Assembly (NCBI GenBank): GCA_028285755.1
Contig: JANQOQ010000014.1
Location: forward strand, 1-64,000
Reading direction: 5' to 3'
DNA length: 64,000 nt
DNA from: Puniceicoccaceae bacterium
GTDB lineage: Bacteria > Verrucomicrobiota > Verrucomicrobiia > Opitutales > JAFGAQ01
Below the pieces are notes generated by a model. The model had not been told where the DNA came from and did no database searches. It was given only the letters and a program-made list of their open reading frames with translations. Positions 1 to 64,000 of the stretch are shown here, piece by piece. The stretch's first letter is position 1; every line of letters begins with the position of its first letter. The position numbers and the translations under genes are program-made.

Positions 1-18
1 TCGAAACATAATTCTTAG

Positions 19-1005
19 TTATCCTTTGATTGTGAGCTTTGATCGGGGGTGGTTTGCTAGGATGATGTTACGTTGAGTATGTTGGCTTACAGAGGCATAT
101 ATGGATGTGGTAGCTATGGAGCTATGACCTAGGAACTTCTGTATTACTCGTATGTCTGTTCCCTCATCTAGAAGCTGTGTGGCGATGCTATGGCGAAATA
201 CGTGAGGGGTAACTGATTGCAGTCCAATTTGTTTTGTGCAGGCTTTAACGACTCCTCTAATCGATTGTTCGGAGAGGCGGTTATTGTCCCTATTCAGGAA
301 TATGTAACCCTCGTATTCTGATCTCCATGAATTACCATACTGTGATCTCAGATAGCGTTTTAGTTTTTTTAGATAATCTGTGCCACATATGGGTATGATT
401 CTGTCTTTATTCCCTTTACCTCTTACATGAAAGTAACCCTCTTCCAGATTTAGATTTCTGATTTGGAGATAGCTTACTTCACTGACTCTCATACCCGTGT
501 TGAATAGCGTTTCTACAAGCACTAGATTTCTCAGTCTTTTTGTATGTCTTTGGTCGTTAGAATGGGTTTCTTTCTCTAACTGTTCGTAGAGTGATCGTAG
601 GAGTTTTTCGACCTGAGTTTGTCCAAGGTGGCGTGGTAATTCGTGGGGAACTTTAATACGGAAGTTGATCCGCTTGGTAGGATTATCTAGGAGTATCTCT
701 TCGTCTTCAAGGTATCCGAAAAAGGCTTTGAGTGTAGCTAATTTTCGATTGATGGTTCTTGGTTTTGCTTCTTTGAATGAGCGAAGAAAATCTCGGATTT
801 CATGCTTACCAACATGAAGCCAGCTTAGCATTGAAGTGTCTTTATCTATGTATTCGCTGAATTGTTTCAGATCTTGTCTGTATGACTTCTGAGTGTTTTG
901 GCTGAGTCCTTTATCGTATTGGCAATAATTGATAAAGTCTTCTATGACTGATGATATATGAATTTGCCTATGGCTGTCATTTTTGCTAAGTTTTTGAGAA
1001 TGCAT
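19..1005 (-). CDS. Tyrosine recombinase / phage-type integrase (XerC/D-like)
   Basis: Cuts and rejoins DNA at a specific site through a phosphotyrosine intermediate. An N-terminal SAM-like core-binding domain spans roughly residues 18-110 and the catalytic domain 125-310. The catalytic set is visible: R173 in GMRVSE, the lysines of GKGNK (197-200), H268 and R271 in HVFRH, H294 in LGHSS and nucleophile Y303. At 328 aa it is slightly longer than XerC/D because of about 15 extra charged residues before GMRVSE. It lacks the extra helix that integron integrases carry between the GKGNK hairpin and the HxxR box, so it is not IntI. It ends only 18 bases from the window edge, so its downstream partner is unseen. 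The surrounding AT-rich DNA suggests integrase of an island, but a housekeeping Xer role cannot be excluded. Confidence 0.92.
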   Translation of the reverse strand: MHSQKLSKNDSHRQIHISSVIEDFINYCQYDKGLSQNTQKSYRQDLKQFSEYIDKDTSMLSWLHVGKHEIRDFLRSFKEAKPRTINRKLATLKAFFGYLEDEEILLDNPTKRINFRIKVPHELPRHLGQTQVEKLLRSLYEQLEKETHSNDQRHTKRLRNLVLVETLFNTGMRVSEVSYLQIRNLNLEEGYFHVRGKGNKDRIIPICGTDYLKKLKRYLRSQYGNSWRSEYEGYIFLNRDNNRLSEQSIRGVVKACTKQIGLQSVTPHVFRHSIATQLLDEGTDIRVIQKFLGHSSIATTSIYASVSQHTQRNIILANHPRSKLTIKG

Positions 1006-1657
1006 GACTCGCAGTTCTCAAAAGTTTTCTAGCCACTCAATCCTCTTTGTGTCCTTTAAGGATTTATGGAAAAAGGATGCTTTTTTACCTTAATTCTGTA
1101 ATAAAATAGCATTTATTTGGAGTTTTATTCTAACTCAAATTTCATTGGGTCTTTTAGCTTGCTTATTTTTTACATTTTTCATGTCTTGTAACCGTTATAA
1201 CTGAATTTGTAACCAAGTTAAGCCGTTCTTTATTAGGAAGTTAAGTGCTATTTCGGCTGTCCCCTACGGGATGCCAACTTATTTTTAAGTGTTGGCGTAA
1301 CTTATTCTAAATCATTAAGTTGTTGGTTTAGAGCTTCTTCCGATAAGTGTAATCTTGCGCTTGGTAGAATTTTTGGTAGAAAATTAACCTAAGTTGCTAT
1401 TTTTGTAGATTCTGTAAGGTGTCGATGTGTAACTGTTATATGGGTGGATTTGTGAAATCTCCTACGCGGTGAAGTTGATTTGAAGAAGTGTGCTTGGGTC
1501 AGAAGTTTGCAATTGGTTGCGAACTTTTGTATTTAATAAGGGGAAGTAAAAATGGATTAGTTATCGAGTGGATTTTCATATTAACTAATTAGATATACAA
1601 AAAACAAAATTTTCTTTGGTGAGTTGGTTATTTTAGGAGCTCTTGTTTTTATTAGGG
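1006..1657. other. AT-rich gene-free region upstream of the integrase and sigma factor
   Basis: About 650 bases without a convincing ORF lie between divergent genes. It contains a hairpin at 1273-1296 (GCCAAC / GTTGGC, 12-nt loop), two similar TGTAAC(C/T)GTTATA stretches near 1187 and 1429, and a terminator-like hairpin at 1503-1526. Promoters of both flanking genes must lie here, but no clear -35/-10 pair stands out. An attachment site for the integrase would also be expected in such a place. None could be identified by eye. Confidence 0.5.
1503..1533 (+). terminator. Terminator-like hairpin with no visible upstream gene
   Basis: AAGTTTGCAA (1503-1512) pairs with TTGCGAACTT (1517-1526) over 10 bp with one G.T pair and a TTGG loop. 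A T-rich tail follows on the + strand. No protein gene on the + strand precedes it in the window, so it may end an untranslated transcript or be an upstream hairpin of the sigma factor mRNA. Confidence 0.35.
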
Positions 1658-2287
1658 ATGAAAAATAATCGTTTAGAAAAGACTAAAGAAGCCGATGGGG
1701 TGGTAGTAGAATTTTTAAGCGAGAGTTTCCAAAAAGACGTTGATGGCAAGGCAGAATCAGGCACTAAGAAGTGGTTTGAGGCTAATCTTCTGCCGCATGA
1801 AAACACCCTCCGTGCATGGTTACTGAGGAATTTTAAAGTCCATGGTGAGGTCGATGATATAATTCAGGATTCGTATGTCAGAACCCTTCAAGTTTACACA
1901 AAACATGCGAAGAAGATTGATAATCCAAAGGCATACTTATTTTCGGTGGCCAGAAATCTTTCCTATAGAGTTTTGAAGAAAACCGAAAAAACAACCCCTA
2001 CTGCATTTGACGAAGCAACCAATACCGAGGAAGTCGACTCGGGTAGAAGTATTGAAGAATGGATGCAATATAGAGAGGATTTGGAGCTTCTAAATGAAGC
2101 GATCCGCAAGTTACCTAATCAATGCAGGCAGATTTTCGTAATGAGGAGAATTCGAGGCATGAGCAGTGCTGAAATTTCAAAAAAGCTGGGTATTTCGGTC
2201 CATACAGTTTCCAGCCAGTTAACGATTGGGTTAGAAAAGTGTGCTAAATTCTTTAAGCAACATCAGCAGAGTTTGGATGGTAAGTAA
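1658..2287 (+). CDS. ECF-type RNA polymerase sigma factor, FecI-like
   Basis: Redirects RNA polymerase to a small regulon and is normally held or activated by a FecR-type partner. Sigma region 2 covers about residues 45-110 (LLRNFKVHGEVDDIIQDSYV region) and region 4 about 140-200, with the helix-turn-helix around MSSAEISKKLGISVHTVSSQ. The next gene is a FecR protein 18 bases downstream and then a TonB receptor with an STN signalling domain, so this is a complete FecI-FecR-FecA-style unit. I chose ATG 1658; an in-frame TTG at 1643 would add five residues but sits only three bases from its AGGAG. Acidic and serine-rich N-terminal extension is longer than in E. coli FecI. Confidence 0.9.
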   Translation: MKNNRLEKTKEADGVVVEFLSESFQKDVDGKAESGTKKWFEANLLPHENTLRAWLLRNFKVHGEVDDIIQDSYVRTLQVYTKHAKKIDNPKAYLFSVARNLSYRVLKKTEKTTPTAFDEATNTEEVDSGRSIEEWMQYREDLELLNEAIRKLPNQCRQIFVMRRIRGMSSAEISKKLGISVHTVSSQLTIGLEKCAKFFKQHQQSLDGK

Positions 2288-2305
2288 ATAAGCGGCTAAT
2301 GTATC

Positions 2306-3301
2306 ATGAAGAAAAATATTGAGAGAATTGCCAGCGAATGGGCGATACGTGAAAGAGAAGGTCTTGATTCAGCCGAAAAGGAAGCTCTCGAGGATTGGCT
2401 TTCCAAGACACCCGAGGCCAAAGAAATGTTTAATGAAATGCAGAAAGCATGGGATATGTTCGAGCCGATCGCGGACACCCATTATACCCCAGAAGCAGCT
2501 ACAGTTAAGTGGATTCGGCCAGCCAAAGTATGGGCAATTGCCGCCTTACTTTTAGTTGCTGTATCAGCCTTTGTCTTTAAGTTCTCGAATCAGCAGGATA
2601 CTGATTTCGATTCATCTAGAATATCGGTTGCGTGGAACGATACTGATTACATCAGCTTACCGGATGGATCTTCCATCGATTTAAATGAAAGTGCTGAGAT
2701 ACAGTATGATTTTGATCAACAAAAGAGGTCGATTTGGCTCCAAAAAGGAGAAGCCTACTTTAGTGTGGCAAAAGATGAATTAAGGCCTTTTGTCGTGCAT
2801 GCAAACAACACGGTAATCACAGCACTGGGAACGGAATTCATCGTGAATTTAAAGGCACAGATGGTTGAATTGATAGTGTCTGAGGGATCGGTAAATCTTG
2901 AAGTTAACGAACCCGAAGAATCGATTATTATTGATCTAGCGAATGACATAGAAAGCAATCGAGTCGTTCACGAAAAGCAAAAGGTAGTCATCTATAATCA
3001 AACTGAGCTGGAAAAGGGATTTGTCATTAGCCTGGTGAGTGAAGAGCAATTAAGCAGCCTGCTTGCCTGGAAACCCGAAACGCTGGTGTTTAAGGGAGCA
3101 CCCCTCTCGGAGGTGGTAGCTGCATTTAATCGATACAATGAGCAACAACTCATAATATCCGATGATCGCATCAAAGAAATCCAAATTGTAGCAAATCTCA
3201 GGTCAAACAAGATAAATGGGTTTTTGGAAACCCTTAGAATTACTTCAAATATCTTTCATCGGTATGAGGATAATGTATACTATTTATATCAAATGGATTA
3301 G
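2306..3301 (+). CDS. FecR-family transmembrane sigma regulator
   Basis: Relays a surface signal from the outer-membrane receptor to the ECF sigma factor across the inner membrane. The N-terminal cytoplasmic DUF4880-like helical part (residues 1-55, WAIREREGLDSAEKEALEDW) should bind sigma. A single membrane helix lies at about 75-93. The periplasmic FecR beta domain spans about 105-225, and a DUF4974/STN-like C-terminal domain lies at about 254-310. Length of 331 aa is typical. The gene sits between the sigma factor and the STN-containing receptor, which strongly supports the assignment. Translation of an antisense frame here is a shadow. Confidence 0.92.
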   Translation: MKKNIERIASEWAIREREGLDSAEKEALEDWLSKTPEAKEMFNEMQKAWDMFEPIADTHYTPEAATVKWIRPAKVWAIAALLLVAVSAFVFKFSNQQDTDFDSSRISVAWNDTDYISLPDGSSIDLNESAEIQYDFDQQKRSIWLQKGEAYFSVAKDELRPFVVHANNTVITALGTEFIVNLKAQMVELIVSEGSVNLEVNEPEESIIIDLANDIESNRVVHEKQKVVIYNQTELEKGFVISLVSEEQLSSLLAWKPETLVFKGAPLSEVVAAFNRYNEQQLIISDDRIKEIQIVANLRSNKINGFLETLRITSNIFHRYEDNVYYLYQMD

Positions 3302-3423
3302 AGATTTTGGCTATTACTTAAAAAATTTTGGTGAGTTTTGTATTACAAAGGCTCGTGCGGGATGAAGAATCATTCTGCAAATGTTATACCCCCCAAAAAC
3401 ACGGTTTAGAAACAATACATGTA

Positions 3424-6400
3424 TTGAAAATTATACTCGTATTGAGTATGTGCTTTTTTGCGGGGTTTGGTTATTCGGAGCCATTAGAAGATACACAAAT
3501 TTATTTTTCTGTGTCGGCTGGGGATGCGGTAAATACGCTGTCTTTGGCTTCAGAACAAGCGGGTATCGATCTGGTGTTTCGGTTGGATATTGTGGAGGGC
3601 AAAAGGACACAAGCACTATCGGGCAGCTACACTGTCGAAGAGGCGTTCGAATATCTGTTGTTGGGCTCTAACCTGATGCTTATCAACGATATGAAATCGC
3701 AGACCTATGCAATAATCAGCGTTCAGGGTGATTCAGACATGGAACCTCAAAATCTTGAGGTTGTTAACCCAAAAAATGAATCAACAATGAAAATGAACGA
3801 AAAACAGAATATTGCACAAAGGCTATTCTCTGCTTTAACCGGCTTGCTAATTGCATCGTCAGCCAATTTAAATGCGCAGGATATCAATGATGATGATGTA
3901 TTCGAATTATCTCCATTTGTTATAGAATCTTCAGATAATGAAGGTTACCTGGCAACTTCGACACTCGCTGGTTCGAGGTTGAGAACAAATCTATCAGATG
4001 TGGGTGCTTCCATTTCTGTAATTACCAATCAGTTTTTGGAGGATACAAATTCCACTGATCTTAGGGATGCTTTAGTATATAGCGCAGGAACTGAAGTCAG
4101 CGGATTAGGGGGTAACTTCTCGAATGCGAGTGGTACTGGAACTGAGCTGACTACGGATACGTCACTCGGTAATAATGTGGGCACTCGCGTTCGTGGTCTT
4201 GCTGCTGCGACACTCACAAGAAACTACTTTAGGAGTAGTATTCCCTTCGACACCTATAATAGTGATCGTATTGAAATTAATCGGGGTGCAAATGCTATCT
4301 TATTCGGCGTAGGTAGTCCCGCTGGAATCATAAATTATTCAACCCATACAGCATCAACGAGTAAAAGCTTTGGCGAAATAGATATGAGGTTGGGTAGATT
4401 TGGAAGTAATCGTCTCTCTTTTGACTTCAACAAACCCATTATCGAAAATGAATTAGCAATTAGAGTAAGTGTTTTAAGGGATGATGAGAAATTTCAACAA
4501 GATCCTGCCTTCAATAATGATCACAGAGTATTTTTTACAGGAGTATATACACCTGATTTTCTGGTTACCGAGAATGGGATCTTTTCAGGAACTACATTCC
4601 GCTTTAGTTATGAAAATGGAGAGATAGAGGCCAATAACCCTAGAAGTTTACCCCCTCAGGATAATATCGTTCGATGGTTTGAGCCAACAGCCGAAATGCT
4701 GGAAGTAGGAGTGATTCCCAAATTCACACGAGATAATACGCAGAACTTGAGTTTCAACAACGGTATATTTGCAACCCAAGGATTACGGCGAACCCCTGTG
4801 ATATTATTTAGAGATCCGAATTCCCCAGTTCCCACAGATCACATTCAGCAAAATGCAATCGCGCGCCAGTATACTATAAATCGTTCATCGGTTAGAAATG
4901 GCACGACGGCTATGTTTTCACCGGGAAATTTAGCGGATTCATTAAGGCGTGAGGGTTTCCCGAACTCCAATTTCTATAAAACGCCATCCCTGATAGATCG
5001 CTCAGTGTTTGATTACCGCAATAACCTGATAGATGGTGATAATAAACGGGAAATATTGGATATTGAATCTGCCAATTTTAGTGTGGAGCAATTGTTTTTT
5101 AACAATCAGGCAGGTATAGAATTCGTATATGACGAACAAGAAACAGTCGATGAGCGATATGCAGTGTTTTCCAGTCGACCGATTATTGAATTAGATGTAA
5201 ACACAGTCTTGGTGGAAGGTGAGCCAAATCCTGATTTCGGTAGACCTTTTATTTCTTCGCGAGGCAATGCGAATGCTAGTTGGGGCTATAGAGAAGCAGA
5301 AACAATGCGAATAACTGCTTTTGGAGAGCTTGATTTTGAAAAACTTATGGATCAAGGATGGGGTAAGTGGTTAGGCAAACATACCTTTACCCTTCTTTAT
5401 CAGGATGAGGAGACGTTTGCAGAAAACAGAAGTGGAAAGATATGGTATATTCCGGATACTCCATGGTTATACGGTAATAACCAAAGCCGTTTCAGTAATG
5501 CAGGCAAAAGTGTAGAAGTTCTACAATTTCTTGGACCTAGTTTAGCCGATGCATCGAGCGCAAGCGGAGCCAATTTAGGTAGAGTCTCTAATAACTTGGT
5601 AGATTTACCCAGTATAACCGAAGGAGGTTCTTTGTACTTGCGTGAAATGGCTGCAGGTTCTGACTTTGACTTTGTTCCGGCAAATATTGTAAGAGCACAA
5701 AGTGATCTTAGCGACAATGCCCGCAATGCTTCTAAATCATTGAGACAAATTGAATCTCAAGCTCTAAATATCCAGAGCCGACTGCTGGATGGGCACATTA
5801 TAACAAACTTTGGCTGGAGAGATGAAGAAGTATCCATTTTCGATGTCAATGCACCCTTGGTTTCCGATGGGCAAGGCTTTAGATTGGTTAATGATCCCGC
5901 TTATGCATTTGGGAGTGAAGCGGATTTGGCTGCCAGCCAGACTTTATTTTCTTGGAATGTTGTCGGTAAAGTACCCTATGGATTTCTCCAAAAATTGCCG
6001 TTAATTACGGGTCTTAATTTACACTACAATGAATCTGAGAATTTCTCACCCCCGCAGGGTTTGCGTATTTCACCCCTTGGAGATGTGTTATCGCCCCCGA
6101 CAGGCGAAACTAAAGATTATGGTTTCTGGGTTGAATTTCAGGAGGGTAAGTATCAAGCCAAGATTAACTGGTATGAGACCAAGCAAAGTCTGGTTACGAA
6201 TGGTACTATAACAGGAGCAGTAAATAGTGTAGTCGGAAATCATATCCTAGCATATAACGCTGTTCAAGACGGGATCGCCCAGGACGATGATGGTGATGGC
6301 TTTCCTAACTTCTATGTAGCGCCTCCTCAATTCCTGTTAGATTTGTATAATGTTAGAATTGATAATGGATCAATAAGTTCCACTAACCCAGGTATAGCTG

Positions 6401-7110
6401 CAACAGGAGAATTTGTAGCCGAAGGCATGGAAATTGAACTTACGGCTAATCCAACTGATAATTGGACAATTATTTTCAATGCTACCAGGCAAGAATCTAT
6501 AAGAGACAATACCGGGGTTGCTGCAGAGCAACTGCTATTTAACACACCTGTTGAGGATGGACGGAGTATCATTGAAAACTGGCTCGAATTATGGACGGTT
6601 CCCTTGTTTGAAGCGGGCACTTTTAATCCTGGTCCAGATACAACTGGTACTTTGAGAAACTTTACGCTTCGGGAAATCGTTAATCCTTACAATGGAGTTA
6701 AATTGCAAGATGGTGCACCTGCACAGGAGTTGCGCGAGTGGCGATACAATTTAGTAACCAATTATGCCTTTGATGAGGGAGTCTTGGACGGCGTAAACAT
6801 TGGCGGAGCATATAGATGGCAAGATAAAGTCGCTATTGGTTTTCCACTTACTGCTGATGAGCAGGAGCAGGTTATAATCGATGTAAATAACCCACACTTC
6901 GGACCAACTACCAGTAATGTAGACTTTTGGATAGGATATCGCAGAACTCTATTTGATGGTAAAATAAATTGGAAACTACAGTTAAACGTAAGAAACGCGT
7001 TATCGGATGATGATTTGATACCCATATTTACCCAACCGACAGGCGAGGAAGTGGTGTTTCGCATAAGCGAATCAAGACTTTGGACTATCCGATCAACATT
7101 CTCCTTCTAA
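3424..7110 (+). CDS. TonB-dependent outer-membrane receptor with N-terminal STN signalling domain
   Basis: Imports a ligand (oligosaccharide, siderophore or similar) powered by TonB and signals binding to FecR. With TTG 3424 as start the protein begins with a clean signal peptide (MKIILVLSMCFFAGFGYS). The longer TTG 3328 frame would put 32 extra residues before it. An STN domain follows (SAGDAVNTLSLASEQAG to TYAIISV). A second signal-peptide-like stretch (MKMNEK then LFSALTGLLIASSANLNAQ) begins at 3787, then the mature start DDDVFELSPFVI, the plug (SDVGASISVITNQF) and a 22-strand-type barrel ending in F. About 1228 aa, long for the family. No SusD partner is present. Substrate is not predictable; the polysaccharide neighbourhood favours a glycan. 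Confidence 0.9.
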   Translation: MKIILVLSMCFFAGFGYSEPLEDTQIYFSVSAGDAVNTLSLASEQAGIDLVFRLDIVEGKRTQALSGSYTVEEAFEYLLLGSNLMLINDMKSQTYAIISVQGDSDMEPQNLEVVNPKNESTMKMNEKQNIAQRLFSALTGLLIASSANLNAQDINDDDVFELSPFVIESSDNEGYLATSTLAGSRLRTNLSDVGASISVITNQFLEDTNSTDLRDALVYSAGTEVSGLGGNFSNASGTGTELTTDTSLGNNVGTRVRGLAAATLTRNYFRSSIPFDTYNSDRIEINRGANAILFGVGSPAGIINYSTHTASTSKSFGEIDMRLGRFGSNRLSFDFNKPIIENELAIRVSVLRDDEKFQQDPAFNNDHRVFFTGVYTPDFLVTENGIFSGTTFRFSYENGEIEANNPRSLPPQDNIVRWFEPTAEMLEVGVIPKFTRDNTQNLSFNNGIFATQGLRRTPVILFRDPNSPVPTDHIQQNAIARQYTINRSSVRNGTTAMFSPGNLADSLRREGFPNSNFYKTPSLIDRSVFDYRNNLIDGDNKREILDIESANFSVEQLFFNNQAGIEFVYDEQETVDERYAVFSSRPIIELDVNTVLVEGEPNPDFGRPFISSRGNANASWGYREAETMRITAFGELDFEKLMDQGWGKWLGKHTFTLLYQDEETFAENRSGKIWYIPDTPWLYGNNQSRFSNAGKSVEVLQFLGPSLADASSASGANLGRVSNNLVDLPSITEGGSLYLREMAAGSDFDFVPANIVRAQSDLSDNARNASKSLRQIESQALNIQSRLLDGHIITNFGWRDEEVSIFDVNAPLVSDGQGFRLVNDPAYAFGSEADLAASQTLFSWNVVGKVPYGFLQKLPLITGLNLHYNESENFSPPQGLRISPLGDVLSPPTGETKDYGFWVEFQEGKYQAKINWYETKQSLVTNGTITGAVNSVVGNHILAYNAVQDGIAQDDDGDGFPNFYVAPPQFLLDLYNVRIDNGSISSTNPGIAATGEFVAEGMEIELTANPTDNWTIIFNATRQESIRDNTGVAAEQLLFNTPVEDGRSIIENWLELWTVPLFEAGTFNPGPDTTGTLRNFTLREIVNPYNGVKLQDGAPAQELREWRYNLVTNYAFDEGVLDGVNIGGAYRWQDKVAIGFPLTADEQEQVIIDVNNPHFGPTTSNVDFWIGYRRTLFDGKINWKLQLNVRNALSDDDLIPIFTQPTGEEVVFRISESRLWTIRSTFSF

Positions 7111-7119
7111 TCCACGAAA

Positions 7120-8406
7120 ATGCGTATATTGAATCATCTTGCTATTACCTCCAATTCAAGGCGCAGTTTTATTAAGACTATGGCATCCGTTGCGGGTGCC
7201 ATGGCTCTTAATGCAAAAACGAAGGAAGCCCCCAAAGTTATTTTTCGATCAGCATGGCAGACTGTAAATATTGGGGATATTGCTCACACTCCTGGCTTCT
7301 TGAAATTGATGGAGACTTATTTACCAAATGTGCAAGTTACCCTATGGCCGAGTGATATTGGGGAGGGCGTAAAGGAAATCCTTGAAGCGCGGTTTCCAAA
7401 ACTTAAATTTGCAGAAACTGAAAATGAGATAAGATTAGCATTTAAAGAATGCGATTTCTTTATCCACGGTTCTGCTGCGAGTCTAAGTGGAATGCGACAA
7501 ATAGAAAGATGGGAAAAAGAAACAGGAAAGCCATTTGGAATCTATGGGATTACATTCGACGATCATCAATCGTGGAGAATCGAAAAGGATACACCTGAAG
7601 AGATAGAGCGAAGGGTAGATGTAATTAATAGATCTGCGTTTATTTATTTCAGAGATAGAGAGTCACTTCAAAAGGCTAAAGACTATGGTTGCAGAGCACC
7701 AATAATGGACTTTGCACCGGATGCGGCTTTCGCAACCGATTTAAGGGATGAGGGTAGGGCGAGTGCATACTTAGATGCCCATAAATTAGAAAAGGGGAAA
7801 TTTATATGTTGTATACCAAGATACCGATTTTCTCCATATTGGCTGATGAAAGAGCACATAGCCATAGACCTCAAAAAAGATAAAATAAATCAAGAAATGA
7901 AGGAGCAAGATCACGCTCCCTTAAGACTCGCTGTTAAGAAGATAGTAAAGGAAACGGATTTAAAGGTCTTATTGTGTCCTGAAGACGTTTCACAAATACA
8001 GCTTAATAAAGATCTGATTTACGATCACCTAACTCCCGCAGAAAAGGAGAGGGTTGTTTGGAAATCTGATTATTGGCTCACGGGCGAAGCAGTCAGCGTT
8101 TATAAGAGGAGTGCTGGTTTATTTGGCAATGAAATGCATTCTCCCATTATGTGCATAGGCAATGGAATACCGGCCATAGTCTGTCGTTGGGAGGGTCAAA
8201 CCTCCAAAGGAACCATGTGGAACGACATTGGGCTTTCTGAATGGTTATTTAACTTTGATATTGAAAGTGATAGAAATAAGTTACCCGATGCTGTGCTTGA
8301 TTTTGCTACAAATATAGAGACATCTTTCAAGAAGGCTCGAATGGCTAAGGAAAGAGTTAATCATTATCAACGAAGAACAATGAAGCAAGTTGGCGATTTA
8401 CTGTAG
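7120..8406 (+). CDS. Tat-exported polysaccharide pyruvyl transferase-family protein
   Basis: Resembles the polysaccharide pyruvyl transferase (CsaB/WcaK-like) family, which adds ketal pyruvate from phosphoenolpyruvate to sugars. The N-terminal fold half shows NIGDIAHTPGFLKL, a conserved FFIHGSA segment and GKPFGIYGITFD. The C-terminal half carries the nucleotide/sugar-binding-like region (IMCIGNGIPAIVCRWEGQTSKG). Unusually it begins with a twin-arginine signal (SRRSFIK followed by a hydrophobic stretch), implying export, where PEP would not be expected. It starts 9 bases after the TonB receptor and so belongs to that operon. A role in binding or cleaving a pyruvylated glycan in the periplasm is conceivable, but this is speculation. 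Confidence 0.72.
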   Translation: MRILNHLAITSNSRRSFIKTMASVAGAMALNAKTKEAPKVIFRSAWQTVNIGDIAHTPGFLKLMETYLPNVQVTLWPSDIGEGVKEILEARFPKLKFAETENEIRLAFKECDFFIHGSAASLSGMRQIERWEKETGKPFGIYGITFDDHQSWRIEKDTPEEIERRVDVINRSAFIYFRDRESLQKAKDYGCRAPIMDFAPDAAFATDLRDEGRASAYLDAHKLEKGKFICCIPRYRFSPYWLMKEHIAIDLKKDKINQEMKEQDHAPLRLAVKKIVKETDLKVLLCPEDVSQIQLNKDLIYDHLTPAEKERVVWKSDYWLTGEAVSVYKRSAGLFGNEMHSPIMCIGNGIPAIVCRWEGQTSKGTMWNDIGLSEWLFNFDIESDRNKLPDAVLDFATNIETSFKKARMAKERVNHYQRRTMKQVGDLL

Positions 8407-8447
8407 ATTTTGCTTTCAGCGCATATAGCGAATCACTGAGCTTTCGA

Positions 8448-8912
8448 TTAGGCTTGGTATCCAATGGAGTCCATTGAATGGGGATTGGTAACCCGAAGGA
8501 AGGTTTTAATCATAATCTGTATTTCTTTGCTGGTGCAGCTAATTTGTGCCAAAGCCGATTGTGGTTTATCCACAATTTTGTGAAGATAGGGATACTTAGC
8601 ACTCATTTCATGCTTACAATTTTTGTAAGCAATCTGATATTCGGGGAAATCCCTTTTATTTTTTGGTCTAAACCAAACGGTTTTGAAGCCACAGTGTCTG
8701 GTATCACGTTCTATTTTTCTTGTGAGCTGCTGAACAGCCAATTTTGGACCTTCTAAAACGCCAATGAAATTGCCATCGGAATATAAGAGCAAACCCGTTA
8801 TTTTTCGATCGTGGTTTCGCTTTCTAGTGGTCAGCAGTAATTCCTCCAAATCAGACTCTTTGAAATCATAGGTAGCCGAACTAAGGTAAATTACCTGATA
8901 TAGATCTTTCAT
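8448..8912 (-). CDS. BLUF-domain protein with altered flavin photochemistry residues
   Basis: BLUF domains bind FAD and sense blue light. Residues 1-96 align well: YQVIYLSSAT at the start, RKRNHDRKITGLLLY, then GNFIGVLEGP. Tyr9 and Asn33 match the light-active Tyr and flavin-binding Asn of PixD-type BLUFs, but the essential Gln of the FxQxLEG motif is Gly51 (codon GGC). The semi-conserved Trp and Met of the last strand are Tyr92 and Ile94. The protein may therefore bind flavin without the normal photocycle. A helical C-terminal extension to residue 154 has no recognised output domain. It is divergent from the kinase-like gene at 9075, and a perfect hairpin precedes its start codon. Confidence 0.85.
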   Translation of the reverse strand: MKDLYQVIYLSSATYDFKESDLEELLLTTRKRNHDRKITGLLLYSDGNFIGVLEGPKLAVQQLTRKIERDTRHCGFKTVWFRPKNKRDFPEYQIAYKNCKHEMSAKYPYLHKIVDKPQSALAQISCTSKEIQIMIKTFLRVTNPHSMDSIGYQA

Positions 8913-8915
8913 ATG

Positions 8916-8933
8916 ATTAGCGGAAGCTAATCT
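8916..8933 (-). promoter_or_regulatory. Perfect 7-4-7 hairpin immediately upstream of the BLUF start codon
   Basis: GATTAGC at 8916-8922 and GCTAATC at 8927-8933 are perfect inverse complements around a 4-nt loop. On the minus-strand message the stem ends about three bases before the ATG at 8912, where the ribosome would bind. It could be an operator for a dimeric repressor or an mRNA hairpin limiting translation. Confidence 0.45.
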
Positions 8934-9074
8934 TATAGATTAACAATCCTTATTTGTAAAGAAAATGTGAAGATAGTTTCTAATTTGAGATACATGGTCA
9001 TATTTTACCAAATTGAGTAAAGTGACTAATGAAATGACCGATTGCTCAGGTATTCCTACTTAGAACTTCAAGCG

Positions 9075-10025
9075 ATGGAGATAGTCCAAGATTTAGTCCT
9101 CAGTGATGAAGAGAAGAATATGCTCGATATGCATTCTGTCCTCAATGTATTGAGTGTTATTCAGTATGAAATTTTTAAGGTCGAGGAGCTGTTTGGTGAA
9201 GATCCGATGCTGGCCAATATTAGCAATTTATTGAGTAATTCTCAGCTACAGTTTAGTAATCCCAATTCACAGTGCAAAGTGTGTGTTGAATTGCTTCAAT
9301 TATCCGCTCTGCTGGAATCTTATGTATTTGCCTATGAGGGGAATCATTGCCTCGCAAAAAATACCGATTTCATAAAATACAAGGAGAATATTTTAAATAT
9401 AATTAAGGTGTTGGGTATTCGTATCTCGGAACTTCAGGAGAGACGGATTAGCTTCAGGGAATGGAATGAGATAAGTGTTGACGATTTTAGAAGGCAGATT
9501 ATCGACATAATGGGTGCGATAGAAAGGAATGCAAAGGGTAAATACGATATCGTCTACTCGCAAGAGCACCGAAAGAATAATTCGTATTTAATAAATTTGA
9601 GCATAGAGAGTGTTTTCGATGAGTGTTTGGTAATACCTTCGGTTTTCCAGGATTTGTTCAGGGATATTGTTTGTAATGCCCGAAAGTATACGCCTCCTGG
9701 TGGTGAAATTAGTGCGCGATTCTATCAGGATAATCACGAACTGGGAATAGATGTATTAGACAATGGGTGCGGTATACCTGATGATGAGATTGATCAAGTT
9801 GTCTTATATGGTAAGCGAGCGTCCAACGTGGAGGGTAGGGTAACCCGGGGTGGTGGCTTTGGATTAACCAAGGCCTTATATGTAACCAAACGATTTGGAG
9901 GTCGTTTTTGGATAGATTCGAAAACAGGAGAAAATTCCTATACTGAAGTAAAAATACGAGTGCCGAACTCACATACAGCTTTTAAATTGATTGAAGCGAA
10001 TAATTCAGAAGAAGCAGTAGCATAG
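9075..10025 (+). CDS. Soluble histidine-kinase-like ATPase
   Basis: Two-component-type sensor kinase core without membrane segments, so cytoplasmic. A helical segment near the start contains MLDMHSVLNVLSVI, which could be the phosphoacceptor His helix, followed by a long helical region. The C-terminal HATPase_c domain is clear: N box DIVCNARKYT, G1 box DNGCGIP, G2 box RGGGFGLTKA. No PAS, GAF or receiver domain is visible, and no response regulator lies next to it. I chose ATG 9075 over TTG 9042; neither has a good ribosome site. Divergence from the BLUF gene suggests a shared regulatory region. A partner-switching anti-sigma kinase is a less likely alternative. Confidence 0.75.
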   Translation: MEIVQDLVLSDEEKNMLDMHSVLNVLSVIQYEIFKVEELFGEDPMLANISNLLSNSQLQFSNPNSQCKVCVELLQLSALLESYVFAYEGNHCLAKNTDFIKYKENILNIIKVLGIRISELQERRISFREWNEISVDDFRRQIIDIMGAIERNAKGKYDIVYSQEHRKNNSYLINLSIESVFDECLVIPSVFQDLFRDIVCNARKYTPPGGEISARFYQDNHELGIDVLDNGCGIPDDEIDQVVLYGKRASNVEGRVTRGGGFGLTKALYVTKRFGGRFWIDSKTGENSYTEVKIRVPNSHTAFKLIEANNSEEAVA

Positions 10026-10236
10026 CGAGTGTTATAATTGCTTTAAAATGCTCATATAGAGTGAAATGTAAGTGGTTTTTAACAATAGGTTAGTCTAACT
10101 TAAATAATTCTCTCCTGGCGGATGCTATTTTGTGTATGAAGATTGATTCGTTATTCCTAAATCAATAAGCGTGTGGCTAGGAGAGTATGTGTTTTAGGGT
10201 TTGCAGGGTGGATGTTAGTTCCCGTAGCTTAGTGGT

Positions 10237-11394
10237 ATGCAACTTGATCAGGGCGTGAAAGAGCACTTTGTAAGTTTGAGTCCCTTGAGGGTGCTCAGTA
10301 GTCATCTCGATCCATCCACAACTGCCGTGGTTACGTATAGCAATCTGCTGAATGAGGCAGTTATGCGTTGCCTGGGTATGAAGCTTCCCAAGTTGCCGGA
10401 CTTTGTATTAATTGATCAAGTGGCGGATGAGGGTGACATTCACAAAGAGTTAACTCTGGAGTCCGGCGAGCATTTTCGTTTCCGTATTGTGCCGGCGAAT
10501 CAGATGGGTATTCTTGGGGATGTTGATTTTTGTCTGTATGCTTCGGGTTTAGATGGTGAGCATAGCTTGTGGAAATTATACGAGTGTTGGCAGGCTGTTG
10601 GGAAATCAGATACGGTTCTCATGGATATCAAACCGTTGATTCGTTATCCGGTGACGCGACCGCCACTCATTGGTTTTTTAGGAAGTCGATTTGAGGATAT
10701 TTGCTCGGTTTATGGTGCATTGAGCGATGATGAGAGTCGTGATGTGTTTTTGCGTTGTATCAAGTGCGTCGAAACGGGGGATCCGGGATATCTGAGGCTC
10801 TCTCAATATCCGCATTATCATCATCCGAAAGTCCATGCTATGAAGGGCGATTGTGTCGTTGAGGGAGGCTTAGCCGATGGCACCACTACTGAGCAATTTG
10901 CCAGGCAGGTGGGTGAATCCGGTAAGGTGATCGGATTTGAGCCGCTGAGCCAATATTATGAGCAGACCAGGCAGAGGCTGGATACCTTTAATAATGTAAT
11001 CATTGAAAAGTACGGGCTATGGTCTGGGCCAGGGAGCTTTCATATTGAGAACAAGAATGAGGAGAGCTGTGTGATCCCGGAGGCGACCGCAACGAGTGAG
11101 GAGTGTTTTTGTGTCAGTCTGGATGCCTATTTATCCGAGCGCAATGAGCGTTGTGATCTGCTGAAGCTGGATATTGAGGGTGCTGAGGTAGAGTGCCTGA
11201 AAGGTGCGATGGACACGATTCGAAAGTATCGGCCCAAGTTACAGATTTCGATTTATCATCACCGGGATCACTACATTGATATTCCCCTGATGTTAATTCG
11301 GGAAGATCTCGGCTACGACTTTTATATGGGGCATCATGTGCCGTGGTTTAATGAAACGGTGCTCTATGCGATTCCCGGAGAGAGTATTGAATAA
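10237..11394 (+). CDS. FkbM-family methyltransferase with N-terminal extension
   Basis: SAM-dependent O-methyltransferase family acting on sugars or small hydroxylated metabolites. The Rossmann core is in the C-terminal half: motif I GDCVVEGGLADGTTTEQFA, motif II KVIGFEPLSQYY, then CDLLKLDIEGAEVECLKG, the FkbM hallmark. The first ~200 residues have no recognised domain and resemble a nucleotide-sugar or sugar-binding region of paired FkbM proteins. The gene begins the more GC-rich part of the window. A second, shorter FkbM gene occurs at 43445. Target unknown; methylation of surface or algal-derived sugars is plausible. Confidence 0.8.
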   Translation: MQLDQGVKEHFVSLSPLRVLSSHLDPSTTAVVTYSNLLNEAVMRCLGMKLPKLPDFVLIDQVADEGDIHKELTLESGEHFRFRIVPANQMGILGDVDFCLYASGLDGEHSLWKLYECWQAVGKSDTVLMDIKPLIRYPVTRPPLIGFLGSRFEDICSVYGALSDDESRDVFLRCIKCVETGDPGYLRLSQYPHYHHPKVHAMKGDCVVEGGLADGTTTEQFARQVGESGKVIGFEPLSQYYEQTRQRLDTFNNVIIEKYGLWSGPGSFHIENKNEESCVIPEATATSEECFCVSLDAYLSERNERCDLLKLDIEGAEVECLKGAMDTIRKYRPKLQISIYHHRDHYIDIPLMLIREDLGYDFYMGHHVPWFNETVLYAIPGESIE

Positions 11395-11544
11395 AGGGCA
11401 GCGGCCTGATGCCGCTTATCATCGTACCCGTTTCCTATTGCATTAATTTGTCCATGGGGCGTGTCTATTTAAGCATCGCGGTATCTGTAATGTTTCGTGA
11501 ATTGGATTCGAATTTTAAAAACAAAAAGCGTTAACCCCAGACCT

Positions 11545-12876
11545 ATGAATAAAGCAGCCTACTTATTCTCATTTATACTCCTGTTATTCCCATTTTTTTC
11601 GTTGAATGCGGATACTGATTCGATGCCCGTACCGGAACTAAGGGTGACAGCGTTTGAGGATATGGCATTTGGGATGTTTATACACTGGGGAATTTATTCC
11701 CAGCTGGGACAGGGAGAATGGGTCTTAAAGCGGAGGAATCTGGTGCCCGAGGAGTACGAAACCCTCAAGGATACCTTTACGGCAGAAGATTTTGACCCGA
11801 GAGCGCTTGCGCGTTTTGCCAAGTCGGTGGGAATGAAGTATATTACGCTGACTTCGCGTCATCATGACGGATTTTCGCTTTATGATACCCGTGGCTTAAA
11901 TGAGTATGATGCGATGCATTCTGCGGCCGGTCGTGATTTGATTAAGGAGTTTGTGGAGGCCTGTCGGGCCGAGGGAATCGTGCCCTTCCTTTATCATACG
12001 ACCCTGGATTGGCGTTGGGGCGGCAAGCATACTGATCAGCTTACGGAGGAGGAGTTTACCGAGTATCTGGACTATCTGCATGCGTCACTGGAGGTCATCA
12101 CCCAAAATTATGGAAAGATCGGTGGAGTGTGGCTGGACGGGGACTGGAGTCGCAAGGACTCGGACTGGCAGTATGATACGCGCTACGGTATCATTCGCAA
12201 GAATCAGCCAGATGCGATTATCATCAATAATACTGGGGTGAGTAATCCGGGTCAGTTATCGCATCCTGAGATCGATGCGGTGACTTTTGAGAATCAGGCC
12301 GCGAAGCCCATTGATCGCACCGGTTATGATAAATATTTTGCGGGTGAGCAATGCCATACGATGAACACGCATTGGGGGATAGGCAGTGATGATCTGAACT
12401 ACAAATCACCGAAGTATATCATTTACAGTCTCGCGAATTGCCGGAGGCTGGGGGTAAATTATCTTTTGAATATTGGTCCGGAAGCCCAGGGAGCGATTGG
12501 AGAGATGGAATTGGCGATTCTGAATATAGTAGGCAGGTGGACCCGTACTTTTGAGGATGCCATTTATAAAACAGAACCTTACAAGGCTGAGGCAGAAGGC
12601 AGTGACTTTATTTTAAAGGGGAAGGATGGGCATTATTACTGGTTTGTATATAATCTATCCCGTAGAGGCCTTAAGGGGCAAACGGTTGAAGGGAAGGTAG
12701 GTGCAGGCGAGCGCTCGGCAACTGCGTTTGGTCCCAAAGTGAAGGCTATTCAGTGGCTGGATAATGATGAGAGCCTTGATTTTGAACAATCCGGAGATGC
12801 GTTGACTGTGGATTTTACCGGATATGCCTATGGGGTTGATTACGTGATCCGGGTGGCACGTATTGAGGTGGAATAA
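11545..12876 (+). CDS. Secreted alpha-L-fucosidase, GH29
   Basis: Releases alpha-linked L-fucose from glycans with retention of configuration. The start at ATG 11545 gives a normal signal peptide (MNKAAYLFSFILLLFPFFSLNA); the frame opens at GTG 11497 but that would bury the signal. GH29 landmarks are present: MFIHWGIYSQLGQGEWV, TSRHHDGFSLYDT, and the nucleophile strand GGVWLDGDW with D198 as candidate nucleophile. C-terminal beta-sandwich follows from about residue 350. It heads the rightward glycan operon with the LarA and GH26 genes. The acid/base residue of GH29 is poorly conserved and I cannot assign it. Confidence 0.92.
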   Translation: MNKAAYLFSFILLLFPFFSLNADTDSMPVPELRVTAFEDMAFGMFIHWGIYSQLGQGEWVLKRRNLVPEEYETLKDTFTAEDFDPRALARFAKSVGMKYITLTSRHHDGFSLYDTRGLNEYDAMHSAAGRDLIKEFVEACRAEGIVPFLYHTTLDWRWGGKHTDQLTEEEFTEYLDYLHASLEVITQNYGKIGGVWLDGDWSRKDSDWQYDTRYGIIRKNQPDAIIINNTGVSNPGQLSHPEIDAVTFENQAAKPIDRTGYDKYFAGEQCHTMNTHWGIGSDDLNYKSPKYIIYSLANCRRLGVNYLLNIGPEAQGAIGEMELAILNIVGRWTRTFEDAIYKTEPYKAEAEGSDFILKGKDGHYYWFVYNLSRRGLKGQTVEGKVGAGERSATAFGPKVKAIQWLDNDESLDFEQSGDALTVDFTGYAYGVDYVIRVARIEVE

Positions 12877-12950
12877 ACCTGAGCTAGATGACTTTAAGCT
12901 AGATGGCGCACTCAACTTGTGCAATAAGGAGCTCATATTACTTTTAGATT

Positions 12951-14225
12951 ATGAGTGAGCAGAACCTAGCAACCGTGCAGTTTGGCAGAGAGTCGATTTC
13001 TTTTCAATTACCGACGGACAATGTCAAAGTAATCGAGCCTCAGCATTTACCGGCTCTGGAAGATGAGTGGGGTGCGTTTATGCAGCACTTTAAGGAGCCG
13101 ATTGGTTGTAAGCCATTCTTGGATGATCTGAAGCCTGAAGATCGGCTGGCAGTCGTCATCCCGGATATTACACGGCCTTTGCCTACGGAGAAGCTGTTGA
13201 GCTGGTTGTTTGAGGCGATCGGGGATTTTCCTGCGGAACAGGTAGTTATCCTATCTGGCACCGGCACGCATCGTAAAAACTCGGAGGCCGAGTGGATCGA
13301 GATGGTGGGTGAAGTGATCTACCGTAAGTATCGCTGTGTGGATAACCTGGGTACCGATGAGAGTACCTTGGTATCTGTGGGGATGTCGCCGTATGGGTAT
13401 GAGGTGAAGCTGAACCGGGAGTATGTGCAGGCGGATAAGCGGATATTGATGGGATTCATCGAACCGCACTTTATGGCGGGTTTTTCCGGGGGGTATAAGG
13501 CGATGTTTCCCGGGGTGGCGGCGTTGGAGTCAATCATGCATTACCATAAGCCTGAAAATATCGGGCATCCTAAGAGCACGTGGGGGGTGATTGAGGGGAA
13601 TCCCACTCAGAATAACGTGCGTGCGGCGGGGCTGATGGCCCCTGCGGATTTATTGATCAATGTGACGCTGGATGATCAGCGGGCAATCACGGGTTATTTT
13701 ATCGGGGACCCCATTGAGGCGCACGATGCCGGCTGTGATTTTTGCAGGGAGACCAGTATGGTGGCCTGTGAGGAGCGTTTTGATATCGTGGTTACCTCGA
13801 ATAGCGGGTATCCGCTTGATCAGAATCTTTACCAATCCGTAAAAGGGATGTCGGCGGCAGCGAAAATCGTCAAGCCCGGCGGTCTGATCATTATGGCGGC
13901 TCGCTGCAATGACGGATTTCCGGATCACGGGAAGTTTAAGGAGACTCTCTTTCGTTATGGATCGATGAGCGAAATGCTGTCGGATATCCGAGAAAAGCGG
14001 TTGGTGGATCTGGATCAGTGGCAATTGCAGGTATTTGCGTTACTCCATGAGCAGGCGAAAATCGCGCTTTACAGCGAGTTGGATGCAGAGTCGGTACGAC
14101 GGGCTCATCTGGAGCCGATCGATTCGATTGAGGATCGGTTGAAGGCCGCAATGGAGGAGTATGGGTCGGATGTCAGTATTGCGATACTACCGGAAGGGCC
14201 AATGACGATCCCGTATGTGGTTTAG
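12951..14225 (+). CDS. LarA-type nickel-pincer racemase/epimerase
   Basis: Lactate racemase family enzyme that uses a nickel pincer nucleotide (NPN) cofactor to racemise or epimerise 2-hydroxy acids. Key positions coincide with the Lactobacillus enzyme shifted by one: H107 (GTGTHR), H173 (EPHFMAGFSGG), K183 (the pincer-binding lysine) and H199 (MHYHK). N-terminal DITRPLP motif present. 424 aa is normal. No signal peptide, so cytoplasmic. The cofactor makers LarB, LarC and LarE are not in the window. Its place between GH29 and GH26 genes suggests a sugar-acid substrate from fucose or uronate breakdown rather than lactate, but this is inferred from context alone. Confidence 0.88.
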   Translation: MSEQNLATVQFGRESISFQLPTDNVKVIEPQHLPALEDEWGAFMQHFKEPIGCKPFLDDLKPEDRLAVVIPDITRPLPTEKLLSWLFEAIGDFPAEQVVILSGTGTHRKNSEAEWIEMVGEVIYRKYRCVDNLGTDESTLVSVGMSPYGYEVKLNREYVQADKRILMGFIEPHFMAGFSGGYKAMFPGVAALESIMHYHKPENIGHPKSTWGVIEGNPTQNNVRAAGLMAPADLLINVTLDDQRAITGYFIGDPIEAHDAGCDFCRETSMVACEERFDIVVTSNSGYPLDQNLYQSVKGMSAAAKIVKPGGLIIMAARCNDGFPDHGKFKETLFRYGSMSEMLSDIREKRLVDLDQWQLQVFALLHEQAKIALYSELDAESVRRAHLEPIDSIEDRLKAAMEEYGSDVSIAILPEGPMTIPYVV

Positions 14226-14283
14226 CGTTTTTGTTTGATTTTATATTAGGGAGAAGAGGGCGTATCTGCGTCATCGGATCAAT

Positions 14284-15255
14284 ATGAGGCAACTCAATTG
14301 TATCCTACCTTTCATTGTAATCAGCCTACTCACATGCGTGGGTGTATTTGCGAAAACACCTGTTAATCCCCACGCGAGTGATGAAGCCAGGGAAGTCTTA
14401 GTTTTTTTGTATTCGCTGCAGGATAAACAAATGCTAACGGGGCAACATGTGATCTATGGTGCAGCTACCGAGAGGGAGCTGAATTACATAGAGCAGCACA
14501 CCGGAAAGTTACCCAAAGTGTACGAGTTTGAGGGTGGGATATTTGAGGAAAAATTTAGCACCGAGTATATGGAAAAGCAGGCGGGACTGATTACGGATGC
14601 GCATGAGGCTTATCAGAATGGGGCGCTGATTGCGATATGTTGGCATTGGGCAAACCCCCTGGAGGCTGATAATACCTATGAGGGTACGAAACGGGCATTT
14701 GATATCGAAGCAGCGCTTCGAGAGGGCACCGATGAGCACGCGGCTATGATGCGCGATCTCGATGTGACTGCAGATATGCTTGAGGAGCTTCAAAAGCTGG
14801 GGGTACCTGTATTGTGGCGACCGCTCCACGAGATGTGCGGCGGTTGGTTCTGGTGGAGCAAGCAGGGGCGGGATACGGCGATTCGCCTGTGGGACTATAT
14901 CTATGATTACTACACTTATGAGCGAAAACTTAACAATCTGCTATGGGTGTATTCCGCTTCGCAAAAAGTGCGCATAGATTGGGTGCCGAGCCTGGATCGT
15001 GTGGATGTTGTCGGTGTGGATATCTATCTGGAAGGTGAGCAGGGCAACCGGGAGCACTATGATAAGTTGGCAAGTGTTGCCGGGGGTAAGCCCATTGCGC
15101 TCACTGAATGCGATGTGATTCCGCACCCTGACCTGATGCTTGAGCAGGGTTTTTTGTGGAGTTGGTTTTTGCCCTGGCATACCCAATGGCTTCGTAAGAA
15201 TGAGCCTGAGTATTTGCGTGAGGTGTATCACCATCCACAGGTTTTAACGCAGTAA
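14284..15255 (+). CDS. Secreted GH26 beta-mannanase-like glycoside hydrolase
   Basis: Retaining endo-hydrolase of beta-1,4-mannan or related glucan/xylan. Signal peptide MRQLNCILPFIVISLLTCVGVFA. The TIM barrel shows the GH26 acid/base in WRPLHEMCGGWFWW (E183) and the nucleophile in ALTECD (E275), with the substrate-binding ICWHWANP segment near residue 118. Single-domain, 323 aa, no carbohydrate-binding module. Starts 58 bases after larA-like gene and is followed by a propeller glycosidase, which fits a mannan or glucomannan utilisation operon. Confidence 0.9.
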   Translation: MRQLNCILPFIVISLLTCVGVFAKTPVNPHASDEAREVLVFLYSLQDKQMLTGQHVIYGAATERELNYIEQHTGKLPKVYEFEGGIFEEKFSTEYMEKQAGLITDAHEAYQNGALIAICWHWANPLEADNTYEGTKRAFDIEAALREGTDEHAAMMRDLDVTADMLEELQKLGVPVLWRPLHEMCGGWFWWSKQGRDTAIRLWDYIYDYYTYERKLNNLLWVYSASQKVRIDWVPSLDRVDVVGVDIYLEGEQGNREHYDKLASVAGGKPIALTECDVIPHPDLMLEQGFLWSWFLPWHTQWLRKNEPEYLREVYHHPQVLTQ

Positions 15256-15304
15256 TCGATAACCTTTGGGGGGTGCTCGCATCCGGCTCGTCTTCAGAAG
15301 TATC

Positions 15305-16357
15305 ATGACCCGAATACCCCTTTTTTATATTGTTATTTCATTGTTAACGTATGCATTGGCTGCCGAGGAGAAGATGGAGGTGCCTGTCATTGTATCCCAA
15401 TGGTGGCAGATTGCCGATGAGGATTTTGATGCGGGTGCGTTTAATAATAAGCCGGCGCGCGGGGAGCCGACGCTGGATTCGCATCAGGAGTGTTCGGACT
15501 TTACGATATACCAGAGTGCGGATGGCAAGTGGCAGCTGGTATCCGCGGTGAGGAATACGAATTTCCCAGGGGGTGATCACTTTTTGTTTCGCTGGGAGAC
15601 TAACGATTTACTGGCTTCCGACTGGGAGGAAAAGGGTATTTTATGGACGACTCATGACTCACCTGAGGAGGCAGGTTATGTAGAGGGTGTGCTGTATGCG
15701 CCGCATACGGTAAGGCATGATGGAACATTTTATATGTTTCATAACAGTGGCGGGACGGCCCATGCGTTTACGAGTGAGGATGGAGTGAACTATGAGCAGG
15801 CGCGGGGTCATGATGGCTCTTATGTGCTTTTTGATGCCGGTGAGGCGGGGCGCGACCTGATGGTGATGGATAATCGCGAGCGGGACGGGCTTTGGTATGT
15901 CTACTATACCCGGGTGGACTGGAATCGGCCTGAGTTAAAGGACCGTCAGTATTCGGATGTGTATGCCCGTACGGCTAAGGAGCTGCTGGGACCCTGGAGC
16001 GAGGAAGTCGCCGTAGGGATGGGGACACCGGAGCGCCCGCGTGATATCGTGCATGCGCGCTATGACTTTGTGAATACAGAGAGCCAGTTTGTGATATACC
16101 ACAAGGGGTATTATTACAAATTTGAGCAGACCTTTGTGACGGCTTCGAAAGATCCGCTGGATTTTGAAGATAAGCCGGTAATAGCGAATCTGACACCGGC
16201 TTTTCAGTATCCTGAGATGTGGTGGCCTGCCCTGGCACCCGAGATCATTGAGCATGACGGGAAGCTGTATATCGCTTATTTCATGAACCACAATGGTCAT
16301 CCACTGAAATCACTTACGATGGGGGGTGTGTTTTTGGCGGAGCTTGGTTGGGAGTAG
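15305..16357 (+). CDS. Secreted five-bladed beta-propeller glycosidase-like protein (GH43/GH32 type)
   Basis: Predicted periplasmic or secreted hydrolase of the five-bladed propeller class. ATG 15305 gives a good signal peptide (MTRIPLFYIVISLLTYALA); the frame extends upstream to 15266 without one. Blades show recurring motifs: QSADGKWQLVSAV, YAPHTVRHDGTFYMFHNSGG, GRDLMVMD, and MWWPALAPEIIEHDGKLYIAY. Acidic residues in similar places usually form the catalytic triad, but I cannot assign them firmly. Paralogous in style to the protein at 50772. Activity could be on mannosides (GH130-like) or galactosides. Confidence 0.72.
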   Translation: MTRIPLFYIVISLLTYALAAEEKMEVPVIVSQWWQIADEDFDAGAFNNKPARGEPTLDSHQECSDFTIYQSADGKWQLVSAVRNTNFPGGDHFLFRWETNDLLASDWEEKGILWTTHDSPEEAGYVEGVLYAPHTVRHDGTFYMFHNSGGTAHAFTSEDGVNYEQARGHDGSYVLFDAGEAGRDLMVMDNRERDGLWYVYYTRVDWNRPELKDRQYSDVYARTAKELLGPWSEEVAVGMGTPERPRDIVHARYDFVNTESQFVIYHKGYYYKFEQTFVTASKDPLDFEDKPVIANLTPAFQYPEMWWPALAPEIIEHDGKLYIAYFMNHNGHPLKSLTMGGVFLAELGWE

Positions 16358-16456
16358 GTAAGCCCGGTTTTTATCGCTTTTTTCTATAAGCTTGCGCATT
16401 TTTTAATATTAGCTTAGCTGCTAGATAGTCTTTCTAATACTATTATCTGCTAAGTT

Positions 16457-16843
16457 ATGGCCCGCTTTTCCATTGTTTGGGGTAAGCACTCTTTTGTTGC
16501 AACATTTGAGGGAGAGTTGTATTTGATGGATGTATTGGCTGCAAATGATCGATGGTCTTCTGATTCCCGTTTTGATTTAATCGATGCATACATTGTCGAT
16601 TTATCGGCTGTCACCGAAATACATTATCGAGAGAGGGATTATAGTGTGAATGCTGCTTACTCGACGGCGGTTTCGCGGTGGGGTAAGAAGCAAAATGTTA
16701 AAGTGGCCATCGTTGCCTCTACCGAGGAGCACTTAGAGAAAGTTAAGAAGTATGTGTCGGTGATTGGGAAGACTCCAAGTGGTTGGGAACGGCGCGCTTT
16801 TCTGGGATTGGAAGCGGCAAAAGCGTGGACTGGAATCCCGTAA
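16457..16843 (+). CDS. Small cytoplasmic protein, possible STAS/SpoIIAA-like fold
   Basis: 128 aa without signal or membrane segments. The layout (beta strand SIVWGKHSFVATFEGEL, an aspartate before DLSAVTEIHYRERD, then VKVAIVASTEEHLEKVKKYV and a final helix) resembles the alternating strand-helix order of STAS/SpoIIAA-like proteins, but no defining motif is present. It sits between the propeller enzyme and the GH9-like gene with gaps of 100 and 59 bases. Function not recognised. Confidence 0.65.
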   Translation: MARFSIVWGKHSFVATFEGELYLMDVLAANDRWSSDSRFDLIDAYIVDLSAVTEIHYRERDYSVNAAYSTAVSRWGKKQNVKVAIVASTEEHLEKVKKYVSVIGKTPSGWERRAFLGLEAAKAWTGIP

Positions 16844-16902
16844 GGTAGCTTTAGGGGAATCGCTCTGGCGGGACGTCGTCCTATTATAGGTGTTTCCCCA
16901 AT

Positions 16903-19900
16903 ATGTACAGATATTATAAGTATTTCCTCGTGTACGGAGTGTTGTTGAACGCGGTATTACTCTCTGCGGCTGATTTGATAAGAGTATTACCTGTAACAGG
17001 TAAAATTCTGATGCTGGAGGTGAAGGACGGGCACATTGATGCCTGGGGGATCGGAGAAGATCAAACGGCGAATCGTGTCTACAGCAATCCTGTCGATTTG
17101 GTGAAGGCGCTGGATGTGGGCTCGTACTCGATATCGAGTACGGATGATCCTGCATATGTAAATGGGGTGACCCCGATATTCAGTGGCCGCAAGTCGAAGG
17201 CGCTCGATTATAATGACCCTTATGTGGAGGTGCAGTATGTGATGGGGCATCATATTTATCTGGAGCTGGCCGATGCGATGCAACCGGGCAAAACCTATCG
17301 ACTGGATTGTGCGGGTCTTTTTGATAATCGCGAAGTGGTGGAGTGGGTATTTGATGCCTCGCAGCTGCGTTCGGAGACGGTCCGGGTAAATTTGGTGGGG
17401 TATCCGGTGGTGGGTGTAAAGATTGCGTATTTATCTCACTGGCTGGGGGATTTTGAAGGATCCGTGCATACGAAGGGGGGACTCAGCCTGGATGATAAGC
17501 AGGATGCTGCTTTTCAGGTGGTGAATGTCGCTACGGGGGAGGTCGCGCATAGCGGAACGATTGAGCTGCGCATGCGCAAGACGACCCAGGAGACGACTTC
17601 CGATGATTTTGGCCCGGAGTATAACTTTAGCCATGCGGATGTGTGGCAAGCGGATTTTAGTGCTCTGCAGATCCCGGGTGAATATAGGGTCGTGATAGAA
17701 GGAATTGGGAGCTCATTCCCCTTTGAGATTAGTGATGAGAGTACGCGGGAGCCTTTTTACTATGCGATGCGCGGGCTGTATTCGCAACGTCAGGGGATCG
17801 TAAAGGAGATCGAGCCGGGGCAGGTGCTCCCCCGGGATCATCATCCGGATGATAAGGTATGGCGTTGGGATAGTGACTGGCCGGGTGGAGAGGATGTAAG
17901 TGAATTTGACGTGAACTCTCCGCGTGTTCGAGGAATTTGGGGGTATTATCATGATGCAGGGGATTGGGATGGCTATGTGCACCACGCAAAGACGCCCATT
18001 CCCCTGCTTCTCCTTTTTGATTTGGCTCCGGACCGATTTGGCGATGGGGAAGTGGCTAATCGCTATAAACTCCACGAAGACGATGAGGAATGGATCGAGG
18101 AGGGGACTAACGGGTTACCTGATTTGCTGGATGAGGCCGGATGGCTGATCCATTACTACCGGCGTGCACGCAGTGTGCTGATAAATGAATATGGCGGAAC
18201 CGGAGGCGTACCCGGCTATGTGGGCCGTGATGCCATCGATGGAAGTGGAATTGTCGCCTGGACGGACGCGCGCGAGTGGTATCTCTCGGCGGAGAATGTG
18301 GAGCAAACGTATTGGTATGCGGGGCTGGCTGCGTGGTATGCGCAATGTCTGAATGAGTTTCATCAATTGGAGAACACGGGTAGTCACCCGGATTCTGCAG
18401 GTTGGATCGCTGAAGCGCTGGCAGCCTGGCAATGGGCAGAAGCCCGGGGAACAGCCAGTGATGATGAGCGGCGCGTACGGGGGTTTGCTGCGGCCAATAT
18501 TTATCGGATTAATGGTGATGTGGCATTTCAAACCATAGCGAAAGACACCATTGAGTGGGAACCCACGAAGAATCATGGAGAATGGAGCAATCCGACTGAA
18601 TATGATACAACGATATCTATTTTTTCGATGCTGAGTGATGATCACAATGGGTTGGATACAGAGCTGCGGCAATTATGTAAAGACGAGGTGGTGCGCAAGG
18701 CTTTGGATACCAAGGTAGAGAATATCGAGGCTAATGCGTTTCGTATGGAGATTGAGCGCAATCAATTTATGCAGCTGGGGGCGATCAATACACCACGGGT
18801 ATCCTTGATAGCGATGGCGCATCACCTGACGGGGGATTCACGTTATCTTGAGGCGATTCAGCATGCGGTGAGTTATGTGCTGGGCGGGAATCAGGTGAAT
18901 ACGGCGTATTTATCGGGTTTGGGGGAGCGCTCGGATCAGTCCATTTTCAATCCGAATGGCTGGCTTACAAATGATTTCAACAGTATGGTTTACAGCAGTG
19001 AGCCGTTCATTGGGCTGACGTCGTATTTTGGCGCGACCTCTTATTGGTTTACGGGCTCTGTGCATGCGGAGTATTTTTCGCGGACAGCGGCTCATCCACA
19101 GGCGCGCGATTTTCCGGATGAGTGGCCCGGCGCTGAGTCGAATTTTCATAATCGTTACAGCATCCAGGGCGGTGAATATACGGTGCACCAGCAGAATAAC
19201 TATATGATCCTCGCGACCGGTTATGTGAAGGCGATGTCGACTGCTGCAAAGACGGCTTATGAACCCAATGCGCGGCCTCTGGTAGTGCTAGATTTACAGG
19301 AAAGGCAGGCGTTTCCACGCAGTGGATGTGAATTGAGTGTAGTTGCTTCCGCGGATGTGCGCACCGTGCGCTACTACTATGACTGGCATTTTATAGGTGA
19401 GAGCAACGATGCTCAGAGTCGTTTCAAAGTAAACTGGGTGCCCATGGCCGGTGTGCCGGATGAAGTGCTGATCACGGCAGTCGGTGTGGATGATCGTGGA
19501 AAGTTGACGCGGCCTTCAGCTGCGGCTGAAAGAACCATTGTGCTTAGCGGGGATGCGGATTGTGAGCCGGTGAGTGATTTACCTGCCGCATCGAATGAGC
19601 CGTATGCGTTCACACCGTTGTATGCCCTGCAACGTATTGATAACGCCGGTTTTTTTTTCACAATAGATGAGGCGGAGAAGAACGCCTTGCTAAATCAAAG
19701 CCCTGCGGTTTATCAGGATCTGGGGATTTCGCAGCAAGTGATTTCCAATGCGACTCAGGCGGCAAAGCCTGTGTATCGCCTGGATGCTTCTACGAACGTT
19801 GCCTATTATCTGATCCGCTTTGCGGAATTACATAGCGTGCTGAGTCAATCTTCTGAATTTCAATACGGGGGAGTTCCGTTTTATGCGCTTGCGGAAGAAG

Positions 19901-20064
19901 CTGCGGGTACGGCTGCCGTGCACCGTTTTTATCACACGGCGAGCGGAACGCATTATTACACGATCAGCGAAGCGGAAAAGGATGAGCTCATTGCCACGCG
20001 CTCTCCTGAGGATATGCGTTATGAAGGGGTAGCGTGGTGGGCATTTGGGCCTGAGGGGATCTAA
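16903..20064 (+). CDS. Secreted GH9-like (cellulase fold) enzyme with CelD-N and DUF5648 domains
   Basis: Signal peptide MYRYYKYFLVYGVLLNAVLLSA. An Ig-like CelD_N domain is at about 155-265 (VRVNLVGYPVVGVKIAYLSHW to GEYRVVIEGIGSSFPFEI). The six-hairpin catalytic domain follows at 285-790 with GYYHDAGDWDGY near residue 350 (catalytic-base aspartates) and NGLPDLLDEAGW. The usual GH9 histidine motif near the end is not seen, and the acid glutamate may be the one in GGEYTVHQQNN. The last ~150 residues are a DUF5648-type repeat (FYHTASGTHYYTISEAEKDEL). At 1053 aa it is long. Inverting beta-glucanase or glucomannanase activity is likely; exact substrate uncertain. Confidence 0.85.
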   Translation: MYRYYKYFLVYGVLLNAVLLSAADLIRVLPVTGKILMLEVKDGHIDAWGIGEDQTANRVYSNPVDLVKALDVGSYSISSTDDPAYVNGVTPIFSGRKSKALDYNDPYVEVQYVMGHHIYLELADAMQPGKTYRLDCAGLFDNREVVEWVFDASQLRSETVRVNLVGYPVVGVKIAYLSHWLGDFEGSVHTKGGLSLDDKQDAAFQVVNVATGEVAHSGTIELRMRKTTQETTSDDFGPEYNFSHADVWQADFSALQIPGEYRVVIEGIGSSFPFEISDESTREPFYYAMRGLYSQRQGIVKEIEPGQVLPRDHHPDDKVWRWDSDWPGGEDVSEFDVNSPRVRGIWGYYHDAGDWDGYVHHAKTPIPLLLLFDLAPDRFGDGEVANRYKLHEDDEEWIEEGTNGLPDLLDEAGWLIHYYRRARSVLINEYGGTGGVPGYVGRDAIDGSGIVAWTDAREWYLSAENVEQTYWYAGLAAWYAQCLNEFHQLENTGSHPDSAGWIAEALAAWQWAEARGTASDDERRVRGFAAANIYRINGDVAFQTIAKDTIEWEPTKNHGEWSNPTEYDTTISIFSMLSDDHNGLDTELRQLCKDEVVRKALDTKVENIEANAFRMEIERNQFMQLGAINTPRVSLIAMAHHLTGDSRYLEAIQHAVSYVLGGNQVNTAYLSGLGERSDQSIFNPNGWLTNDFNSMVYSSEPFIGLTSYFGATSYWFTGSVHAEYFSRTAAHPQARDFPDEWPGAESNFHNRYSIQGGEYTVHQQNNYMILATGYVKAMSTAAKTAYEPNARPLVVLDLQERQAFPRSGCELSVVASADVRTVRYYYDWHFIGESNDAQSRFKVNWVPMAGVPDEVLITAVGVDDRGKLTRPSAAAERTIVLSGDADCEPVSDLPAASNEPYAFTPLYALQRIDNAGFFFTIDEAEKNALLNQSPAVYQDLGISQQVISNATQAAKPVYRLDASTNVAYYLIRFAELHSVLSQSSEFQYGGVPFYALAEEAAGTAAVHRFYHTASGTHYYTISEAEKDELIATRSPEDMRYEGVAWWAFGPEGI

Positions 20065-20158
20065 CGCTTTTTTGAGAAAAGTTTAGTGCTACGGCCTAAA
20101 TGGTTGTGTCTTTAAGGATAAGTACTCAGTATTTAGATTTTAAAACCCCATTTTATAT

Positions 20159-21826
20159 ATGAAACTAAAATTAATACCCCTCATTCTGATATTTTCATTA
20201 TTGTCCTTTAATAGCTATGGAGCGGAAGAAGCGCATGAGTATGATATTGTCGTGTATGGCGGAACTTCTGCGGGTATAGCGGCTGCGATCCAGGCCTCGC
20301 GGATGGATCGATCGGTGGTGTTGATCGAGCCAACCAATCGCCTGGGTGGCTTAACGACAGGGGGACTTGGGCAAACGGATATAGGTAATAAGCAGGTAAT
20401 CGGGGGTATTTCCCGTGAGTTTTACCAGGGTATCCGCAACTATTACGACAACCCCGCGAATTGGCGATGGCAGAAGCGTGAAGAGTATCGGGATGGCGGG
20501 CAGACCCGCACGGATGCGCATGAAGATGCCATGTGGACCTTTGAGCCTTCTGCGGCGATGGTGGTATATGCGAATATGATGGCTGAGGAGGAAATAGTCG
20601 TTGAGTATGCGCAGCGTCTGAACCGGGAAGGCGGGGTTAAAATGAAAAACGGGCGCATCGTTTCGATCGAGATGGAGAGTGGCGAAGTTTATACGGGTGA
20701 AGTATTTATAGATGCAACCTATGAGGGAGATTTATTGGCTGCCGCAGATGTGAGCTACACGGTTGGACGTGAAGCAAACAGCCAGTATGGTGAAAATCTG
20801 AATGGGGTGCAGGACAATGTGACGGCAGAATCGTTGATAGGAACGGTCTCTCGTAATGGGCGTAATCACAATTTCGTGGATGGTGTTGACCCCTATGTAG
20901 TGCCGGGAGATCCGAGTAGTGGGGTACTGCCTTTTATTGATGTCGATGGGCCTGGTGAAAGTGGCTCCGGTGATAAGCGGGTACAGGCCTATTGTTTCCG
21001 CATGACTTTGACGGACCATCCTGAGAATCGCATCCCCTTTCGTAAACCTGAGGGCTACAATGAACTGGAGTATGAGCTGCTATTTCGCAACTACGAGGCC
21101 GGGTTTGACGGGTTTCCCTGGATCCATTCGAAGATGCCGAACCGTAAAACGGATACCAACAATCGTACAGGATTTTCCACGGACTTTATCGGGGGTAATT
21201 ATGATTACCCGGAGGCCAGCTATGAGGAGCGCGAAAAGATCGTGCAACGGCACCGGGAGTATCAGCAGGGGCTCATGTGGTCACTTGCCTATCATCCACG
21301 AGTTCCTGAGAAGATTCGTAATGAAGTATCGCGCTGGGGCACTTGTAAGGATGAATACGATACCGAGGATGGTTGGCAGAATCAGCTCTACATTCGTGAG
21401 GCCCGGCGCATGGTGAGTGATTTTGTGATGACTCAACACCATTGTGAGCACCTGGAGACTGTGGAAGATTCGGTGGGTATGGCGGCGTATGGTATGGATT
21501 CGCACAATACGCAGCGCTACATTACCCCCGAGGGCTGGGTGAAGAATGAGGGTAATGTGGAGTGCAAGGTGGCGGGCCCTTACCCGATTAGTTACAAGTC
21601 GATACGACCCAAGGCTGAGGAATGCACTAACCTGCTGGTGCCCGTGTGTGTGAGTGCGACGCATATTGCGTTTGGGTCTATTCGCATGGAGCCGGTGTTT
21701 ATGGTGCTCGGGCAGAGTGCGGCGACTGCTGCAAGCCTCGCGATCGAGCATAGCAAGACAGTGCAGGAGGTGGATTATTCTGAATTGAGAGAGATTTTAT
21801 TAGCGGATAAACAGATCCTGAATTAA
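20159..21826 (+). CDS. Secreted FAD-dependent oxidoreductase (FAD_oxidored family)
   Basis: Signal peptide [22 protein letters not shown], then a classic dinucleotide fold: [22 protein letters not shown], with the acidic end of strand 2 at [21 protein letters not shown]-terminal segment [51 protein letters not shown] is typical of this family, which is often annotated as xanthan-lyase-associated. 555 aa. Substrate is probably a sugar or uronate, oxidised in the periplasm. It lies 95 bases after the GH9-like gene, same strand. Confidence 0.85.
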
Positions 21827-21872
21827 ACGCTTAGGGCTTGTTAAGAGCGGTCGGTTCGTTTAGACTCATGGA

Positions 21873-23219
21873 ATGATCCGACTTATTTTCCCTTGTATAC
21901 TTATCGTTGTACCCACTGCGGTTCTTTGGGCGAAGCCAATCCCCCAAGATCAGGAGCTTGTTTATCAAACACTCTCTGGCTCAGACTCATACATTGAAAT
22001 ATCGCGTACGGAGTATGCAGAACGTCTAAGAGGTTTTTGGCTGGCACAGTGCATTGCAAACTGGACGGGGCTGCGAACCGAGGCCCAGAGGCGGGTTGCT
22101 CCTTTTTTTACCGATGAAGACTGGGATCAGCCGTCGGCCAGGAACTGGAGAAAAGATCCGCCGGAGCCGGTAATGATCGAGTATGTGCTTGTGCCGGATG
22201 GTGAAGTATGGGGTGCGGATGATGATACCGATATTGAGTATATCTATCAAAGCCTGATGGATGAGCATAATGTCAGTGTGTTGAAGCCGAATCATATAAG
22301 GGAAGGCTGGCTCAAGCATATCAAGCATGAGGAGGAGAATTATCTTTGGGTATCCAATGAGCGTGCTTTAAATTTAATGATAGAGGGTTTTGCCCCTCCC
22401 GCGACGAGTCTACCCATCAATAATCCGGATTATGATAAGATTGATGCGCAGCTGACGACTGAAATTTTTGGGCTGTTTGCGCCGGGGCGACCGGATATTG
22501 CGCTGAAGCTGGCGCACCTACCGATTCGCACAACGGCCTATCGTGATTCTGAGTGGATTGCTGAGTTTTATGTGATCATGCATTCGCTTGCAGCCGTAGT
22601 GGATGAGAATTTATCGCAGAAGGAGCAGGTTTTCTGGCTGGCTGAGCAGGCCCGTAAGCGATTGCCGGATGAATCCTACCCTGCTAAGATGTATGACCGT
22701 ATCTTTCAGGAATATAAGGATAACCCGGATAAAGATGACTGGGAATCGAGCCGCGATGCCCTATATCGTCGGCATACCGGGCAGACAGTCGATGGCTATA
22801 ATTATCGAAGCTGGTATGGGGCAGGGATTAATTTTGGGGCGAGCCTGGTGAGTCTCTTTTACGGCGAAGGGGACTTAAAACGTACCATTCGTATCGGGAG
22901 TCTGTGTGGCTGGGACTCGGATAACCCCACGGCGACCTGGGCCGGGTTGTTGGGATTTATGCTTGGGGGCGATGGCGTGCAGGCTGAGTTTCTGGAGGTG
23001 AAGCTATCCAATGAATACTGGATCGGAAGGACGCGTGTAGGCTTTCCGGACCGAACGCCTGGTCTTGAAGGAGACGATACTTTTACGCTCATGGCGGAGC
23101 GGGGTGTACACGTGTTGGATCGTGTGGTGCTGGAAGAAATGGGTGGTGGGGTTGATTTAGAGGCTGGTGTGCTTCAAATCCCTTTTATGCAAGGTGAGAT
23201 TGTGCGGGCTGAATATTAA
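21873..23219 (+). CDS. Secreted ADP-ribosylglycohydrolase-family protein
   Basis: ADP-ribosylglycohydrolase (DraG/ARH) fold: RLRGFWLAQCIANWTGLRTE at the N-terminus, metal-binding GADDDTDIEY near residue 112, and the late GSLCGWDSDNPTATWAGLLGFMLG, where the canonical GGDTD is replaced by GWDSDN. A signal peptide (MIRLIFPCILIVVPTAVLWA) places it outside the cytoplasm, where ADP-ribosylated proteins are unexpected. Together with its place at the end of a glycan operon this suggests an N- or O-glycosidase acting on sugars. The binuclear metal ligands appear mostly kept. 448 aa. Confidence 0.82.
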   Translation: MIRLIFPCILIVVPTAVLWAKPIPQDQELVYQTLSGSDSYIEISRTEYAERLRGFWLAQCIANWTGLRTEAQRRVAPFFTDEDWDQPSARNWRKDPPEPVMIEYVLVPDGEVWGADDDTDIEYIYQSLMDEHNVSVLKPNHIREGWLKHIKHEEENYLWVSNERALNLMIEGFAPPATSLPINNPDYDKIDAQLTTEIFGLFAPGRPDIALKLAHLPIRTTAYRDSEWIAEFYVIMHSLAAVVDENLSQKEQVFWLAEQARKRLPDESYPAKMYDRIFQEYKDNPDKDDWESSRDALYRRHTGQTVDGYNYRSWYGAGINFGASLVSLFYGEGDLKRTIRIGSLCGWDSDNPTATWAGLLGFMLGGDGVQAEFLEVKLSNEYWIGRTRVGFPDRTPGLEGDDTFTLMAERGVHVLDRVVLEEMGGGVDLEAGVLQIPFMQGEIVRAEY

Positions 23220-23299
23220 GGAATTCCTATACCTAGATCGGTGATCTTTCGTGTATGTAGATATATCCTTCGGAAATCACTAATATCGCATTGACGAAA

Positions 23300-23314
23300 T
23301 GAAAGTTACTTTCA
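23300..23314. promoter_or_regulatory. Zur operator upstream of the COG0523 gene
   Basis: TGAAAGTTACTTTCA is a perfect 7-1-7 palindrome ending 13 bases before ATG 23328. TTGACG at 23291-23296 could be the -35 element, placing the palindrome between -35 and -10. A near-identical palindrome lies at 25028-25042 beside the Fur-family gene, which supports autoregulated Zur control. The assignment to Zur is inference from context. Confidence 0.8.
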
Positions 23315-23327
23315 CTTATTCTATTAT

Positions 23328-24566
23328 ATGCCAACCCGTAAACCCAAACTCCCTGTAACCGTTCTATCTGGTTTTCTCGGAGCCGGAAAAACCACAGTCC
23401 TCAATCACATTCTCAACAATCGTGAAGGACTTAAGGTTGCGGTCATCGTCAATGATATGAGCGAAGTCAACATTGACGCCCGTCTGGTAGCGGATGGTGG
23501 TGCAGAATTGAGGCGCAAGGAAGAAAGGCTTGTTGAGATGAGCAACGGATGTATTTGCTGCACGTTGCGTGATGATCTACTCGAAGAGGTGAGAAGACTC
23601 GCATTTGAGGGGCGATTTGACTACCTGTTGATTGAGTCCACTGGGGTTTCTGAACCCATGCCAGTCGCTGAAACGTTCTATTTTCGTGATGAAGCCGGGT
23701 TTTGCCTGGATGATATATCCAGTCTCGACACGATGGTAACCGTCGTAGATGCGGCAAACTTTGAAAGTGATTTTGGCACTCCAGAGAAACTGCGGGACCG
23801 CGGTCAGGAAGTGGGACCTGAAGACGAGCGCAGTATTGTTGATCTGCTCGTCGATCAAATCGAGTTTGCCGATGTAATTGTGCTGAACAAAGTGGACGCC
23901 GTCGATGCGGAAGCGCGTGCACGGATTATCTCTGGTATTAAGGCGATCAACAGCCGTGCTGAACTTATTGAGTCCAGCTATGGAAAAATTGAACCCCGCG
24001 ATATCCTCAACACCGGACGCTTTGACATCAATTCTGCTGAGCAAATGCCCGACTGGCTTAAGCTCATTCATGATGAACCTGTTTCTGAAACGGAGGAATA
24101 CGGTATCAGCCATTTCGTCTATCGGGCGCGCCGTCCTTTTCATCCAGATCGTTTACGGAAATGGATGGCACAAGATTGGCCGGGGGTGATTCGCTCTAAA
24201 GGGTTCTTCTGGCTGGCTACGCGGATGGACTTTGTGGGGTTATGGTCTCGTGCAGGGGCGAAATCCGATGTACGACCGGTTGGCAAATGGTTTGCCGCTG
24301 TTCCTCGTGAGTATTGGCCGGATGACGAAGAGCAAATCACTACTGTTCTCATGAATTGGAAAGAGCCTTATGGAGATCGTCGCCAGGAGATCGTTTTAAT
24401 TGGATTTGTTGAGCAGATGGATGAAGCTTTTCTTCGAAGTTGCTTCGATGCCTGTCTTTTGACGGATGCCGAAATGCTCGAAGATGAATCTGACTGGGAG
24501 ATATTCAAAGATCCATTTCCAGCGTGGGTAAGCGACGCATCCCCGATAGCTGCGGAACTCGATTAG
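23328..24566 (+). CDS. COG0523 GTPase, putative zinc metallochaperone (ZigA/YjiA type)
   Basis: G3E-family GTPase thought to deliver zinc to client enzymes when zinc is scarce. Walker [10 protein letters not shown] at residues 15-23, the diagnostic metal motif C75-x-C77-C78 ([12 protein letters not shown]), [15 protein letters not shown], and NKVD for guanine specificity. The C-terminal CobW_C domain occupies the last ~110 residues ([15 protein letters not shown]). It lacks the His-rich loop of its paralogue at 26598. Preceded by a perfect palindromic operator and followed convergently by the Zur-type gene 15 bases away. Confidence 0.93.
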
Positions 24567-24581
24567 TTTATTTAGCTATAC

Positions 24582-25019
24582 CTACGATTCAGTGGGTCTA
24601 CAATCTTCGCACAACCCATATACTTCCATTAAATGGGTGATTTCAGAAAACCCGAGTTTCTGCGCTTGCTCTTCCAACTCCTTCGCTAAACAAAGATCGA
24701 TGCGCTCTGTCTGATGGCATTCCCGACAAACGAAGTGGTGGTGGTGATCATGGGGTTCGGTGATCTCGAAGAGACACCCGCTGTCCTCTAAAGGTATCTT
24801 TTGGATGATTCCGATGCTGCCAAAGGCTTCCAGAGTACGATAAACCGTGACCAGATCACTTTCGGGAAGACCTGCACGGTCTCGCAAATCCGCTGCGGAA
24901 ATAGGACGATCTATTGTGATCAGCGCTCCCAGGAGTCGTTCCCGCTTTTTAGTCATGCGTAAAGAACTCTCTTCAATGGATTTGATAATGCGTTGAAAAA
25001 TTTCTTTATCGCGTTTCAT
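24582..25019 (-). CDS. zur: Fur-family repressor, probable Zur
   Basis: Zinc-responsive repressor of the surrounding locus. Winged helix at about residues 15-80 (RMTKKRERLLGALI, DLVTVYRTLEAFG recognition helix). The dimerisation domain has the HDHHHHFVC metal segment and two CxxC pairs (CRECH and CEDC). The frame is open to 25073, but ATG 25019 is preferred because the matching operator (25028-25042) then lies just upstream rather than inside the gene. 145 aa. Divergent from hisI and convergent with a COG0523 gene, which makes Zur far more likely than Fur or PerR. The symbol is assigned from context. Confidence 0.88.
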   Translation of the reverse strand: MKRDKEIFQRIIKSIEESSLRMTKKRERLLGALITIDRPISAADLRDRAGLPESDLVTVYRTLEAFGSIGIIQKIPLEDSGCLFEITEPHDHHHHFVCRECHQTERIDLCLAKELEEQAQKLGFSEITHLMEVYGLCEDCRPTES

Positions 25020-25027
25020 GCTTTTTT

Positions 25028-25042
25028 TGAAAGTCGCTTTCA
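25028..25042. promoter_or_regulatory. Zur operator in the divergent zur-hisI region
   Basis: TGAAAGTCGCTTTCA is a 6-3-6 palindrome differing from the 23300 box only in its centre. It ends eight bases from the zur ATG and could control both divergent genes. Next to it, AACTTGCT (25046-25053) and AGCAAGTT (25069-25076) form a second 8-bp inverted repeat with a 15-nt spacer, close to the hisI start. Confidence 0.75.
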
Positions 25043-25084
25043 TTAAACTTGCTATGAAAAGTGAAAGCAGCAAGTTAAAAAGGT

Positions 25085-25588
25085 ATGAGTCTAGAAAATC
25101 CAGGAACTCTTTTTTCTAAACGAGAAAGTGTCGAACAGGTCGAAGAAGGCAATCAATTAGCCCCTAAATTTGACCAACAGGGCGTTATTCCTTGTGTAAC
25201 GATGCATGCCCAAAGCCGTGAGGTCTTGATGTTTGCATTCATGAACCCCGAGGCCCTTGCGCTGACGATAGAAACAGGGTTGGCGCACTATTGGTCACGT
25301 TCCCGACAAAAGCTGTGGAAGAAGGGGGAAAGCTCCGGTATGTTTCAACATGTCAAGCGGATGCTCATCGATGACGATCAGGATTGCGTCGTTATTGAAG
25401 TCGAGTTGACCGAGCCGAAGCAAGGAGGACAGGAAGCGTCTTGCCATGTTGGCTATCGTTCATGCTTTTACCGCCAGGTGCCCATTGGCAAATCTGAAGG
25501 GCCTGTTGGTCTCCGCTTTATTGAGGATTCTAAGGCCTTCGATCCAAAGGCCGTTTACGGAGATACTCCCAATCCGACCCAGCTATAA
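25085..25588 (+). CDS. hisI: HisI-type phosphoribosyl-AMP cyclohydrolase, zinc-site variant
   Basis: Hydrolyses phosphoribosyl-AMP in histidine synthesis. The family core is clear: VTMHAQSREVLMFAFMNPEAL, LAHYWSRSRQKLWKKGESSG, and CHVGYRSCFYR. In ordinary HisI the Asp-Cys-Asp-x-Asp motif supplies one zinc ligand. Here it is D96-D97-D98-Q99-D100, so that cysteine is lost while C120 and C127 remain. An unusual ~25-residue N-terminal extension precedes the domain. Location beside zur, COG0523 and folE2 genes marks it as the zinc-starvation paralogue rather than the housekeeping copy. It is monofunctional, without HisE. Confidence 0.88.
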   Translation: MSLENPGTLFSKRESVEQVEEGNQLAPKFDQQGVIPCVTMHAQSREVLMFAFMNPEALALTIETGLAHYWSRSRQKLWKKGESSGMFQHVKRMLIDDDQDCVVIEVELTEPKQGGQEASCHVGYRSCFYRQVPIGKSEGPVGLRFIEDSKAFDPKAVYGDTPNPTQL

Positions 25589-25641
25589 GATCAATCCTCA
25601 CATACCCCCGAATCCATAATCATACTGAGAATGCAGAGAGC

Positions 25642-25734
25642 ATGGCTAAGATTCACAAAGAAGAAACCATCGATTCTCGGGCGTACTGGAAGTATGCTCT
25701 AGCAGAATATGCCAACTGCCAAAATCAAGCATGA
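25642..25734 (+). CDS. 30-residue ORF overlapping the folE2 start (ATGA)
   Basis: ATG 25642 opens a 30-codon frame, MAKIHKEETI then DSRAYWKYAL and AEYANCQNQA, whose stop TGA overlaps the folE2 ATG by the ATGA arrangement seen in translational coupling. A purine-rich CAGAGAG precedes it. It could be a leader peptide coupling translation into folE2, or chance. No homology recognised. Confidence 0.4.
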   Translation: MAKIHKEETIDSRAYWKYALAEYANCQNQA

Positions 25735-26567
25735 GCGAATTACCATTACCATCTGAAGCCGTACGCGTGCAGGCCGATCCGCAGTCCAACCAAGACCAGC
25801 GCGGTGTCCCGCTTGAACAGGTGGGCATCAGTCGGGTTCGTTACCCTGTCATTGTTGCGGGATGGGAGACGGATCCCAGTCAGCAACGGGAAGTGGAAGG
25901 CATTTTTGACCTAGCCGTTTCTCTTGCCGCCGAGAAGCGAGGTATTCATATGAGTCGCCTCATTGAATCCTTGCACCGCTGGAAGGAACCACTCAGCCTG
26001 TCCTCCTTGCAGAGTTTCCTTGGGGATATACGGCGACAGCAAGTAGCTACTGACGCTTCTATGCGCTGTGCCTTCACCTGGTTTGTCAGCCGCCCAGCGC
26101 CTCAGACCGCTCTTCCGGCTTGGCAGGGAATCGAAACTCGATGGCACGCCGCCCAAAATGCCCATGACGGCAGCAGTGGCTACACACTGCGCATTCCAGT
26201 AACGAACCTGTGTCCGTGCAGCCGTGACATCAGTGACTATGGCGCTCACAGCCAGCGCGGTTGGATTACTGTGAAAATCGAGTTTCAGCGAAACTCCTGC
26301 ATCGTACCCCCGGAAGAGGTCTTTGAAAAGCTCCAGCATGCTGGGAGCGCCGCCATCTATCCACTCCTCAAACGGCCCGATGAGCGTTACGTCACCATGA
26401 AGGCCTACGATCAACCCGTCTTTGTTGAGGATGCTGCCCGCCGGGCGGCCCTCTTATTGCATGAGGATTCGCGAATTTCCGACTTCCGAATTGAAGTGCG
26501 TAATGAAGAAAGCATCCACACGCATGATGCTATCGCTGTTGTAACTTCCAAGCACTTGCTTGAATGA
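25731..26567 (+). CDS. folE2: GTP cyclohydrolase IB (FolE2)
   Basis: Converts GTP to dihydroneopterin triphosphate for folate synthesis. Unlike zinc-dependent FolE it works with other metals and typically takes over at low zinc. N-terminal VGISRVRYPVIV, TNLCPCSRDISDYGAHSQRG with the catalytic/metal cysteine, and the late SIHTHDAIAV segment are diagnostic. 278 aa, full length. It follows hisI by 143 bases on the same strand, with a 30-codon ORF in between, and converges on the second COG0523 gene. Expected to be under the zur-hisI operator. Confidence 0.93.
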   Translation: MSELPLPSEAVRVQADPQSNQDQRGVPLEQVGISRVRYPVIVAGWETDPSQQREVEGIFDLAVSLAAEKRGIHMSRLIESLHRWKEPLSLSSLQSFLGDIRRQQVATDASMRCAFTWFVSRPAPQTALPAWQGIETRWHAAQNAHDGSSGYTLRIPVTNLCPCSRDISDYGAHSQRGWITVKIEFQRNSCIVPPEEVFEKLQHAGSAAIYPLLKRPDERYVTMKAYDQPVFVEDAARRAALLLHEDSRISDFRIEVRNEESIHTHDAIAVVTSKHLLE

Positions 26568-26597
26568 AAAAACGGCAAGGCCGATTACTGCTAAGAC

Positions 26598-27896
26598 CTA
26601 TGTGATCTCTTCATTCACGAAACAACCCTCCAGTGCATTCTTGATCTGATCGCGATCGAGGCCTATTCCGATAAATACTATTTCTTGTCTGCGGTCACCG
26701 TAAACGGGAAGCCACGAATCATGAACAACCTCGGAAACGTCACCCAAGTCTACTTCCCCACGTTCCACTCGGGTATGCAACCATTCTGAAAGATAATCCG
26801 CACGAAGCGTATTACCCGCTATCGACAAAACCCCCAAACGATGCGGTACACGCTCTGTCCAGTAAAACCCCTTTGCTCGAATGACACCTGGTAGGCCCGT
26901 TCGCAACACTTTTAAGAAACGAGACTCCACGAATGGTCGCCGTGCATTGAATATATAGGTTTCCAAACCGTAGTCTTTGTGATCATGGGGATGATTATGC
27001 TCTCCGTGATGATGGTGGTGATGGTCATGTCCGTGAGAGTGGATATGATGTAAGGAAGGCTCTATATCCTTACCTTCTCCGGGTTTCGGGAGTTTTTTTC
27101 GTTCCCCCTTATTTTGCTCCATTTCATGCCACCAGGCAGCCCCTTTCAGGGTTTTTTCGACACTAAAACGATGATCCTGCATTAGCCATTCTACGTCAAT
27201 ATCCCCGAAGCTGCATTGGCATATTTCTGCAGAATAGTTTAGTTTTCTCAGGTCGTTTTGTAAGTGTTCAAACGCTTCTTCTTCCAGTAAATCCACCTTA
27301 TTAAGCAGTAAGATATCCGCACATTCGATTTGATCCATAAGCAGCTCATGGAGGGGACGTCTCGGATCACTCTGGAGAAAGTGTTTTCTCCTTTCTGCCT
27401 CGGTATTTGAAGAAGATTCGAGGAACTGCTTAAAATTGCCGCCATCGACCACAGTTACCATGTTTGCAACTTTAACAAAGTCCACTCCTTTACATCCATG
27501 TATGTTTTCTGTGTATAAAGTTTCCAATATAGCTTCAGGCTCGGCGACACCCGTAGCTTCAATGAAAATATGCTGCGGATCGAATCGTTGCCACAATTCC
27601 AGGAGAGCGTCCAAAAGATCGGTTTGAATGGTGCAACAAATGCATCCCCCCTGCAATTCAATCATACCCGAAATTGCTCCATCAATCTGCTTAACCGCAC
27701 TCTTAATCAATGAAGCGTCGATATTCACCTCCCCGAGGTCATTGACAATGACTGCGGACTTCCGGGAATTCGGAGCAGAAAGTATCCTGTTGAGGACTGT
27801 CGTTTTTCCGGAGCCTAAAAACCCACTCAGAACCGTAAGTGGAATCTGCGAAATGGGTTTAGCTGAGGCATCGTGGTTCCAAGATAAAAAATCCAT
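26598..27896 (-). CDS. COG0523 GTPase with His-rich metal-binding loop
   Basis: Second zinc metallochaperone-type G3E GTPase. Walker A GFLGSGKTT at 25-33, the CxCC motif in GGCICCTIQTDLL, EATGVAEPEAI, NKVD, and a histidine-rich stretch around residues 283-303 (SHGHDHHHHHHGEHNHPHDH) that could buffer zinc. CobW_C domain follows (YIFNARRPFVESRF). The first COG0523 protein in the locus lacks this loop, so the two probably differ in metal loading or client. No operator palindrome like the other two was found upstream of 27896. Confidence 0.92.
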   Translation of the reverse strand: MDFLSWNHDASAKPISQIPLTVLSGFLGSGKTTVLNRILSAPNSRKSAVIVNDLGEVNIDASLIKSAVKQIDGAISGMIELQGGCICCTIQTDLLDALLELWQRFDPQHIFIEATGVAEPEAILETLYTENIHGCKGVDFVKVANMVTVVDGGNFKQFLESSSNTEAERRKHFLQSDPRRPLHELLMDQIECADILLLNKVDLLEEEAFEHLQNDLRKLNYSAEICQCSFGDIDVEWLMQDHRFSVEKTLKGAAWWHEMEQNKGERKKLPKPGEGKDIEPSLHHIHSHGHDHHHHHHGEHNHPHDHKDYGLETYIFNARRPFVESRFLKVLRTGLPGVIRAKGFYWTERVPHRLGVLSIAGNTLRADYLSEWLHTRVERGEVDLGDVSEVVHDSWLPVYGDRRQEIVFIGIGLDRDQIKNALEGCFVNEEIT

Positions 27897-28114
27897 ACCT
27901 AAAGGAGTGTATGGTTTATTAAGATCGTCAAAAGAATATATGGGTCTCTATGTCGAATAACTAAAACGGAAATAATAATGGTGTCCTAACCCCAGTTCCA
28001 AAGCAAAGGTCACTGCGTTTTTGTTCGTATCGGATTGCCTAATCCTTCTTGGATGAGGGAGGCAAATCACTCAGTAATTGCGAGCGTAGAGAGGAGGTTG
28101 AATCCTGTTTATGT

Positions 28115-29107
28115 TTAGCTGCGGAGGCGGCGGAGGATGTTGGAAATTGTTTTCTCGGTATGCGGGTATCTCTGGGCGTACATTTCAAGATGCCGGATTG
28201 TTTTAGTAATGTCAGGTGAACGTTCTGCAAGGGTGAGGATAACACGGCTCCATTCGCGAATGACTTCCGGGTCATCCGCATTTGTGAGATTCTCAAGAGA
28301 TTGATCCAGGTATTTATAGCTGGCAATGGTTGCAAAAGTTTTGATGGCTTCCAGGCGCGTGGCTTTGTCCGGATTTTGCGTAAATTCGAGAATCCTATTT
28401 GTTGCGGATTTTGTATTTCGAAGACCTAAAATTTCGAGGATCTGTATTTGGTGGGGAGTGCCCGGGTCGTCCAGGTGTTTGATTAATGCCTGATCAACGG
28501 TTGCTCCCTTCATGCGCGCAATGGCCTCGATAGCGAGTGTAATGATCTCTTTGTCAGGATTGTCTGTGAAGTGCAGCATTTCGGGAATGTGAGAAGCCTG
28601 GCCAACGAAGCCCAATGCTTTCAGGGAAGCCTGCATTAATTCTCCTTCGTCATGATCCAGTGATTTCGCCAAATAGGGAGCGATAGATGAGTCTCCGCGC
28701 TTTGAGAGTAACTCGATAAGGGCTATCTTTTCTGAGTCGTGTAAAGATGAATGTTTGAGTAGTTCGATGCCGTTGTCGTAAGTGGCGGGAAGCTTAGAGA
28801 CGAGGCGAATGATATTACGGCGTAAGTGTAGATCGGTTTTTTGCTCCAGCTGAGAAGCTATAAATGTTGCTGAACGACTCTTAATTTCAAAGAGACCCTG
28901 TATTGATGCGTTGCGGATTCCGATGGGTTCTGGATCTTTGAGCAGACTTGTGAATATGGGTTCCGCCTGACTGGTATTTCCCTCTTCAAGCAAGGCCCAG
29001 GCTTTGGAAACCTTCGAGAATTGTTTCTTTTGCTCTTCGGAGTAATCCGATCCGAGTAAACTACACCAGGTGAATAATAGAATAATACTGAGGAGCCTGA
29101 GTTGCAT
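28115..29107 (-). CDS. Secreted HEAT-repeat protein
   Basis: Signal peptide (MQLRLLSIILLFTWCSLLG) followed by tandem helical pairs of HEAT/PBS type through the whole 330 aa, for example SSLHDSEKIALIELLSKRGD, EGELMQASLKALGFVG and DKEIITLAIEAIARMKGAT. Such solenoids bind proteins; no catalytic motif is seen. It is downstream of the Gfo/Idh/MocA gene on the same strand (8-base gap), so likely co-transcribed with it and the ThuA fusion gene. In this phylum HEAT repeats often accompany sugar-oxidising enzymes, but the role here is unknown. Confidence 0.8.
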   Translation of the reverse strand: MQLRLLSIILLFTWCSLLGSDYSEEQKKQFSKVSKAWALLEEGNTSQAEPIFTSLLKDPEPIGIRNASIQGLFEIKSRSATFIASQLEQKTDLHLRRNIIRLVSKLPATYDNGIELLKHSSLHDSEKIALIELLSKRGDSSIAPYLAKSLDHDEGELMQASLKALGFVGQASHIPEMLHFTDNPDKEIITLAIEAIARMKGATVDQALIKHLDDPGTPHQIQILEILGLRNTKSATNRILEFTQNPDKATRLEAIKTFATIASYKYLDQSLENLTNADDPEVIREWSRVILTLAERSPDITKTIRHLEMYAQRYPHTEKTISNILRRLRS

Positions 29108-29115
29108 CGTATAAT

Positions 29116-30450
29116 TTACGCGGGGAGTTTCCAGGGTTCGCGCATGGGGCTGGATAGCAAGGCGTTTGCCTCGGGGTCATCGATAAAGGTTTCGGTGCTG
29201 TTATCCCAGCGGAGTTTGCGCCCGAGGCGCATTGCAATTTCTGCCTGCTGGCACACGATTTCAGACTTTACACCCGGGCCGACCGGACAAATCGGATGGG
29301 TACCCTTTTTGACAGATTCAATAAAGTTACGGCGGTGGTCGTTGCTGACGGGTAGCTTGAACTCGTTGGGGCCAATAACTTCGCGCAGGAGGGATTTTGG
29401 ATTTGAATCGATGTAGTTACGTGCGACGTATATCCAGCCTTCATCCCCTTCGAAGAGAATGCCCATGGAGTTACCTCCGTCGAGTTCCTGATAAAAGGGG
29501 TGTTTCTGCATGGCGGTGATGTGATCGATGTGTGTAAGTTTGACGCCATTGGCGTAGCGGTGCTCGACCTCGAATCTCTGATAGGTATCGTAGAGGCCGT
29601 CGGGTATAGAGCCGGTGCCTTCAACCGAGATGGGGCCGGTATCGTCAGCGTCATTGGTCCACTGTGCGATATCGACGTGATGGATGCCCCATGCGCCGCT
29701 TATGCAGCCCAGGGAGTAATCGCGGATGACTGTCCAATTGCGGGTGCAGCGGAGTGTGTTGTAAGGTTTGTAAGGGGCGGGGCCGAGCCAGCGTTCGTAG
29801 TCCAGCCCGTCGGGGACGGGTTCTTCGGGTTGATCCGGGACTGCCTGAAAACTAGCGGAGCCAAGGGTGATGTGCTCGAGCTGGCCAATGCGGCCATTGC
29901 GAATGAGTTCTAAGGCGTGACGGAATCGGGAGTTGGAGCGCTGTTGAGTGCCGAACTGGAAAATGGGGTTGTAGCGATTAATTTCTCTGCGCAGCATCTG
30001 AGCTTCCTCCACGGTGTAGCTGGCAGGTTTTTCGTAGTACATGGCTTTGCCATGACGTGCAGTATCAATGCCCTGGAGTACGTGCCAATGGTCGGGGCTG
30101 GCTATTAGCACGGCATCGAGATCGGGGTCGCGGAGCAGCTCAACGTGATTATTGTAGGTGCGGCATTGTGAGTCGCCGTATTTTTCATCAACCATGGTTT
30201 TTGCCCGGTCCCGGTGCTCTTTGCGAACATCGCATGCGGATATTACGTGGACATCGTCGTAACCCAGGAAAGAGCGCAGATGACCGGTGCCCATATTACC
30301 AACTCCGATGAAGCCGAGGTTTACCCGGCTGTTTGGCAGCGTGCGGCCTGGCTTAGCAATGGCTGTAGCGGGGACGATTGTAGGGAAGACGAGTGCGGAT
30401 GCGCCTGCAGTTTTTAAAAAATGTCTACGGGTAACAGTTTGCTGGGTCAT
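29116..30450 (-). CDS. Tat-exported Gfo/Idh/MocA-family oxidoreductase
   Basis: NAD(P)-dependent sugar oxidoreductase family, often producing or reducing keto sugars. A twin-arginine signal (TRRHFLKTAGASALVF) directs export, with the cofactor likely tightly held as in glucose-fructose oxidoreductase. Rossmann motif GFIGVGNMGTGH, ASPDHWH, and the catalytic EKP motif in YYEKPAS. C-terminal substrate domain includes SGAWGIHHVDIAQW. Four bases downstream of the ThuA-isomerase fusion gene, so the two proteins probably act in one pathway. Confidence 0.92.
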   Translation of the reverse strand: MTQQTVTRRHFLKTAGASALVFPTIVPATAIAKPGRTLPNSRVNLGFIGVGNMGTGHLRSFLGYDDVHVISACDVRKEHRDRAKTMVDEKYGDSQCRTYNNHVELLRDPDLDAVLIASPDHWHVLQGIDTARHGKAMYYEKPASYTVEEAQMLRREINRYNPIFQFGTQQRSNSRFRHALELIRNGRIGQLEHITLGSASFQAVPDQPEEPVPDGLDYERWLGPAPYKPYNTLRCTRNWTVIRDYSLGCISGAWGIHHVDIAQWTNDADDTGPISVEGTGSIPDGLYDTYQRFEVEHRYANGVKLTHIDHITAMQKHPFYQELDGGNSMGILFEGDEGWIYVARNYIDSNPKSLLREVIGPNEFKLPVSNDHRRNFIESVKKGTHPICPVGPGVKSEIVCQQAEIAMRLGRKLRWDNSTETFIDDPEANALLSSPMREPWKLPA

Positions 30451-30454
30451 GAGA

Positions 30455-32188
30455 TTACTTTGCGAGCTTGAGGGTTAAGTCGTTAAAGTAAGCGACCGAT
30501 TCTGAGATTTCGGGGATATTGTTATCCCAGTTGCGTGAGTATTCCAGGCCAAACATTACCGGGTTGATATCGTTATCGCGTAGATGTTTGAGGATTTTAT
30601 CGAGTTTTACAACGCCTGTGCCCCAGGGGACGTCATGCCCGTCAGGGCTCATTTCATGGAGATCGTGCATTTGCATGGTAATGACGCGGTCTCCCAGTAG
30701 TTTGATGGCTTCGTAGGGGTCGATCCCGGCGCGTGCCCAGTAGCCAAAGTCGCAGGCAGCACCGATTAGCGGGCTGCGGCCTTTGGTAACTTCGAGAATT
30801 TGCTCGGGATACATGTAGACAGGCGAGAGGCGCTGGCCATGGTTGTGGATGGCGACCTTGATATTGTATTCGATGCAGAGTTTCTCGACGAGGTCGAGAT
30901 TTTCAGGCTTCGGCTCGGAGAGGAAGGTTTCTACACCGAGCTTTTTGCCGAATTCAAAAATCTTGCGGGCTTCGGCTTCGTCTCCCGGGATATCGAATAC
31001 GAAGTAGGTGAGCATGGTAATGCCGTGCTTGTTGAGTTTGCTGCGAATGGCACGGATCTCGGTATCGGTGAGGTTGTGATCGAGTTTCTTGGGGATGTCA
31101 GCGCTGACGGTTTGGACATTGAGGCCGCCAATATATGCAAGGCCGAGGGAGTCTACCTTTTCGATACTTTCGAAGAGGGTGTTATCCTTAAAGGAGTAGG
31201 CGGCGATACCAAAGTTCCAACCGAGTTTTTCCTGGGCTTTGACTGCCGGGGTGAGTTTAGCGGTGGGAGTGGTGGGACCTTTGAGGTCACCGATGGCGAA
31301 TTGCATACCGTCCTGAAAAAGCTGCAAAACCTTAGGGTCCCATGCATGGATATCGTTGTGACCGATTGAGGTGTAGAATACACGCCCACGTCCATAGCGC
31401 TTGACCCAGCTGATGGAGAAGTCCTTTTCGACCATTCGCTCCGGGAGCATGTTGCGGGATGGATCCATATCCGTGAGTTCCGGATCAATACTGTTAAGTA
31501 CCCGTAAATGATTGGGTGAGTAGGGATCGGTAAATTGAAAAACTTCATCCATCACATCATAATAAGACTCTTTGAAGGCTGAGTTGACGGGGTGGGCAGG
31601 GTCATCAAAGCGCAGGGTGATCCAGTGATCGGCTTTCCAGGGGTGGCCACCGCTTTCGAAGCCGCCGAGCATTTCGCCGAATTCGGGAAAGTAATCATAC
31701 TTGGGCCATTGTGCAAAGGTTGCCCCTGCCGCGTGGATGCCGATAAAGCCGCCGCCTGCGTAGACAAAGTCGAGCAGGGATGAGCGGAGCTCTTCATCGT
31801 AGGTGAGTACGCCTGCCGTATTTTGAAAGCAGAGGGCGTCGTATTGCTTGAGGTTCTCACGGTTGAGGTCGTTGATGTCTTCGCTAAAGGTGAGCTCCCA
31901 AAGGTCGTGGCGTTCGCCCATTTGAATCAAGGCGTAGTTGATGTAGGGTATAGATGCGTGACCGGGACGCCGTTCGTCGTGCACATAGTGGAGATTGTAA
32001 ACCAGGACTTTGCGTGGCTTCTTAGGTATAGCCTGTGCAGAGTTTGGTATCGCCCGGTCGATCCGCTTTAAATTGTCATGACGGATTTCGTGGATACGGG
32101 AAAAGTCGTGGTCGTGGTGGAGGTGTGCCTGAAGGGGCAGTGTAGTCAGCAAAATGAAGGATAGTCCCCAAAGTAGTAAATGTTTCAT
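30455..32188 (-). CDS. Secreted ThuA-domain / sugar-phosphate-isomerase-like TIM barrel fusion
   Basis: Two domains fused. Residues ~40-285 are ThuA-like (trehalose-utilisation, glutamine amidotransferase fold): KVLVYNLHYVHDERRPGH, YAGGGFIGIHAAGAT, GYGRVFYTSIGHND. Residues ~315-575 are a xylose-isomerase-like AP-endonuclease 2 barrel: VAIHNHGQRLSP, ACDFGYWARAG, ITMQMHDLHE with probable metal ligands. ATG 32188 gives the signal peptide MKHLLLWGLSFILLTTLPLQA. ThuA and such isomerases are usually separate; their fusion implies successive steps on one substrate. Upstream of the Gfo/Idh/MocA gene. Confidence 0.88.
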   Translation of the reverse strand: MKHLLLWGLSFILLTTLPLQAHLHHDHDFSRIHEIRHDNLKRIDRAIPNSAQAIPKKPRKVLVYNLHYVHDERRPGHASIPYINYALIQMGERHDLWELTFSEDINDLNRENLKQYDALCFQNTAGVLTYDEELRSSLLDFVYAGGGFIGIHAAGATFAQWPKYDYFPEFGEMLGGFESGGHPWKADHWITLRFDDPAHPVNSAFKESYYDVMDEVFQFTDPYSPNHLRVLNSIDPELTDMDPSRNMLPERMVEKDFSISWVKRYGRGRVFYTSIGHNDIHAWDPKVLQLFQDGMQFAIGDLKGPTTPTAKLTPAVKAQEKLGWNFGIAAYSFKDNTLFESIEKVDSLGLAYIGGLNVQTVSADIPKKLDHNLTDTEIRAIRSKLNKHGITMLTYFVFDIPGDEAEARKIFEFGKKLGVETFLSEPKPENLDLVEKLCIEYNIKVAIHNHGQRLSPVYMYPEQILEVTKGRSPLIGAACDFGYWARAGIDPYEAIKLLGDRVITMQMHDLHEMSPDGHDVPWGTGVVKLDKILKHLRDNDINPVMFGLEYSRNWDNNIPEISESVAYFNDLTLKLAK

Positions 32189-32323
32189 AAGGCGTATGGA
32201 TTCCAAGTTAGCGGTATTGCTACTACGGAGACGCCTTATGCATTATTTCCCCCAAAAGAAATCGAGGAATATTGCTGGAATTAATGATCTATAAGAAAAT
32301 GTTAATAGCCTTAAGCCTATTGT

Positions 32324-33133
32324 TTAAATAAATTTGCTTTTGCGGATGTGGGTCATCATGGGTTCGATGTCGACATCCGGCTCGGAGCCGACGAGGATGT
32401 GGCTCTTATCCCCGGCGTGCCAACCTCCGGTGGGCAGATCGAAATAGCGCTGCAGGTGGATGACCTGCGTTTTCTCAACGGTTTGGCCCGGGTGATGCAG
32501 GGTAAAGAGGTGCACGAGTTTGCCGTTGTCGGTGTGAAAGCAGACGAGCGATACTGACATATCCTGCCAGAAGAATTTTTTGCAGCCGAGGGTGGTGAGG
32601 TCAGCGAGGGACTGTGGTATGCCGCCGAAGGTCGGTGCATCGTTTTGTGTGAGCCACTCGAGTATGTAGGAGCGGTTATCGGAGAGCTCGTCCAGGGAAA
32701 TTTGTGTGTTGTAGACGAAGTCGGCCATGGCCCGCTGAAAGTCGGCTTCGCGATCAAATGAGCTGATTCCGCGGTGATAGCCGAAAAACTGATTGTTGAG
32801 GATAGTGTCCTTAAAGCTGATGCCGATTACAGCGAGTACGAGGCATGCGGCGATGGCGTATGGTGCAAAAGCATGAATCGGGAATGGCAGGATATTACGC
32901 TCAGGCTTGGCAACGGGTGGATTGAGCAAGGAATCCAGGAGGTCAGCGGGTGGTTCGGTTTGCTGGAGTGTGCTCTGGATTTGGCGATCCGTTTCCTGCT
33001 GGTGGTCAAACCAGGTTTTGAGGGACGCATCCTGCCGTAGTTGTTCGTATGCGAGTTGTTGCTCAGAGTCGAATTGTTGCGGTTCCAATAAAGTGGCGGT
33101 GCTCAGGATTTTCTTTGCTTGTTCGATATTCAT
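32324..33133 (-). CDS. Single-pass membrane protein, probable anti-sigma factor
   Basis: 269 aa overlapping the upstream ECF sigma gene by four bases, the arrangement typical of anti-sigma factors. The N-terminal ~85 residues are helical and hydrophilic with no CxxC zinc motif. A membrane helix follows (FAPYAIAACLVLAVIGISF), then a periplasmic domain of ~150 residues containing CKKFFWQDMSVSLVCF and HLFTLHHPGQT. Function is assigned from position and topology only. The domain may sense envelope conditions, which would fit the redox gene block just upstream. Confidence 0.72.
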   Translation of the reverse strand: MNIEQAKKILSTATLLEPQQFDSEQQLAYEQLRQDASLKTWFDHQQETDRQIQSTLQQTEPPADLLDSLLNPPVAKPERNILPFPIHAFAPYAIAACLVLAVIGISFKDTILNNQFFGYHRGISSFDREADFQRAMADFVYNTQISLDELSDNRSYILEWLTQNDAPTFGGIPQSLADLTTLGCKKFFWQDMSVSLVCFHTDNGKLVHLFTLHHPGQTVEKTQVIHLQRYFDLPTGGWHAGDKSHILVGSEPDVDIEPMMTHIRKSKFI

Positions 33134-33636
33134 GATGCGGTGTCTCCTTCGCCCTTGCTGAGTTTTTGGTAGAGGGCGGTTTTGGCGCGGTGCAGTCGTG
33201 ACATGACGGTGCCGATCGGGAGTTCCAGATTTTGTGCGATTTCCTTGTAGGAGTAGCCTTCCAGGTAATAGAGTGAGAGTGGCGCACGCAGGTGCTCATC
33301 GAGCGACATCAGGTGCTGCAGAGCGGTCTGGTGGTCAATGCTGGAATGGCTGACTGCCTCTTCTGCGGTTTGCTGGGCATCGGTTTGCTGGGGGTCTACC
33401 CAGGTGATGCGCTTATCCTTGCGGCGAATATCGATGAAGCGGCGGTAGAGCGTGGAGTAGAGCCAACTCTTGATACGTGAGAAGTCGTGCATTTTATCCA
33501 CACGTTCTGCGAGCTTGTAGAAGGTGTGCTGGGTCAGGTCCTTCGCATCTGCCTCATTGGTGCTCAGGTGCATAGCAAACGCATACAAATTTTGGTAGTG
33601 GTCCATCACGGCTTGTTTGTATGGGTCAGTGGGCAT
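33130..33636 (-). CDS. ECF RNA polymerase sigma factor
   Basis: 168 aa with sigma region 2 (AFAMHLSTNEADAKDLTQHTF, RIKSWLYSTLYRRFIDIRR) and region 4 (LRAPLSLYYLEGYSYKEIAQ then LELPIGTVMSRLHRAK). Coupled by a 4-base overlap to the membrane anti-sigma candidate downstream. Promoter targets cannot be read here; the nearby leftward redox genes are obvious candidates because they lie upstream on the same strand. Confidence 0.92.
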   Translation of the reverse strand: MPTDPYKQAVMDHYQNLYAFAMHLSTNEADAKDLTQHTFYKLAERVDKMHDFSRIKSWLYSTLYRRFIDIRRKDKRITWVDPQQTDAQQTAEEAVSHSSIDHQTALQHLMSLDEHLRAPLSLYYLEGYSYKEIAQNLELPIGTVMSRLHRAKTALYQKLSKGEGDTAS

Positions 33637-33761
33637 GAGCAGGCAGTAGGTAATACCGCTAATTCTGGAATCGGCAACCTCGTTTTTAAGTATTTTGTGT
33701 TACAATTATACATAATAACTGCCTTATGCCCGGTTAGATTTCAAAAAAGTTTGTTAAATGG

Positions 33762-35981
33762 TTATTCGGTCGGTTGCGGAAGTTCATTCCATCCGTTTAC
33801 GCCCATTTGTGGGTTGGAAAGATTGAAGTAGCGGCCCTGGAAGTTGGCGGGAATCCAGATCCACTCGTCCGTCGCTGAGAGATTTGCGAATATGCCTTCG
33901 CTACCGGATAGTGCTTCGATGATGTAGAGCCAGCCCGCGTTCGGCAGTGGTTCGTTGGTCTCCGAATTTACCTGGGATACTGATTTGCTGAAACTGAATA
34001 CATAGGGGTAGCGGCTATCGTCGATGTAGCCGAGACCCAGATTGCCAATCACCGTTTCTGCGGTATTGCGCAGGGTGCCCTGCTGCGGGATGGCTAAAAA
34101 TGGGTTTTCTGTATTCACTGCCGGCGGTGTGTTGGGCACTGGGGTTGCCTGGAATGCGATGATGGTTGCGGCATCGGGCTTTTCACCGGTCACGTTGAAG
34201 CTGCTCCACCCGGCGAGACCCTGGGTCGGGTCGGTCAAGTTCAGGTGTTGCCCCCGGCGGTTGTTGGGTATCCAAATCTTTTCACCGGTAGCGAGCAGTG
34301 TAGCGAGTATGCCGCCTTCCAGGATTGAGGCTGCGGCATCTATGTGGAGCCATCCGGCGTTGGGTAGTGGGGTGGTTTGCTCGATTCCGCCCACGAGCTC
34401 AGTCTGAGTTTGCTGTGAGGCGAGCTCAAAGCTGTAAATGTAGGGAAAGGCGTCACTGATCCAGCCCAGTCCGTAGTCCCCGGCGGTTGCGCTGTTTTTG
34501 ATCTGATCTTCGAGGGGGACGCTAAAGAATGGGTTGCCGGCCTGAATATTGGGAACAATGGGCGGTATGGGTGTCTGCGCGAGTTGGTCGATCTGCGCCT
34601 GCGTGGGTTGCGCGGGTACCGGATCGGTGTTGCGGAACCAGCCGCTGTTGCCCATGGTGGACTGGCTTAATGAGAAATACCAGTAGGCCTGATTTGCCGG
34701 AACATTGACCCATTCGCTCGTATCATATAGGTATAGGAACAGGCCGTTGGTCAGATTTGAAAGGGCTGAGAGCACGTAGGCATAACCCGGGGAGCTGCCA
34801 GTTTGAGTGTCGGCGAGTGCCTGTGAGTGGATAATGGGGAATGCGGAATCATCAATGGAGCCGAGTTGCATATAGCCCTGAGGTGACAGGTCTTTGCGAC
34901 CCTCTACGGCGGGTAGCGCGAGAAACGGATTACCAGTGCCTAAGGTCGGGGGTACCGCCGGTGCGGTCAGTCCCGTCAGGAAAGTGGTGAGTTCATCGCC
35001 GGTTGGTATGGCTGTGGGCGCTGCAAGCGGTATGCGTGCGAGCTGGCCGGTTGCCGGGTTCTTGAGGCTGATGTAGTAGCCTGCCTCATCGGTCGGGAAC
35101 CATACCCATTCGGTGGTTGCATAGATGTAGGCGAGCACCCCGTCATTGACGGAAGTAAACTCCGGGTAAACGTATATCCAGCCTGGGTTAGAAAGGGGGG
35201 TGTCCGGATTTTGCGCCTGAAGGGCAGCATGATGGTCTGCGAGGCGGAAGCTGTAGACGTTCGGGAAATTGTTGTCTGCGATCCAGCCGAGTGACTGATC
35301 CCCGGTGTTTTTTAAATTGTTATTAAGCGGCAGGTTCTGAAAGGGGCTTACGCTGTTGAGTGCAGGGGCTTCGGTAGGCACTACAAGCTCGGGCTCTTGA
35401 GGTGTATCTGAAGATGGATTCACGCTATTGATCGCAGCGCGCATTTCCGCGGCGGGGAAGCTGAAACCTCCATAACCGTTGTGCTTGTAGAGCACTTCCC
35501 ATTGTTGCAGGCCTTCTGCATTGCGCACCCCGTTGATGATGACGAAGAGGGGTTGTGTGGCGGCGACGTCAAAATTGCGGAATGCCGCGCGGTCCTGATC
35601 CATCAGGACGGTTGTGAGCCTGAAATTGTTCATAAATGTTGTAATCTGCTGAGTATCGGGGAGTTCCACGTGGAGATTGATATGGCGGAGCGGGACGCCG
35701 TTTGCATTCCTGCTACCGACACGGGAGAGCACCTGAGTCTCTACGGCTTCTGCCGCCGGTGGACAGAAGGGGCACCACCAGCCGAACCATTCCAATATGA
35801 TGATCTCACCCTCATAATCGTACAAATTCACCATGTTAGTGGTCGTACCGATATTGGGTTCGAATAGTGGACGTGTGAAATTGGGTGCCACATCACCGAC
35901 ATTGGCGACGGGTAAACCTTGGCCCTGGAGGGATGTAGTAGCGAGCAGTATGCTAAGCGTAGTGATGAATAGAGATTTCAT
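33762..35981 (-). CDS. Secreted thioredoxin-fold protein with four ~110-residue C-terminal repeats
   Basis: Signal peptide MKSLFITTLSILLATTSLQG. A TlpA/AhpC-like domain covers residues 25-190 with active site W69-C70-P71-F72-C73. Four divergent repeats then fill residues ~205-739. Each opens with NPFLALP- or SPFQNLP-like text, carries a LGxIxDxxFPxIYSF core and NAGWLYI, and ends with EWIWIPANxxGxYFNLSNP. Aromatic-rich repeats of this kind may bind partners or glycans; none matches a domain I know. The gene is 20 bases downstream of the DUF3570-like barrel gene, so it belongs to the same leftward redox operon. Confidence 0.8.
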   Translation of the reverse strand: MKSLFITTLSILLATTSLQGQGLPVANVGDVAPNFTRPLFEPNIGTTTNMVNLYDYEGEIIILEWFGWWCPFCPPAAEAVETQVLSRVGSRNANGVPLRHINLHVELPDTQQITTFMNNFRLTTVLMDQDRAAFRNFDVAATQPLFVIINGVRNAEGLQQWEVLYKHNGYGGFSFPAAEMRAAINSVNPSSDTPQEPELVVPTEAPALNSVSPFQNLPLNNNLKNTGDQSLGWIADNNFPNVYSFRLADHHAALQAQNPDTPLSNPGWIYVYPEFTSVNDGVLAYIYATTEWVWFPTDEAGYYISLKNPATGQLARIPLAAPTAIPTGDELTTFLTGLTAPAVPPTLGTGNPFLALPAVEGRKDLSPQGYMQLGSIDDSAFPIIHSQALADTQTGSSPGYAYVLSALSNLTNGLFLYLYDTSEWVNVPANQAYWYFSLSQSTMGNSGWFRNTDPVPAQPTQAQIDQLAQTPIPPIVPNIQAGNPFFSVPLEDQIKNSATAGDYGLGWISDAFPYIYSFELASQQTQTELVGGIEQTTPLPNAGWLHIDAAASILEGGILATLLATGEKIWIPNNRRGQHLNLTDPTQGLAGWSSFNVTGEKPDAATIIAFQATPVPNTPPAVNTENPFLAIPQQGTLRNTAETVIGNLGLGYIDDSRYPYVFSFSKSVSQVNSETNEPLPNAGWLYIIEALSGSEGIFANLSATDEWIWIPANFQGRYFNLSNPQMGVNGWNELPQPTE

Positions 35982-36001
35982 GATGGTAAAAGTGTTTGTT
36001 T

Positions 36002-37123
36002 TTAAAAAGTGTGGGTGTAAGCGAGTTTTACAAAAAGCCAGTTGCGGTTGTCGTATAGGTTAACGAAGCGCTGGTCGAGCTGAAGCTCTTCGTAGTCGTT
36101 ATCGTAAGCGCCGATAGATATGTGAAACTGTTGAGCGGTGTCGAAGCTGGTCCAGGTGAGCCCGACGGTGCTGCGGTAGCCGGTGAGTGGGGGTGCTGCG
36201 TCGGTGGCGAGGTTGGCCTGTTCGATCTCGCCGGAGTCTTCGTAGTAGCTGCCAGTGGCCTGAATGGCCCACTGATCGGTGATCTCGTAGATAAGCATGA
36301 GACGCGCGCCGGTGGAATCAAAGTCAGGTGCCTCGGTAGCGTATGAGCCTTGCAGGCGGACGATAAATTGATCGGTGACGGCGTAGTTGAGGCCGCTGCG
36401 GTAAGTGAGGCGCACGTCGCGTTGCGTAGTGTCGTTAACGGAAAGTGCGTTTTCGATGCGAAGGCGTGGGGTGATGATGTTTTCGGAGCGTATATCGAAG
36501 GTGAGGACATCCAAATCTTCAATACCGCGAACGAGCTGGCCGGCACGCTCGCCCTCCACAAAGAGCTCGTAGCCGGGTGCGATGGTCAGGCGGTTGTAGC
36601 TGACGTTGAATTGCAAAAAGGCGTTGGAGCGCAGGTATTCCCAGCGTGTGCCGAGATTAATGCCGTAGCCACCGGGATCCGGCTCGGTATAGGGATCCCC
36701 CACGATGGTGCGGCCTGTCCAGAACTGGCGGTAATATTCATCGAGCCAGATTTCATTGTGCGTGGCGAATCCATCTGAGATGGATGCCTGTGCGGAGAGT
36801 TCCAGTGTGTCGATGATCTGGTATTGGGTGGCCAGGATGGCTGTGAAAAAACGTTCGCTGCGATTGGAGGCTTCTGTAACGATGTCGATCGGGAAGCCAG
36901 CGGGGTCGTAGTCGACTGAAGTGTTCTGCAACTGAACATAAATGGAATAATCGACCTTCTGAAAGGTGCTTTCCCAGTTGATGGCCGAGGATTGGTAGTC
37001 AATATCGTCGGTACCGAGGAACTCGTAATCTATGCTGAAGCCGCTCTCTACTAACTGTGAGTAGAGGCTTGCCGCCGTTGCGAACGCAGTAATGAAAGCG
37101 AAGGATGTATGGGAAAGACGCAT
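36002..37123 (-). CDS. DUF3570-like outer-membrane beta-barrel protein
   Basis: 373 aa with signal peptide and a series of alternating amphipathic strands through to a C-terminal phenylalanine (LAYTHTF), the hallmark of outer-membrane barrels. Strand pairs such as RLRIENALSVNDTTQRDVRLTYR and QFHISIGAYDNDYEELQLDQRF match DUF3570-type proteins. Its start overlaps the TlpA stop by one base (TAATG). DUF3570, DUF4266 and TlpA-type genes commonly occur together, supporting the family call. No ligand known. Confidence 0.72.
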   Translation of the reverse strand: MRLSHTSFAFITAFATAASLYSQLVESGFSIDYEFLGTDDIDYQSSAINWESTFQKVDYSIYVQLQNTSVDYDPAGFPIDIVTEASNRSERFFTAILATQYQIIDTLELSAQASISDGFATHNEIWLDEYYRQFWTGRTIVGDPYTEPDPGGYGINLGTRWEYLRSNAFLQFNVSYNRLTIAPGYELFVEGERAGQLVRGIEDLDVLTFDIRSENIITPRLRIENALSVNDTTQRDVRLTYRSGLNYAVTDQFIVRLQGSYATEAPDFDSTGARLMLIYEITDQWAIQATGSYYEDSGEIEQANLATDAAPPLTGYRSTVGLTWTSFDTAQQFHISIGAYDNDYEELQLDQRFVNLYDNRNWLFVKLAYTHTF

Positions 37124-37629
37124 TATTTTACGGAGTCTATGACGGAGCGTAGTTTTTCAATACCTTCGAAGCCAGCATGGTCGTAAATGAGTTGAAATTG
37201 ATCACCTGTAGCGTCGATAACTGCGAAAAAGGGAATCCCGCGGTTACCGGCGATGGTTTCGTAGAGTTCGCCTGACGTATCTTCGAGCGCGTGCGTGAGT
37301 TTGAGTGCCTTGACGAAACGTTCGGTGCGCTTGGGGTTGGAAATATCGATATTGACGGGCAGGGCGTGAACGGTGATGCCTGCAGGGTTACCGTTTTGGG
37401 TTTTATAATATTCGCCGATTTTGGATTCAATCAGGGGTGTGGATTTGCGGCAGGGGCTGCACCAGTGGGCAAAAAAGTCGAGCAGGATGATGGAGCCCTG
37501 GTAGTCCTGCATATTGACGGTACCGCCGTTGACGAGGTCGCCGAGTTCAAAGGAGTCGAGGGGTTTAGCAGCCAGATTTGATGAGAGGGTGGCCGCTAAT
37601 AAAAGGAGAGGAATGAACGCAATTTTCAT
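37123..37629 (-). CDS. TlpA-like periplasmic thioredoxin
   Basis: 168 aa with signal peptide MKIAFIPLLLLAATLSSNLA and a thioredoxin fold: DFFAHWCSPCRKSTP with active-site C57 and C60, and cis-proline segment GNRGIPFFAVID. Thiol reductase or oxidase in the periplasm, possibly acting on the cysteine pair of the lipoprotein encoded six bases upstream. Overlaps the barrel gene by one base, so the three are one transcription unit. Confidence 0.92.
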   Translation of the reverse strand: MKIAFIPLLLLAATLSSNLAAKPLDSFELGDLVNGGTVNMQDYQGSIILLDFFAHWCSPCRKSTPLIESKIGEYYKTQNGNPAGITVHALPVNIDISNPKRTERFVKALKLTHALEDTSGELYETIAGNRGIPFFAVIDATGDQFQLIYDHAGFEGIEKLRSVIDSVK

Positions 37630-37635
37630 GGTCGT

Positions 37636-37890
37636 TTATCGGCAGGATGAGCAACTGGTGGCCGCGCCGCTACCTGCGCTGGCAATGCCTGGCTCGAGCA
37701 TGGCAATCGATCGGTCCGCCAGTGAGCTGATCGGGCTATCGGAAAATTGCATGGATGATTTCGCGAGCAGACCCTGGTCGCGCACGGCTACGGTACCGCA
37801 ACCGGTGAATAGGAGTAGAATAATGCCGAGGAATACGAGCACCGCGATGACTCGCAGGCTGAGTTCGACTTTATCAGGTTTAGTATTCAT
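37636..37890 (-). CDS. Small DUF4266-like lipoprotein with C-terminal CxxC
   Basis: 84 aa. A hydrophobic segment ends in a lipobox LFTGC with C31 as the lipid-bearing residue. The short mature part has VRDQGLLAKSSMQ, like the conserved start of DUF4266, and ends GAATSCSSCR with C80 and C83. First gene of the leftward redox operon, followed by TlpA. A substrate or tether for the thioredoxin is a reasonable guess from the paired cysteines. DUF4266 relatives have a Gly/Cys-rich tail, so the call is moderate. Confidence 0.7.
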   Translation of the reverse strand: MNTKPDKVELSLRVIAVLVFLGIILLLFTGCGTVAVRDQGLLAKSSMQFSDSPISSLADRSIAMLEPGIASAGSGAATSCSSCR

Positions 37891-37961
37891 AAGCTTCTAA
37901 CGCTAAAACGTAGAAGCCTGGAGATTATTCCCTGAAGATTCTGTTTTTCCTTAAAAAAAGC

Positions 37962-38909
37962 TTAAAGGAGCGTTTCTAGGAGTTTTTTGGTGTCCATAAT
38001 GCCTTTTTTAGTGGACTCGACATCGGACTTGCCCCCCCATTCGACACCGACGTAGCCGCCGAAGTCATGGGCTTTTACGATCTTAATCATCTTAGGGTAA
38101 TCGATGAGAATTTCGTCACCCTTATCATCAAAGAGGCTTGATTTTGCACTCACACCCTTTGCGAATGGCATGATCTCGTGCATGCCGACATAGGGATCGT
38201 AGAAGTTACCTGTGGTGTGATCGGTTTTGAAATTACCAAAGTCGGGAAGTGTGCCAAAGTATTCGTTATCCACCTCACGCATAACCTGGCGCAACCAGCG
38301 CCCATTGGAAGAGTGGCCGCCGTGATTTTCAATGACGATGGAGATATCCTGCTTTTTACCATATTCCACAAGGTGGTTCATTCCATCGACGGTGTATTTA
38401 AGGGCGTCTTCGTAGTTGGCATCTTCATAGCCGTAAGCGTTCACGCGTATGCAGTGGCAGTCGAGGAATTTTGCCGCGTCTACCCAGACGTGGTGATTCT
38501 CAGCGGCTTTTTTGCGGATATTTTTATCGGAGCTGGTCAGCGCGCCGGCCTCGCTGTACATATCCACCATGATGAGGACATTTTGTACTCCGAGATCGTC
38601 CGTGCGCTTTTTCAAGTCTTTCAAGTAGCTGGCATTTCCCTCTTTCCCGTCAAAAAATCTACTCACGTATTCGATGGCGTGGATGCCAAAAGTGTTTTTG
38701 GAGATGTCCGCGAAGTCGAGGTTAGTCATTTTACCCGCTTCAAACCAACCGCGGAGGGACCACTCTGCCAGGGAGATAGTGTATTTGGAGCCTGCCTTTT
38801 TATGGTGAGCTGCAGATGCGATGGGGGCGGTGCTCATGAGCGCGGTGCCGGCGGCTGTAATTTTTAGCGAGTCTTTGAGGAATTTACGTCGGTTGCTGGG
38901 AATATTCAT
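37962..38909 (-). CDS. Tat-exported sugar isomerase/epimerase-like TIM barrel protein
   Basis: Twin-arginine signal (SNRRKFLKDSLK then a hydrophobic run to ASA) and an AP-endonuclase-2-type barrel. Metal-site segments typical of xylose-isomerase-like enzymes are present: VIENHGGHS, LPDFGNF, EIMPFAKGVSAKS, and GYVGVEWGG near the end. 315 aa. Exported members of this family are abundant in Verrucomicrobiota and Planctomycetota near sugar oxidases. Divergent from the esterase gene at 39030. Exact reaction not predictable. Confidence 0.85.
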   Translation of the reverse strand: MNIPSNRRKFLKDSLKITAAGTALMSTAPIASAAHHKKAGSKYTISLAEWSLRGWFEAGKMTNLDFADISKNTFGIHAIEYVSRFFDGKEGNASYLKDLKKRTDDLGVQNVLIMVDMYSEAGALTSSDKNIRKKAAENHHVWVDAAKFLDCHCIRVNAYGYEDANYEDALKYTVDGMNHLVEYGKKQDISIVIENHGGHSSNGRWLRQVMREVDNEYFGTLPDFGNFKTDHTTGNFYDPYVGMHEIMPFAKGVSAKSSLFDDKGDEILIDYPKMIKIVKAHDFGGYVGVEWGGKSDVESTKKGIMDTKKLLETLL

Positions 38910-39029
38910 ATTATGGGACTTTCTTTTTTTGGGTGATCTTTTATGGTTTTGCGTCTGCTTTATTGCCAGTTATTTGTGTTGTCAATCTGATGACGCGCAA
39001 GCAGCGAAAATCCACTCAAAAAACTTATT

Positions 39030-39881
39030 ATGAAACTTTTTACCCTATTTCTAATGCTACCTTTGGTAGTGAATTTTGCATTTGCGGATGCGGATGCCAT
39101 CGTTGAGCTGTGGCCGGGTGACGTTCCCGGGCAGGAGGATGCCAAAGCGGAGTATGAGATATCCGATAATCGTGAGCGTAATGTTTTGCGTGTCTCCAAA
39201 GTGACAAACCCGTTGCTGGAGGTGTTTATACCTGAAAACCCGAATGGAGCGGGGGTGATTATCTCACCGGGTGGAGGCTACTGGATACTGGCGATTGACC
39301 TGGAGGGTTGGGAAATTGCGGAATGGCTCAATGATGCGGGGTATACGGCTTTTGTGCTGCATTATCGCGTGCCGGAGAACCGTGATGGGGCTTTCCAGGA
39401 TGTACAACGGGCGGTTCGCACGGTGCGTGCCCGTGCAGATGAATGGGGCTTGCAGCGGGATAAAATCGGTGTAATGGGGTTTTCGGCAGGGGGTCACCTG
39501 AGTTCGCGTATTGCGACTGCCTATGATGAAGTAGCGTATGAGCCGATTGATTCGATCGATGCAGTGAGCGCTCGCCCGGACTTTGCGGGTTTGATTTACG
39601 CTGCCTGGTTTGATAAAGGGCCTAACGGGACGCTTTCGGAGGAAATAACCATAAATGCTGACACACCGCCGGTTTTCATAAGCGGGGCGTTTGATGATCG
39701 CCGTTTTGTAAATGGTTGGATGGTGTTGGGCGCAGCGCTGAGCAAACACGAAGTACCCTTTGAGATGCTGATCTACCAGGAAGGGGGGCATGGCTATGGC
39801 AGCCGTCCCGGGAATTACGCTGGGGAGTTGTGGGGGCCTGAGTTTGTTCGCTGGCTGGATAAGAACATACTACCAGAATAG
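39030..39881 (+). CDS. Secreted alpha/beta hydrolase, xylan/carbohydrate esterase-like
   Basis: Signal peptide MKLFTLFLMLPLVVNFAFA. Alpha/beta hydrolase with oxyanion segment ISPGGGYWIL, nucleophile elbow GFSAGG (S152) and catalytic His in EGGHGYG. Matches BD-FAE/acetyl-xylan-esterase-like proteins of 260-300 aa that deacylate polysaccharides. The next gene starts three bases downstream, so it is co-transcribed with the GH78-like enzyme: deacetylation followed by rhamnose removal. Confidence 0.88.
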   Translation: MKLFTLFLMLPLVVNFAFADADAIVELWPGDVPGQEDAKAEYEISDNRERNVLRVSKVTNPLLEVFIPENPNGAGVIISPGGGYWILAIDLEGWEIAEWLNDAGYTAFVLHYRVPENRDGAFQDVQRAVRTVRARADEWGLQRDKIGVMGFSAGGHLSSRIATAYDEVAYEPIDSIDAVSARPDFAGLIYAAWFDKGPNGTLSEEITINADTPPVFISGAFDDRRFVNGWMVLGAALSKHEVPFEMLIYQEGGHGYGSRPGNYAGELWGPEFVRWLDKNILPE

Positions 39882-39883
39882 AG

Positions 39884-42214
39884 ATGAAGCATTTAGCGAT
39901 ATACGTTTTGAGTGTGCTTGGGCTGAGTAGTCTGAGTGCGTATGATGCGCCTTGGGTGGCTTATCCAAGTGCCAATAACACGCAGTATGGTGTCTACCAT
40001 TTTCGTAAGTCGTTTGAGGTGGATACTGTGCCGGAGAGCCTGGTGGTGCATCTCTCGGCGGATAATCGCTACCATCTCTTTGTAAATGGGGCTTTGCTTT
40101 GCTACGGACCTGCGAAGGGGGATCTGCAAACGTGGAAGTATGATGTGATCGATATCGCCCCCTACCTGCAGGAAGGGGAGAATCAGCTGGCGGCGTCCGT
40201 CTACAATGCGGGTGCGGATATGCCAATGTCGATGTTTTCGGTGCAGACGGCGTTCTTCCTGAAGGCTGCAGATGCGGAATGGGCGGAGCTGAATACCGAT
40301 GCGAGTTGGAAGGTGCATCAGAATGAGGCGTATACGCCGATCTCTTATCAGGAAATGCTACGGGGGGATAACCGATGGTTTTACGGATATTATGCATGTG
40401 GACCCGGAGATGATATTGAGGGAGCCGCCTACCCATGGGGCTGGCAGGAGCTGGATTTTGAAGATGGGGATTGGAAGTCTGCAGAGCCTTTGAGTTTTGA
40501 ACAAAGGGCACACTGGAATCTAATGGAGCGGAATATCCCTTTTATGGCAGATCATCGGGTGGAGGCCCGTGAGCTGCGCAAGGCGGAGGGCACGGAGCTA
40601 CCGGAAGGTATGCTCGAGGGCAAGACGAGCTGGAAGATCCCCGCGAATACTGAAGCAAGCCTGATCATCGACTATGGGGTGCTGACCATGGGCTACCCGG
40701 ATCTGGTCGTGCGCGGTGGTGCGGGTAGTAAGGTGCAGGCGAAGTATGCGGAGGCACTTTATGAGGAGGTGAATCTGAAGGGGCACCGTGACCAGGTGGA
40801 GGGGCTCACGATGTTTGGCGTGTGGGATGTGTTTCGCCCGGATGGTGCAGAGCGCACGTTCCGGCCGTTGTGGAAACGGTGCTATCGCTACGTGCAGCTG
40901 AATGTGACTACGGGTGATGAGCCGCTCGAGGTGGTGTCGCACTCGCTTGAGTATTCCGGGTATCCATATCCGGAGATGGCGCAATTTGTGAGTGATGATG
41001 AGCGGCTGAACCAGATTTTTGAGAATGCGTTGCGCACGCTCGCCATGTGCTCCGGCGAAACTTACTACGATACGCCTTTTTATGAACAGCTGAGCTATGG
41101 CGGGGATAACCGGCCAATTGCGGTGAATTCATTCTACAACTCGAATGACGACCGGCTGTTCCGCGAGGTAATGCGGCTGTATCCACAGTCGGCAAACCGG
41201 GAGACGCGTTTGTTTAAGTCGGCGTATCCTTCGCGTTTTGATTTTGATATGGGCTCGTGGTCGCTGGCGTGGATTCAGAGCTTGCACGATTACTACTACT
41301 TTCGGGGCGATTCGGACTTTGCGGCGCAGTTTGTGGAGCCAATTGAGGGGGTGCTCGAGTATTATGAGCGGCACCTGGATGAGAAGCGCATGATTGTGGG
41401 CACGGTAAACAGTCAGAATTTTATGGACTGGAGTATCCACCGAGGGAATATTCCGCGCCGTGAGGATGGGAAAATCACGCATTCGTCCATTTTGACTTTG
41501 TTTTATATCCACACGCTGGATCTGGTAGAGGAGCTCTACACGGTGATTGGCGAGGTGGAGCGCGCAGCGCATTGGGGGGCGCTGCGTGATAAAATGAAGC
41601 CGGCAATCATCGAGCAGTTTTGGGATGAGGAGGCGCAGCTGTTTACGGACAGGCCGGGACTGCAGCGCTACTCGCAGCATGCGAACATCCTGGCGATCGT
41701 GTGCGATATCATTCCCGAGGATGAACAGAAGGCGTTGCTGAAGCGTATCCTCGCGTATGACGGCTTTACCGAGTATGCGAGCAGCTACTTCTCGTTCTAC
41801 CTGTTCAAGATCATGGGCAAGCTGGATATGGAGGAGCTGTTTGTGCAGAATCTGGACCTTTGGCACAAGTTTCTGGATATGGGGCTGACGACCAGTGGTG
41901 AGACGGGGTTTGCCTCGCATGACCGCTCGGACTGCCATGCGTGGGCGGCACATCCGGCGTATTATTTACTGGCGTATGTGTGCGGCATTCGCCCGGAGGG
42001 TGTGGGCTTTGAGCGTGTGCGGATCGAGCCGCATCTGGGGGATTTAACCGAGATGTCTGCAAATATGCCGCACCTGAAGGGGCGGATAGCCGTGGATTAT
42101 ACGGTGAAGGATGATGAGCTGGAGGCAGTGATCACACTGCCGGATGGGCTCGAGGGTGAATTTGTCTGGCAAGGAGAGGTGAAAGCCCTAAGCTCGGGTG
42201 TGAATCGATTTTAA
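39884..42214 (+). CDS. Secreted alpha-L-rhamnosidase-like enzyme (GH78-type)
   Basis: Signal peptide MKHLAIYVLSVLGLSSLSA. An N-terminal beta-sandwich (residues 25-150, VPESLVVHLSADNRYHLFVNGALLC) is the rhamnosidase N domain. The (alpha/alpha)6 barrel spans ~370-690, with YYDTPFYEQLSYGGDNRP near residue 395 in place of the usual GH78 acid motif. The C-terminal beta domain ends in LKGRIAVDYTVKDDELEAVITLP. 776 aa is normal. The altered acid motif means specificity could differ from rhamnose. Operon with the esterase and DUF1080 genes. Confidence 0.83.
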   Translation: MKHLAIYVLSVLGLSSLSAYDAPWVAYPSANNTQYGVYHFRKSFEVDTVPESLVVHLSADNRYHLFVNGALLCYGPAKGDLQTWKYDVIDIAPYLQEGENQLAASVYNAGADMPMSMFSVQTAFFLKAADAEWAELNTDASWKVHQNEAYTPISYQEMLRGDNRWFYGYYACGPGDDIEGAAYPWGWQELDFEDGDWKSAEPLSFEQRAHWNLMERNIPFMADHRVEARELRKAEGTELPEGMLEGKTSWKIPANTEASLIIDYGVLTMGYPDLVVRGGAGSKVQAKYAEALYEEVNLKGHRDQVEGLTMFGVWDVFRPDGAERTFRPLWKRCYRYVQLNVTTGDEPLEVVSHSLEYSGYPYPEMAQFVSDDERLNQIFENALRTLAMCSGETYYDTPFYEQLSYGGDNRPIAVNSFYNSNDDRLFREVMRLYPQSANRETRLFKSAYPSRFDFDMGSWSLAWIQSLHDYYYFRGDSDFAAQFVEPIEGVLEYYERHLDEKRMIVGTVNSQNFMDWSIHRGNIPRREDGKITHSSILTLFYIHTLDLVEELYTVIGEVERAAHWGALRDKMKPAIIEQFWDEEAQLFTDRPGLQRYSQHANILAIVCDIIPEDEQKALLKRILAYDGFTEYASSYFSFYLFKIMGKLDMEELFVQNLDLWHKFLDMGLTTSGETGFASHDRSDCHAWAAHPAYYLLAYVCGIRPEGVGFERVRIEPHLGDLTEMSANMPHLKGRIAVDYTVKDDELEAVITLPDGLEGEFVWQGEVKALSSGVNRF

Positions 42215-42226
42215 GGAGAAACCATT

Positions 42227-43027
42227 ATGCAAAAACTAAGGACTATTTTGAGCGTTGTGATTCTGGGGGGAATTTGCAGTAGCGTGGGTCATGCAGATCA
42301 AATTTTCAATGAGAACCATATAATGGGGCATACGGATACACCCTATTTGCCGTGGGCACCTGATTATCGTAAGCATGATGCGGATCGCCCGTTGCCTGCG
42401 TTTGTGGAGACCGGGGATGAGCCGGTGACTATCGAGGCCCCCGAGGATGCGGTGGTGCTTTTTGATGGGAGTGATATCGCCTCATGGGTGATGGCCAAGG
42501 AAGGCTGGCAGGTGGATGAAGGTGAGCTGGTGGCAGGTGCCGGGTATTTGACGACGACGCAGGCGTTTGGCAGTGCGCAATATCACATCGAGTTTATGAC
42601 GCCGGATGAGGAGCCGGATCGTTTTTCCAACCGTGGGAATAATGGGGTGGTGCTGATGGGGAAGTACGAGATCCAGATCTTTGATTCGCACCCGATGCAT
42701 AAGAAACAGGTCTACGCGGATGGGCAGTGTGCGGCGATATACGGGGAGACGCCCCCACTCGTGAATGCGACCCGTAAGCCGGGGGTTTGGCAGACTTATG
42801 ACATCTTTTTTCAGGCACCGGTATTCAAGGGCGGGAAGCTCGTGAAACAACCGCGAGTAACGGTGCTGCATAATGGGGTGCTCGTGCACCTGAATACGCC
42901 GATTCGCCGACCGACGGGGTGGAAGGAGATCGCTGAGGTAGAGGTGCATGCGAAAGAGCTGCCGCTCTCACTGGGGGGGCATGGGAGCCCCGTGCGATTT
43001 CGCAATATCTGGGTGCGGCCGTTGTAA
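42227..43027 (+). CDS. Secreted DUF1080 / 3-keto-disaccharide hydrolase-like protein
   Basis: Concanavalin-like sandwich domain: VVLFDGSDIASWVM, NNGVVLMGKYEIQIFDSH, RPTGWKEIAEVEVHAKELPLSLGGHG, VRFRNIWVRPL. The family includes enzymes that split 3-keto-glycosides by elimination or hydrolysis. Signal peptide of ~25 residues. A good ribosome site (AAGGAG) precedes ATG 42227, 12 bases after the GH78-like gene. Fits oxidation of sugars by neighbouring oxidoreductases followed by keto-glycoside cleavage. Confidence 0.88.
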   Translation: MQKLRTILSVVILGGICSSVGHADQIFNENHIMGHTDTPYLPWAPDYRKHDADRPLPAFVETGDEPVTIEAPEDAVVLFDGSDIASWVMAKEGWQVDEGELVAGAGYLTTTQAFGSAQYHIEFMTPDEEPDRFSNRGNNGVVLMGKYEIQIFDSHPMHKKQVYADGQCAAIYGETPPLVNATRKPGVWQTYDIFFQAPVFKGGKLVKQPRVTVLHNGVLVHLNTPIRRPTGWKEIAEVEVHAKELPLSLGGHGSPVRFRNIWVRPL

Positions 43028-43054
43028 GGGGTTTTAGGATTCACTTAGTATCTA

Positions 43055-43414
43055 ATGGAGTTTAAGTGTTATAAGAATAAGACAGAATTGTATTTTACTT
43101 CTGGGATGACACTTCTAGCGGCTGTCTTGCTTTTAATGGGTGTATTTAGTGGGCAGTATGTTACTTTTTTTGTTTTGTGTTGGTTCGTTGTTTTATTCGC
43201 AATTATTCCACAATTAAGAATTCTTTTTTCTGAGCAATATAGATTTGAATACAGTAAAGATCGGCTTCTCCAATTCAGACTGATTAAACAATACTATTGG
43301 CCTAATGATGATGGGTTCAGCACTCTAGATCGTAGTTTCATTGTCTTTTCAAGTGTTAGTTATGTAGTAGCGCTTATCGTTTTCGTGATAACCTGCTTTC
43401 GTGCAGGGATTTAA
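43055..43414 (+). CDS. Small AT-rich orphan membrane protein
   Basis: 119 aa with three predicted membrane helices (SGMTLLAAVLLLMGVF, YVTFFVLCWFVVLFAII, SFIVFSSVSYVVALIVFVITC) and a short charged loop. Markedly more AT-rich than the genes on both sides. No family recognised. It starts 28 bases after the DUF1080 gene. Confidence 0.65.
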   Translation: MEFKCYKNKTELYFTSGMTLLAAVLLLMGVFSGQYVTFFVLCWFVVLFAIIPQLRILFSEQYRFEYSKDRLLQFRLIKQYYWPNDDGFSTLDRSFIVFSSVSYVVALIVFVITCFRAGI

Positions 43415-43444
43415 GATTGCTGCGGGGTGGATGGGGTCTTTTAA

Positions 43445-44233
43445 ATGGGTCTCATGCGCGCGCTATTGAGGAAGTTACCCCCGCGATTGGCGGAAAGCCT
43501 GTTTTTTCGGTTTTACAATAACCGGCAGGGCGAGTTTGCAGATGTTTTTAAGGAGGCGCAGTTGCGGTTTGCGCCGGAGGTGGTGATGCGCAACCTGGTG
43601 GTGGGCGATGTGATCTCGGGGCAGCTAGCGCTGCTCGGGTATTATGAGTATGGGCTGAGCCGGGAGATACAGCGGCTCTCGCGTAAGGGGGGCCTCTTCG
43701 TGGATGTGGGGGCAAATCTCGGGTATTTCAGCTGCCTCTGGCTGGCAGGGCGACCGGAGAACCGGGCGGTGATGGTGGAGGCGAGCCCGCGCAATCAGAA
43801 ACTGCTGCAGGGGAATCTGCAGGCAAACGGATTTACGGAGCGTGCACGAGTGTTACCGAATGCGGCGGGGGATGCCGCGGGGACGGTGACTTTTGACATT
43901 GGCCCGGAGGAGCAGACGGGCTGGGGCGGCATCCGTAAGGATGGGGATACTGCTAGCGGCATTGAGGTGGAGATGGTGCGGTTGGATGAACAGATTGACG
44001 AGCCTGTGGCGGTGATGAAGATCGATGTGGAGGGGGCGGACACGCTGGTGCTACGCGGGTGCGCTGGGTTGCTGGAGAAGCAAATGATCAGGCGAATCTA
44101 CTTTGAGCAGAATACGGAGCGGATGCGTGCGCTGGGGATCAAGGAAGGGGAAGCGCAAGCGCTGCTGGAGGGCTACGGCTACCAATCCGAGCTACTGCCG
44201 GGGAGCGCGGACGAGTGGGTCGCGTGGGTGTAG
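43445..44233 (+). CDS. FkbM-family methyltransferase
   Basis: SAM-dependent methyltransferase of 262 aa. Motif I GLFVDVGANLGYFSCLWL, motif II VMVEASPRNQKLLQGNLQ, and the FkbM signature VAVMKIDVEGADTLVLRG. No signal peptide. Followed by a strong bidirectional terminator. GC-rich, unlike the orphan just before it. Target unknown; surface glycan methylation is common for the family. Confidence 0.88.
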   Translation: MGLMRALLRKLPPRLAESLFFRFYNNRQGEFADVFKEAQLRFAPEVVMRNLVVGDVISGQLALLGYYEYGLSREIQRLSRKGGLFVDVGANLGYFSCLWLAGRPENRAVMVEASPRNQKLLQGNLQANGFTERARVLPNAAGDAAGTVTFDIGPEEQTGWGGIRKDGDTASGIEVEMVRLDEQIDEPVAVMKIDVEGADTLVLRGCAGLLEKQMIRRIYFEQNTERMRALGIKEGEAQALLEGYGYQSELLPGSADEWVAWV

Positions 44234-44261
44234 GGTAGTTTCAGTGAGAGATTAATAAAAA

Positions 44262-44298
44262 AACCGTGAGATGTTAGAAAATCTCACGGTTCTTTTTC
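44262..44298. terminator. Bidirectional intrinsic terminator
   Basis: AACCGTGAGAT (44262-44272) pairs perfectly with ATCTCACGGTT (44281-44291) around an 8-nt loop, with a T-run after it and an A-run before it. It can stop both the rightward FkbM transcript and the leftward aldo/keto reductase transcript. Confidence 0.92.
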
Positions 44299-44331
44299 TA
44301 AGAATCGTTAAATACGTCTTGGTGAACTTGC

Positions 44332-45282
44332 TTAGACGAGGGCGCCGTCGCGGTAGCCGGGTTGTTCCCAGGGAGTGGGGATGCCGGCGAGTGCACGGAC
44401 TGAGTAGCTGTGCAGCTCGGCGCGTTCTTCGCTGTTCATGGGTTTAAAGTTGGTGGCCATCTGTATGTTTTCGTCGAGATGGGCCTGGGTATCGAGGCCG
44501 ACGATGGTGCTATTGACGCCGTCCAGTGAGAGTGCGTAGCGGACGAGGTCGCTGCCGCGCAGGTCTGCATTGCGTGCGCGGCGGACGGTCTTCATGCCGA
44601 TGACGCCCATTTTGCGATCCCGGGCGAGCGGGAGCAGCTCGTCTTCATATCGCCCTTCGTCGTCGCGTGTGCACGGAAAAACGGTAAGGATGGCATCGGG
44701 ATCAATGCGGGTGATGAGATCCATGAGGATCGCTGCGCCGCTATGGCCGGTAATGCCGAAGTGGCTGATGGCTTTTTCGTCCTTAAGCTTTTGGATGGCC
44801 TTGTAGGCACCCTTTTCGATGACGTCGAGGTCTTCATTTGCGCCGACGTTCCAGACGTGCATCAGGTCTACATGGTCGACCCCGAGGGTGTTGAGGCTGG
44901 TTTCGAAATCCTTCATGAAGGCATCGTAGGTGCGGCCGTCGCTTTTGGTGACGAGGAAAATTTCGTCGCGGCGTTTGGTGAGCACGGGGCTAATGATTTC
45001 CTCACTTTTGCCGTAGCCGCGTGAGGTATCCCAATAGTTGATGCCGTGATCCAGCGCGCGGTGGAGCAGTTTGTGGCCGGTCTCGCGGTCATCGGTGTGC
45101 GGTTGTGTAAATGCGGAGCCGAGGCCGAGGCCCAGAATGGATACATTTGCCCCGGTGCGGCCCAGGGTGCGGCGATCAACGGATTTGCCGGAAGGGGTAT
45201 TTGCGGAAGCAGGTGCCTGATAAGCCAGCCCTGCGGTGCCTGCTGCGATAGCAGTTTTTATAAAGGTGCGGCGATTACTCAT
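44332..45282 (-). CDS. Tat-exported aldo/keto reductase
   Basis: ATG 45282 gives a twin-arginine signal (SNRRTFIKTAIAAGTAGLA); the frame extends 12 codons further without benefit. AKR barrel with catalytic tetrad segments NYWDTSRGYGKSE (Asp, Tyr), FLVTKSDG (Lys) and LMHVWNVG (His), and the late SDLVRYALSLDGVNSTIVGLD cofactor segment. NADPH-type reduction or oxidation of sugar carbonyls; export suggests a tightly bound cofactor. Terminates at the shared hairpin with the FkbM gene. Confidence 0.92.
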   Translation of the reverse strand: MSNRRTFIKTAIAAGTAGLAYQAPASANTPSGKSVDRRTLGRTGANVSILGLGLGSAFTQPHTDDRETGHKLLHRALDHGINYWDTSRGYGKSEEIISPVLTKRRDEIFLVTKSDGRTYDAFMKDFETSLNTLGVDHVDLMHVWNVGANEDLDVIEKGAYKAIQKLKDEKAISHFGITGHSGAAILMDLITRIDPDAILTVFPCTRDDEGRYEDELLPLARDRKMGVIGMKTVRRARNADLRGSDLVRYALSLDGVNSTIVGLDTQAHLDENIQMATNFKPMNSEERAELHSYSVRALAGIPTPWEQPGYRDGALV

Positions 45283-45349
45283 GGTGAAGTAGTTTACCAC
45301 AGGCGGGCTCGAATTCAAGTATTAGTGGTGGGGTGATGTGTGGTTTTTA

Positions 45350-45415
45350 GCACAGATTGGCGCGGATGGATGGGGTTTAGGAGTTTATCTGACAAAGGCA
45401 CTAAGACACAAAGGG
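45350..45415 (+). repeat. Dispersed intergenic repeat, copy 1 (CTSACAAAGRCACTAAG core)
   Basis: GGAGTTTATCTGACAAAGGC and the following ACTAAGACACAAAG match the stretch at 54654-54719 over about 60 bases, including a preceding 'CACAGAT ... GGATG' part. A short core recurs at 48477-48493. It lies between the aldo/keto reductase and two orphan genes. Confidence 0.7.
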
Positions 45416-45479
45416 GGTGATTATGCAGATGGATGGGGATTTGGGGTCTCTTGCAGTGGTAAAGCGGCACGGCGAATAA

Positions 45480-45857
45480 TTAATTTGGTCGAAGTTTTTC
45501 CAAGATATTATCTACTTCCTCATTTGGTTTTAAATAGAAAAATAAATCCAAAGAATCATTTGTGTGTTTAATCACAAAGAACTTACGTGGGCCAAATACG
45601 AAATTCATAAGAGTACCGATAGTTAGAGGATCCATTTTGAACGCTAATTTGAGTGATTTATAGCCGATTCCAAATCCGCCTTCATAAATGACTTCGCACG
45701 AATCATAAGAAATGAATCCTTCTTTTTTAGTTAGTCTTTTTGTGTAGATGAAACCTTTGTCGTCCGCTTTTACCGTAATCCATCTCCAAGGCTTGAATAT
45801 GATCCAAAAAAAACCAAAAAGAAATAGAGCTGCAATTAAGAAGTCAACTATGGTCAT
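45480..45857 (-). CDS. Small membrane-anchored orphan protein
   Basis: 125 aa, AT-rich. Begins with a membrane helix (MTIVDFLIAALFLFGFFWIIF) followed by a beta-rich soluble part (WITVKADDKGFIYTKRLTKK, SYDSCEVIYEGGFGIGYKSLK) resembling a small PH-like photosystem or bacterial PH domain, without a secure match. Its start overlaps the stop of the upstream secreted orphan by four bases, so the two are translated together and may act together. Confidence 0.65.
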   Translation of the reverse strand: MTIVDFLIAALFLFGFFWIIFKPWRWITVKADDKGFIYTKRLTKKEGFISYDSCEVIYEGGFGIGYKSLKLAFKMDPLTIGTLMNFVFGPRKFFVIKHTNDSLDLFFYLKPNEEVDNILEKLRPN

Positions 45858-46324
45858 TGATTCAATTTTCCATAAACTGGGTCCCCGTAAATGCTAGTAA
45901 TTGTCATTTCGGAGTATTCTTTATCGTAACGACTTAGACCACCTCTGGAAGTAAACATTATTCCGATTCCTTGGATTGTTTCATTTTCAATTCCCTTGAC
46001 TGGTAATTCAATTGTACCCTCGAAGGAACGATCTCTATAACGCCTTACCTCTATTTCACCTTCAGCAAACCAATCACGTGAAGACCATTGTTTAGCTTCT
46101 TTCCCAAATCGATCAAGAGGCACGATTCTATAAACTGCTGGTTTAGTTCCACTTTCCTTGTTGGTAGCTAGTAGTTTCCATGTTAAGATGTATTTTGAAT
46201 CGTCTCTTTCTAAATCAATAACTTGGAACTCCTTAACGTTAATTTTTGGTAGAAAAGGGTCTGCAGCGGATAAAATTAGTGCAGAAGACATAAAAATTAG
46301 GAATAGTTTAAAAATACATTTCAT
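45854..46324 (-). CDS. Small secreted orphan protein
   Basis: 156 aa with signal peptide MKCIFKLFLIFMSSALILSA. The mature part is beta-rich (KYILTWKLLATNKESGTKP, VYRIVPLDRFGKEAKQW, IQGIGIMFTSRGGLSRYDKE) with no recognised domain. Overlaps the next gene by four bases. AT-rich relative to the surrounding catabolic genes. Confidence 0.65.
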   Translation of the reverse strand: MKCIFKLFLIFMSSALILSAADPFLPKINVKEFQVIDLERDDSKYILTWKLLATNKESGTKPAVYRIVPLDRFGKEAKQWSSRDWFAEGEIEVRRYRDRSFEGTIELPVKGIENETIQGIGIMFTSRGGLSRYDKEYSEMTITSIYGDPVYGKLNQ

Positions 46325-46391
46325 TTTGTTTGTAGTGTTTTTAATTAATTAATAATAAAATATAGCTATAATATTGTAAACTTTTTAAATA

Positions 46392-46757
46392 ATGGATTTT
46401 CAGTCTATAATATCAGGATTTTTAGCATTAATTCCTATTCTAAAAGATAGCAGAATTAAGAAAAAGGAGGAAACAGATCTTGCCCTTAGAGCAATCTGTG
46501 ATGCCTTACATGCAACACTTCAGTATTATTCGACATACAAAGATGGTGATAACAATATAGAACAGAGGAAATTAGCTAAGCTTTGGGATGAAGCATCTAT
46601 TGCATCTAGAAATGTGGATAGGAGTCTGAGCCGCTTATTGCACAATAAGTCAATGTATCATGTTGTTTATGGAAACCCATTTAAACACAAAGAAGAAGGT
46701 TTTGATATCAGCTTGGATAATGTTCGATTAAAATTTGAAGAATTATTGAATAACTAG
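46392..46757 (+). CDS. Small helical orphan protein
   Basis: 121 aa, predicted mostly helical, with a short hydrophobic N-terminus (IISGFLALIPIL) and then charged helices (KKKEETDLALRAICDALHAT, KLAKLWDEASIASRNVDRSL). No family recognised. AT-rich. Convergent with and overlapping the GMC oxidoreductase gene by four bases. Confidence 0.6.
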   Translation: MDFQSIISGFLALIPILKDSRIKKKEETDLALRAICDALHATLQYYSTYKDGDNNIEQRKLAKLWDEASIASRNVDRSLSRLLHNKSMYHVVYGNPFKHKEEGFDISLDNVRLKFEELLNN

Positions 46758-48457
46758 CTTATCTTGCTGGTGGCGTGGTGGACGGCGCGGGCGGTGAGGG
46801 CCATGTAGGTGAGTGAGGGGTTTTGTGTGGAGGTAGAGGTCATGCAGGCGCCGTCGGTGATGTAGACGTTCTGGCAGTGGTGGAGGCGGTGGTATTTGTC
46901 GACCAAGGAGGTTTTTGGGTCGCTGCCCATGCGGGCTCCGCCCATTTCGTGGATGTCGTTACCGGGGGCACGGTCAAAGTGCTCCTGCTCGATGTCCTGA
47001 AAGCCGGCGTCTTCGAACATGTTTGAGAATTCGTTGAGGAAGTCTTTGACCATTTTTTGGTCGTTGTCGTCGTAGGCGACGTTGATGCGGATGAGGGGGA
47101 TGCCCCACTCGTCGGTCTGCTCGGGGTCGAGCGTAACAGTGGAGTGCTCCTTGGGGATGGTCTCGCCCATCATCCAGGTGCGGATGCCCCAGGGCCCGTA
47201 TTGAGGGTTGAGGACTTGTTCCTTGAGGGACTGGCCGGAGCCGCTGGTGTCGGGATAGGCGTGGCGGGTGGCGGTAAGGCCGGATGCGTAGCCGCGGATG
47301 AAGTCGACGTTGTCCTGTTGAAAGAGGTTGCGGAAGCGGGGGACGTAGGCACCGCTGGGGCGGCGGCCGATGGTGGTGACATCGGGGTAGCCGTCGTAGG
47401 TGGCGTAGACACGTGCGCTGAAGTTGTGAAAGGCGATATATTTGCCGAGGAGGCCGTTGTCATTGCCGAGGCCTGCGGGGAAGCGGCCGGACTTGGAGTT
47501 GAGGAGGATGAGGTTGGTATTGAGTGTGGAGCCGTTTACAAAGATGATGGGTGCGTAGTATTCGACCATTTCCTTGGTCTCCGCGTCGATGACGTTGACG
47601 CCGGTGGCTTTGCCGAGCTGCTCATCGTAGATGATGGAGTGGACGACAGAGTGGTGGCGCATGGTGAGGTTTCCCGTGCGGGCGGCCCAGGGAAGGGTGC
47701 TGCTATTGCTGCTGAAATAGGCGCCAAAGGGGCAGCCGCGGGTGCAGAGGTCGCGCTTCATGCATGGGGTGCGGCCCTGTTGTGCGTAGTACTCGTAATT
47801 TCCTGTGATGTGGGCGCAGCGCGGTGCGATGAGGTGGCGGTGCTCGTAGTTGGCTGCGAGGTGGTCCTTAAAGTGTTTTTCGACGCAGGAGAGCTCGAGG
47901 GGTGGCAGGAATTCGCCATCGGGCAGCGCGGGGAGGTTTTCAATGCTGCCGGAGATGCCTGCGAATTTCTCGACGTGCGAATACCAGGGGGCGAGCTCCT
48001 CGTAGGAGAGCGGCCACTCGACCGCGAAACCGTCGCGGGCGGGGCCGTCGAAATCGTATTGGCTCCAGCGCTGCGTCCACCGGGCCCACATGAGGGATTT
48101 GCCGCCGGTCTGGTAGCCGCGGATCCACTCGAAGGGTTGTTCCTGGATGTAGGGGTGCTCCTTGTCTTTGACGAAAAAGTGATTGGAATCTTCGTTGAAG
48201 GCGTAGGTGCTGTCGGCGACGGGGTTTTCCTCGCGGAGCTTCTGGTTGCGCTCGCCGGCGTATTTGAACTCCCAGGGGTTCATGTTCGTCGTAGGGTAGT
48301 CAACTACGTGGCGCACCTCGCGGCCGCGCTCGAGAACGAGCGTCTTGAGGCCCTTGTCGCAGAGCTCTTTGGCGGCCCACCCGCCGGACATGCCGGAGCC
48401 GATGACGATGGCGTCGTAGGTGTTTTGTTTTTTGGCGTCGATGTTTAAATTGGACAT
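46754..48457 (-). CDS. GMC-family oxidoreductase (gluconate/glucose dehydrogenase large-subunit type)
   Basis: FAD enzyme oxidising sugar or alcohol hydroxyls. ATG 48457 precedes a Rossmann start YDAIVIGSGMSGGWAAKELC and the acidic LERGRE. C-terminal domain has HEMGGARMGSDPKTSLVD and DGACMTSTSTQNPSLTYMAL with the active-site His/Asn region. It lacks its own signal peptide and is paired with the Tat-exported subunit 3 gene just upstream, so export as a complex (hitch-hiking) is likely. A cytochrome c subunit is not nearby. About 567 aa. Confidence 0.92.
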   Translation of the reverse strand: MSNLNIDAKKQNTYDAIVIGSGMSGGWAAKELCDKGLKTLVLERGREVRHVVDYPTTNMNPWEFKYAGERNQKLREENPVADSTYAFNEDSNHFFVKDKEHPYIQEQPFEWIRGYQTGGKSLMWARWTQRWSQYDFDGPARDGFAVEWPLSYEELAPWYSHVEKFAGISGSIENLPALPDGEFLPPLELSCVEKHFKDHLAANYEHRHLIAPRCAHITGNYEYYAQQGRTPCMKRDLCTRGCPFGAYFSSNSSTLPWAARTGNLTMRHHSVVHSIIYDEQLGKATGVNVIDAETKEMVEYYAPIIFVNGSTLNTNLILLNSKSGRFPAGLGNDNGLLGKYIAFHNFSARVYATYDGYPDVTTIGRRPSGAYVPRFRNLFQQDNVDFIRGYASGLTATRHAYPDTSGSGQSLKEQVLNPQYGPWGIRTWMMGETIPKEHSTVTLDPEQTDEWGIPLIRINVAYDDNDQKMVKDFLNEFSNMFEDAGFQDIEQEHFDRAPGNDIHEMGGARMGSDPKTSLVDKYHRLHHCQNVYITDGACMTSTSTQNPSLTYMALTARAVHHATSKIS

Positions 48458-48476
48458 GGTTTGCTGGTTTTTTCCT

Positions 48477-48493
48477 CTCACAAAGGCACTAAG
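48477..48493 (+). repeat. Dispersed intergenic repeat, short copy (CTCACAAAGGCACTAAG)
   Basis: A 17-base core identical in pattern to the repeats at 45389-45405 and 54695-54711. It lies between the GMC gene and the subunit 3 gene. Confidence 0.65.
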
Positions 48494-48566
48494 TTTTTTA
48501 AAGGTTCTTGTGATGTACTTTCGGATAGCGAGACGGCGTGTTCTTAGTATTATTAATTTATTGGGA

Positions 48567-49193
48567 TTAGGCGTGGATGTTGACGCGTGCGTTGGGGTCG
48601 ATGGGGTGGCAGAAGTCGTAGGCGCCGGGTACGAGCTGGTAGGGCATGACTTCGGTCATAATGTATTCGCTGTAGTAGTAGCCGCGGATCGTGAGGCGCT
48701 TGATCTCGCGGTAGGTGGCCCGGATGGCCTCGAGGTCGAATGGGTTTTCGACGCTGTCGCGGATCTGGCCATGAGTGATCTCGCCGGCTTCAAGACTGTC
48801 GAGGAAATCGGCTTCCAGGGCCGGGGAAAGGCGATGGAAGGGCCTGCGGTTGATGTGGCGGACGAGCGCGTCCATCTGGTCGATGCCTGCGAGGAATGCG
48901 TTCTGCTCCTCGGTGGGGCGGCATTCGTCGATAATGATCCAGATAAAGTTATGCACGCCGAGCTCGAGGGCGCCCTTGATTTCGCCCGGGGGGATGAGCG
49001 CGTTGACAACGGCCTCCATGAGGGTCTGCTGGTCGGGGGTGACCTGGAGGTTGGTGAGTGCCAGACCGGCCTTCTCCGGGGAAAAATTACAGGCGGGCAG
49101 GATGAGTGCGGCGGAGCCTGCGATTGCGGAGCTTTTCAGGAAGTGGCGACGAGAGACCTGAGTGCCCTCAGGGCTGGATTTTGGGTGTGACAT
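48567..49193 (-). CDS. Gluconate 2-dehydrogenase subunit 3-family protein, Tat-exported
   Basis: Small subunit that partners GMC-type dehydrogenases. From ATG 49193 it has the twin-arginine signal VSRRHFLKSSAIAGSAALIL followed by ACNF, so it could also be lipidated at that Cys. The body shows TLMEAVVNALIPPGEIKGAL, FHRLSPALEADFLDSLEAGE and GYYYSEYIMTEVMPYQLVPG, typical of the family. 209 aa. Transcribed ahead of the GMC gene with a ~110-base gap that holds a dispersed repeat. Confidence 0.9.
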   Translation of the reverse strand: MSHPKSSPEGTQVSRRHFLKSSAIAGSAALILPACNFSPEKAGLALTNLQVTPDQQTLMEAVVNALIPPGEIKGALELGVHNFIWIIIDECRPTEEQNAFLAGIDQMDALVRHINRRPFHRLSPALEADFLDSLEAGEITHGQIRDSVENPFDLEAIRATYREIKRLTIRGYYYSEYIMTEVMPYQLVPGAYDFCHPIDPNARVNIHA

Positions 49194-49326
49194 AAGCAGC
49201 AAATATAACGGTGAACAGCAAGCGTTATAGGGTTGACGCCCAAGGGCTGTCAAAGCCCTAAAAGTTTTTTAAAGGGAAATACATATTTGTTTTGGTGATC
49301 AATGGGAACTCGTATATTCTTTTAGT

Positions 49327-50682
49327 ATGAGATTATTGAAGCGATTCTGGGTATTAAGTGTTTTTTTGAGTTTGAGTGCATTTACCCGTGAGGAGGTGAA
49401 GCTGCTCCATCCGAATGGCGGGTGGTGCTGGTATCAGGATGAGCGGGCAATCGTGGTAGGGGATCAGGTGGTATTTGGTTCGGTGAAGTCGCCCGAGGGA
49501 GACATAGATGTGACTTCCTGGAATCTGCGAACGGGTGAAGTGAAGACGGTTGCGGTCTACCCGGAGCATGAGGCGGATGATCACAATGTACCGGTATTTC
49601 TCGAGCTGGATGACGGGCGTATTTTGATGAGCTGGGCGAACCATGGGCAAGTGAAGCCCCGCGAGGATAATCGTAAGGTATTTTACACGCGGACGGTACG
49701 AGCAGGGTCGATCGATGTTTGGGAGCCTGTACGGGTGTTTGACTATGTGAGCCCGCGTATGGTGACCTATACAAATCTACACCGACTGAGCGCTGAGGGT
49801 GGTCGCATCTATAATTTTAACCGTGCGCTGAATTTTAATCCGAGCTACACGATTTCGGAAGACGGGGGTAAGACTTTTGACTTAGGCGGGCAGTTTTTGA
49901 GCTGGCCGCGGCCTGTGGATGACCCGAAGTATTCCGGTAAGGATGGGGGTCGCCCGTACGTGATTTATGCCTCGAATAGTGTGGATACGATCCACTTTAT
50001 GACGACTGAGGACCATCCGCGTGCCTACCAGAATGGCATTTGGCACGGGGTGATTCGCCGGGGTAAGGTATATGGCAGCGATGGGGCATTTATCGCGCCG
50101 CTGTCGACCGGAGTTTCACCGGATTTGAGCCCGGTGGATTTGACACCGGTGTTTCCCGGGGATGCGGATCATGTGGCGTGGACGATAGACCTGGAGCTGG
50201 ATGCGAACGGATACCCGCTGACGGTGTTTTCCGTGCATCGGGCGCGTGAGCAGCGGCCTGTAGGGGATGAGGATATCCGCTACTACTATGCACGTTGGGA
50301 TGGGCTGGAATGGCAGGTGAATGAAATGGCTTATGCAGGTTCGGCACTTTATCCCCGCGAGAATGACTATACGGGGCTGTGTGCGATTGTGCCGAGTGAT
50401 CCCAACCGGGTAATCATCTCGGCGGATGTGGACCCGGCGACGGGCGAGCCGTTGATCAGCGATGCGAATGGGGAGCGGCACTATGAGATTTTTGCAGGGG
50501 TCACTGAGGATAGGGGTGCAAGCTGGAACTGGGAGGCGATCACCGAGAACTCAACGGTGGATAATTTGCGCCCGGTGGTGCCTGCGGAGGACCGCGAGGG
50601 GACGATCCTGCTATGGACTCGTGGCGAGTTGAGGACGTTTCGTGATTATGATCTGGAGATGGTGGGTGTGGTTTTGGATTAG
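49327..50682 (+). CDS. Secreted BNR-4 repeat protein
   Basis: 451 aa with signal peptide MRLLKRFWVLSVFLSLSA. Multi-bladed propeller of the BNR-4 family: GGWCWYQDERAIVVGDQVVF, HEADDHNVPVFLELDDGRIL, NLHRLSAEGGRIYNFNR, TISEDGGKTFDLGGQ and ENDYTGLCAIVPSDPNRVII. Some family members are lyases or glycosidases for sulfated or uronic glycans. Catalytic residues cannot be assigned. Sits with a propeller glycosidase and a sulfatase. Confidence 0.83.
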   Translation: MRLLKRFWVLSVFLSLSAFTREEVKLLHPNGGWCWYQDERAIVVGDQVVFGSVKSPEGDIDVTSWNLRTGEVKTVAVYPEHEADDHNVPVFLELDDGRILMSWANHGQVKPREDNRKVFYTRTVRAGSIDVWEPVRVFDYVSPRMVTYTNLHRLSAEGGRIYNFNRALNFNPSYTISEDGGKTFDLGGQFLSWPRPVDDPKYSGKDGGRPYVIYASNSVDTIHFMTTEDHPRAYQNGIWHGVIRRGKVYGSDGAFIAPLSTGVSPDLSPVDLTPVFPGDADHVAWTIDLELDANGYPLTVFSVHRAREQRPVGDEDIRYYYARWDGLEWQVNEMAYAGSALYPRENDYTGLCAIVPSDPNRVIISADVDPATGEPLISDANGERHYEIFAGVTEDRGASWNWEAITENSTVDNLRPVVPAEDREGTILLWTRGELRTFRDYDLEMVGVVLD

Positions 50683-50771
50683 GCGGTAAGATTGTGGTTT
50701 TCAGGTTTGGGGGAGAGGGGGTTTCTGAGCGTCTTCCTGAATGATCCCCGATTTACGACCTTATCCACGCT

Positions 50772-51728
50772 ATGAAGACTCTCCGCTTTATTCAGATTAT
50801 CCTCTTAGTTTTATTATTGCCACGGGCTATTTGGGCGGAGGCGATCCCGCGGGTGCCGGTACTGGTGGGGGAGCCGTGGCGAATCACTGAGATGCCCGAC
50901 CTGGGGGAGCTGAACGGGCCGAACCCCGAGCGACAGCACGTGGTGGATCATGGATTTTTGCAGGATGTGAATGGCAACTGGCAGCTGTGGGCATGTATGC
51001 GGGGGACGGCGCCGAGTCGGTTGTTGTATCGCTGGCAGGGAGAGTCTCTGGAGGAGGGGCCCTGGAAGCCCTGGGGGGTGGCGGCGCGTGCCCAGCCGCG
51101 CTATGGCGAGCAGATCCGTTTTCGCAATGGACGGATTGAGGAGACGATGGGAGCACCGTACTTTCTAAAGGAGGGGGATACCTATTATATGTTTTACCAC
51201 TCGGCAGGGATCCGGCTGATGGAGTCGCCCGACGGGATCGGGTTTGAGCGTTCGCTGGATGCGAGCGGTAGCAACTTGCTTTATCCGGACGGTGGGCGTG
51301 ATGTGATGGTGATGCTTGTGGGTGATGAGTATTATGCCTACTCGACGATCTCCGAGGAGAATGATGCGGGGGAGCTGATCAGCTATGTGAAGCTGAAGAA
51401 GTCGCGTAATATGCGGGACTGGTATGGCGATACGGTGGTATGTGCCGGGGGTAAGGACAGTGAGGGCCCCGTGGCGTTTGAGAGCCCGTTTGTGCAGTAT
51501 CTGGACGGGTATTACTACCTGTTCCGGGCGTCTTCGATGACGTTTAAGACGTATGTGTACCGGAGTAAGGATCCGACGTATTTTGGGGTGAATGATGACA
51601 GTAATTTAATCGCTGAGTATTATCTGAAGGCGCCGGAGATCCTGTATGTGGATGGGCAGTGGTATATTTCGGATCTGGCGGATTTTCAGGGGATCATGAT
51701 GTATAAGCTGGAGTGGCAGGAGGAATAG
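50772..51728 (+). CDS. Secreted beta-propeller glycosidase-like protein
   Basis: 318 aa, signal peptide MKTLRFIQIILLVLLLPRAIWA. Five-bladed propeller signature with GNWQLWACMRG, MGAPYFLKEGDTYYMFYHSA, GRDVMVMLVGDEYYAYSTIS, FESPFVQYLDGYYYLFR and KAPEILYVDGQWYISD. Similar layout to the protein at 15305, so probably related by old duplication or family membership. Substrate unknown. Confidence 0.75.
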   Translation: MKTLRFIQIILLVLLLPRAIWAEAIPRVPVLVGEPWRITEMPDLGELNGPNPERQHVVDHGFLQDVNGNWQLWACMRGTAPSRLLYRWQGESLEEGPWKPWGVAARAQPRYGEQIRFRNGRIEETMGAPYFLKEGDTYYMFYHSAGIRLMESPDGIGFERSLDASGSNLLYPDGGRDVMVMLVGDEYYAYSTISEENDAGELISYVKLKKSRNMRDWYGDTVVCAGGKDSEGPVAFESPFVQYLDGYYYLFRASSMTFKTYVYRSKDPTYFGVNDDSNLIAEYYLKAPEILYVDGQWYISDLADFQGIMMYKLEWQEE

Positions 51729-51750
51729 AAAGGAAAAGGTATAAGCTATT

Positions 51751-52533
51751 ATGAAATATGGAATGAGTATTTTATCGATGTATCGCGGGTTGGCGGTGCT
51801 GGTTGGTCTATGGGTAGGATTGGCTGCCCATGCGGCGCAGTTTAAGGCGCTTGTGTTTGCGGACGCGTATGATGAGTGGCACTACCGCAATGTGCCGGTG
51901 GCCCGGGAGTCTCTGGAGCGGATGGCGGAGCTGCACTTTTTTGAGATGACGTTTGTGGATCGTGCGAAGGAGTTTGGTGAGCAGACGTTTGCCGATTTTG
52001 ATGTGATCGTATTTATCAGTGCGAATCCCACGTGGCTGAACGTGGAGAAGCGTGCGGAGTTTGAGGCGTATATCGAAGCGGGGGGTGGCATTGTGGGGGT
52101 GCATGCGGCGTCTGCGATCCGCGATATGCCCAACCCGTGGCCCTGGTGGGAGGATGTGATCGGCAGTGCGTTTCACGGGCATCCGCCCAAGCAGACGGCC
52201 GTGATGAATGTGGAGGAGCCTGAGTTTCCCGCGTGCATGCATTTAAACGATCATTGGCTATGGACGGATGAGTGGTATGTATTTGAGCCGCCTTTTCCGG
52301 ATCATCTGAATGTAGTGCTCACGGTGGATGAGCGGACATATACGCCCAGTGCGGACAATAATATGGGGGACTGGCACCCGATCGCGTGGTATCATGAGTT
52401 TGGTGCGGCGCGCGTGTTTTACACGGCGATCGGCCACATCACCGAGGCGTATCGGAATGAGGATTTTCTCCAGCACATCTATGGCGGGATGGTCTGGGCG
52501 GCTGGCAAGCAGGAGGCGGAGCTGCCTAAATAG
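51751..52533 (+). CDS. Secreted ThuA-family protein
   Basis: ThuA-like amidotransferase-fold protein of 260 aa: KALVFADAYDEWHYRNVPVA, DFDVIVFISANPTWLN, AGGGIVGVHAASAIRDMPNPW, HPIAWYHEFGAARVFYTAIG. Signal peptide near LAAHAAQ. ThuA is linked to trehalose and other disaccharide use, with keto-sugar chemistry suspected. A purine-rich AGGAAAAGG site precedes it. A second ThuA domain occurs in the fusion at 30455. It abuts the convergent orphan at 52534 with no spacing. Confidence 0.9.
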   Translation: MKYGMSILSMYRGLAVLVGLWVGLAAHAAQFKALVFADAYDEWHYRNVPVARESLERMAELHFFEMTFVDRAKEFGEQTFADFDVIVFISANPTWLNVEKRAEFEAYIEAGGGIVGVHAASAIRDMPNPWPWWEDVIGSAFHGHPPKQTAVMNVEEPEFPACMHLNDHWLWTDEWYVFEPPFPDHLNVVLTVDERTYTPSADNNMGDWHPIAWYHEFGAARVFYTAIGHITEAYRNEDFLQHIYGGMVWAAGKQEAELPK

Positions 52534-52920
52534 TTACTTCAGAATTTCTTCGATCTCAGAATACTGTGAGGCAAAGAAGAGTTTGATCAGCTCAGTAGCT
52601 TGAACTTTGGTCACCTCTTCCGCTGAATTTAAATGATGAAAAGTTCTGGGCAAAATGCCTAGAATTTTTGTTGTCTTTGGGTATCGAAATGAGACTAAGC
52701 ATTTAAAGTCTTCATCGGGGCAAATGTGCAAGAATAGACCTTTTTGAGCTACGATACCTAAACCAGCCGGACAATTTTCTATGTCGTTCTCTTCCTTTTC
52801 TTTTTGTTTTTGAGATTCAGTGGCCCAATCGAAGGTGAGTAGAATTTCAATAGCCTCTTGAGGACTACTTAGTGTAAATTCCTCTGCTGAGAGGTCGTGT
52901 TTTTGTATCCAGGCATTCAT
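52534..52920 (-). CDS. AT-rich orphan cytoplasmic protein
   Basis: About 128 aa from ATG 52920 (a TTG at 52950 would add ten residues). Contains AEEFTLSSPQEAIEILLTFD, a charged KQKEKEEND stretch, and a beta region GLGIVAQKGLFLHICPDED with two Cys. No family recognised, though the end-to-end convergence with the ThuA gene implies it was inserted or acquired singly. Lower GC than neighbours. Confidence 0.62.
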   Translation of the reverse strand: MNAWIQKHDLSAEEFTLSSPQEAIEILLTFDWATESQKQKEKEENDIENCPAGLGIVAQKGLFLHICPDEDFKCLVSFRYPKTTKILGILPRTFHHLNSAEEVTKVQATELIKLFFASQYSEIEEILK

Positions 52921-53029
52921 GAGGTTGGACTCGGTTAGCCAAATTGGCAATAGTATGCATAAATCTCAAGGTTAACTGTTTGGTGGGAATGGGTTGTTGG
53001 TTCGTGTAGGGGTGTAGATAGTAAGATTT

Positions 53030-54646
53030 ATGAATGTGGACAACCCCTTTTTGCGTTTTTGGATTTTGAGTTTAACGTTGGCTGCGGTCAGTATACAGGC
53101 CGATGAGCGGCCGAATATCATCGTGATTATGGTGGATGATATGGGTTTTTCAGATATCGGGTGCTATGGGGGGGAGATCCCGACGCCGAATCTGGATGGG
53201 CTGGCGAGTGAGGGGCTGCGGTTTACGCAGTTTTACAATACGGGGCGTTGCTGCCCGACGCGCGCTTCGTTGCTGACGGGGCTGTATCAGCATCAGGCAG
53301 GGATCGGAATGATGACACGGCGACCGGATGGGGCGCTGCCGGCGTATCAGGGGTATCTCAATGAGCGTTGTGTGACGCTGGCGGAGGTGTTGCGGCCGGC
53401 GGGCTATCAGACGTATATGACAGGCAAGTGGCATGTGGGGCTGAAGGAGCGCTCGATGTGGCCGTTGCAGCGGGGGTTTGACCGGTATTACGGAATCCTG
53501 GAGGGCGCGAGTGATTTTTATCGGCCCGCCGAGAACAAGCATCTGATGCTGGATAATGAGCAGCAGGGGCCGCGCACGGGGGATTACTACACGACGGATG
53601 CGTTTACGGACTATGCGCTGGAGTTTGTGCGTGAGGGGGACCGGGATAAGCCGTTTTTCCTGTATCTGGCGTATACGGCGCCGCACTGGCCGCTGCATGC
53701 GCCGAAGGAGCAGGTGGAAAAGTTTTTGGGGAAGTATATGAAAGGCTGGGATGCCCTGCGCGAGGAGCGTTGGGCACGCCAGCTGGAAATGGGGCTCGTG
53801 GATGAGCGCTGGGGGCTCTCGCCGCGGGACCCGGTGGTGCCCGCGTGGGATACGTTGACGCAGGAGGAGAAGGAGGATCTGGACTTTCGCATGGCGAGCT
53901 ATGCCGCGATGATCCACCGCGTGGACTATCAGGTTGGCAATCTGATCGCGCTGCTCAAGGAGCTGGATGAATTTGATAATACGCTGATGCTCTTCCTCTC
54001 GGACAATGGGGCGTGCCCGGAGCCGTGGAATGACCGTGCCCCCAATGGCAAGGCGCACCTGGGGGGTGGCCTGGTGGAGAATATCACGCACTGGGACTAT
54101 GACCGGATGCAGCAGCTGACCTACGGGCAGGGCTGGGCGAATGCCTCGAACACACCGCTGCGCCGTTACAAGACGCAGAGCCATGAAGGGGGCATCACCA
54201 CGCCGTTGATCGCGCACTTCCCCAAGGGCATTGCGCTGGAGGGCGGCACGATCATTGATGATCCGGCGCACATCATCGATATTATGGCAACGGCGGTGGA
54301 CTTAGGTAAGGCGGAATACCCGGAGATCCATGCGGGGGACTGGATCCACCCGTACGAGGGGAAGAGCCTGCGCGGATTTTTCGAGGTGGGTACGCGTATC
54401 CCGCATGAGTGGCTCTACTGGGAGCATGTGCATGAGGGGGCGGTACGCACGGGGCCGTGGAAGGCGATCTTTCGCCAGCCGAAGGATGAGTGGTATCTCT
54501 ACAATCTGGATGCGGATCGCAATGAGACGCAGGATTTGGGTGAAGAGCTGCCGGAGATATTGACAGCTATGCAGCAGAAGTGGTGGGCCTGGGCCGTGAA
54601 GAATGGGGTGGAGCCGATCAGCTACTCGCTGAGTGCTGAGGAGTAG
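53030..54646 (+). CDS. Secreted arylsulfatase (S1 family)
   Basis: Removes sulfate esters from glycans. Formylglycine motif C-x-P-x-R is at C74-C75-P76-T77-R78 followed by ASLLTG. Metal-binding start PNIIVIMVDDMGFSDIGCYG, GKWHVG, and the later LMLFLSDNGACPEPW are all present. C-terminal domain normal; 538 aa. An N-terminal hydrophobic segment (FWILSLTLAAVSIQA) serves as signal peptide. It needs a formylglycine-generating enzyme, which is not in this window. The only sulfatase seen here. Confidence 0.95.
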   Translation: MNVDNPFLRFWILSLTLAAVSIQADERPNIIVIMVDDMGFSDIGCYGGEIPTPNLDGLASEGLRFTQFYNTGRCCPTRASLLTGLYQHQAGIGMMTRRPDGALPAYQGYLNERCVTLAEVLRPAGYQTYMTGKWHVGLKERSMWPLQRGFDRYYGILEGASDFYRPAENKHLMLDNEQQGPRTGDYYTTDAFTDYALEFVREGDRDKPFFLYLAYTAPHWPLHAPKEQVEKFLGKYMKGWDALREERWARQLEMGLVDERWGLSPRDPVVPAWDTLTQEEKEDLDFRMASYAAMIHRVDYQVGNLIALLKELDEFDNTLMLFLSDNGACPEPWNDRAPNGKAHLGGGLVENITHWDYDRMQQLTYGQGWANASNTPLRRYKTQSHEGGITTPLIAHFPKGIALEGGTIIDDPAHIIDIMATAVDLGKAEYPEIHAGDWIHPYEGKSLRGFFEVGTRIPHEWLYWEHVHEGAVRTGPWKAIFRQPKDEWYLYNLDADRNETQDLGEELPEILTAMQQKWWAWAVKNGVEPISYSLSAEE

Positions 54647-54653
54647 GAGCTTT

Positions 54654-54719
54654 AGCCACGGATTAACACAGATGAAGTTGGATTTGGAGTTTATCTCACA
54701 AAGACACTAAGGCACAGAG
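54654..54719 (+). repeat. Dispersed intergenic repeat, copy 2
   Basis: 'CCACGGATTAACACAGATG' and the following GGAGTTTATCTCACAAAGAC plus ACTAAGGCACAGAG match copy 1 at 45350-45415. It begins eight bases after the sulfatase stop codon. The rest of this gap, to 54824, holds no visible gene. Confidence 0.7.
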
Positions 54720-54824
54720 GATTTTTATTTTAAAATTTTTCACGGCGACACAGCAGCACAGATCACTAAACATAATATTATCGCTCGATCGAATTTTAGA
54801 ATGGGATAAGTATAATTAGGAGCT

Positions 54825-55193
54825 TTAGCTGAGTGATTTTTTAGTCTCGATGCGGAGGGTGGGCCCACCTGCAGTGAGCTTGTATTTGCCGTTACCTTTG
54901 CGGATGAAGCCGGTGTTTTCGACCTCGTCTTTGTCTTCCCAGTCGACATACATTTCGTCGCCAATGATTTCCCAGGTGCCTTCGGCATTGCGGAAGGGGG
55001 CGCGGAAGCTGCAGGTACCGTCTGAGCGGTGGATGACACGGCCGGTGATGAACATGACGGTGGCGGTGAGGGTCTGGTCTATGATTTCCTGGCGGATTTC
55101 GTCACCGGTCATGATATCATCCTGGGCATATCCGCTGGTTGTGAAAATCCCAAGTGCGAGGCTAAGGAGTAAGGTAAATTTGAGGCTGTTCAT
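54825..55193 (-). CDS. Small secreted hypothetical protein
   Basis: About 122 aa from ATG 55193 with signal peptide (NSLKFTLLLSLALGIFTTSGYA). Mature part has TGDEIRQEIIDQTLTATVMF, a beta region DGTCSFRAPFRNAEGTWEII, and ends in a basic segment. The pattern resembles small secreted proteins that describe a stored or altered state of a substrate, but no domain is recognised. Divergent from the ROK gene; the 230 bases between them hold nothing else visible. Confidence 0.68.
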   Translation of the reverse strand: MNSLKFTLLLSLALGIFTTSGYAQDDIMTGDEIRQEIIDQTLTATVMFITGRVIHRSDGTCSFRAPFRNAEGTWEIIGDEMYVDWEDKDEVENTGFIRKGNGKYKLTAGGPTLRIETKKSLS

Positions 55194-55432
55194 ATAGTTC
55201 AATACAAATAAAACGGTTTTCCGGATTCTTTATTACTAAAAAATGTTTATAGGGGTTTTGATGGGTTGGGGGGTCTTCCTGTTCAGTTTATTGAAGCAAT
55301 AAGTGGGGCTGATTTTGCGGATTAGTGTGGTATTTGTTTGATCCGGCTCTTGACGTCCTGCGTTTGTAAATCTAACAACCGTTATTTCCCCTAATCCCAT
55401 GGGGCCCAATTTGATCTAAGAATCCGTGTAGT

Positions 55433-56461
55433 ATGAAGAAAGTGTATTTAGGAACTGATAGTGGTGCAACCACTTCCAAAACCTGTGGTGTGTATGAAGA
55501 TGGTACGCCGGTGTGTGAGAATCTGGCCCAGAGCTCTACGAACTCGGAGCTGGGCACCGAGGCGGTGGTGAGCGGCTGGATCGAGGGGCTGGAAAAGTTT
55601 CTTGAGGAGAATGACCTGGTGTGGGAGCAGGTCGAGGGTGTGGGTCTGGCGATCCCCGGACCGTATAAGGATGATGGGGTGATGGATAACCCGGTGAATC
55701 TGCCCGATAGTTTTTCGGGTTGGGAGTTTCATAAGGAGTATCAGGATGCGATCGCGGTGGCTGCGGGGCGGCCTATCCCGCTGTCCTGGGGGAATGACGG
55801 GAATTTTGCCGGAGTCGGCGAGGCTCAGCGGGTACGTGGTGATAAGAAGGCTTCGGTACTCATGCTTGCGCCGGGTAGTGGCCTGGGCGGTGCGTATATT
55901 GATAAGAAGGGTATGCCTTTGCTCGGGGATAACTGGATGGGTATGGAGGCCGGGCACGTGCCGATCCCCTATCATTTGCTGGGTCTGCCGTTGTTTGAGT
56001 GTGGCTGCGGGCGAGACTGGGGCTGTGCGGAGCCGTATACTTCGATCTCCGGGTTGCCGCAGTATCTTGACTTTTTGGCGCCCAAGTATCCGGATCATCC
56101 GTGTATTGATCTCAGTAAACCTGCGAAGGACCGGGCGCTGTCGCTGCGTGGACTTGCGCAGGACGGCGATGCGCTGGCACTGGAGATTTTTGACTATCAG
56201 GCGAAGGCAATGGGGTTGCATGTGGCGAGCCTCACGGTGGCCATGGATGCGGAGTATGTCGTGATCGGTGGCGGGTTGATCGACCCGACTTCGACGACGG
56301 AGGAGTTTCGTGCACGCTATATGGGCGGCATTCGCGAGTGGGCGAATAAGTATATGTTCCCGTTGCAGCAGAAGCGTGTGAAGATCGTGGAGGCGACTTT
56401 GGGTGAGCTCTCCCAAGCCATTGGGGCGGCGCTTGTGGCGCTGTATAGCGCCAACAAGTAG
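55433..56461 (+). CDS. ROK-family sugar kinase
   Basis: Phosphorylates a hexose such as glucose, fructose or mannose in the cytoplasm. Phosphate-1 motif GTDSGATTSKTCGV, catalytic Asp in WGNDGNFAGVGE, glycine-rich LAPGSGLGGAYID, and the ROK zinc signature in GHVP plus CGCGRDWGCAEPY. 342 aa, without the helix-turn-helix of ROK repressors. It is the probable entry of released sugar into glycolysis. An inverted-repeat element begins three bases after its stop codon. Confidence 0.93.
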   Translation: MKKVYLGTDSGATTSKTCGVYEDGTPVCENLAQSSTNSELGTEAVVSGWIEGLEKFLEENDLVWEQVEGVGLAIPGPYKDDGVMDNPVNLPDSFSGWEFHKEYQDAIAVAAGRPIPLSWGNDGNFAGVGEAQRVRGDKKASVLMLAPGSGLGGAYIDKKGMPLLGDNWMGMEAGHVPIPYHLLGLPLFECGCGRDWGCAEPYTSISGLPQYLDFLAPKYPDHPCIDLSKPAKDRALSLRGLAQDGDALALEIFDYQAKAMGLHVASLTVAMDAEYVVIGGGLIDPTSTTEEFRARYMGGIREWANKYMFPLQQKRVKIVEATLGELSQAIGAALVALYSANK

Positions 56462-56464
56462 GGA

Positions 56465-56696
56465 GAAGGGCGTGGGCGGATGAGTCGCCTGGGTTGTTCA
56501 AATAATGGGTAAAGTTTGAGGCTTTGCGGAGTCTATAGTTGTTTTGAGTTTTCGTGGCGACTCATCCTTGTGGCTACATGCGAGGTGTGCCGCGGACTCG
56601 CGCTACAGTCACGTATAGGCATACGCTCCTTTGCGATCGCCTTGCAGCCCTCACATCTAGCGCACACCACGCCCTTCTAGGCTTCTAAGAACGTTC
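56465..56696 (+). repeat. Structured intergenic element, copy R1
   Basis: Outer arms GAAGGGCGTGG (56465-56475) and CCACGCCCTTC (56667-56677) pair perfectly. Inner arms GGATGAGTCGCC (56478-56489) and GGCGACTCATCC (56556-56567) pair perfectly around a 66-nt loop. Between inner and outer right arms lie 99 nt with a hairpin CGTAT-AGGC-ATACG (56612-56625). A tail with palindromic GAACGTTC ends at 56696. Arm-to-arm length is 213 bp. No ORF is credible inside it. Confidence 0.88.
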
Positions 56697-56724
56697 GTCT
56701 GAAGGGCCTCTATAACGTTCTGTG

Positions 56725-57249
56725 TCAGTTATTTATTTCAAAACTAATGAATACAGTATCAGCTTCTGGGTTGCTTAGAACCTTTAGCAACTCGAATGTA
56801 AATTCACTCGTTGCTGCAAAAATCTCTCTTTCTTCTATTGGTAATCGATTTATCATTTCGAAATAGTAATCTTTATCTTCGATTTCTGATTTTTGGTGAT
56901 AATCAAGTTTCTTAACTAATGATAAAAAATCTGGATTCTGAATTTTCTCGTATTCAGGTTTTTCCCACTTAACACCAATAATGTGACGAGGTAGATTATT
57001 ATTCTCCGCCTGAGCTTTTAGAAATTCTTGGAGATTACTGGTGGCTTCTTTAATCGATATTTGGTTACGATCCTCAATATTAATGATTAAATCCCCATCA
57101 TCTGAAATTTGGTAGCGCGATCCTATCTGTTGCCTATGTGTTTCTAATAATTCTTCATTGAGGCCATTATAAAAAATTACAATTCTGATTGTTATAATGC
57201 ATGCAAATAGCGTGATAAGGCAGAGCACTACAATCAGTTTTTTTTTCAT
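56725..57249 (-). CDS. AT-rich orphan membrane-anchored protein
   Basis: 174 aa: MKKK then a membrane helix (LIVVLCLITLFACIITIRIVIF) and a charged, mostly helical extracytoplasmic part (HRQQIGSRYQISDDGDLIIN, IEEREIFAATSEFTFELLKV). No domain recognised. Clearly AT-rich. It lies between structured elements R1 and R2 and is followed by nothing on its strand before R1. Confidence 0.68.
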   Translation of the reverse strand: MKKKLIVVLCLITLFACIITIRIVIFYNGLNEELLETHRQQIGSRYQISDDGDLIINIEDRNQISIKEATSNLQEFLKAQAENNNLPRHIIGVKWEKPEYEKIQNPDFLSLVKKLDYHQKSEIEDKDYYFEMINRLPIEEREIFAATSEFTFELLKVLSNPEADTVFISFEINN

Positions 57250-57265
57250 AATATTTTGCTATGAT

Positions 57266-57637
57266 TTACCTATGTTGGTCGATGAGGATGGGGTTGCCGT
57301 CGGGGTCGATGAGGGTGATGGATGCGGGGCCTGTGGTGGTTTCGTCAGCTTCGGTGGTTAACCCGATGCCCTGGGCTTTGAGTAGTTTTTGGAGTTCGCG
57401 GACGTCGGTAAAGGGGTTGATTTCCTGGGCGTCCTGATCCCACCCGGGGTTGAAGGTGAGGATGTTTTTGTCGAACATGCCCTGGAAGAGGCCGATGATG
57501 TGGGGGCCGTTTTTGAGGATGGCCCAGTTTTCGATGGGCATGTCGCCGTATGGTTTGAAGCCGAGCTTTTCGTAGAAGGCGATGGATGCGTGGATGTCTT
57601 TGACGGTTAAACTTACAGAAAATGCGCCTAGTTGCAT
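57266..57637 (-). CDS. VOC/glyoxalase-family protein
   Basis: 123 aa with a paired beta-alpha-beta-beta-beta fold: FSVSLTVKDIHASIAFYEKLGF, ENWAILKNGPHIIGLFQGMF, ASITLIDPDGNPILIDQH. The Glu/His metal residues of glyoxalase I are not all evident, so a lyase, dioxygenase-like or resistance role is open. Starts 18 bases left of element R2, which therefore occupies its promoter region. Confidence 0.86.
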   Translation of the reverse strand: MQLGAFSVSLTVKDIHASIAFYEKLGFKPYGDMPIENWAILKNGPHIIGLFQGMFDKNILTFNPGWDQDAQEINPFTDVRELQKLLKAQGIGLTTEADETTTGPASITLIDPDGNPILIDQHR

Positions 57638-57654
57638 GGTAGTAAAGGGTTGTG

Positions 57655-57887
57655 GTGAAGGGTTTGAGCGGATGGATTGCTGAATTTTCTAGACTGAGTA
57701 TAATTTATTCAGATTTTAGGCAATGTTTAACTCTGCGAAAGGCGTCAGCAATCCATCCTTGTGGCAACATGCGAGGTGTACTGCGGACCCTTGCTTCAGT
57801 CACGTATTTGCATACGCTCCTTTGCAATCGCCTGGTAGACCTCACATCTAGCGCACACCAAACCCTTCACGGGTCTACGAAGGTTCG
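57655..57887 (+). repeat. Structured intergenic element, copy R2
   Basis: Outer arms GTGAAGGGTTTG (57655-57666) and CAAACCCTTCAC (57859-57870) pair perfectly although their sequence differs from R1. Inner arms GGATGGATTGCTGA (57670-57683) and TCAGCAATCCATCC (57745-57758) pair over 14 bp around a 61-nt loop. Internal hairpin CGTAT-TTGC-ATACG is at 57803-57816; tail GAAGGTTC at 57879-57886. Arm-to-arm 216 bp. Confidence 0.88.
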
Positions 57888-57957
57888 GGTGGAGGTGAAA
57901 TGGGGTGTTTTACATAATTCATTGCCCGCTATCGATATTCCTTTTAAGTAAAACACT

Positions 57958-58473
57958 ATGTATGTTAAGGACTCTAGTAAGCTAATGATATTGGTCTTAT
58001 CTGTTCCTGTTACAATACTTGGAATAGTTTTAGCTCTGTATGCTATTTTAGCTGCTGTTATCACATTATTATTTGGTTTCGAAATTTGGTTCATCGGCGA
58101 AAAAGTAGAGGAAAGAAAAGTCTATTTAGAAGCAAAGCCGGATGAGTATTTTATTGAGTTATTGGAAGCCTCTAAGGAGTTAATTGAAGCACGAAAAGTA
58201 ATTGATTCGGATGACTATGTTTTTGATCTAGAATCTGATGCTGATGTAATCTCTACAATTATTCTCGATCTAAAACCTCAATCTATGCGGTATTATTCTT
58301 TGTTTCCTACTTTACGTATAACTTTGGATCGGCATTGGTATGTAATGGCTGAATTAAGGTTCAGTGAATATAAAGGAGGGTATGAAGTTATTGGGTTTTT
58401 CGGTGAGGCTGGTGATCCTACCGCTGAAGAGATTACTTTTTTTTCCGAAATTGATTCTACAATAATTGAATAG
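57958..58473 (+). CDS. AT-rich orphan membrane protein
   Basis: 171 aa. Long N-terminal hydrophobic region (LMILVLSVPVTILGIVLALY, AILAAVITLLFGFEIWFIG) forming one or two membrane helices, then an acidic soluble part (YFIELLEASKELIEARKVID, SDDYVFDLESDADVISTIIL) and a beta-rich end (LRITLDRHWYVMAELRFSEY). No family recognised. AT-rich against GC-rich neighbours. Confidence 0.66.
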   Translation: MYVKDSSKLMILVLSVPVTILGIVLALYAILAAVITLLFGFEIWFIGEKVEERKVYLEAKPDEYFIELLEASKELIEARKVIDSDDYVFDLESDADVISTIILDLKPQSMRYYSLFPTLRITLDRHWYVMAELRFSEYKGGYEVIGFFGEAGDPTAEEITFFSEIDSTIIE

Positions 58474-58510
58474 CTCGTTGGAGTTTTTGCTTGGTATGTG
58501 AGGGAGCTGT

Positions 58511-59692
58511 GTGTTTGGGTGGGGTTTTGTTGTGGTTGAGTCTTTGGATAGGATTGTGAGGCGTTGGCGGTGGGCCGGTGGGGCGGTCGTGGGGTTGTTT
58601 GTAGTCGGCGTGCTGGTGAAGATTTTCTTTCTGGGAGGGCTGACCCAGTTTGCGGGGTTTGGTGAGTATTTTGAGCCACGGTATCTGGATGTGGTGGAGG
58701 AGATGGGGGCGTATGTGCGTGCGGATAGCGGGGGCTATGATGGGCAGTTTTACGCGCAGATCGCGACGGACCCGTTGCTGCGGAATCCGAAGCTGGCGGA
58801 GGCGATCGATGAGCCGGCGTATCGGGCGCGGCGGATTTTGCTGCCGGCGGTGGCGTATGGGCTGGCGCTGGGGGATGCGGCGTGGGCGATACGGGTGTAT
58901 AGTGCGCTGAATATCGTGTGCTGGTTTGCGTTTGCGTGGCTGGTGTGGCGATGGATCGGGGTCGCGGATGTGCGGGGGTTTGCGCGGTGGGTCGGCTGTG
59001 TGGCGAGTCTGGGGGTGCTGGACAGTGTGAAGTATTCGCTGGTGGATCTGCCGAGTGTGTTGCTGATTTTGGTGCTGATAAGGTATGCGCGTGAGCGGTA
59101 TTTGAGCGGTGGTGTTGGGCTGGCTGCCGGTATTTTGCTTAAGGAGACGAATGTGCTGGCTGCAGTTGCACTGCCGGTGCTGAAGCGGCCGTGGGTGCGC
59201 GGGAGTGCCGCGAGTGTGCTGGGCTGGGGTGTGGTGTGTTTGCTGGGGCTCGGAGTATTTGCGGCGTGGTACTGGTATGTGCATACGCGCTTTGACGCGT
59301 TTGTGGGGGTGCGCGGGAATTTTGACTGGCCGTTTGCCTCGATGGGGCGCAATGCGGTGGAGGCGATGCGGGAGTTGGTTGCGGGTAATTGGGATGACCG
59401 CTATGTTTTCCGGCTTCTGGCGTTGGTTGGCTTCTGGGTGCAGCTGGGGTGGCTGCTAATGCGGGTCAAGGCGTTTGCGTCGGAGCCGCTCGTAAGAATG
59501 GGCCTGGTGTATGGTGTGCTATTCCTCGTGCTGGGGGACCTGGTGTGGCACGGCTACTGGGCGGTGGCGCGGGTGGTGCTGCCGATGACGCTGGCGTTTA
59601 ATCTTTTGCTTGATGTGAAGGGGCGGGGATTTTGGGTTCTGTGGTCTTTGGCGAATATTACTGTGATTCACGCAGTATACAGGTTCATCTAG
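58511..59692 (+). CDS. GT-C-like multi-pass membrane protein (cell-surface glycopolymer type)
   Basis: 393 aa with about nine membrane helices. A periplasmic loop after helix 1 carries DSGGYDGQFYAQIATDPLLR and EPAYRARRILLPAVAYGLAL, the pattern of the AZOBR_p60025-type glycopolymer-formation family and of GT-C glycosyltransferases, where the first Asp would bind the lipid-linked sugar donor. GTG 58511 has a GGGAG ribosome site five bases upstream. Likely adds sugars to a surface polymer. Very GC-rich with valine/glycine-rich codons, in contrast to the orphan just upstream. Confidence 0.75.
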   Translation: MFGWGFVVVESLDRIVRRWRWAGGAVVGLFVVGVLVKIFFLGGLTQFAGFGEYFEPRYLDVVEEMGAYVRADSGGYDGQFYAQIATDPLLRNPKLAEAIDEPAYRARRILLPAVAYGLALGDAAWAIRVYSALNIVCWFAFAWLVWRWIGVADVRGFARWVGCVASLGVLDSVKYSLVDLPSVLLILVLIRYARERYLSGGVGLAAGILLKETNVLAAVALPVLKRPWVRGSAASVLGWGVVCLLGLGVFAAWYWYVHTRFDAFVGVRGNFDWPFASMGRNAVEAMRELVAGNWDDRYVFRLLALVGFWVQLGWLLMRVKAFASEPLVRMGLVYGVLFLVLGDLVWHGYWAVARVVLPMTLAFNLLLDVKGRGFWVLWSLANITVIHAVYRFI

Positions 59693-59707
59693 GAGCGGTG
59701 AAAGGTG

Positions 59708-59941
59708 ATGAAGGGTGTGGACGGATGAGTCGCCCAAATTGTTGGTATTTTTAGGTAGTATTGTGGATTTTAAGTGTTAATGGCTATGGTTGGATTTCGT
59801 GGCGACTCATCCTTGTGGCTACATACCAGGCTGCGCTGCATAAAATAACTCAGTCATGTATGCTTATACACTCCTGAGTATTTTATTTGCTAACCAGATA
59901 TCTAGCCTACACCACATCCTTCATTGGTCTACGAATATTCG
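59708..59941 (+). repeat. Structured intergenic element, copy R3
   Basis: Outer arms ATGAAGGGTGTGG (59708-59720) and CCACATCCTTCAT (59912-59924) pair over 13 bp with one G.T. Inner arms GGATGAGTCGCC (59723-59734) and GGCGACTCATCC (59801-59812) are perfect around a 66-nt loop. The internal hairpin TGTAT-GCTT-ATACA (59857-59870) is extended by ATAAAATAACTCAG pairing with CTGAGTATTTTAT, giving one long stem. Tail GAATATTC at 59933-59940. Arm-to-arm 217 bp. Confidence 0.88.
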
Positions 59942-60100
59942 AGTAGGACATTTCTTGCATGTGAAGTGTAATCCTATGGCGCATTCTGCAAAGCAGAACA
60001 CTGTGCTTTGGATGCGCGCTGTATATAAGCGCCTTTGCACTTGCCTTGCATCCAGCGGTTCTGCATCTCGCCACACGCTTCAGGGGACTACGAATATTCG
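59942..60100 (+). repeat. Tandem partial unit R3b of the structured element
   Basis: A second right half follows R3: GCATGTGAAGTGTAATC (59957-59973, identical in R4b), hairpin TTCTGC-AAA-GCAGAA, a shortened core GCGCT (60016-60020) / AGCGC (60028-60032), another outer-right arm CCACACGCTTCA (60071-60082) and another GAATATTC tail (60092-60099). A separate hairpin GATTGTT ... AACAATC lies further right at 60145-60180. Confidence 0.75.
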
Positions 60101-60334
60101 GAATCGGATTTTCTAGCATCCAGGCTACTAAATAGTCGTGTGAAGATTGTTCCCTGTTGGTTTTATTAGGGTGAACAATCCTAGTATTTATGCGGTTTTT
60201 GGGGGAAATGGGTCGGTTTTTTGTAAGGGTGTGAGGGGGTGTGCGTATAATCGTTCCTTATGCAACACTGTGTAGGGGGAATGTTCACTAATGAGCATTT
60301 TGTATTAACTTATATTACTTATAAAAGAGAGACT

Positions 60335-60868
60335 ATGAAGACAATTATTGTAGCATGTATTGTAGGTGCCGTGGCTTTTGCAGGTGCGGCTTATGCGGGT
60401 AGCTGTGGTTCCTGTGGAACGGCTAAGGCGACTACCGCTTCTTATAAAAAGGGCGCGACTAAGGACCTCGTGCAAACCGCTTCGCACGCGGGCAGCTTCC
60501 AGACTTTGCTTGCGGCTGCGACTGCTGCGGGGCTGGTAGATACTTTGAAGAGTGACGGGCCTTTGACTATTTTTGCACCTACGGATGAGGCGTTTGCGGC
60601 GTTACCTGCGGGTACGGTTGAGAGCCTGCTGAAGCCTGAGAACAAGGATCAGCTGGTATCGATCCTGACTTACCACGTAGTGCCTGCTAAGGTGCTTGCA
60701 GCGGATGTAAAGCCGGGTGAGGCGCCAACTGTGAATGGACAGCCTTTGAGCATTGAGAAGAAGTATGGCAAGGTGAAGGTCGGCGAGGCTACGGTCGTGC
60801 AGACGGACATCGAAGCGACGAATGGGGTGATCCACGTGATTGACGCGGTGTTGATCCCGCAGGCGTAA
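60335..60868 (+). CDS. Secreted fasciclin (FAS1)-domain protein
   Basis: 177 aa from ATG 60335, preceded by a GAGAG ribosome site. Signal peptide [21 protein letters not shown]. The mature start has GSCGSCG, a CxxC pair that could form a disulfide or bind metal. One complete FAS1 domain follows: [67 protein letters not shown]. Adhesion or matrix role is usual. Ends at an intrinsic terminator, so it is a single-gene unit. Confidence 0.93.
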
Positions 60869-60894
60869 GCTTGTTTAAGCCATAGTATTTATAC

Positions 60895-60926
60895 AAAAAG
60901 ACCACACAGCGCTGTGGTCTTTTTTT
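60895..60926 (+). terminator. Intrinsic terminator of the fasciclin gene
   Basis: AAAAAGACCACA (60895-60906) pairs with TGTGGTCTTTTT (60913-60924) around CAGCGC, followed by more T. It lies six bases before element R4. Confidence 0.93.
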
Positions 60927-60931
60927 GTGGT

Positions 60932-61164
60932 TGAAGGGTGTGGGCGGATGGATTGCTGAAGTGGGGGATAGTTTAGCAAAGTTTTTTGGGATTCTCGTGT
61001 AAATGTGAAATTTGATTATTCGTCGCAATCCATCCTCAAGGCCACATGCCAGGCGGCGCTTCATAAAATAACTCAGTCATGTATGCTTATACACTCCTGG
61101 GTATTTTACTTGCTAACCAGACATCTGGCTCTCGCCACACCCTTCAGGGAACTAAGAATATTCG
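60932..61164 (+). repeat. Structured intergenic element, copy R4
   Basis: Outer arms TGAAGGGTGTGG (60932-60943) and CCACACCCTTCA (61135-61146) pair perfectly. Inner arms GGATGGATTGC (60946-60956) and GCAATCCATCC (61025-61035) pair perfectly around a 68-nt loop. Internal hairpin TGTAT-GCTT-ATACA at 61080-61093, with an outer stem as in R3 but with CTGGGT for CTGAGT (still pairing through G.T). Tail GAATATTC at 61156-61163. Arm-to-arm 215 bp. It begins beyond the fasciclin terminator, so it is not simply that gene's 3' end. Confidence 0.88.
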
Positions 61165-61407
61165 ATGAGGGCATCCCTAGCATGTGAAGTGTAATCTTCT
61201 GGCGCACAACCGCAGTGTGCTTTGGATGCGCGCTGCAGTTACGCATGCTTATGCGCGCCTTTGCGCTTACCTTGCAGTCCGTGGTTCTGATCCTTTTCAA
61301 AGCACTTCCCGTGTTAACAAATGTGGCTTATTGGATTGACATGCGAGGTGTGCTACGGACTTTCACATCTAATCTCGCCACACCTTTCATGCGTCCACGA
61401 ATTTCCG
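61165..61407 (+). repeat. Tandem partial units R4b of the structured element
   Basis: Contains GCATGTGAAGTGTAATC (61180-61196), hairpin GCACA ... TGTGC, core hairpin CGCAT-GCTT-ATGCG (61242-61255), a 29-base stretch (61281-61309) identical to 63754-63782 in R5, then a shortened unit at ~61340-61407 in which the core hairpin is missing between GGACT and CACATCT, followed by outer-right arm CCACACCTTTCA (61378-61389) and a decayed tail. Confidence 0.75.
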
Positions 61408-61604
61408 GATTTAGAGAAATTGCACATATCCGGGAGTTCTGCGAAACAAGGTGCGATACTCTAGGGTGCTACGTAAAATAGATCAGTGTCCCCGAAGGTC
61501 TTTTTTTTCTGGCATTTGTAATGGAATTGTTCTACAATAGTTAACAATTGTTGTTGAACTGAATAACCCTCTATAAAATGACCCCCGCCTGAGTGTCTGC
61601 TGTG

Positions 61605-62150
61605 ATGAATGTTAAGCTGATATCGAAGTTTCCCCGTAGTCGGTTGACGGTAGTGGGTGTATTATTGGCGGTTATTTTGGGGACGTCGATTGGAGTGGGG
61701 AGTTATACGTTTCAGTATGCGGAGGGGCTTTCGTATTTTAGCAAGGATCCGGCAGCATGCATGAATTGCCATATTATGGAGCCGCAGTTTAATTCGTGGC
61801 AGAAGGGGTCGCATCACGATGTGGCGACTTGTGTGGACTGCCACCTGCCGCACGATTTTGTGGGCAAGTATATCGCGAAGGCTGAGAACGGGTATTTTCA
61901 CTCGAAGGGGTTTACGTTTAACGACTTTCCGGAGCCCATCATGATTAAGGAGAAGAACCGGGAGATATTGCAGCGTAACTGCATTGAGTGTCATGAGGGG
62001 TTGGTGGGGGATATGGTGCATGGTGCGACGCATTCGGAGGATGCGGTGAGCTGTATGCACTGCCATCGTTCTGTTGGCCACGGGGATTCGGTAGGGATGG
62101 GGCGTTATGACCCTGCCATTCATATTTTAGCAAAGGAATTGAAGCCATGA
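61605..62150 (+). CDS. nrfH: Cytochrome c nitrite reductase small subunit NrfH
   Basis: Membrane-anchored tetraheme quinol dehydrogenase feeding electrons to NrfA. One N-terminal membrane helix ([19 protein letters not shown]) and four CxxCH heme motifs: CMNCH, CVDCH, CIECH, CMHCH. The first is CMNCHIM, the CxxCHxM form with the Met ligand typical of NrfH. I chose ATG 61605; GTG 61593 is in frame four codons earlier. Overlaps nrfA by four bases (ATGA). Confidence 0.95.
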
Positions 62151-63586
62151 ATGATTCTAACTCGAAATCCACTGTCCTGTATATTGGGATCTTCGTTGTT
62201 GCCGCGATTGCGATCGCTTCGACAACTGCATTGTTGATTAACATTTACGAGCGAAAGGCTGAGGCGAAGGACCCGTATATTCGCACAGTTGAGGTGACCG
62301 AGGATACGACGGATCCTGCGGTGTGGGGGATCAACTGGCCGCGGCAGTATGATTCCTACCTGCTGACGGCGGAGAGTACGCGCACGCGGTTTGGCGGGCA
62401 TGGCGGGAGTGAGGCACTGCCTGAGGAGAAGATTGAGCGGGATCCGTGGCTGAAGCGGATGTTCCTGGGGTATGCGTTTTCGATCGATTATCGGGACCGT
62501 CGGGGGCATGCCTATATGCTGGAGGATCAGGAGAATACCAAGCGGCTAACGAAGCCGCAGTCAGGGTCGTGCCTGCATTGCCATGCTTCGACGATGCCGC
62601 TTTATCGTGAGCTGGGGGATGGGGATGCGATGGCGGGTTTTGAAAAGACGCACGCGATGTCTTACCAGGAGTTGAATGCGATGCTGCATGCACGCGGGGA
62701 TAATCACCCGGTGTCATGTGTGGACTGCCATGATCCGGAGACTATGGAGCTGCGGGTGACGCGCCCGGGATTTATCAAGAGTATCCAGATGCTAGCTGAA
62801 TCCGATGCGGAGGTGCCTGCGATGCCGTCCATCGAGCGGTGGCGTGCGAGTGACCGGAGTGAGCCGTATGATGCGAATGTGCTGGCGAGCCGCTCTGAGA
62901 TGCGCTCGTTTGCCTGTGCACAGTGCCACGTGGAATATTATTGCTCGAGTGCGATGCCCCTGGAGTTTCCCTGGAAGCATGGGCTGTCGGTGGAGGCCAC
63001 GGAAAAGCATTGGGATGAGACGGTTTTTGCGGATGGGCAGCGTTTTTATGACTATACGCATAAGGAAAGCGGGGCGGAGATCCTGAAGGCGCAGCATCCG
63101 GAGTTTGAGTTGTGGAGCACGGGGATCCATGCGCGCAGCGGGGTATCGTGTGCAGATTGCCATATGCCTTATATGCGGGATGGGGCTACGAAGGTTTCGG
63201 ACCATTGGGTGCGGAGCCCGTTGCTCAATGTGAATCGCGCGTGCCAGACGTGTCACCATGTGGATGAGAGTGAATTGCTGGAGCGGGTGGATATGATCCA
63301 GCAGCGTAATTTTGATCTGCTGCAACGGGCGGGTGCTGCGCTGATGGCTTTGCTCGATGCGGTGCAGGAGGCGAAGGCGGCGGGTGTCCCGGAGGAGGCG
63401 TTGGCAGAGGCGCTGGAGCTTCAGCGGAAGGCGCAGTGGCGGTTGGATTTTATCGCTGCGGAGAATTCGATGGGTTTTCACTCGCCACAAGAGGCTGCAC
63501 GGATTTTGGGCGAGGCTGCTGACTATGCGCGGCAGGGGGAGGTGGCGGCTTTGCGTGCGCTTGGGCTGAAGGGTGTGGACGGATAG
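62147..63586 (+). CDS. nrfA: Ammonia-forming cytochrome c nitrite reductase NrfA, CxxCH variant
   Basis: Reduces nitrite to ammonium with six electrons in the periplasm. N-terminal anchor helix ([20 protein letters not shown]) then five heme motifs at C142-H146 (CLHCH), C191 (CVDCH), C257 (CAQCH), C335 (CADCH) and C366 (CQTCH). The third is followed by VEYYC with the active-site Tyr. Standard NrfA binds its catalytic heme 1 with CxxCK; here the first motif is CxxCH, so heme 1 has a histidine ligand. 479 aa. The last codons and stop codon lie inside element R5. Confidence 0.94.
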
Positions 63587-63929
63587 ATTGCTGGGTTAGT
63601 GGTAGGTTTAGTTAAGTTCTTTTAGTTTGAGCGGGTAGTCCAAATTCAGGTTATTCGCCGCAATCTATCCTCTGGTGCACAACCGCAGTGTGCATCGGAT
63701 GCGCGCAGCAGTTACGTATGTTCATACGCGCCTTTACGCTTACCTTGCAGCCCGTGGTTCTGATCCTTTTCAAAGCACTTCCATTCATAGATGTGGCTTA
63801 TTCGGTATACATGCGAGGTATACTGTGGGCTCTCGCTACAGTCACGTATGTTTATACGCTCCTTTGCGATCGCCTTGTAGCCCTCACATCTCAAGCTCGC
63901 CACATCCTTCATAAATCTGCGAAGATATG
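63567..63929 (+). repeat. Structured intergenic element, composite copy R5
   Basis: Outer arms TGAAGGGTGTGG (63567-63578) and CCACATCCTTCA (63900-63911) pair with one G.T. Inner arms GGATAGATTGC (63581-63591) and GCAATCTATCC (63660-63670) are perfect around 68 nt. Two core hairpins occur: CGTAT-GTTC-ATACG (63715-63728) and CGTAT-GTTT-ATACG (63845-63858), because a ~130-bp module shared with R4b is inserted. Arm-to-arm 345 bp. The left arms overlap the end of nrfA. Confidence 0.87.
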
Positions 63930-63956
63930 GGTGGGAGATGTATGACTTTTGGGGCA

Positions 63957-63986
63957 CAAAAAAGGGCCTGTGGTGAGACAGGCCCT
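63957..63986 (-). terminator. Intrinsic terminator for a leftward gene beyond the window
   Basis: AGGGCCTGT (63963-63971) pairs with ACAGGCCCT (63978-63986) around a 6-nt loop. The A-run at 63957-63963 becomes a T-tract on the minus strand, so it most likely ends a gene entering from the right. Confidence 0.82.
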
Positions 63987-64000
63987 GGGTTTGGGTCTTA

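Follow-up and report, generated by a model that had tools for sequence, protein, structure and literature searches.

The window, a 64,000-nucleotide stretch of one contig of a Puniceicoccaceae bacterium, encodes a short BLUF-domain protein, P0001, on its minus strand; an earlier sequence-only reading of this DNA had given no strand. The gene, its key codons, its divergent neighbour and the neighbour of a second BLUF gene of the same genome (P0002) are as follows.

8448..8912, minus strand: P0001, PixD-like BLUF-domain protein of 154 aa (open reading frame from ATG, Pfam match and model)
8886..8888, minus strand: Tyr9, the conserved flavin-side Tyr, kept (alignment)
8814..8816, minus strand: Asn33, the conserved Asn, kept (alignment)
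8760..8762, minus strand: codon 51, GGC (Gly), at the photocycle Gln position (sequence and alignment)
8694..8705, minus strand: Asp70-x-Arg72-His73, the conserved D-x-R-H motif, kept (alignment)
8637..8639, minus strand: Tyr92 at the Trp position, already Tyr or Phe in the Gln-bearing sister clade (alignment)
8631..8633, minus strand: Ile94 at the Met position, Leu in P0002 (alignment)
9042..10025, plus strand: HATPase_c (histidine-kinase-type) protein with no sensor domain detected, divergent neighbour of P0001 (open reading frame and profile search)
L115:6026-8089: divergent neighbour of P0002, a chemoreceptor with a CZB zinc-binding domain, a HAMP domain and an MCP signalling domain

P0001 matched the Pfam BLUF profile PF04940 over residues 4-93 with 85.7 bits (curated cut-off 25, E 2.4e-24), and a scan of the protein against NCBIfam gave no match above cut-off. 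The closest solved relatives by sequence were BlrB, Tll0078, Slr1694 and AppA. An AlphaFold2 model built with ten sequences (mean pLDDT 84.1, pTM 0.80, lower pLDDT in the C-terminal part) had the alpha/beta fold of BLUF domains. BLUF structures ranked best among the PDB matches to this model (Foldseek 2hfo, E 1.5e-9), and VIA-align matched it to BlrP1 3gfz with a Z of 16.5 and 2.1 Å over 125 residues. The VIA-align list also included spliceosomal Prp3-type chains (Z 9-11), which we took as a shared common fold. In the model the BLUF core is followed by two short C-terminal helices (117-123 and 129-141) and no effector is fused to it. This is the architecture of the PixD-type short BLUFs Slr1694, Tll0078, BlrB and BlsA, where a stand-alone core of ~95 residues is joined to C-terminal helices (fold match Z about 12-14). 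Scanning positions 8380-9120 for promoters and terminators resulted in one promoter-like site, against 2.4 expected, and no terminators.

What defines the BLUF photocycle is a pair of residues, Tyr and Gln; BLUF photoreceptors bind FAD and shift reversibly to the red by about 10-15 nm in blue light. P0001 has the flavin-site Tyr and Asn of BLUF photoreceptors (Tyr9 and Asn33), and the Gln of the photocycle pair is replaced by Gly, as it is in P0002. The sequence-only reading had aligned P0001 to PixD with an offset of exactly one residue, and the gapless phmmer match to Tll0078/PixD 1x0p (query residues 4-94 on chain residues 3-93) agrees with this. Its residue assignments, namely Tyr9 and Asn33 kept, Gly51 for the obligatory Gln and Tyr92/Ile94 for the Trp/Met pair, were all reproduced by our alignment. 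Like the PixD-type proteins, P0001 keeps the Tyr, Asn and E-G positions and the D-x-R-H motif of BLUFs named in PMC9020721; unlike them, P0001 and P0002 carry Gly where the photocycle Gln would be, Tyr at the Trp position and Ile or Leu at the Met position. We took as conserved those domain positions, 14 in number, at which at least 90% of the 99 Gln-bearing tree rows agree; the Gln column is 100% by construction, the rows having been chosen for Gln. Twelve of the 14 are kept in both P0001 and P0002 (Tyr9, Ser11, Asn33, Gly40, Leu42, Glu54, Gly55, Asp70, Arg72, His73, Arg87 and Phe89) and only Gln51 and Trp92 are lost; just 47 of 98 domain residues are common to the two proteins. The kept positions bear on flavin binding indirectly; both proteins would be expected to bind FAD.

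When the whole genome (4.25 Mb in 15 contigs, 97% complete) was searched with the BLUF HMM, two matches emerged, P0001 and G000:C2:477573-477845, the latter being P0002. The second gene lies on another contig and is intact; its product has 162 aa, is 44% identical to P0001, scores 91.5 bits against Pfam BLUF and carries Gly at the photocycle Gln position, Tyr at Trp and Leu at Met. The Gly51 codon is GGC in P0001 and GGT in P0002, against CAA or CAG for Gln in the relatives; the replacement therefore takes at least two base changes, and Gly has been maintained through a change of codon. It is thus very improbable that P0001 is a decaying gene or that Gly51 reflects a sequencing or assembly error. 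One Gly-type relative, that of Maribacter sp. PFL5 (L075/L140), is indeed broken by two stops, but the open reading frame of P0001 is intact, the change spans two bases, 12 of the 14 conserved positions are kept, and the intact gene on the other contig has Gly with a different codon. On these grounds a sequencing error or pseudogene was rejected.

The phylogenetic tree comprised 127 rows and was built with column 51 excluded and with one in four of the Gln rows from Maribacter, leaving out rows of fewer than 75 letters, the duplicate L002 and L031-L033. P0001 and P0002 formed a sister pair (support 99/96), nested in a six-row set (support 96/82) with four Gln-bearing proteins from family f10, in the same order. 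These nearest relatives (L014, L015, L017 and L021) share with P0001 the D-G-N that precedes the Gln strand and the R-D-F-P that precedes the aromatic residue at the Trp position, and differ from it in keeping Gln (CAG/CAA) and Met. A survey of close homologues for the same Gly, as had been proposed, thus returned Gly in the paralogue and Gln in the four nearest relatives. Of the four other genomes searched from the window's own family, two have a different, Gln-bearing BLUF and two have none. Most likely, judging from these sequences, P0001 and P0002 arose by duplication from a short BLUF photoreceptor of the ordinary kind, and the Gln was lost once, before or at the duplication. At the Trp92 position L014, L017 and L021 have Tyr and L015 has Phe, each with the Gln in place, so the aromatic change preceded the Gln loss or is independent of it. 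Contrary to the sequence-only reading, the Tyr is therefore not new to P0001, and the suggestion of a different photochemistry that uses it is weakened, Tyr92 not having arisen to replace the Gln; Tyr92 as compensation for the Gln loss was ruled out on the same evidence. Within the Gln-bearing sister clade, two BLUF genes of genus g62 (L018 and L019) each contain an in-frame TGA, near 1609-1611 and 1651-1653, that falls exactly on an invariant Gly codon (Gly40, Gly55). Recoding of TGA there is unlikely, neighbouring open reading frames of 393-418 aa being open under table 11.

Family searches found matches in 30 of 372 genomes of the window's own order, 30 of 384 of its class and 19 of 288 of its phylum, these samples overlapping. 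Of the resulting 78 domain rows, 72 were scoreable at the Gln column (69 Gln, two Gly, which are P0001 and P0002, and one Glu, L043), after leaving out four rows without a letter at the column, L033 (not a BLUF, under the cut-off) and L032 (a misaligned fragment). A Bacteroidota sample with matches in 22 of 198 genomes had Gln in 31 of 31 scoreable rows; left out of this count are two letterless rows, L274 (under the cut-off) and the four matches of the centre genome, one of them with Gly, because that genome was chosen for its Gly. An alphaproteobacterial sample with matches in 34 of 190 genomes had Gln in 40 of 41 scoreable rows and Glu in one (L309), two letterless rows, the Gly match of the centre genome and two matches under the cut-off being left out. 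The samples combined, Gln is kept in 140 of 144 scoreable BLUFs.

Further Gly-type proteins were sought with a DNA pattern (T-G, then ten residues on to [FI]-hydrophobic-Gly-x-hydrophobic-E-G) that demands Gly and hence finds only this kind. It hit 38 loci in 84,980 species genomes, and an HMM recognised a BLUF in 10 of them, from Hymenobacter glacieicola, Mucilaginibacter achroorhodeus, three Maribacter, Pricia, Candidatus Albibeggiatoa, a Phycisphaerales MAG and two Chthonobacter. In viral contigs the same pattern gave 22 loci and no BLUF by HMM. Peptide-pattern scans with the alignment of the pair P0001/P0002 hit 141 stretches in genome contigs and 101 in viral contigs, none of them a relative, and the 61 plasmid records that tblastn matched to P0001 were all below 60% identity. 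The Chthonobacter family has two further Gly copies (L189 and L201) and a nine-row clade with Glu, in which Asn33 is Ser in 9/9 rows and Tyr9 is Phe wherever a letter is present (8/9). The wider conserved clade of this family, L190-L200 and L204, has Phe and Ser in place of Tyr and Asn, nine of its rows also having Glu. One of its members, L194, lies between open reading frames that by eye resemble purS/purQ and purL; a literature search for BLUF with purL returned nothing relevant. In a sample of 36 Maribacter genomes, five (L248-L252) carry a His-type clade that keeps Tyr and Asn, with His at the Gln position, Phe at the Trp position and Thr at the Met position. Phe for Tyr and Glu for Gln also occur together in BLUFs of two unrelated genomes (L309:952-1911 and L043:1327-1827).

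Mapped on the tree, whose deep forks are unsure given few columns and many rows, the Gln label required 10 changes and the Gly label 8, of which well-supported branches force at least 8 and at least 6, respectively; parsimony is blind to gain versus loss, and Gln is the near-universal state. That Gly arose independently in Bacteroidota, Chthonobacter, a gammaproteobacterium and a planctomycete holds as a reading of these sequences. Tyr9 is kept in 13/13 Gly rows and 5/5 His rows of the tree, whereas every Glu row with a letter there (L043, L309 and eight of the Chthonobacter-family clade) has Phe. L190 and L191, relatives of the Glu clade, have Phe at Tyr9 with Gln still present, so that in this clade the Tyr probably went first. 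Retention of Tyr9 in the Gly kinds and its loss in the Glu kinds is a pattern in a small sample, in which too few independent pairs differ for a test against the Gln state. The Met was lost together with the Gln in 4-5 of 8 independent pairs, with 0 or 1 in reverse (median p 0.125, not significant).

According to the sequence-only reading, mutation of the Gln abolishes photoactivity in studied BLUFs. This is right in outline, as AppA Q63L is reported to be photoinactive (PMC4780082) and the red shift of AppA to be lost on replacement of Y21 or Q63 (PMC7005313). The light-insensitive flavin or redox sensor of that reading is a possible role. A second outcome, a lit-like lock, had gone unlisted: Slr1694 Q50A and AppA Q63E are cited in PMC6695109 as locked in a pseudo-lit state, and BlsA Q51A was lit-like in the dark in vivo (PMC6695109). 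The same paper describes the Met at the Ile94 position as an interaction partner of the Gln in Slr1694. Taken with the sequences, the analogy to these mutants suggests that P0001 and P0002 are probably BLUF folds that bind flavin, lack the hydrogen-bond switch of the Gln and signal in a state that is fixed or set by redox conditions. The Gln of their common ancestor would have been lost once, before or at the duplication that gave P0001 and P0002, and both would still bind FAD. Because the Gln-Tyr-flavin hydrogen-bond switch could not form without the Gln amide, no red-shifted signalling state would arise and a partner would meet one fixed surface, probably lit-like by analogy with the Q50A and Q51A mutants. 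Alternatively, that surface may be set by the redox state or occupancy of the flavin and not by blue light. Matches to PixD, AppA and BlrP1 in Pfam, PDB-sequence and fold comparisons support the flavin-binding, fixed-state interpretation, as does the recurrence of Gln-less BLUFs elsewhere, some of them as conserved sets over several species. Three points count against it. The divergent kinase does not recur beside BLUFs elsewhere, and the two copies lie next to different genes. Tyr9, present in 13/13 Gly rows, is retained more than a plainly light-dead flavoprotein would need, given that the Glu-type lineages lost it. Further, the idea rests on BlsA Q51A, Slr1694 Q50A and AppA Q63E/Q63L (PMC6695109, PMC4780082), in which the position of Gly51 is altered as in P0001; unlike P0001, these are engineered single changes in other proteins that evolved with Gln, and none of those described in the cited passages is Gly.

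The retention of Tyr9 in all Gly and His rows would fit with a photoreceptor that works without Gln, which we regard as possible though doubtful. Blue light would here move an electron (and a proton) from Tyr9, perhaps together with Tyr92, onto FAD, and a semiquinone, or water filling the gap at Gly51, would relay the signal, as proposed for Gln-less LOV proteins. The LOV glutamine is called "generally dispensable" in PMC9098866, which counts about 350 natural Gln-less LOV proteins. Signalling through a semiquinone occurs without the LOV cysteine (PMC4682037), and a remark in the same paper has a Tyr-less BLUF cyclase regulated through a semiquinone. A photolyase/cryptochrome-type protein is also encoded in the genome, so light probably matters to the organism. 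However, the BLUF Gln replacements with a stated outcome in the cited passages are all photoinactive or locked (PMC4780082, PMC6695109, PMC7005313), and one interaction partner of the Gln in Slr1694, the Met at position 94 (PMC6695109), is lost in P0001 and P0002 as well. The broader proposal that Gly BLUFs with Tyr9 are recurrent natural Gln-free receptors, responding to light or flavin redox without the glutamine amide, is a tentative one. They would be the BLUF counterpart of the Gln-less LOV proteins (LOV-deltaQ, PMC9098866), likewise natural members of a flavin photoreceptor family without an "essential" glutamine. LOV-deltaQ proteins differ in fold and photochemistry, and the same paper shows a light response for one natural member, whereas one of P0001 would be hypothetical.

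Flavin binding cannot be read from sequence, and a BLUF fold retained without flavin as a protein-protein interaction module would also account for the lost Gln. Overproduced BlsA Q51A was insoluble, which its authors linked to flavin binding, but Tll0078 Q50A was soluble (both PMC6695109), and Tyr9, Asn33, Gly40, Asp70, Arg72, His73 and Arg87 are kept in both copies; we consider such a module improbable.

PixD-type short BLUFs act through a PixE-like response-regulator partner. The genes beside P0001 and P0002 differ from each other, and in the 205 loci compared no full-length relative of either neighbour lies beside another BLUF. The exceptions are a 103-residue ATPase-domain match for the kinase in L058, the only one outside the own-locus copies, and an MCP-domain match in L204. 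The divergent kinase was accordingly rejected as a conserved BLUF partner; as a partner of P0001 itself the HATPase_c protein is possible, the link being adjacency alone.

A published census of bacterial BLUFs used a pattern requiring Gln (PMC4844311), and proteins like P0001 were therefore excluded by construction. Full-text literature searches, with most subscription journals outside their reach, turned up no description of BLUF proteins that naturally lack the Gln. Within that scope the Gly variant of this known family is undescribed, as are its duplication in this genome and its repeated appearance in other lineages. Annotated from a profile match only, proteins of this kind are labelled blue-light sensors, a name that may be wrong in a few per cent of cases (4/144 scoreable rows without Gln). 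Natural, conserved Gln-less BLUFs provide a ready-made test of whether BLUF signalling really depends on the Gln, and allow one to ask if a locked BLUF is of use to the cell and by what route flavin photoreceptors turn into light-independent regulators. Candidatus Albibeggiatoa has two BLUF genes in tandem, one with Gly (L076:91-618) followed by one with Gln (748-1263), and so offers a natural comparison of the two kinds by spectroscopy.
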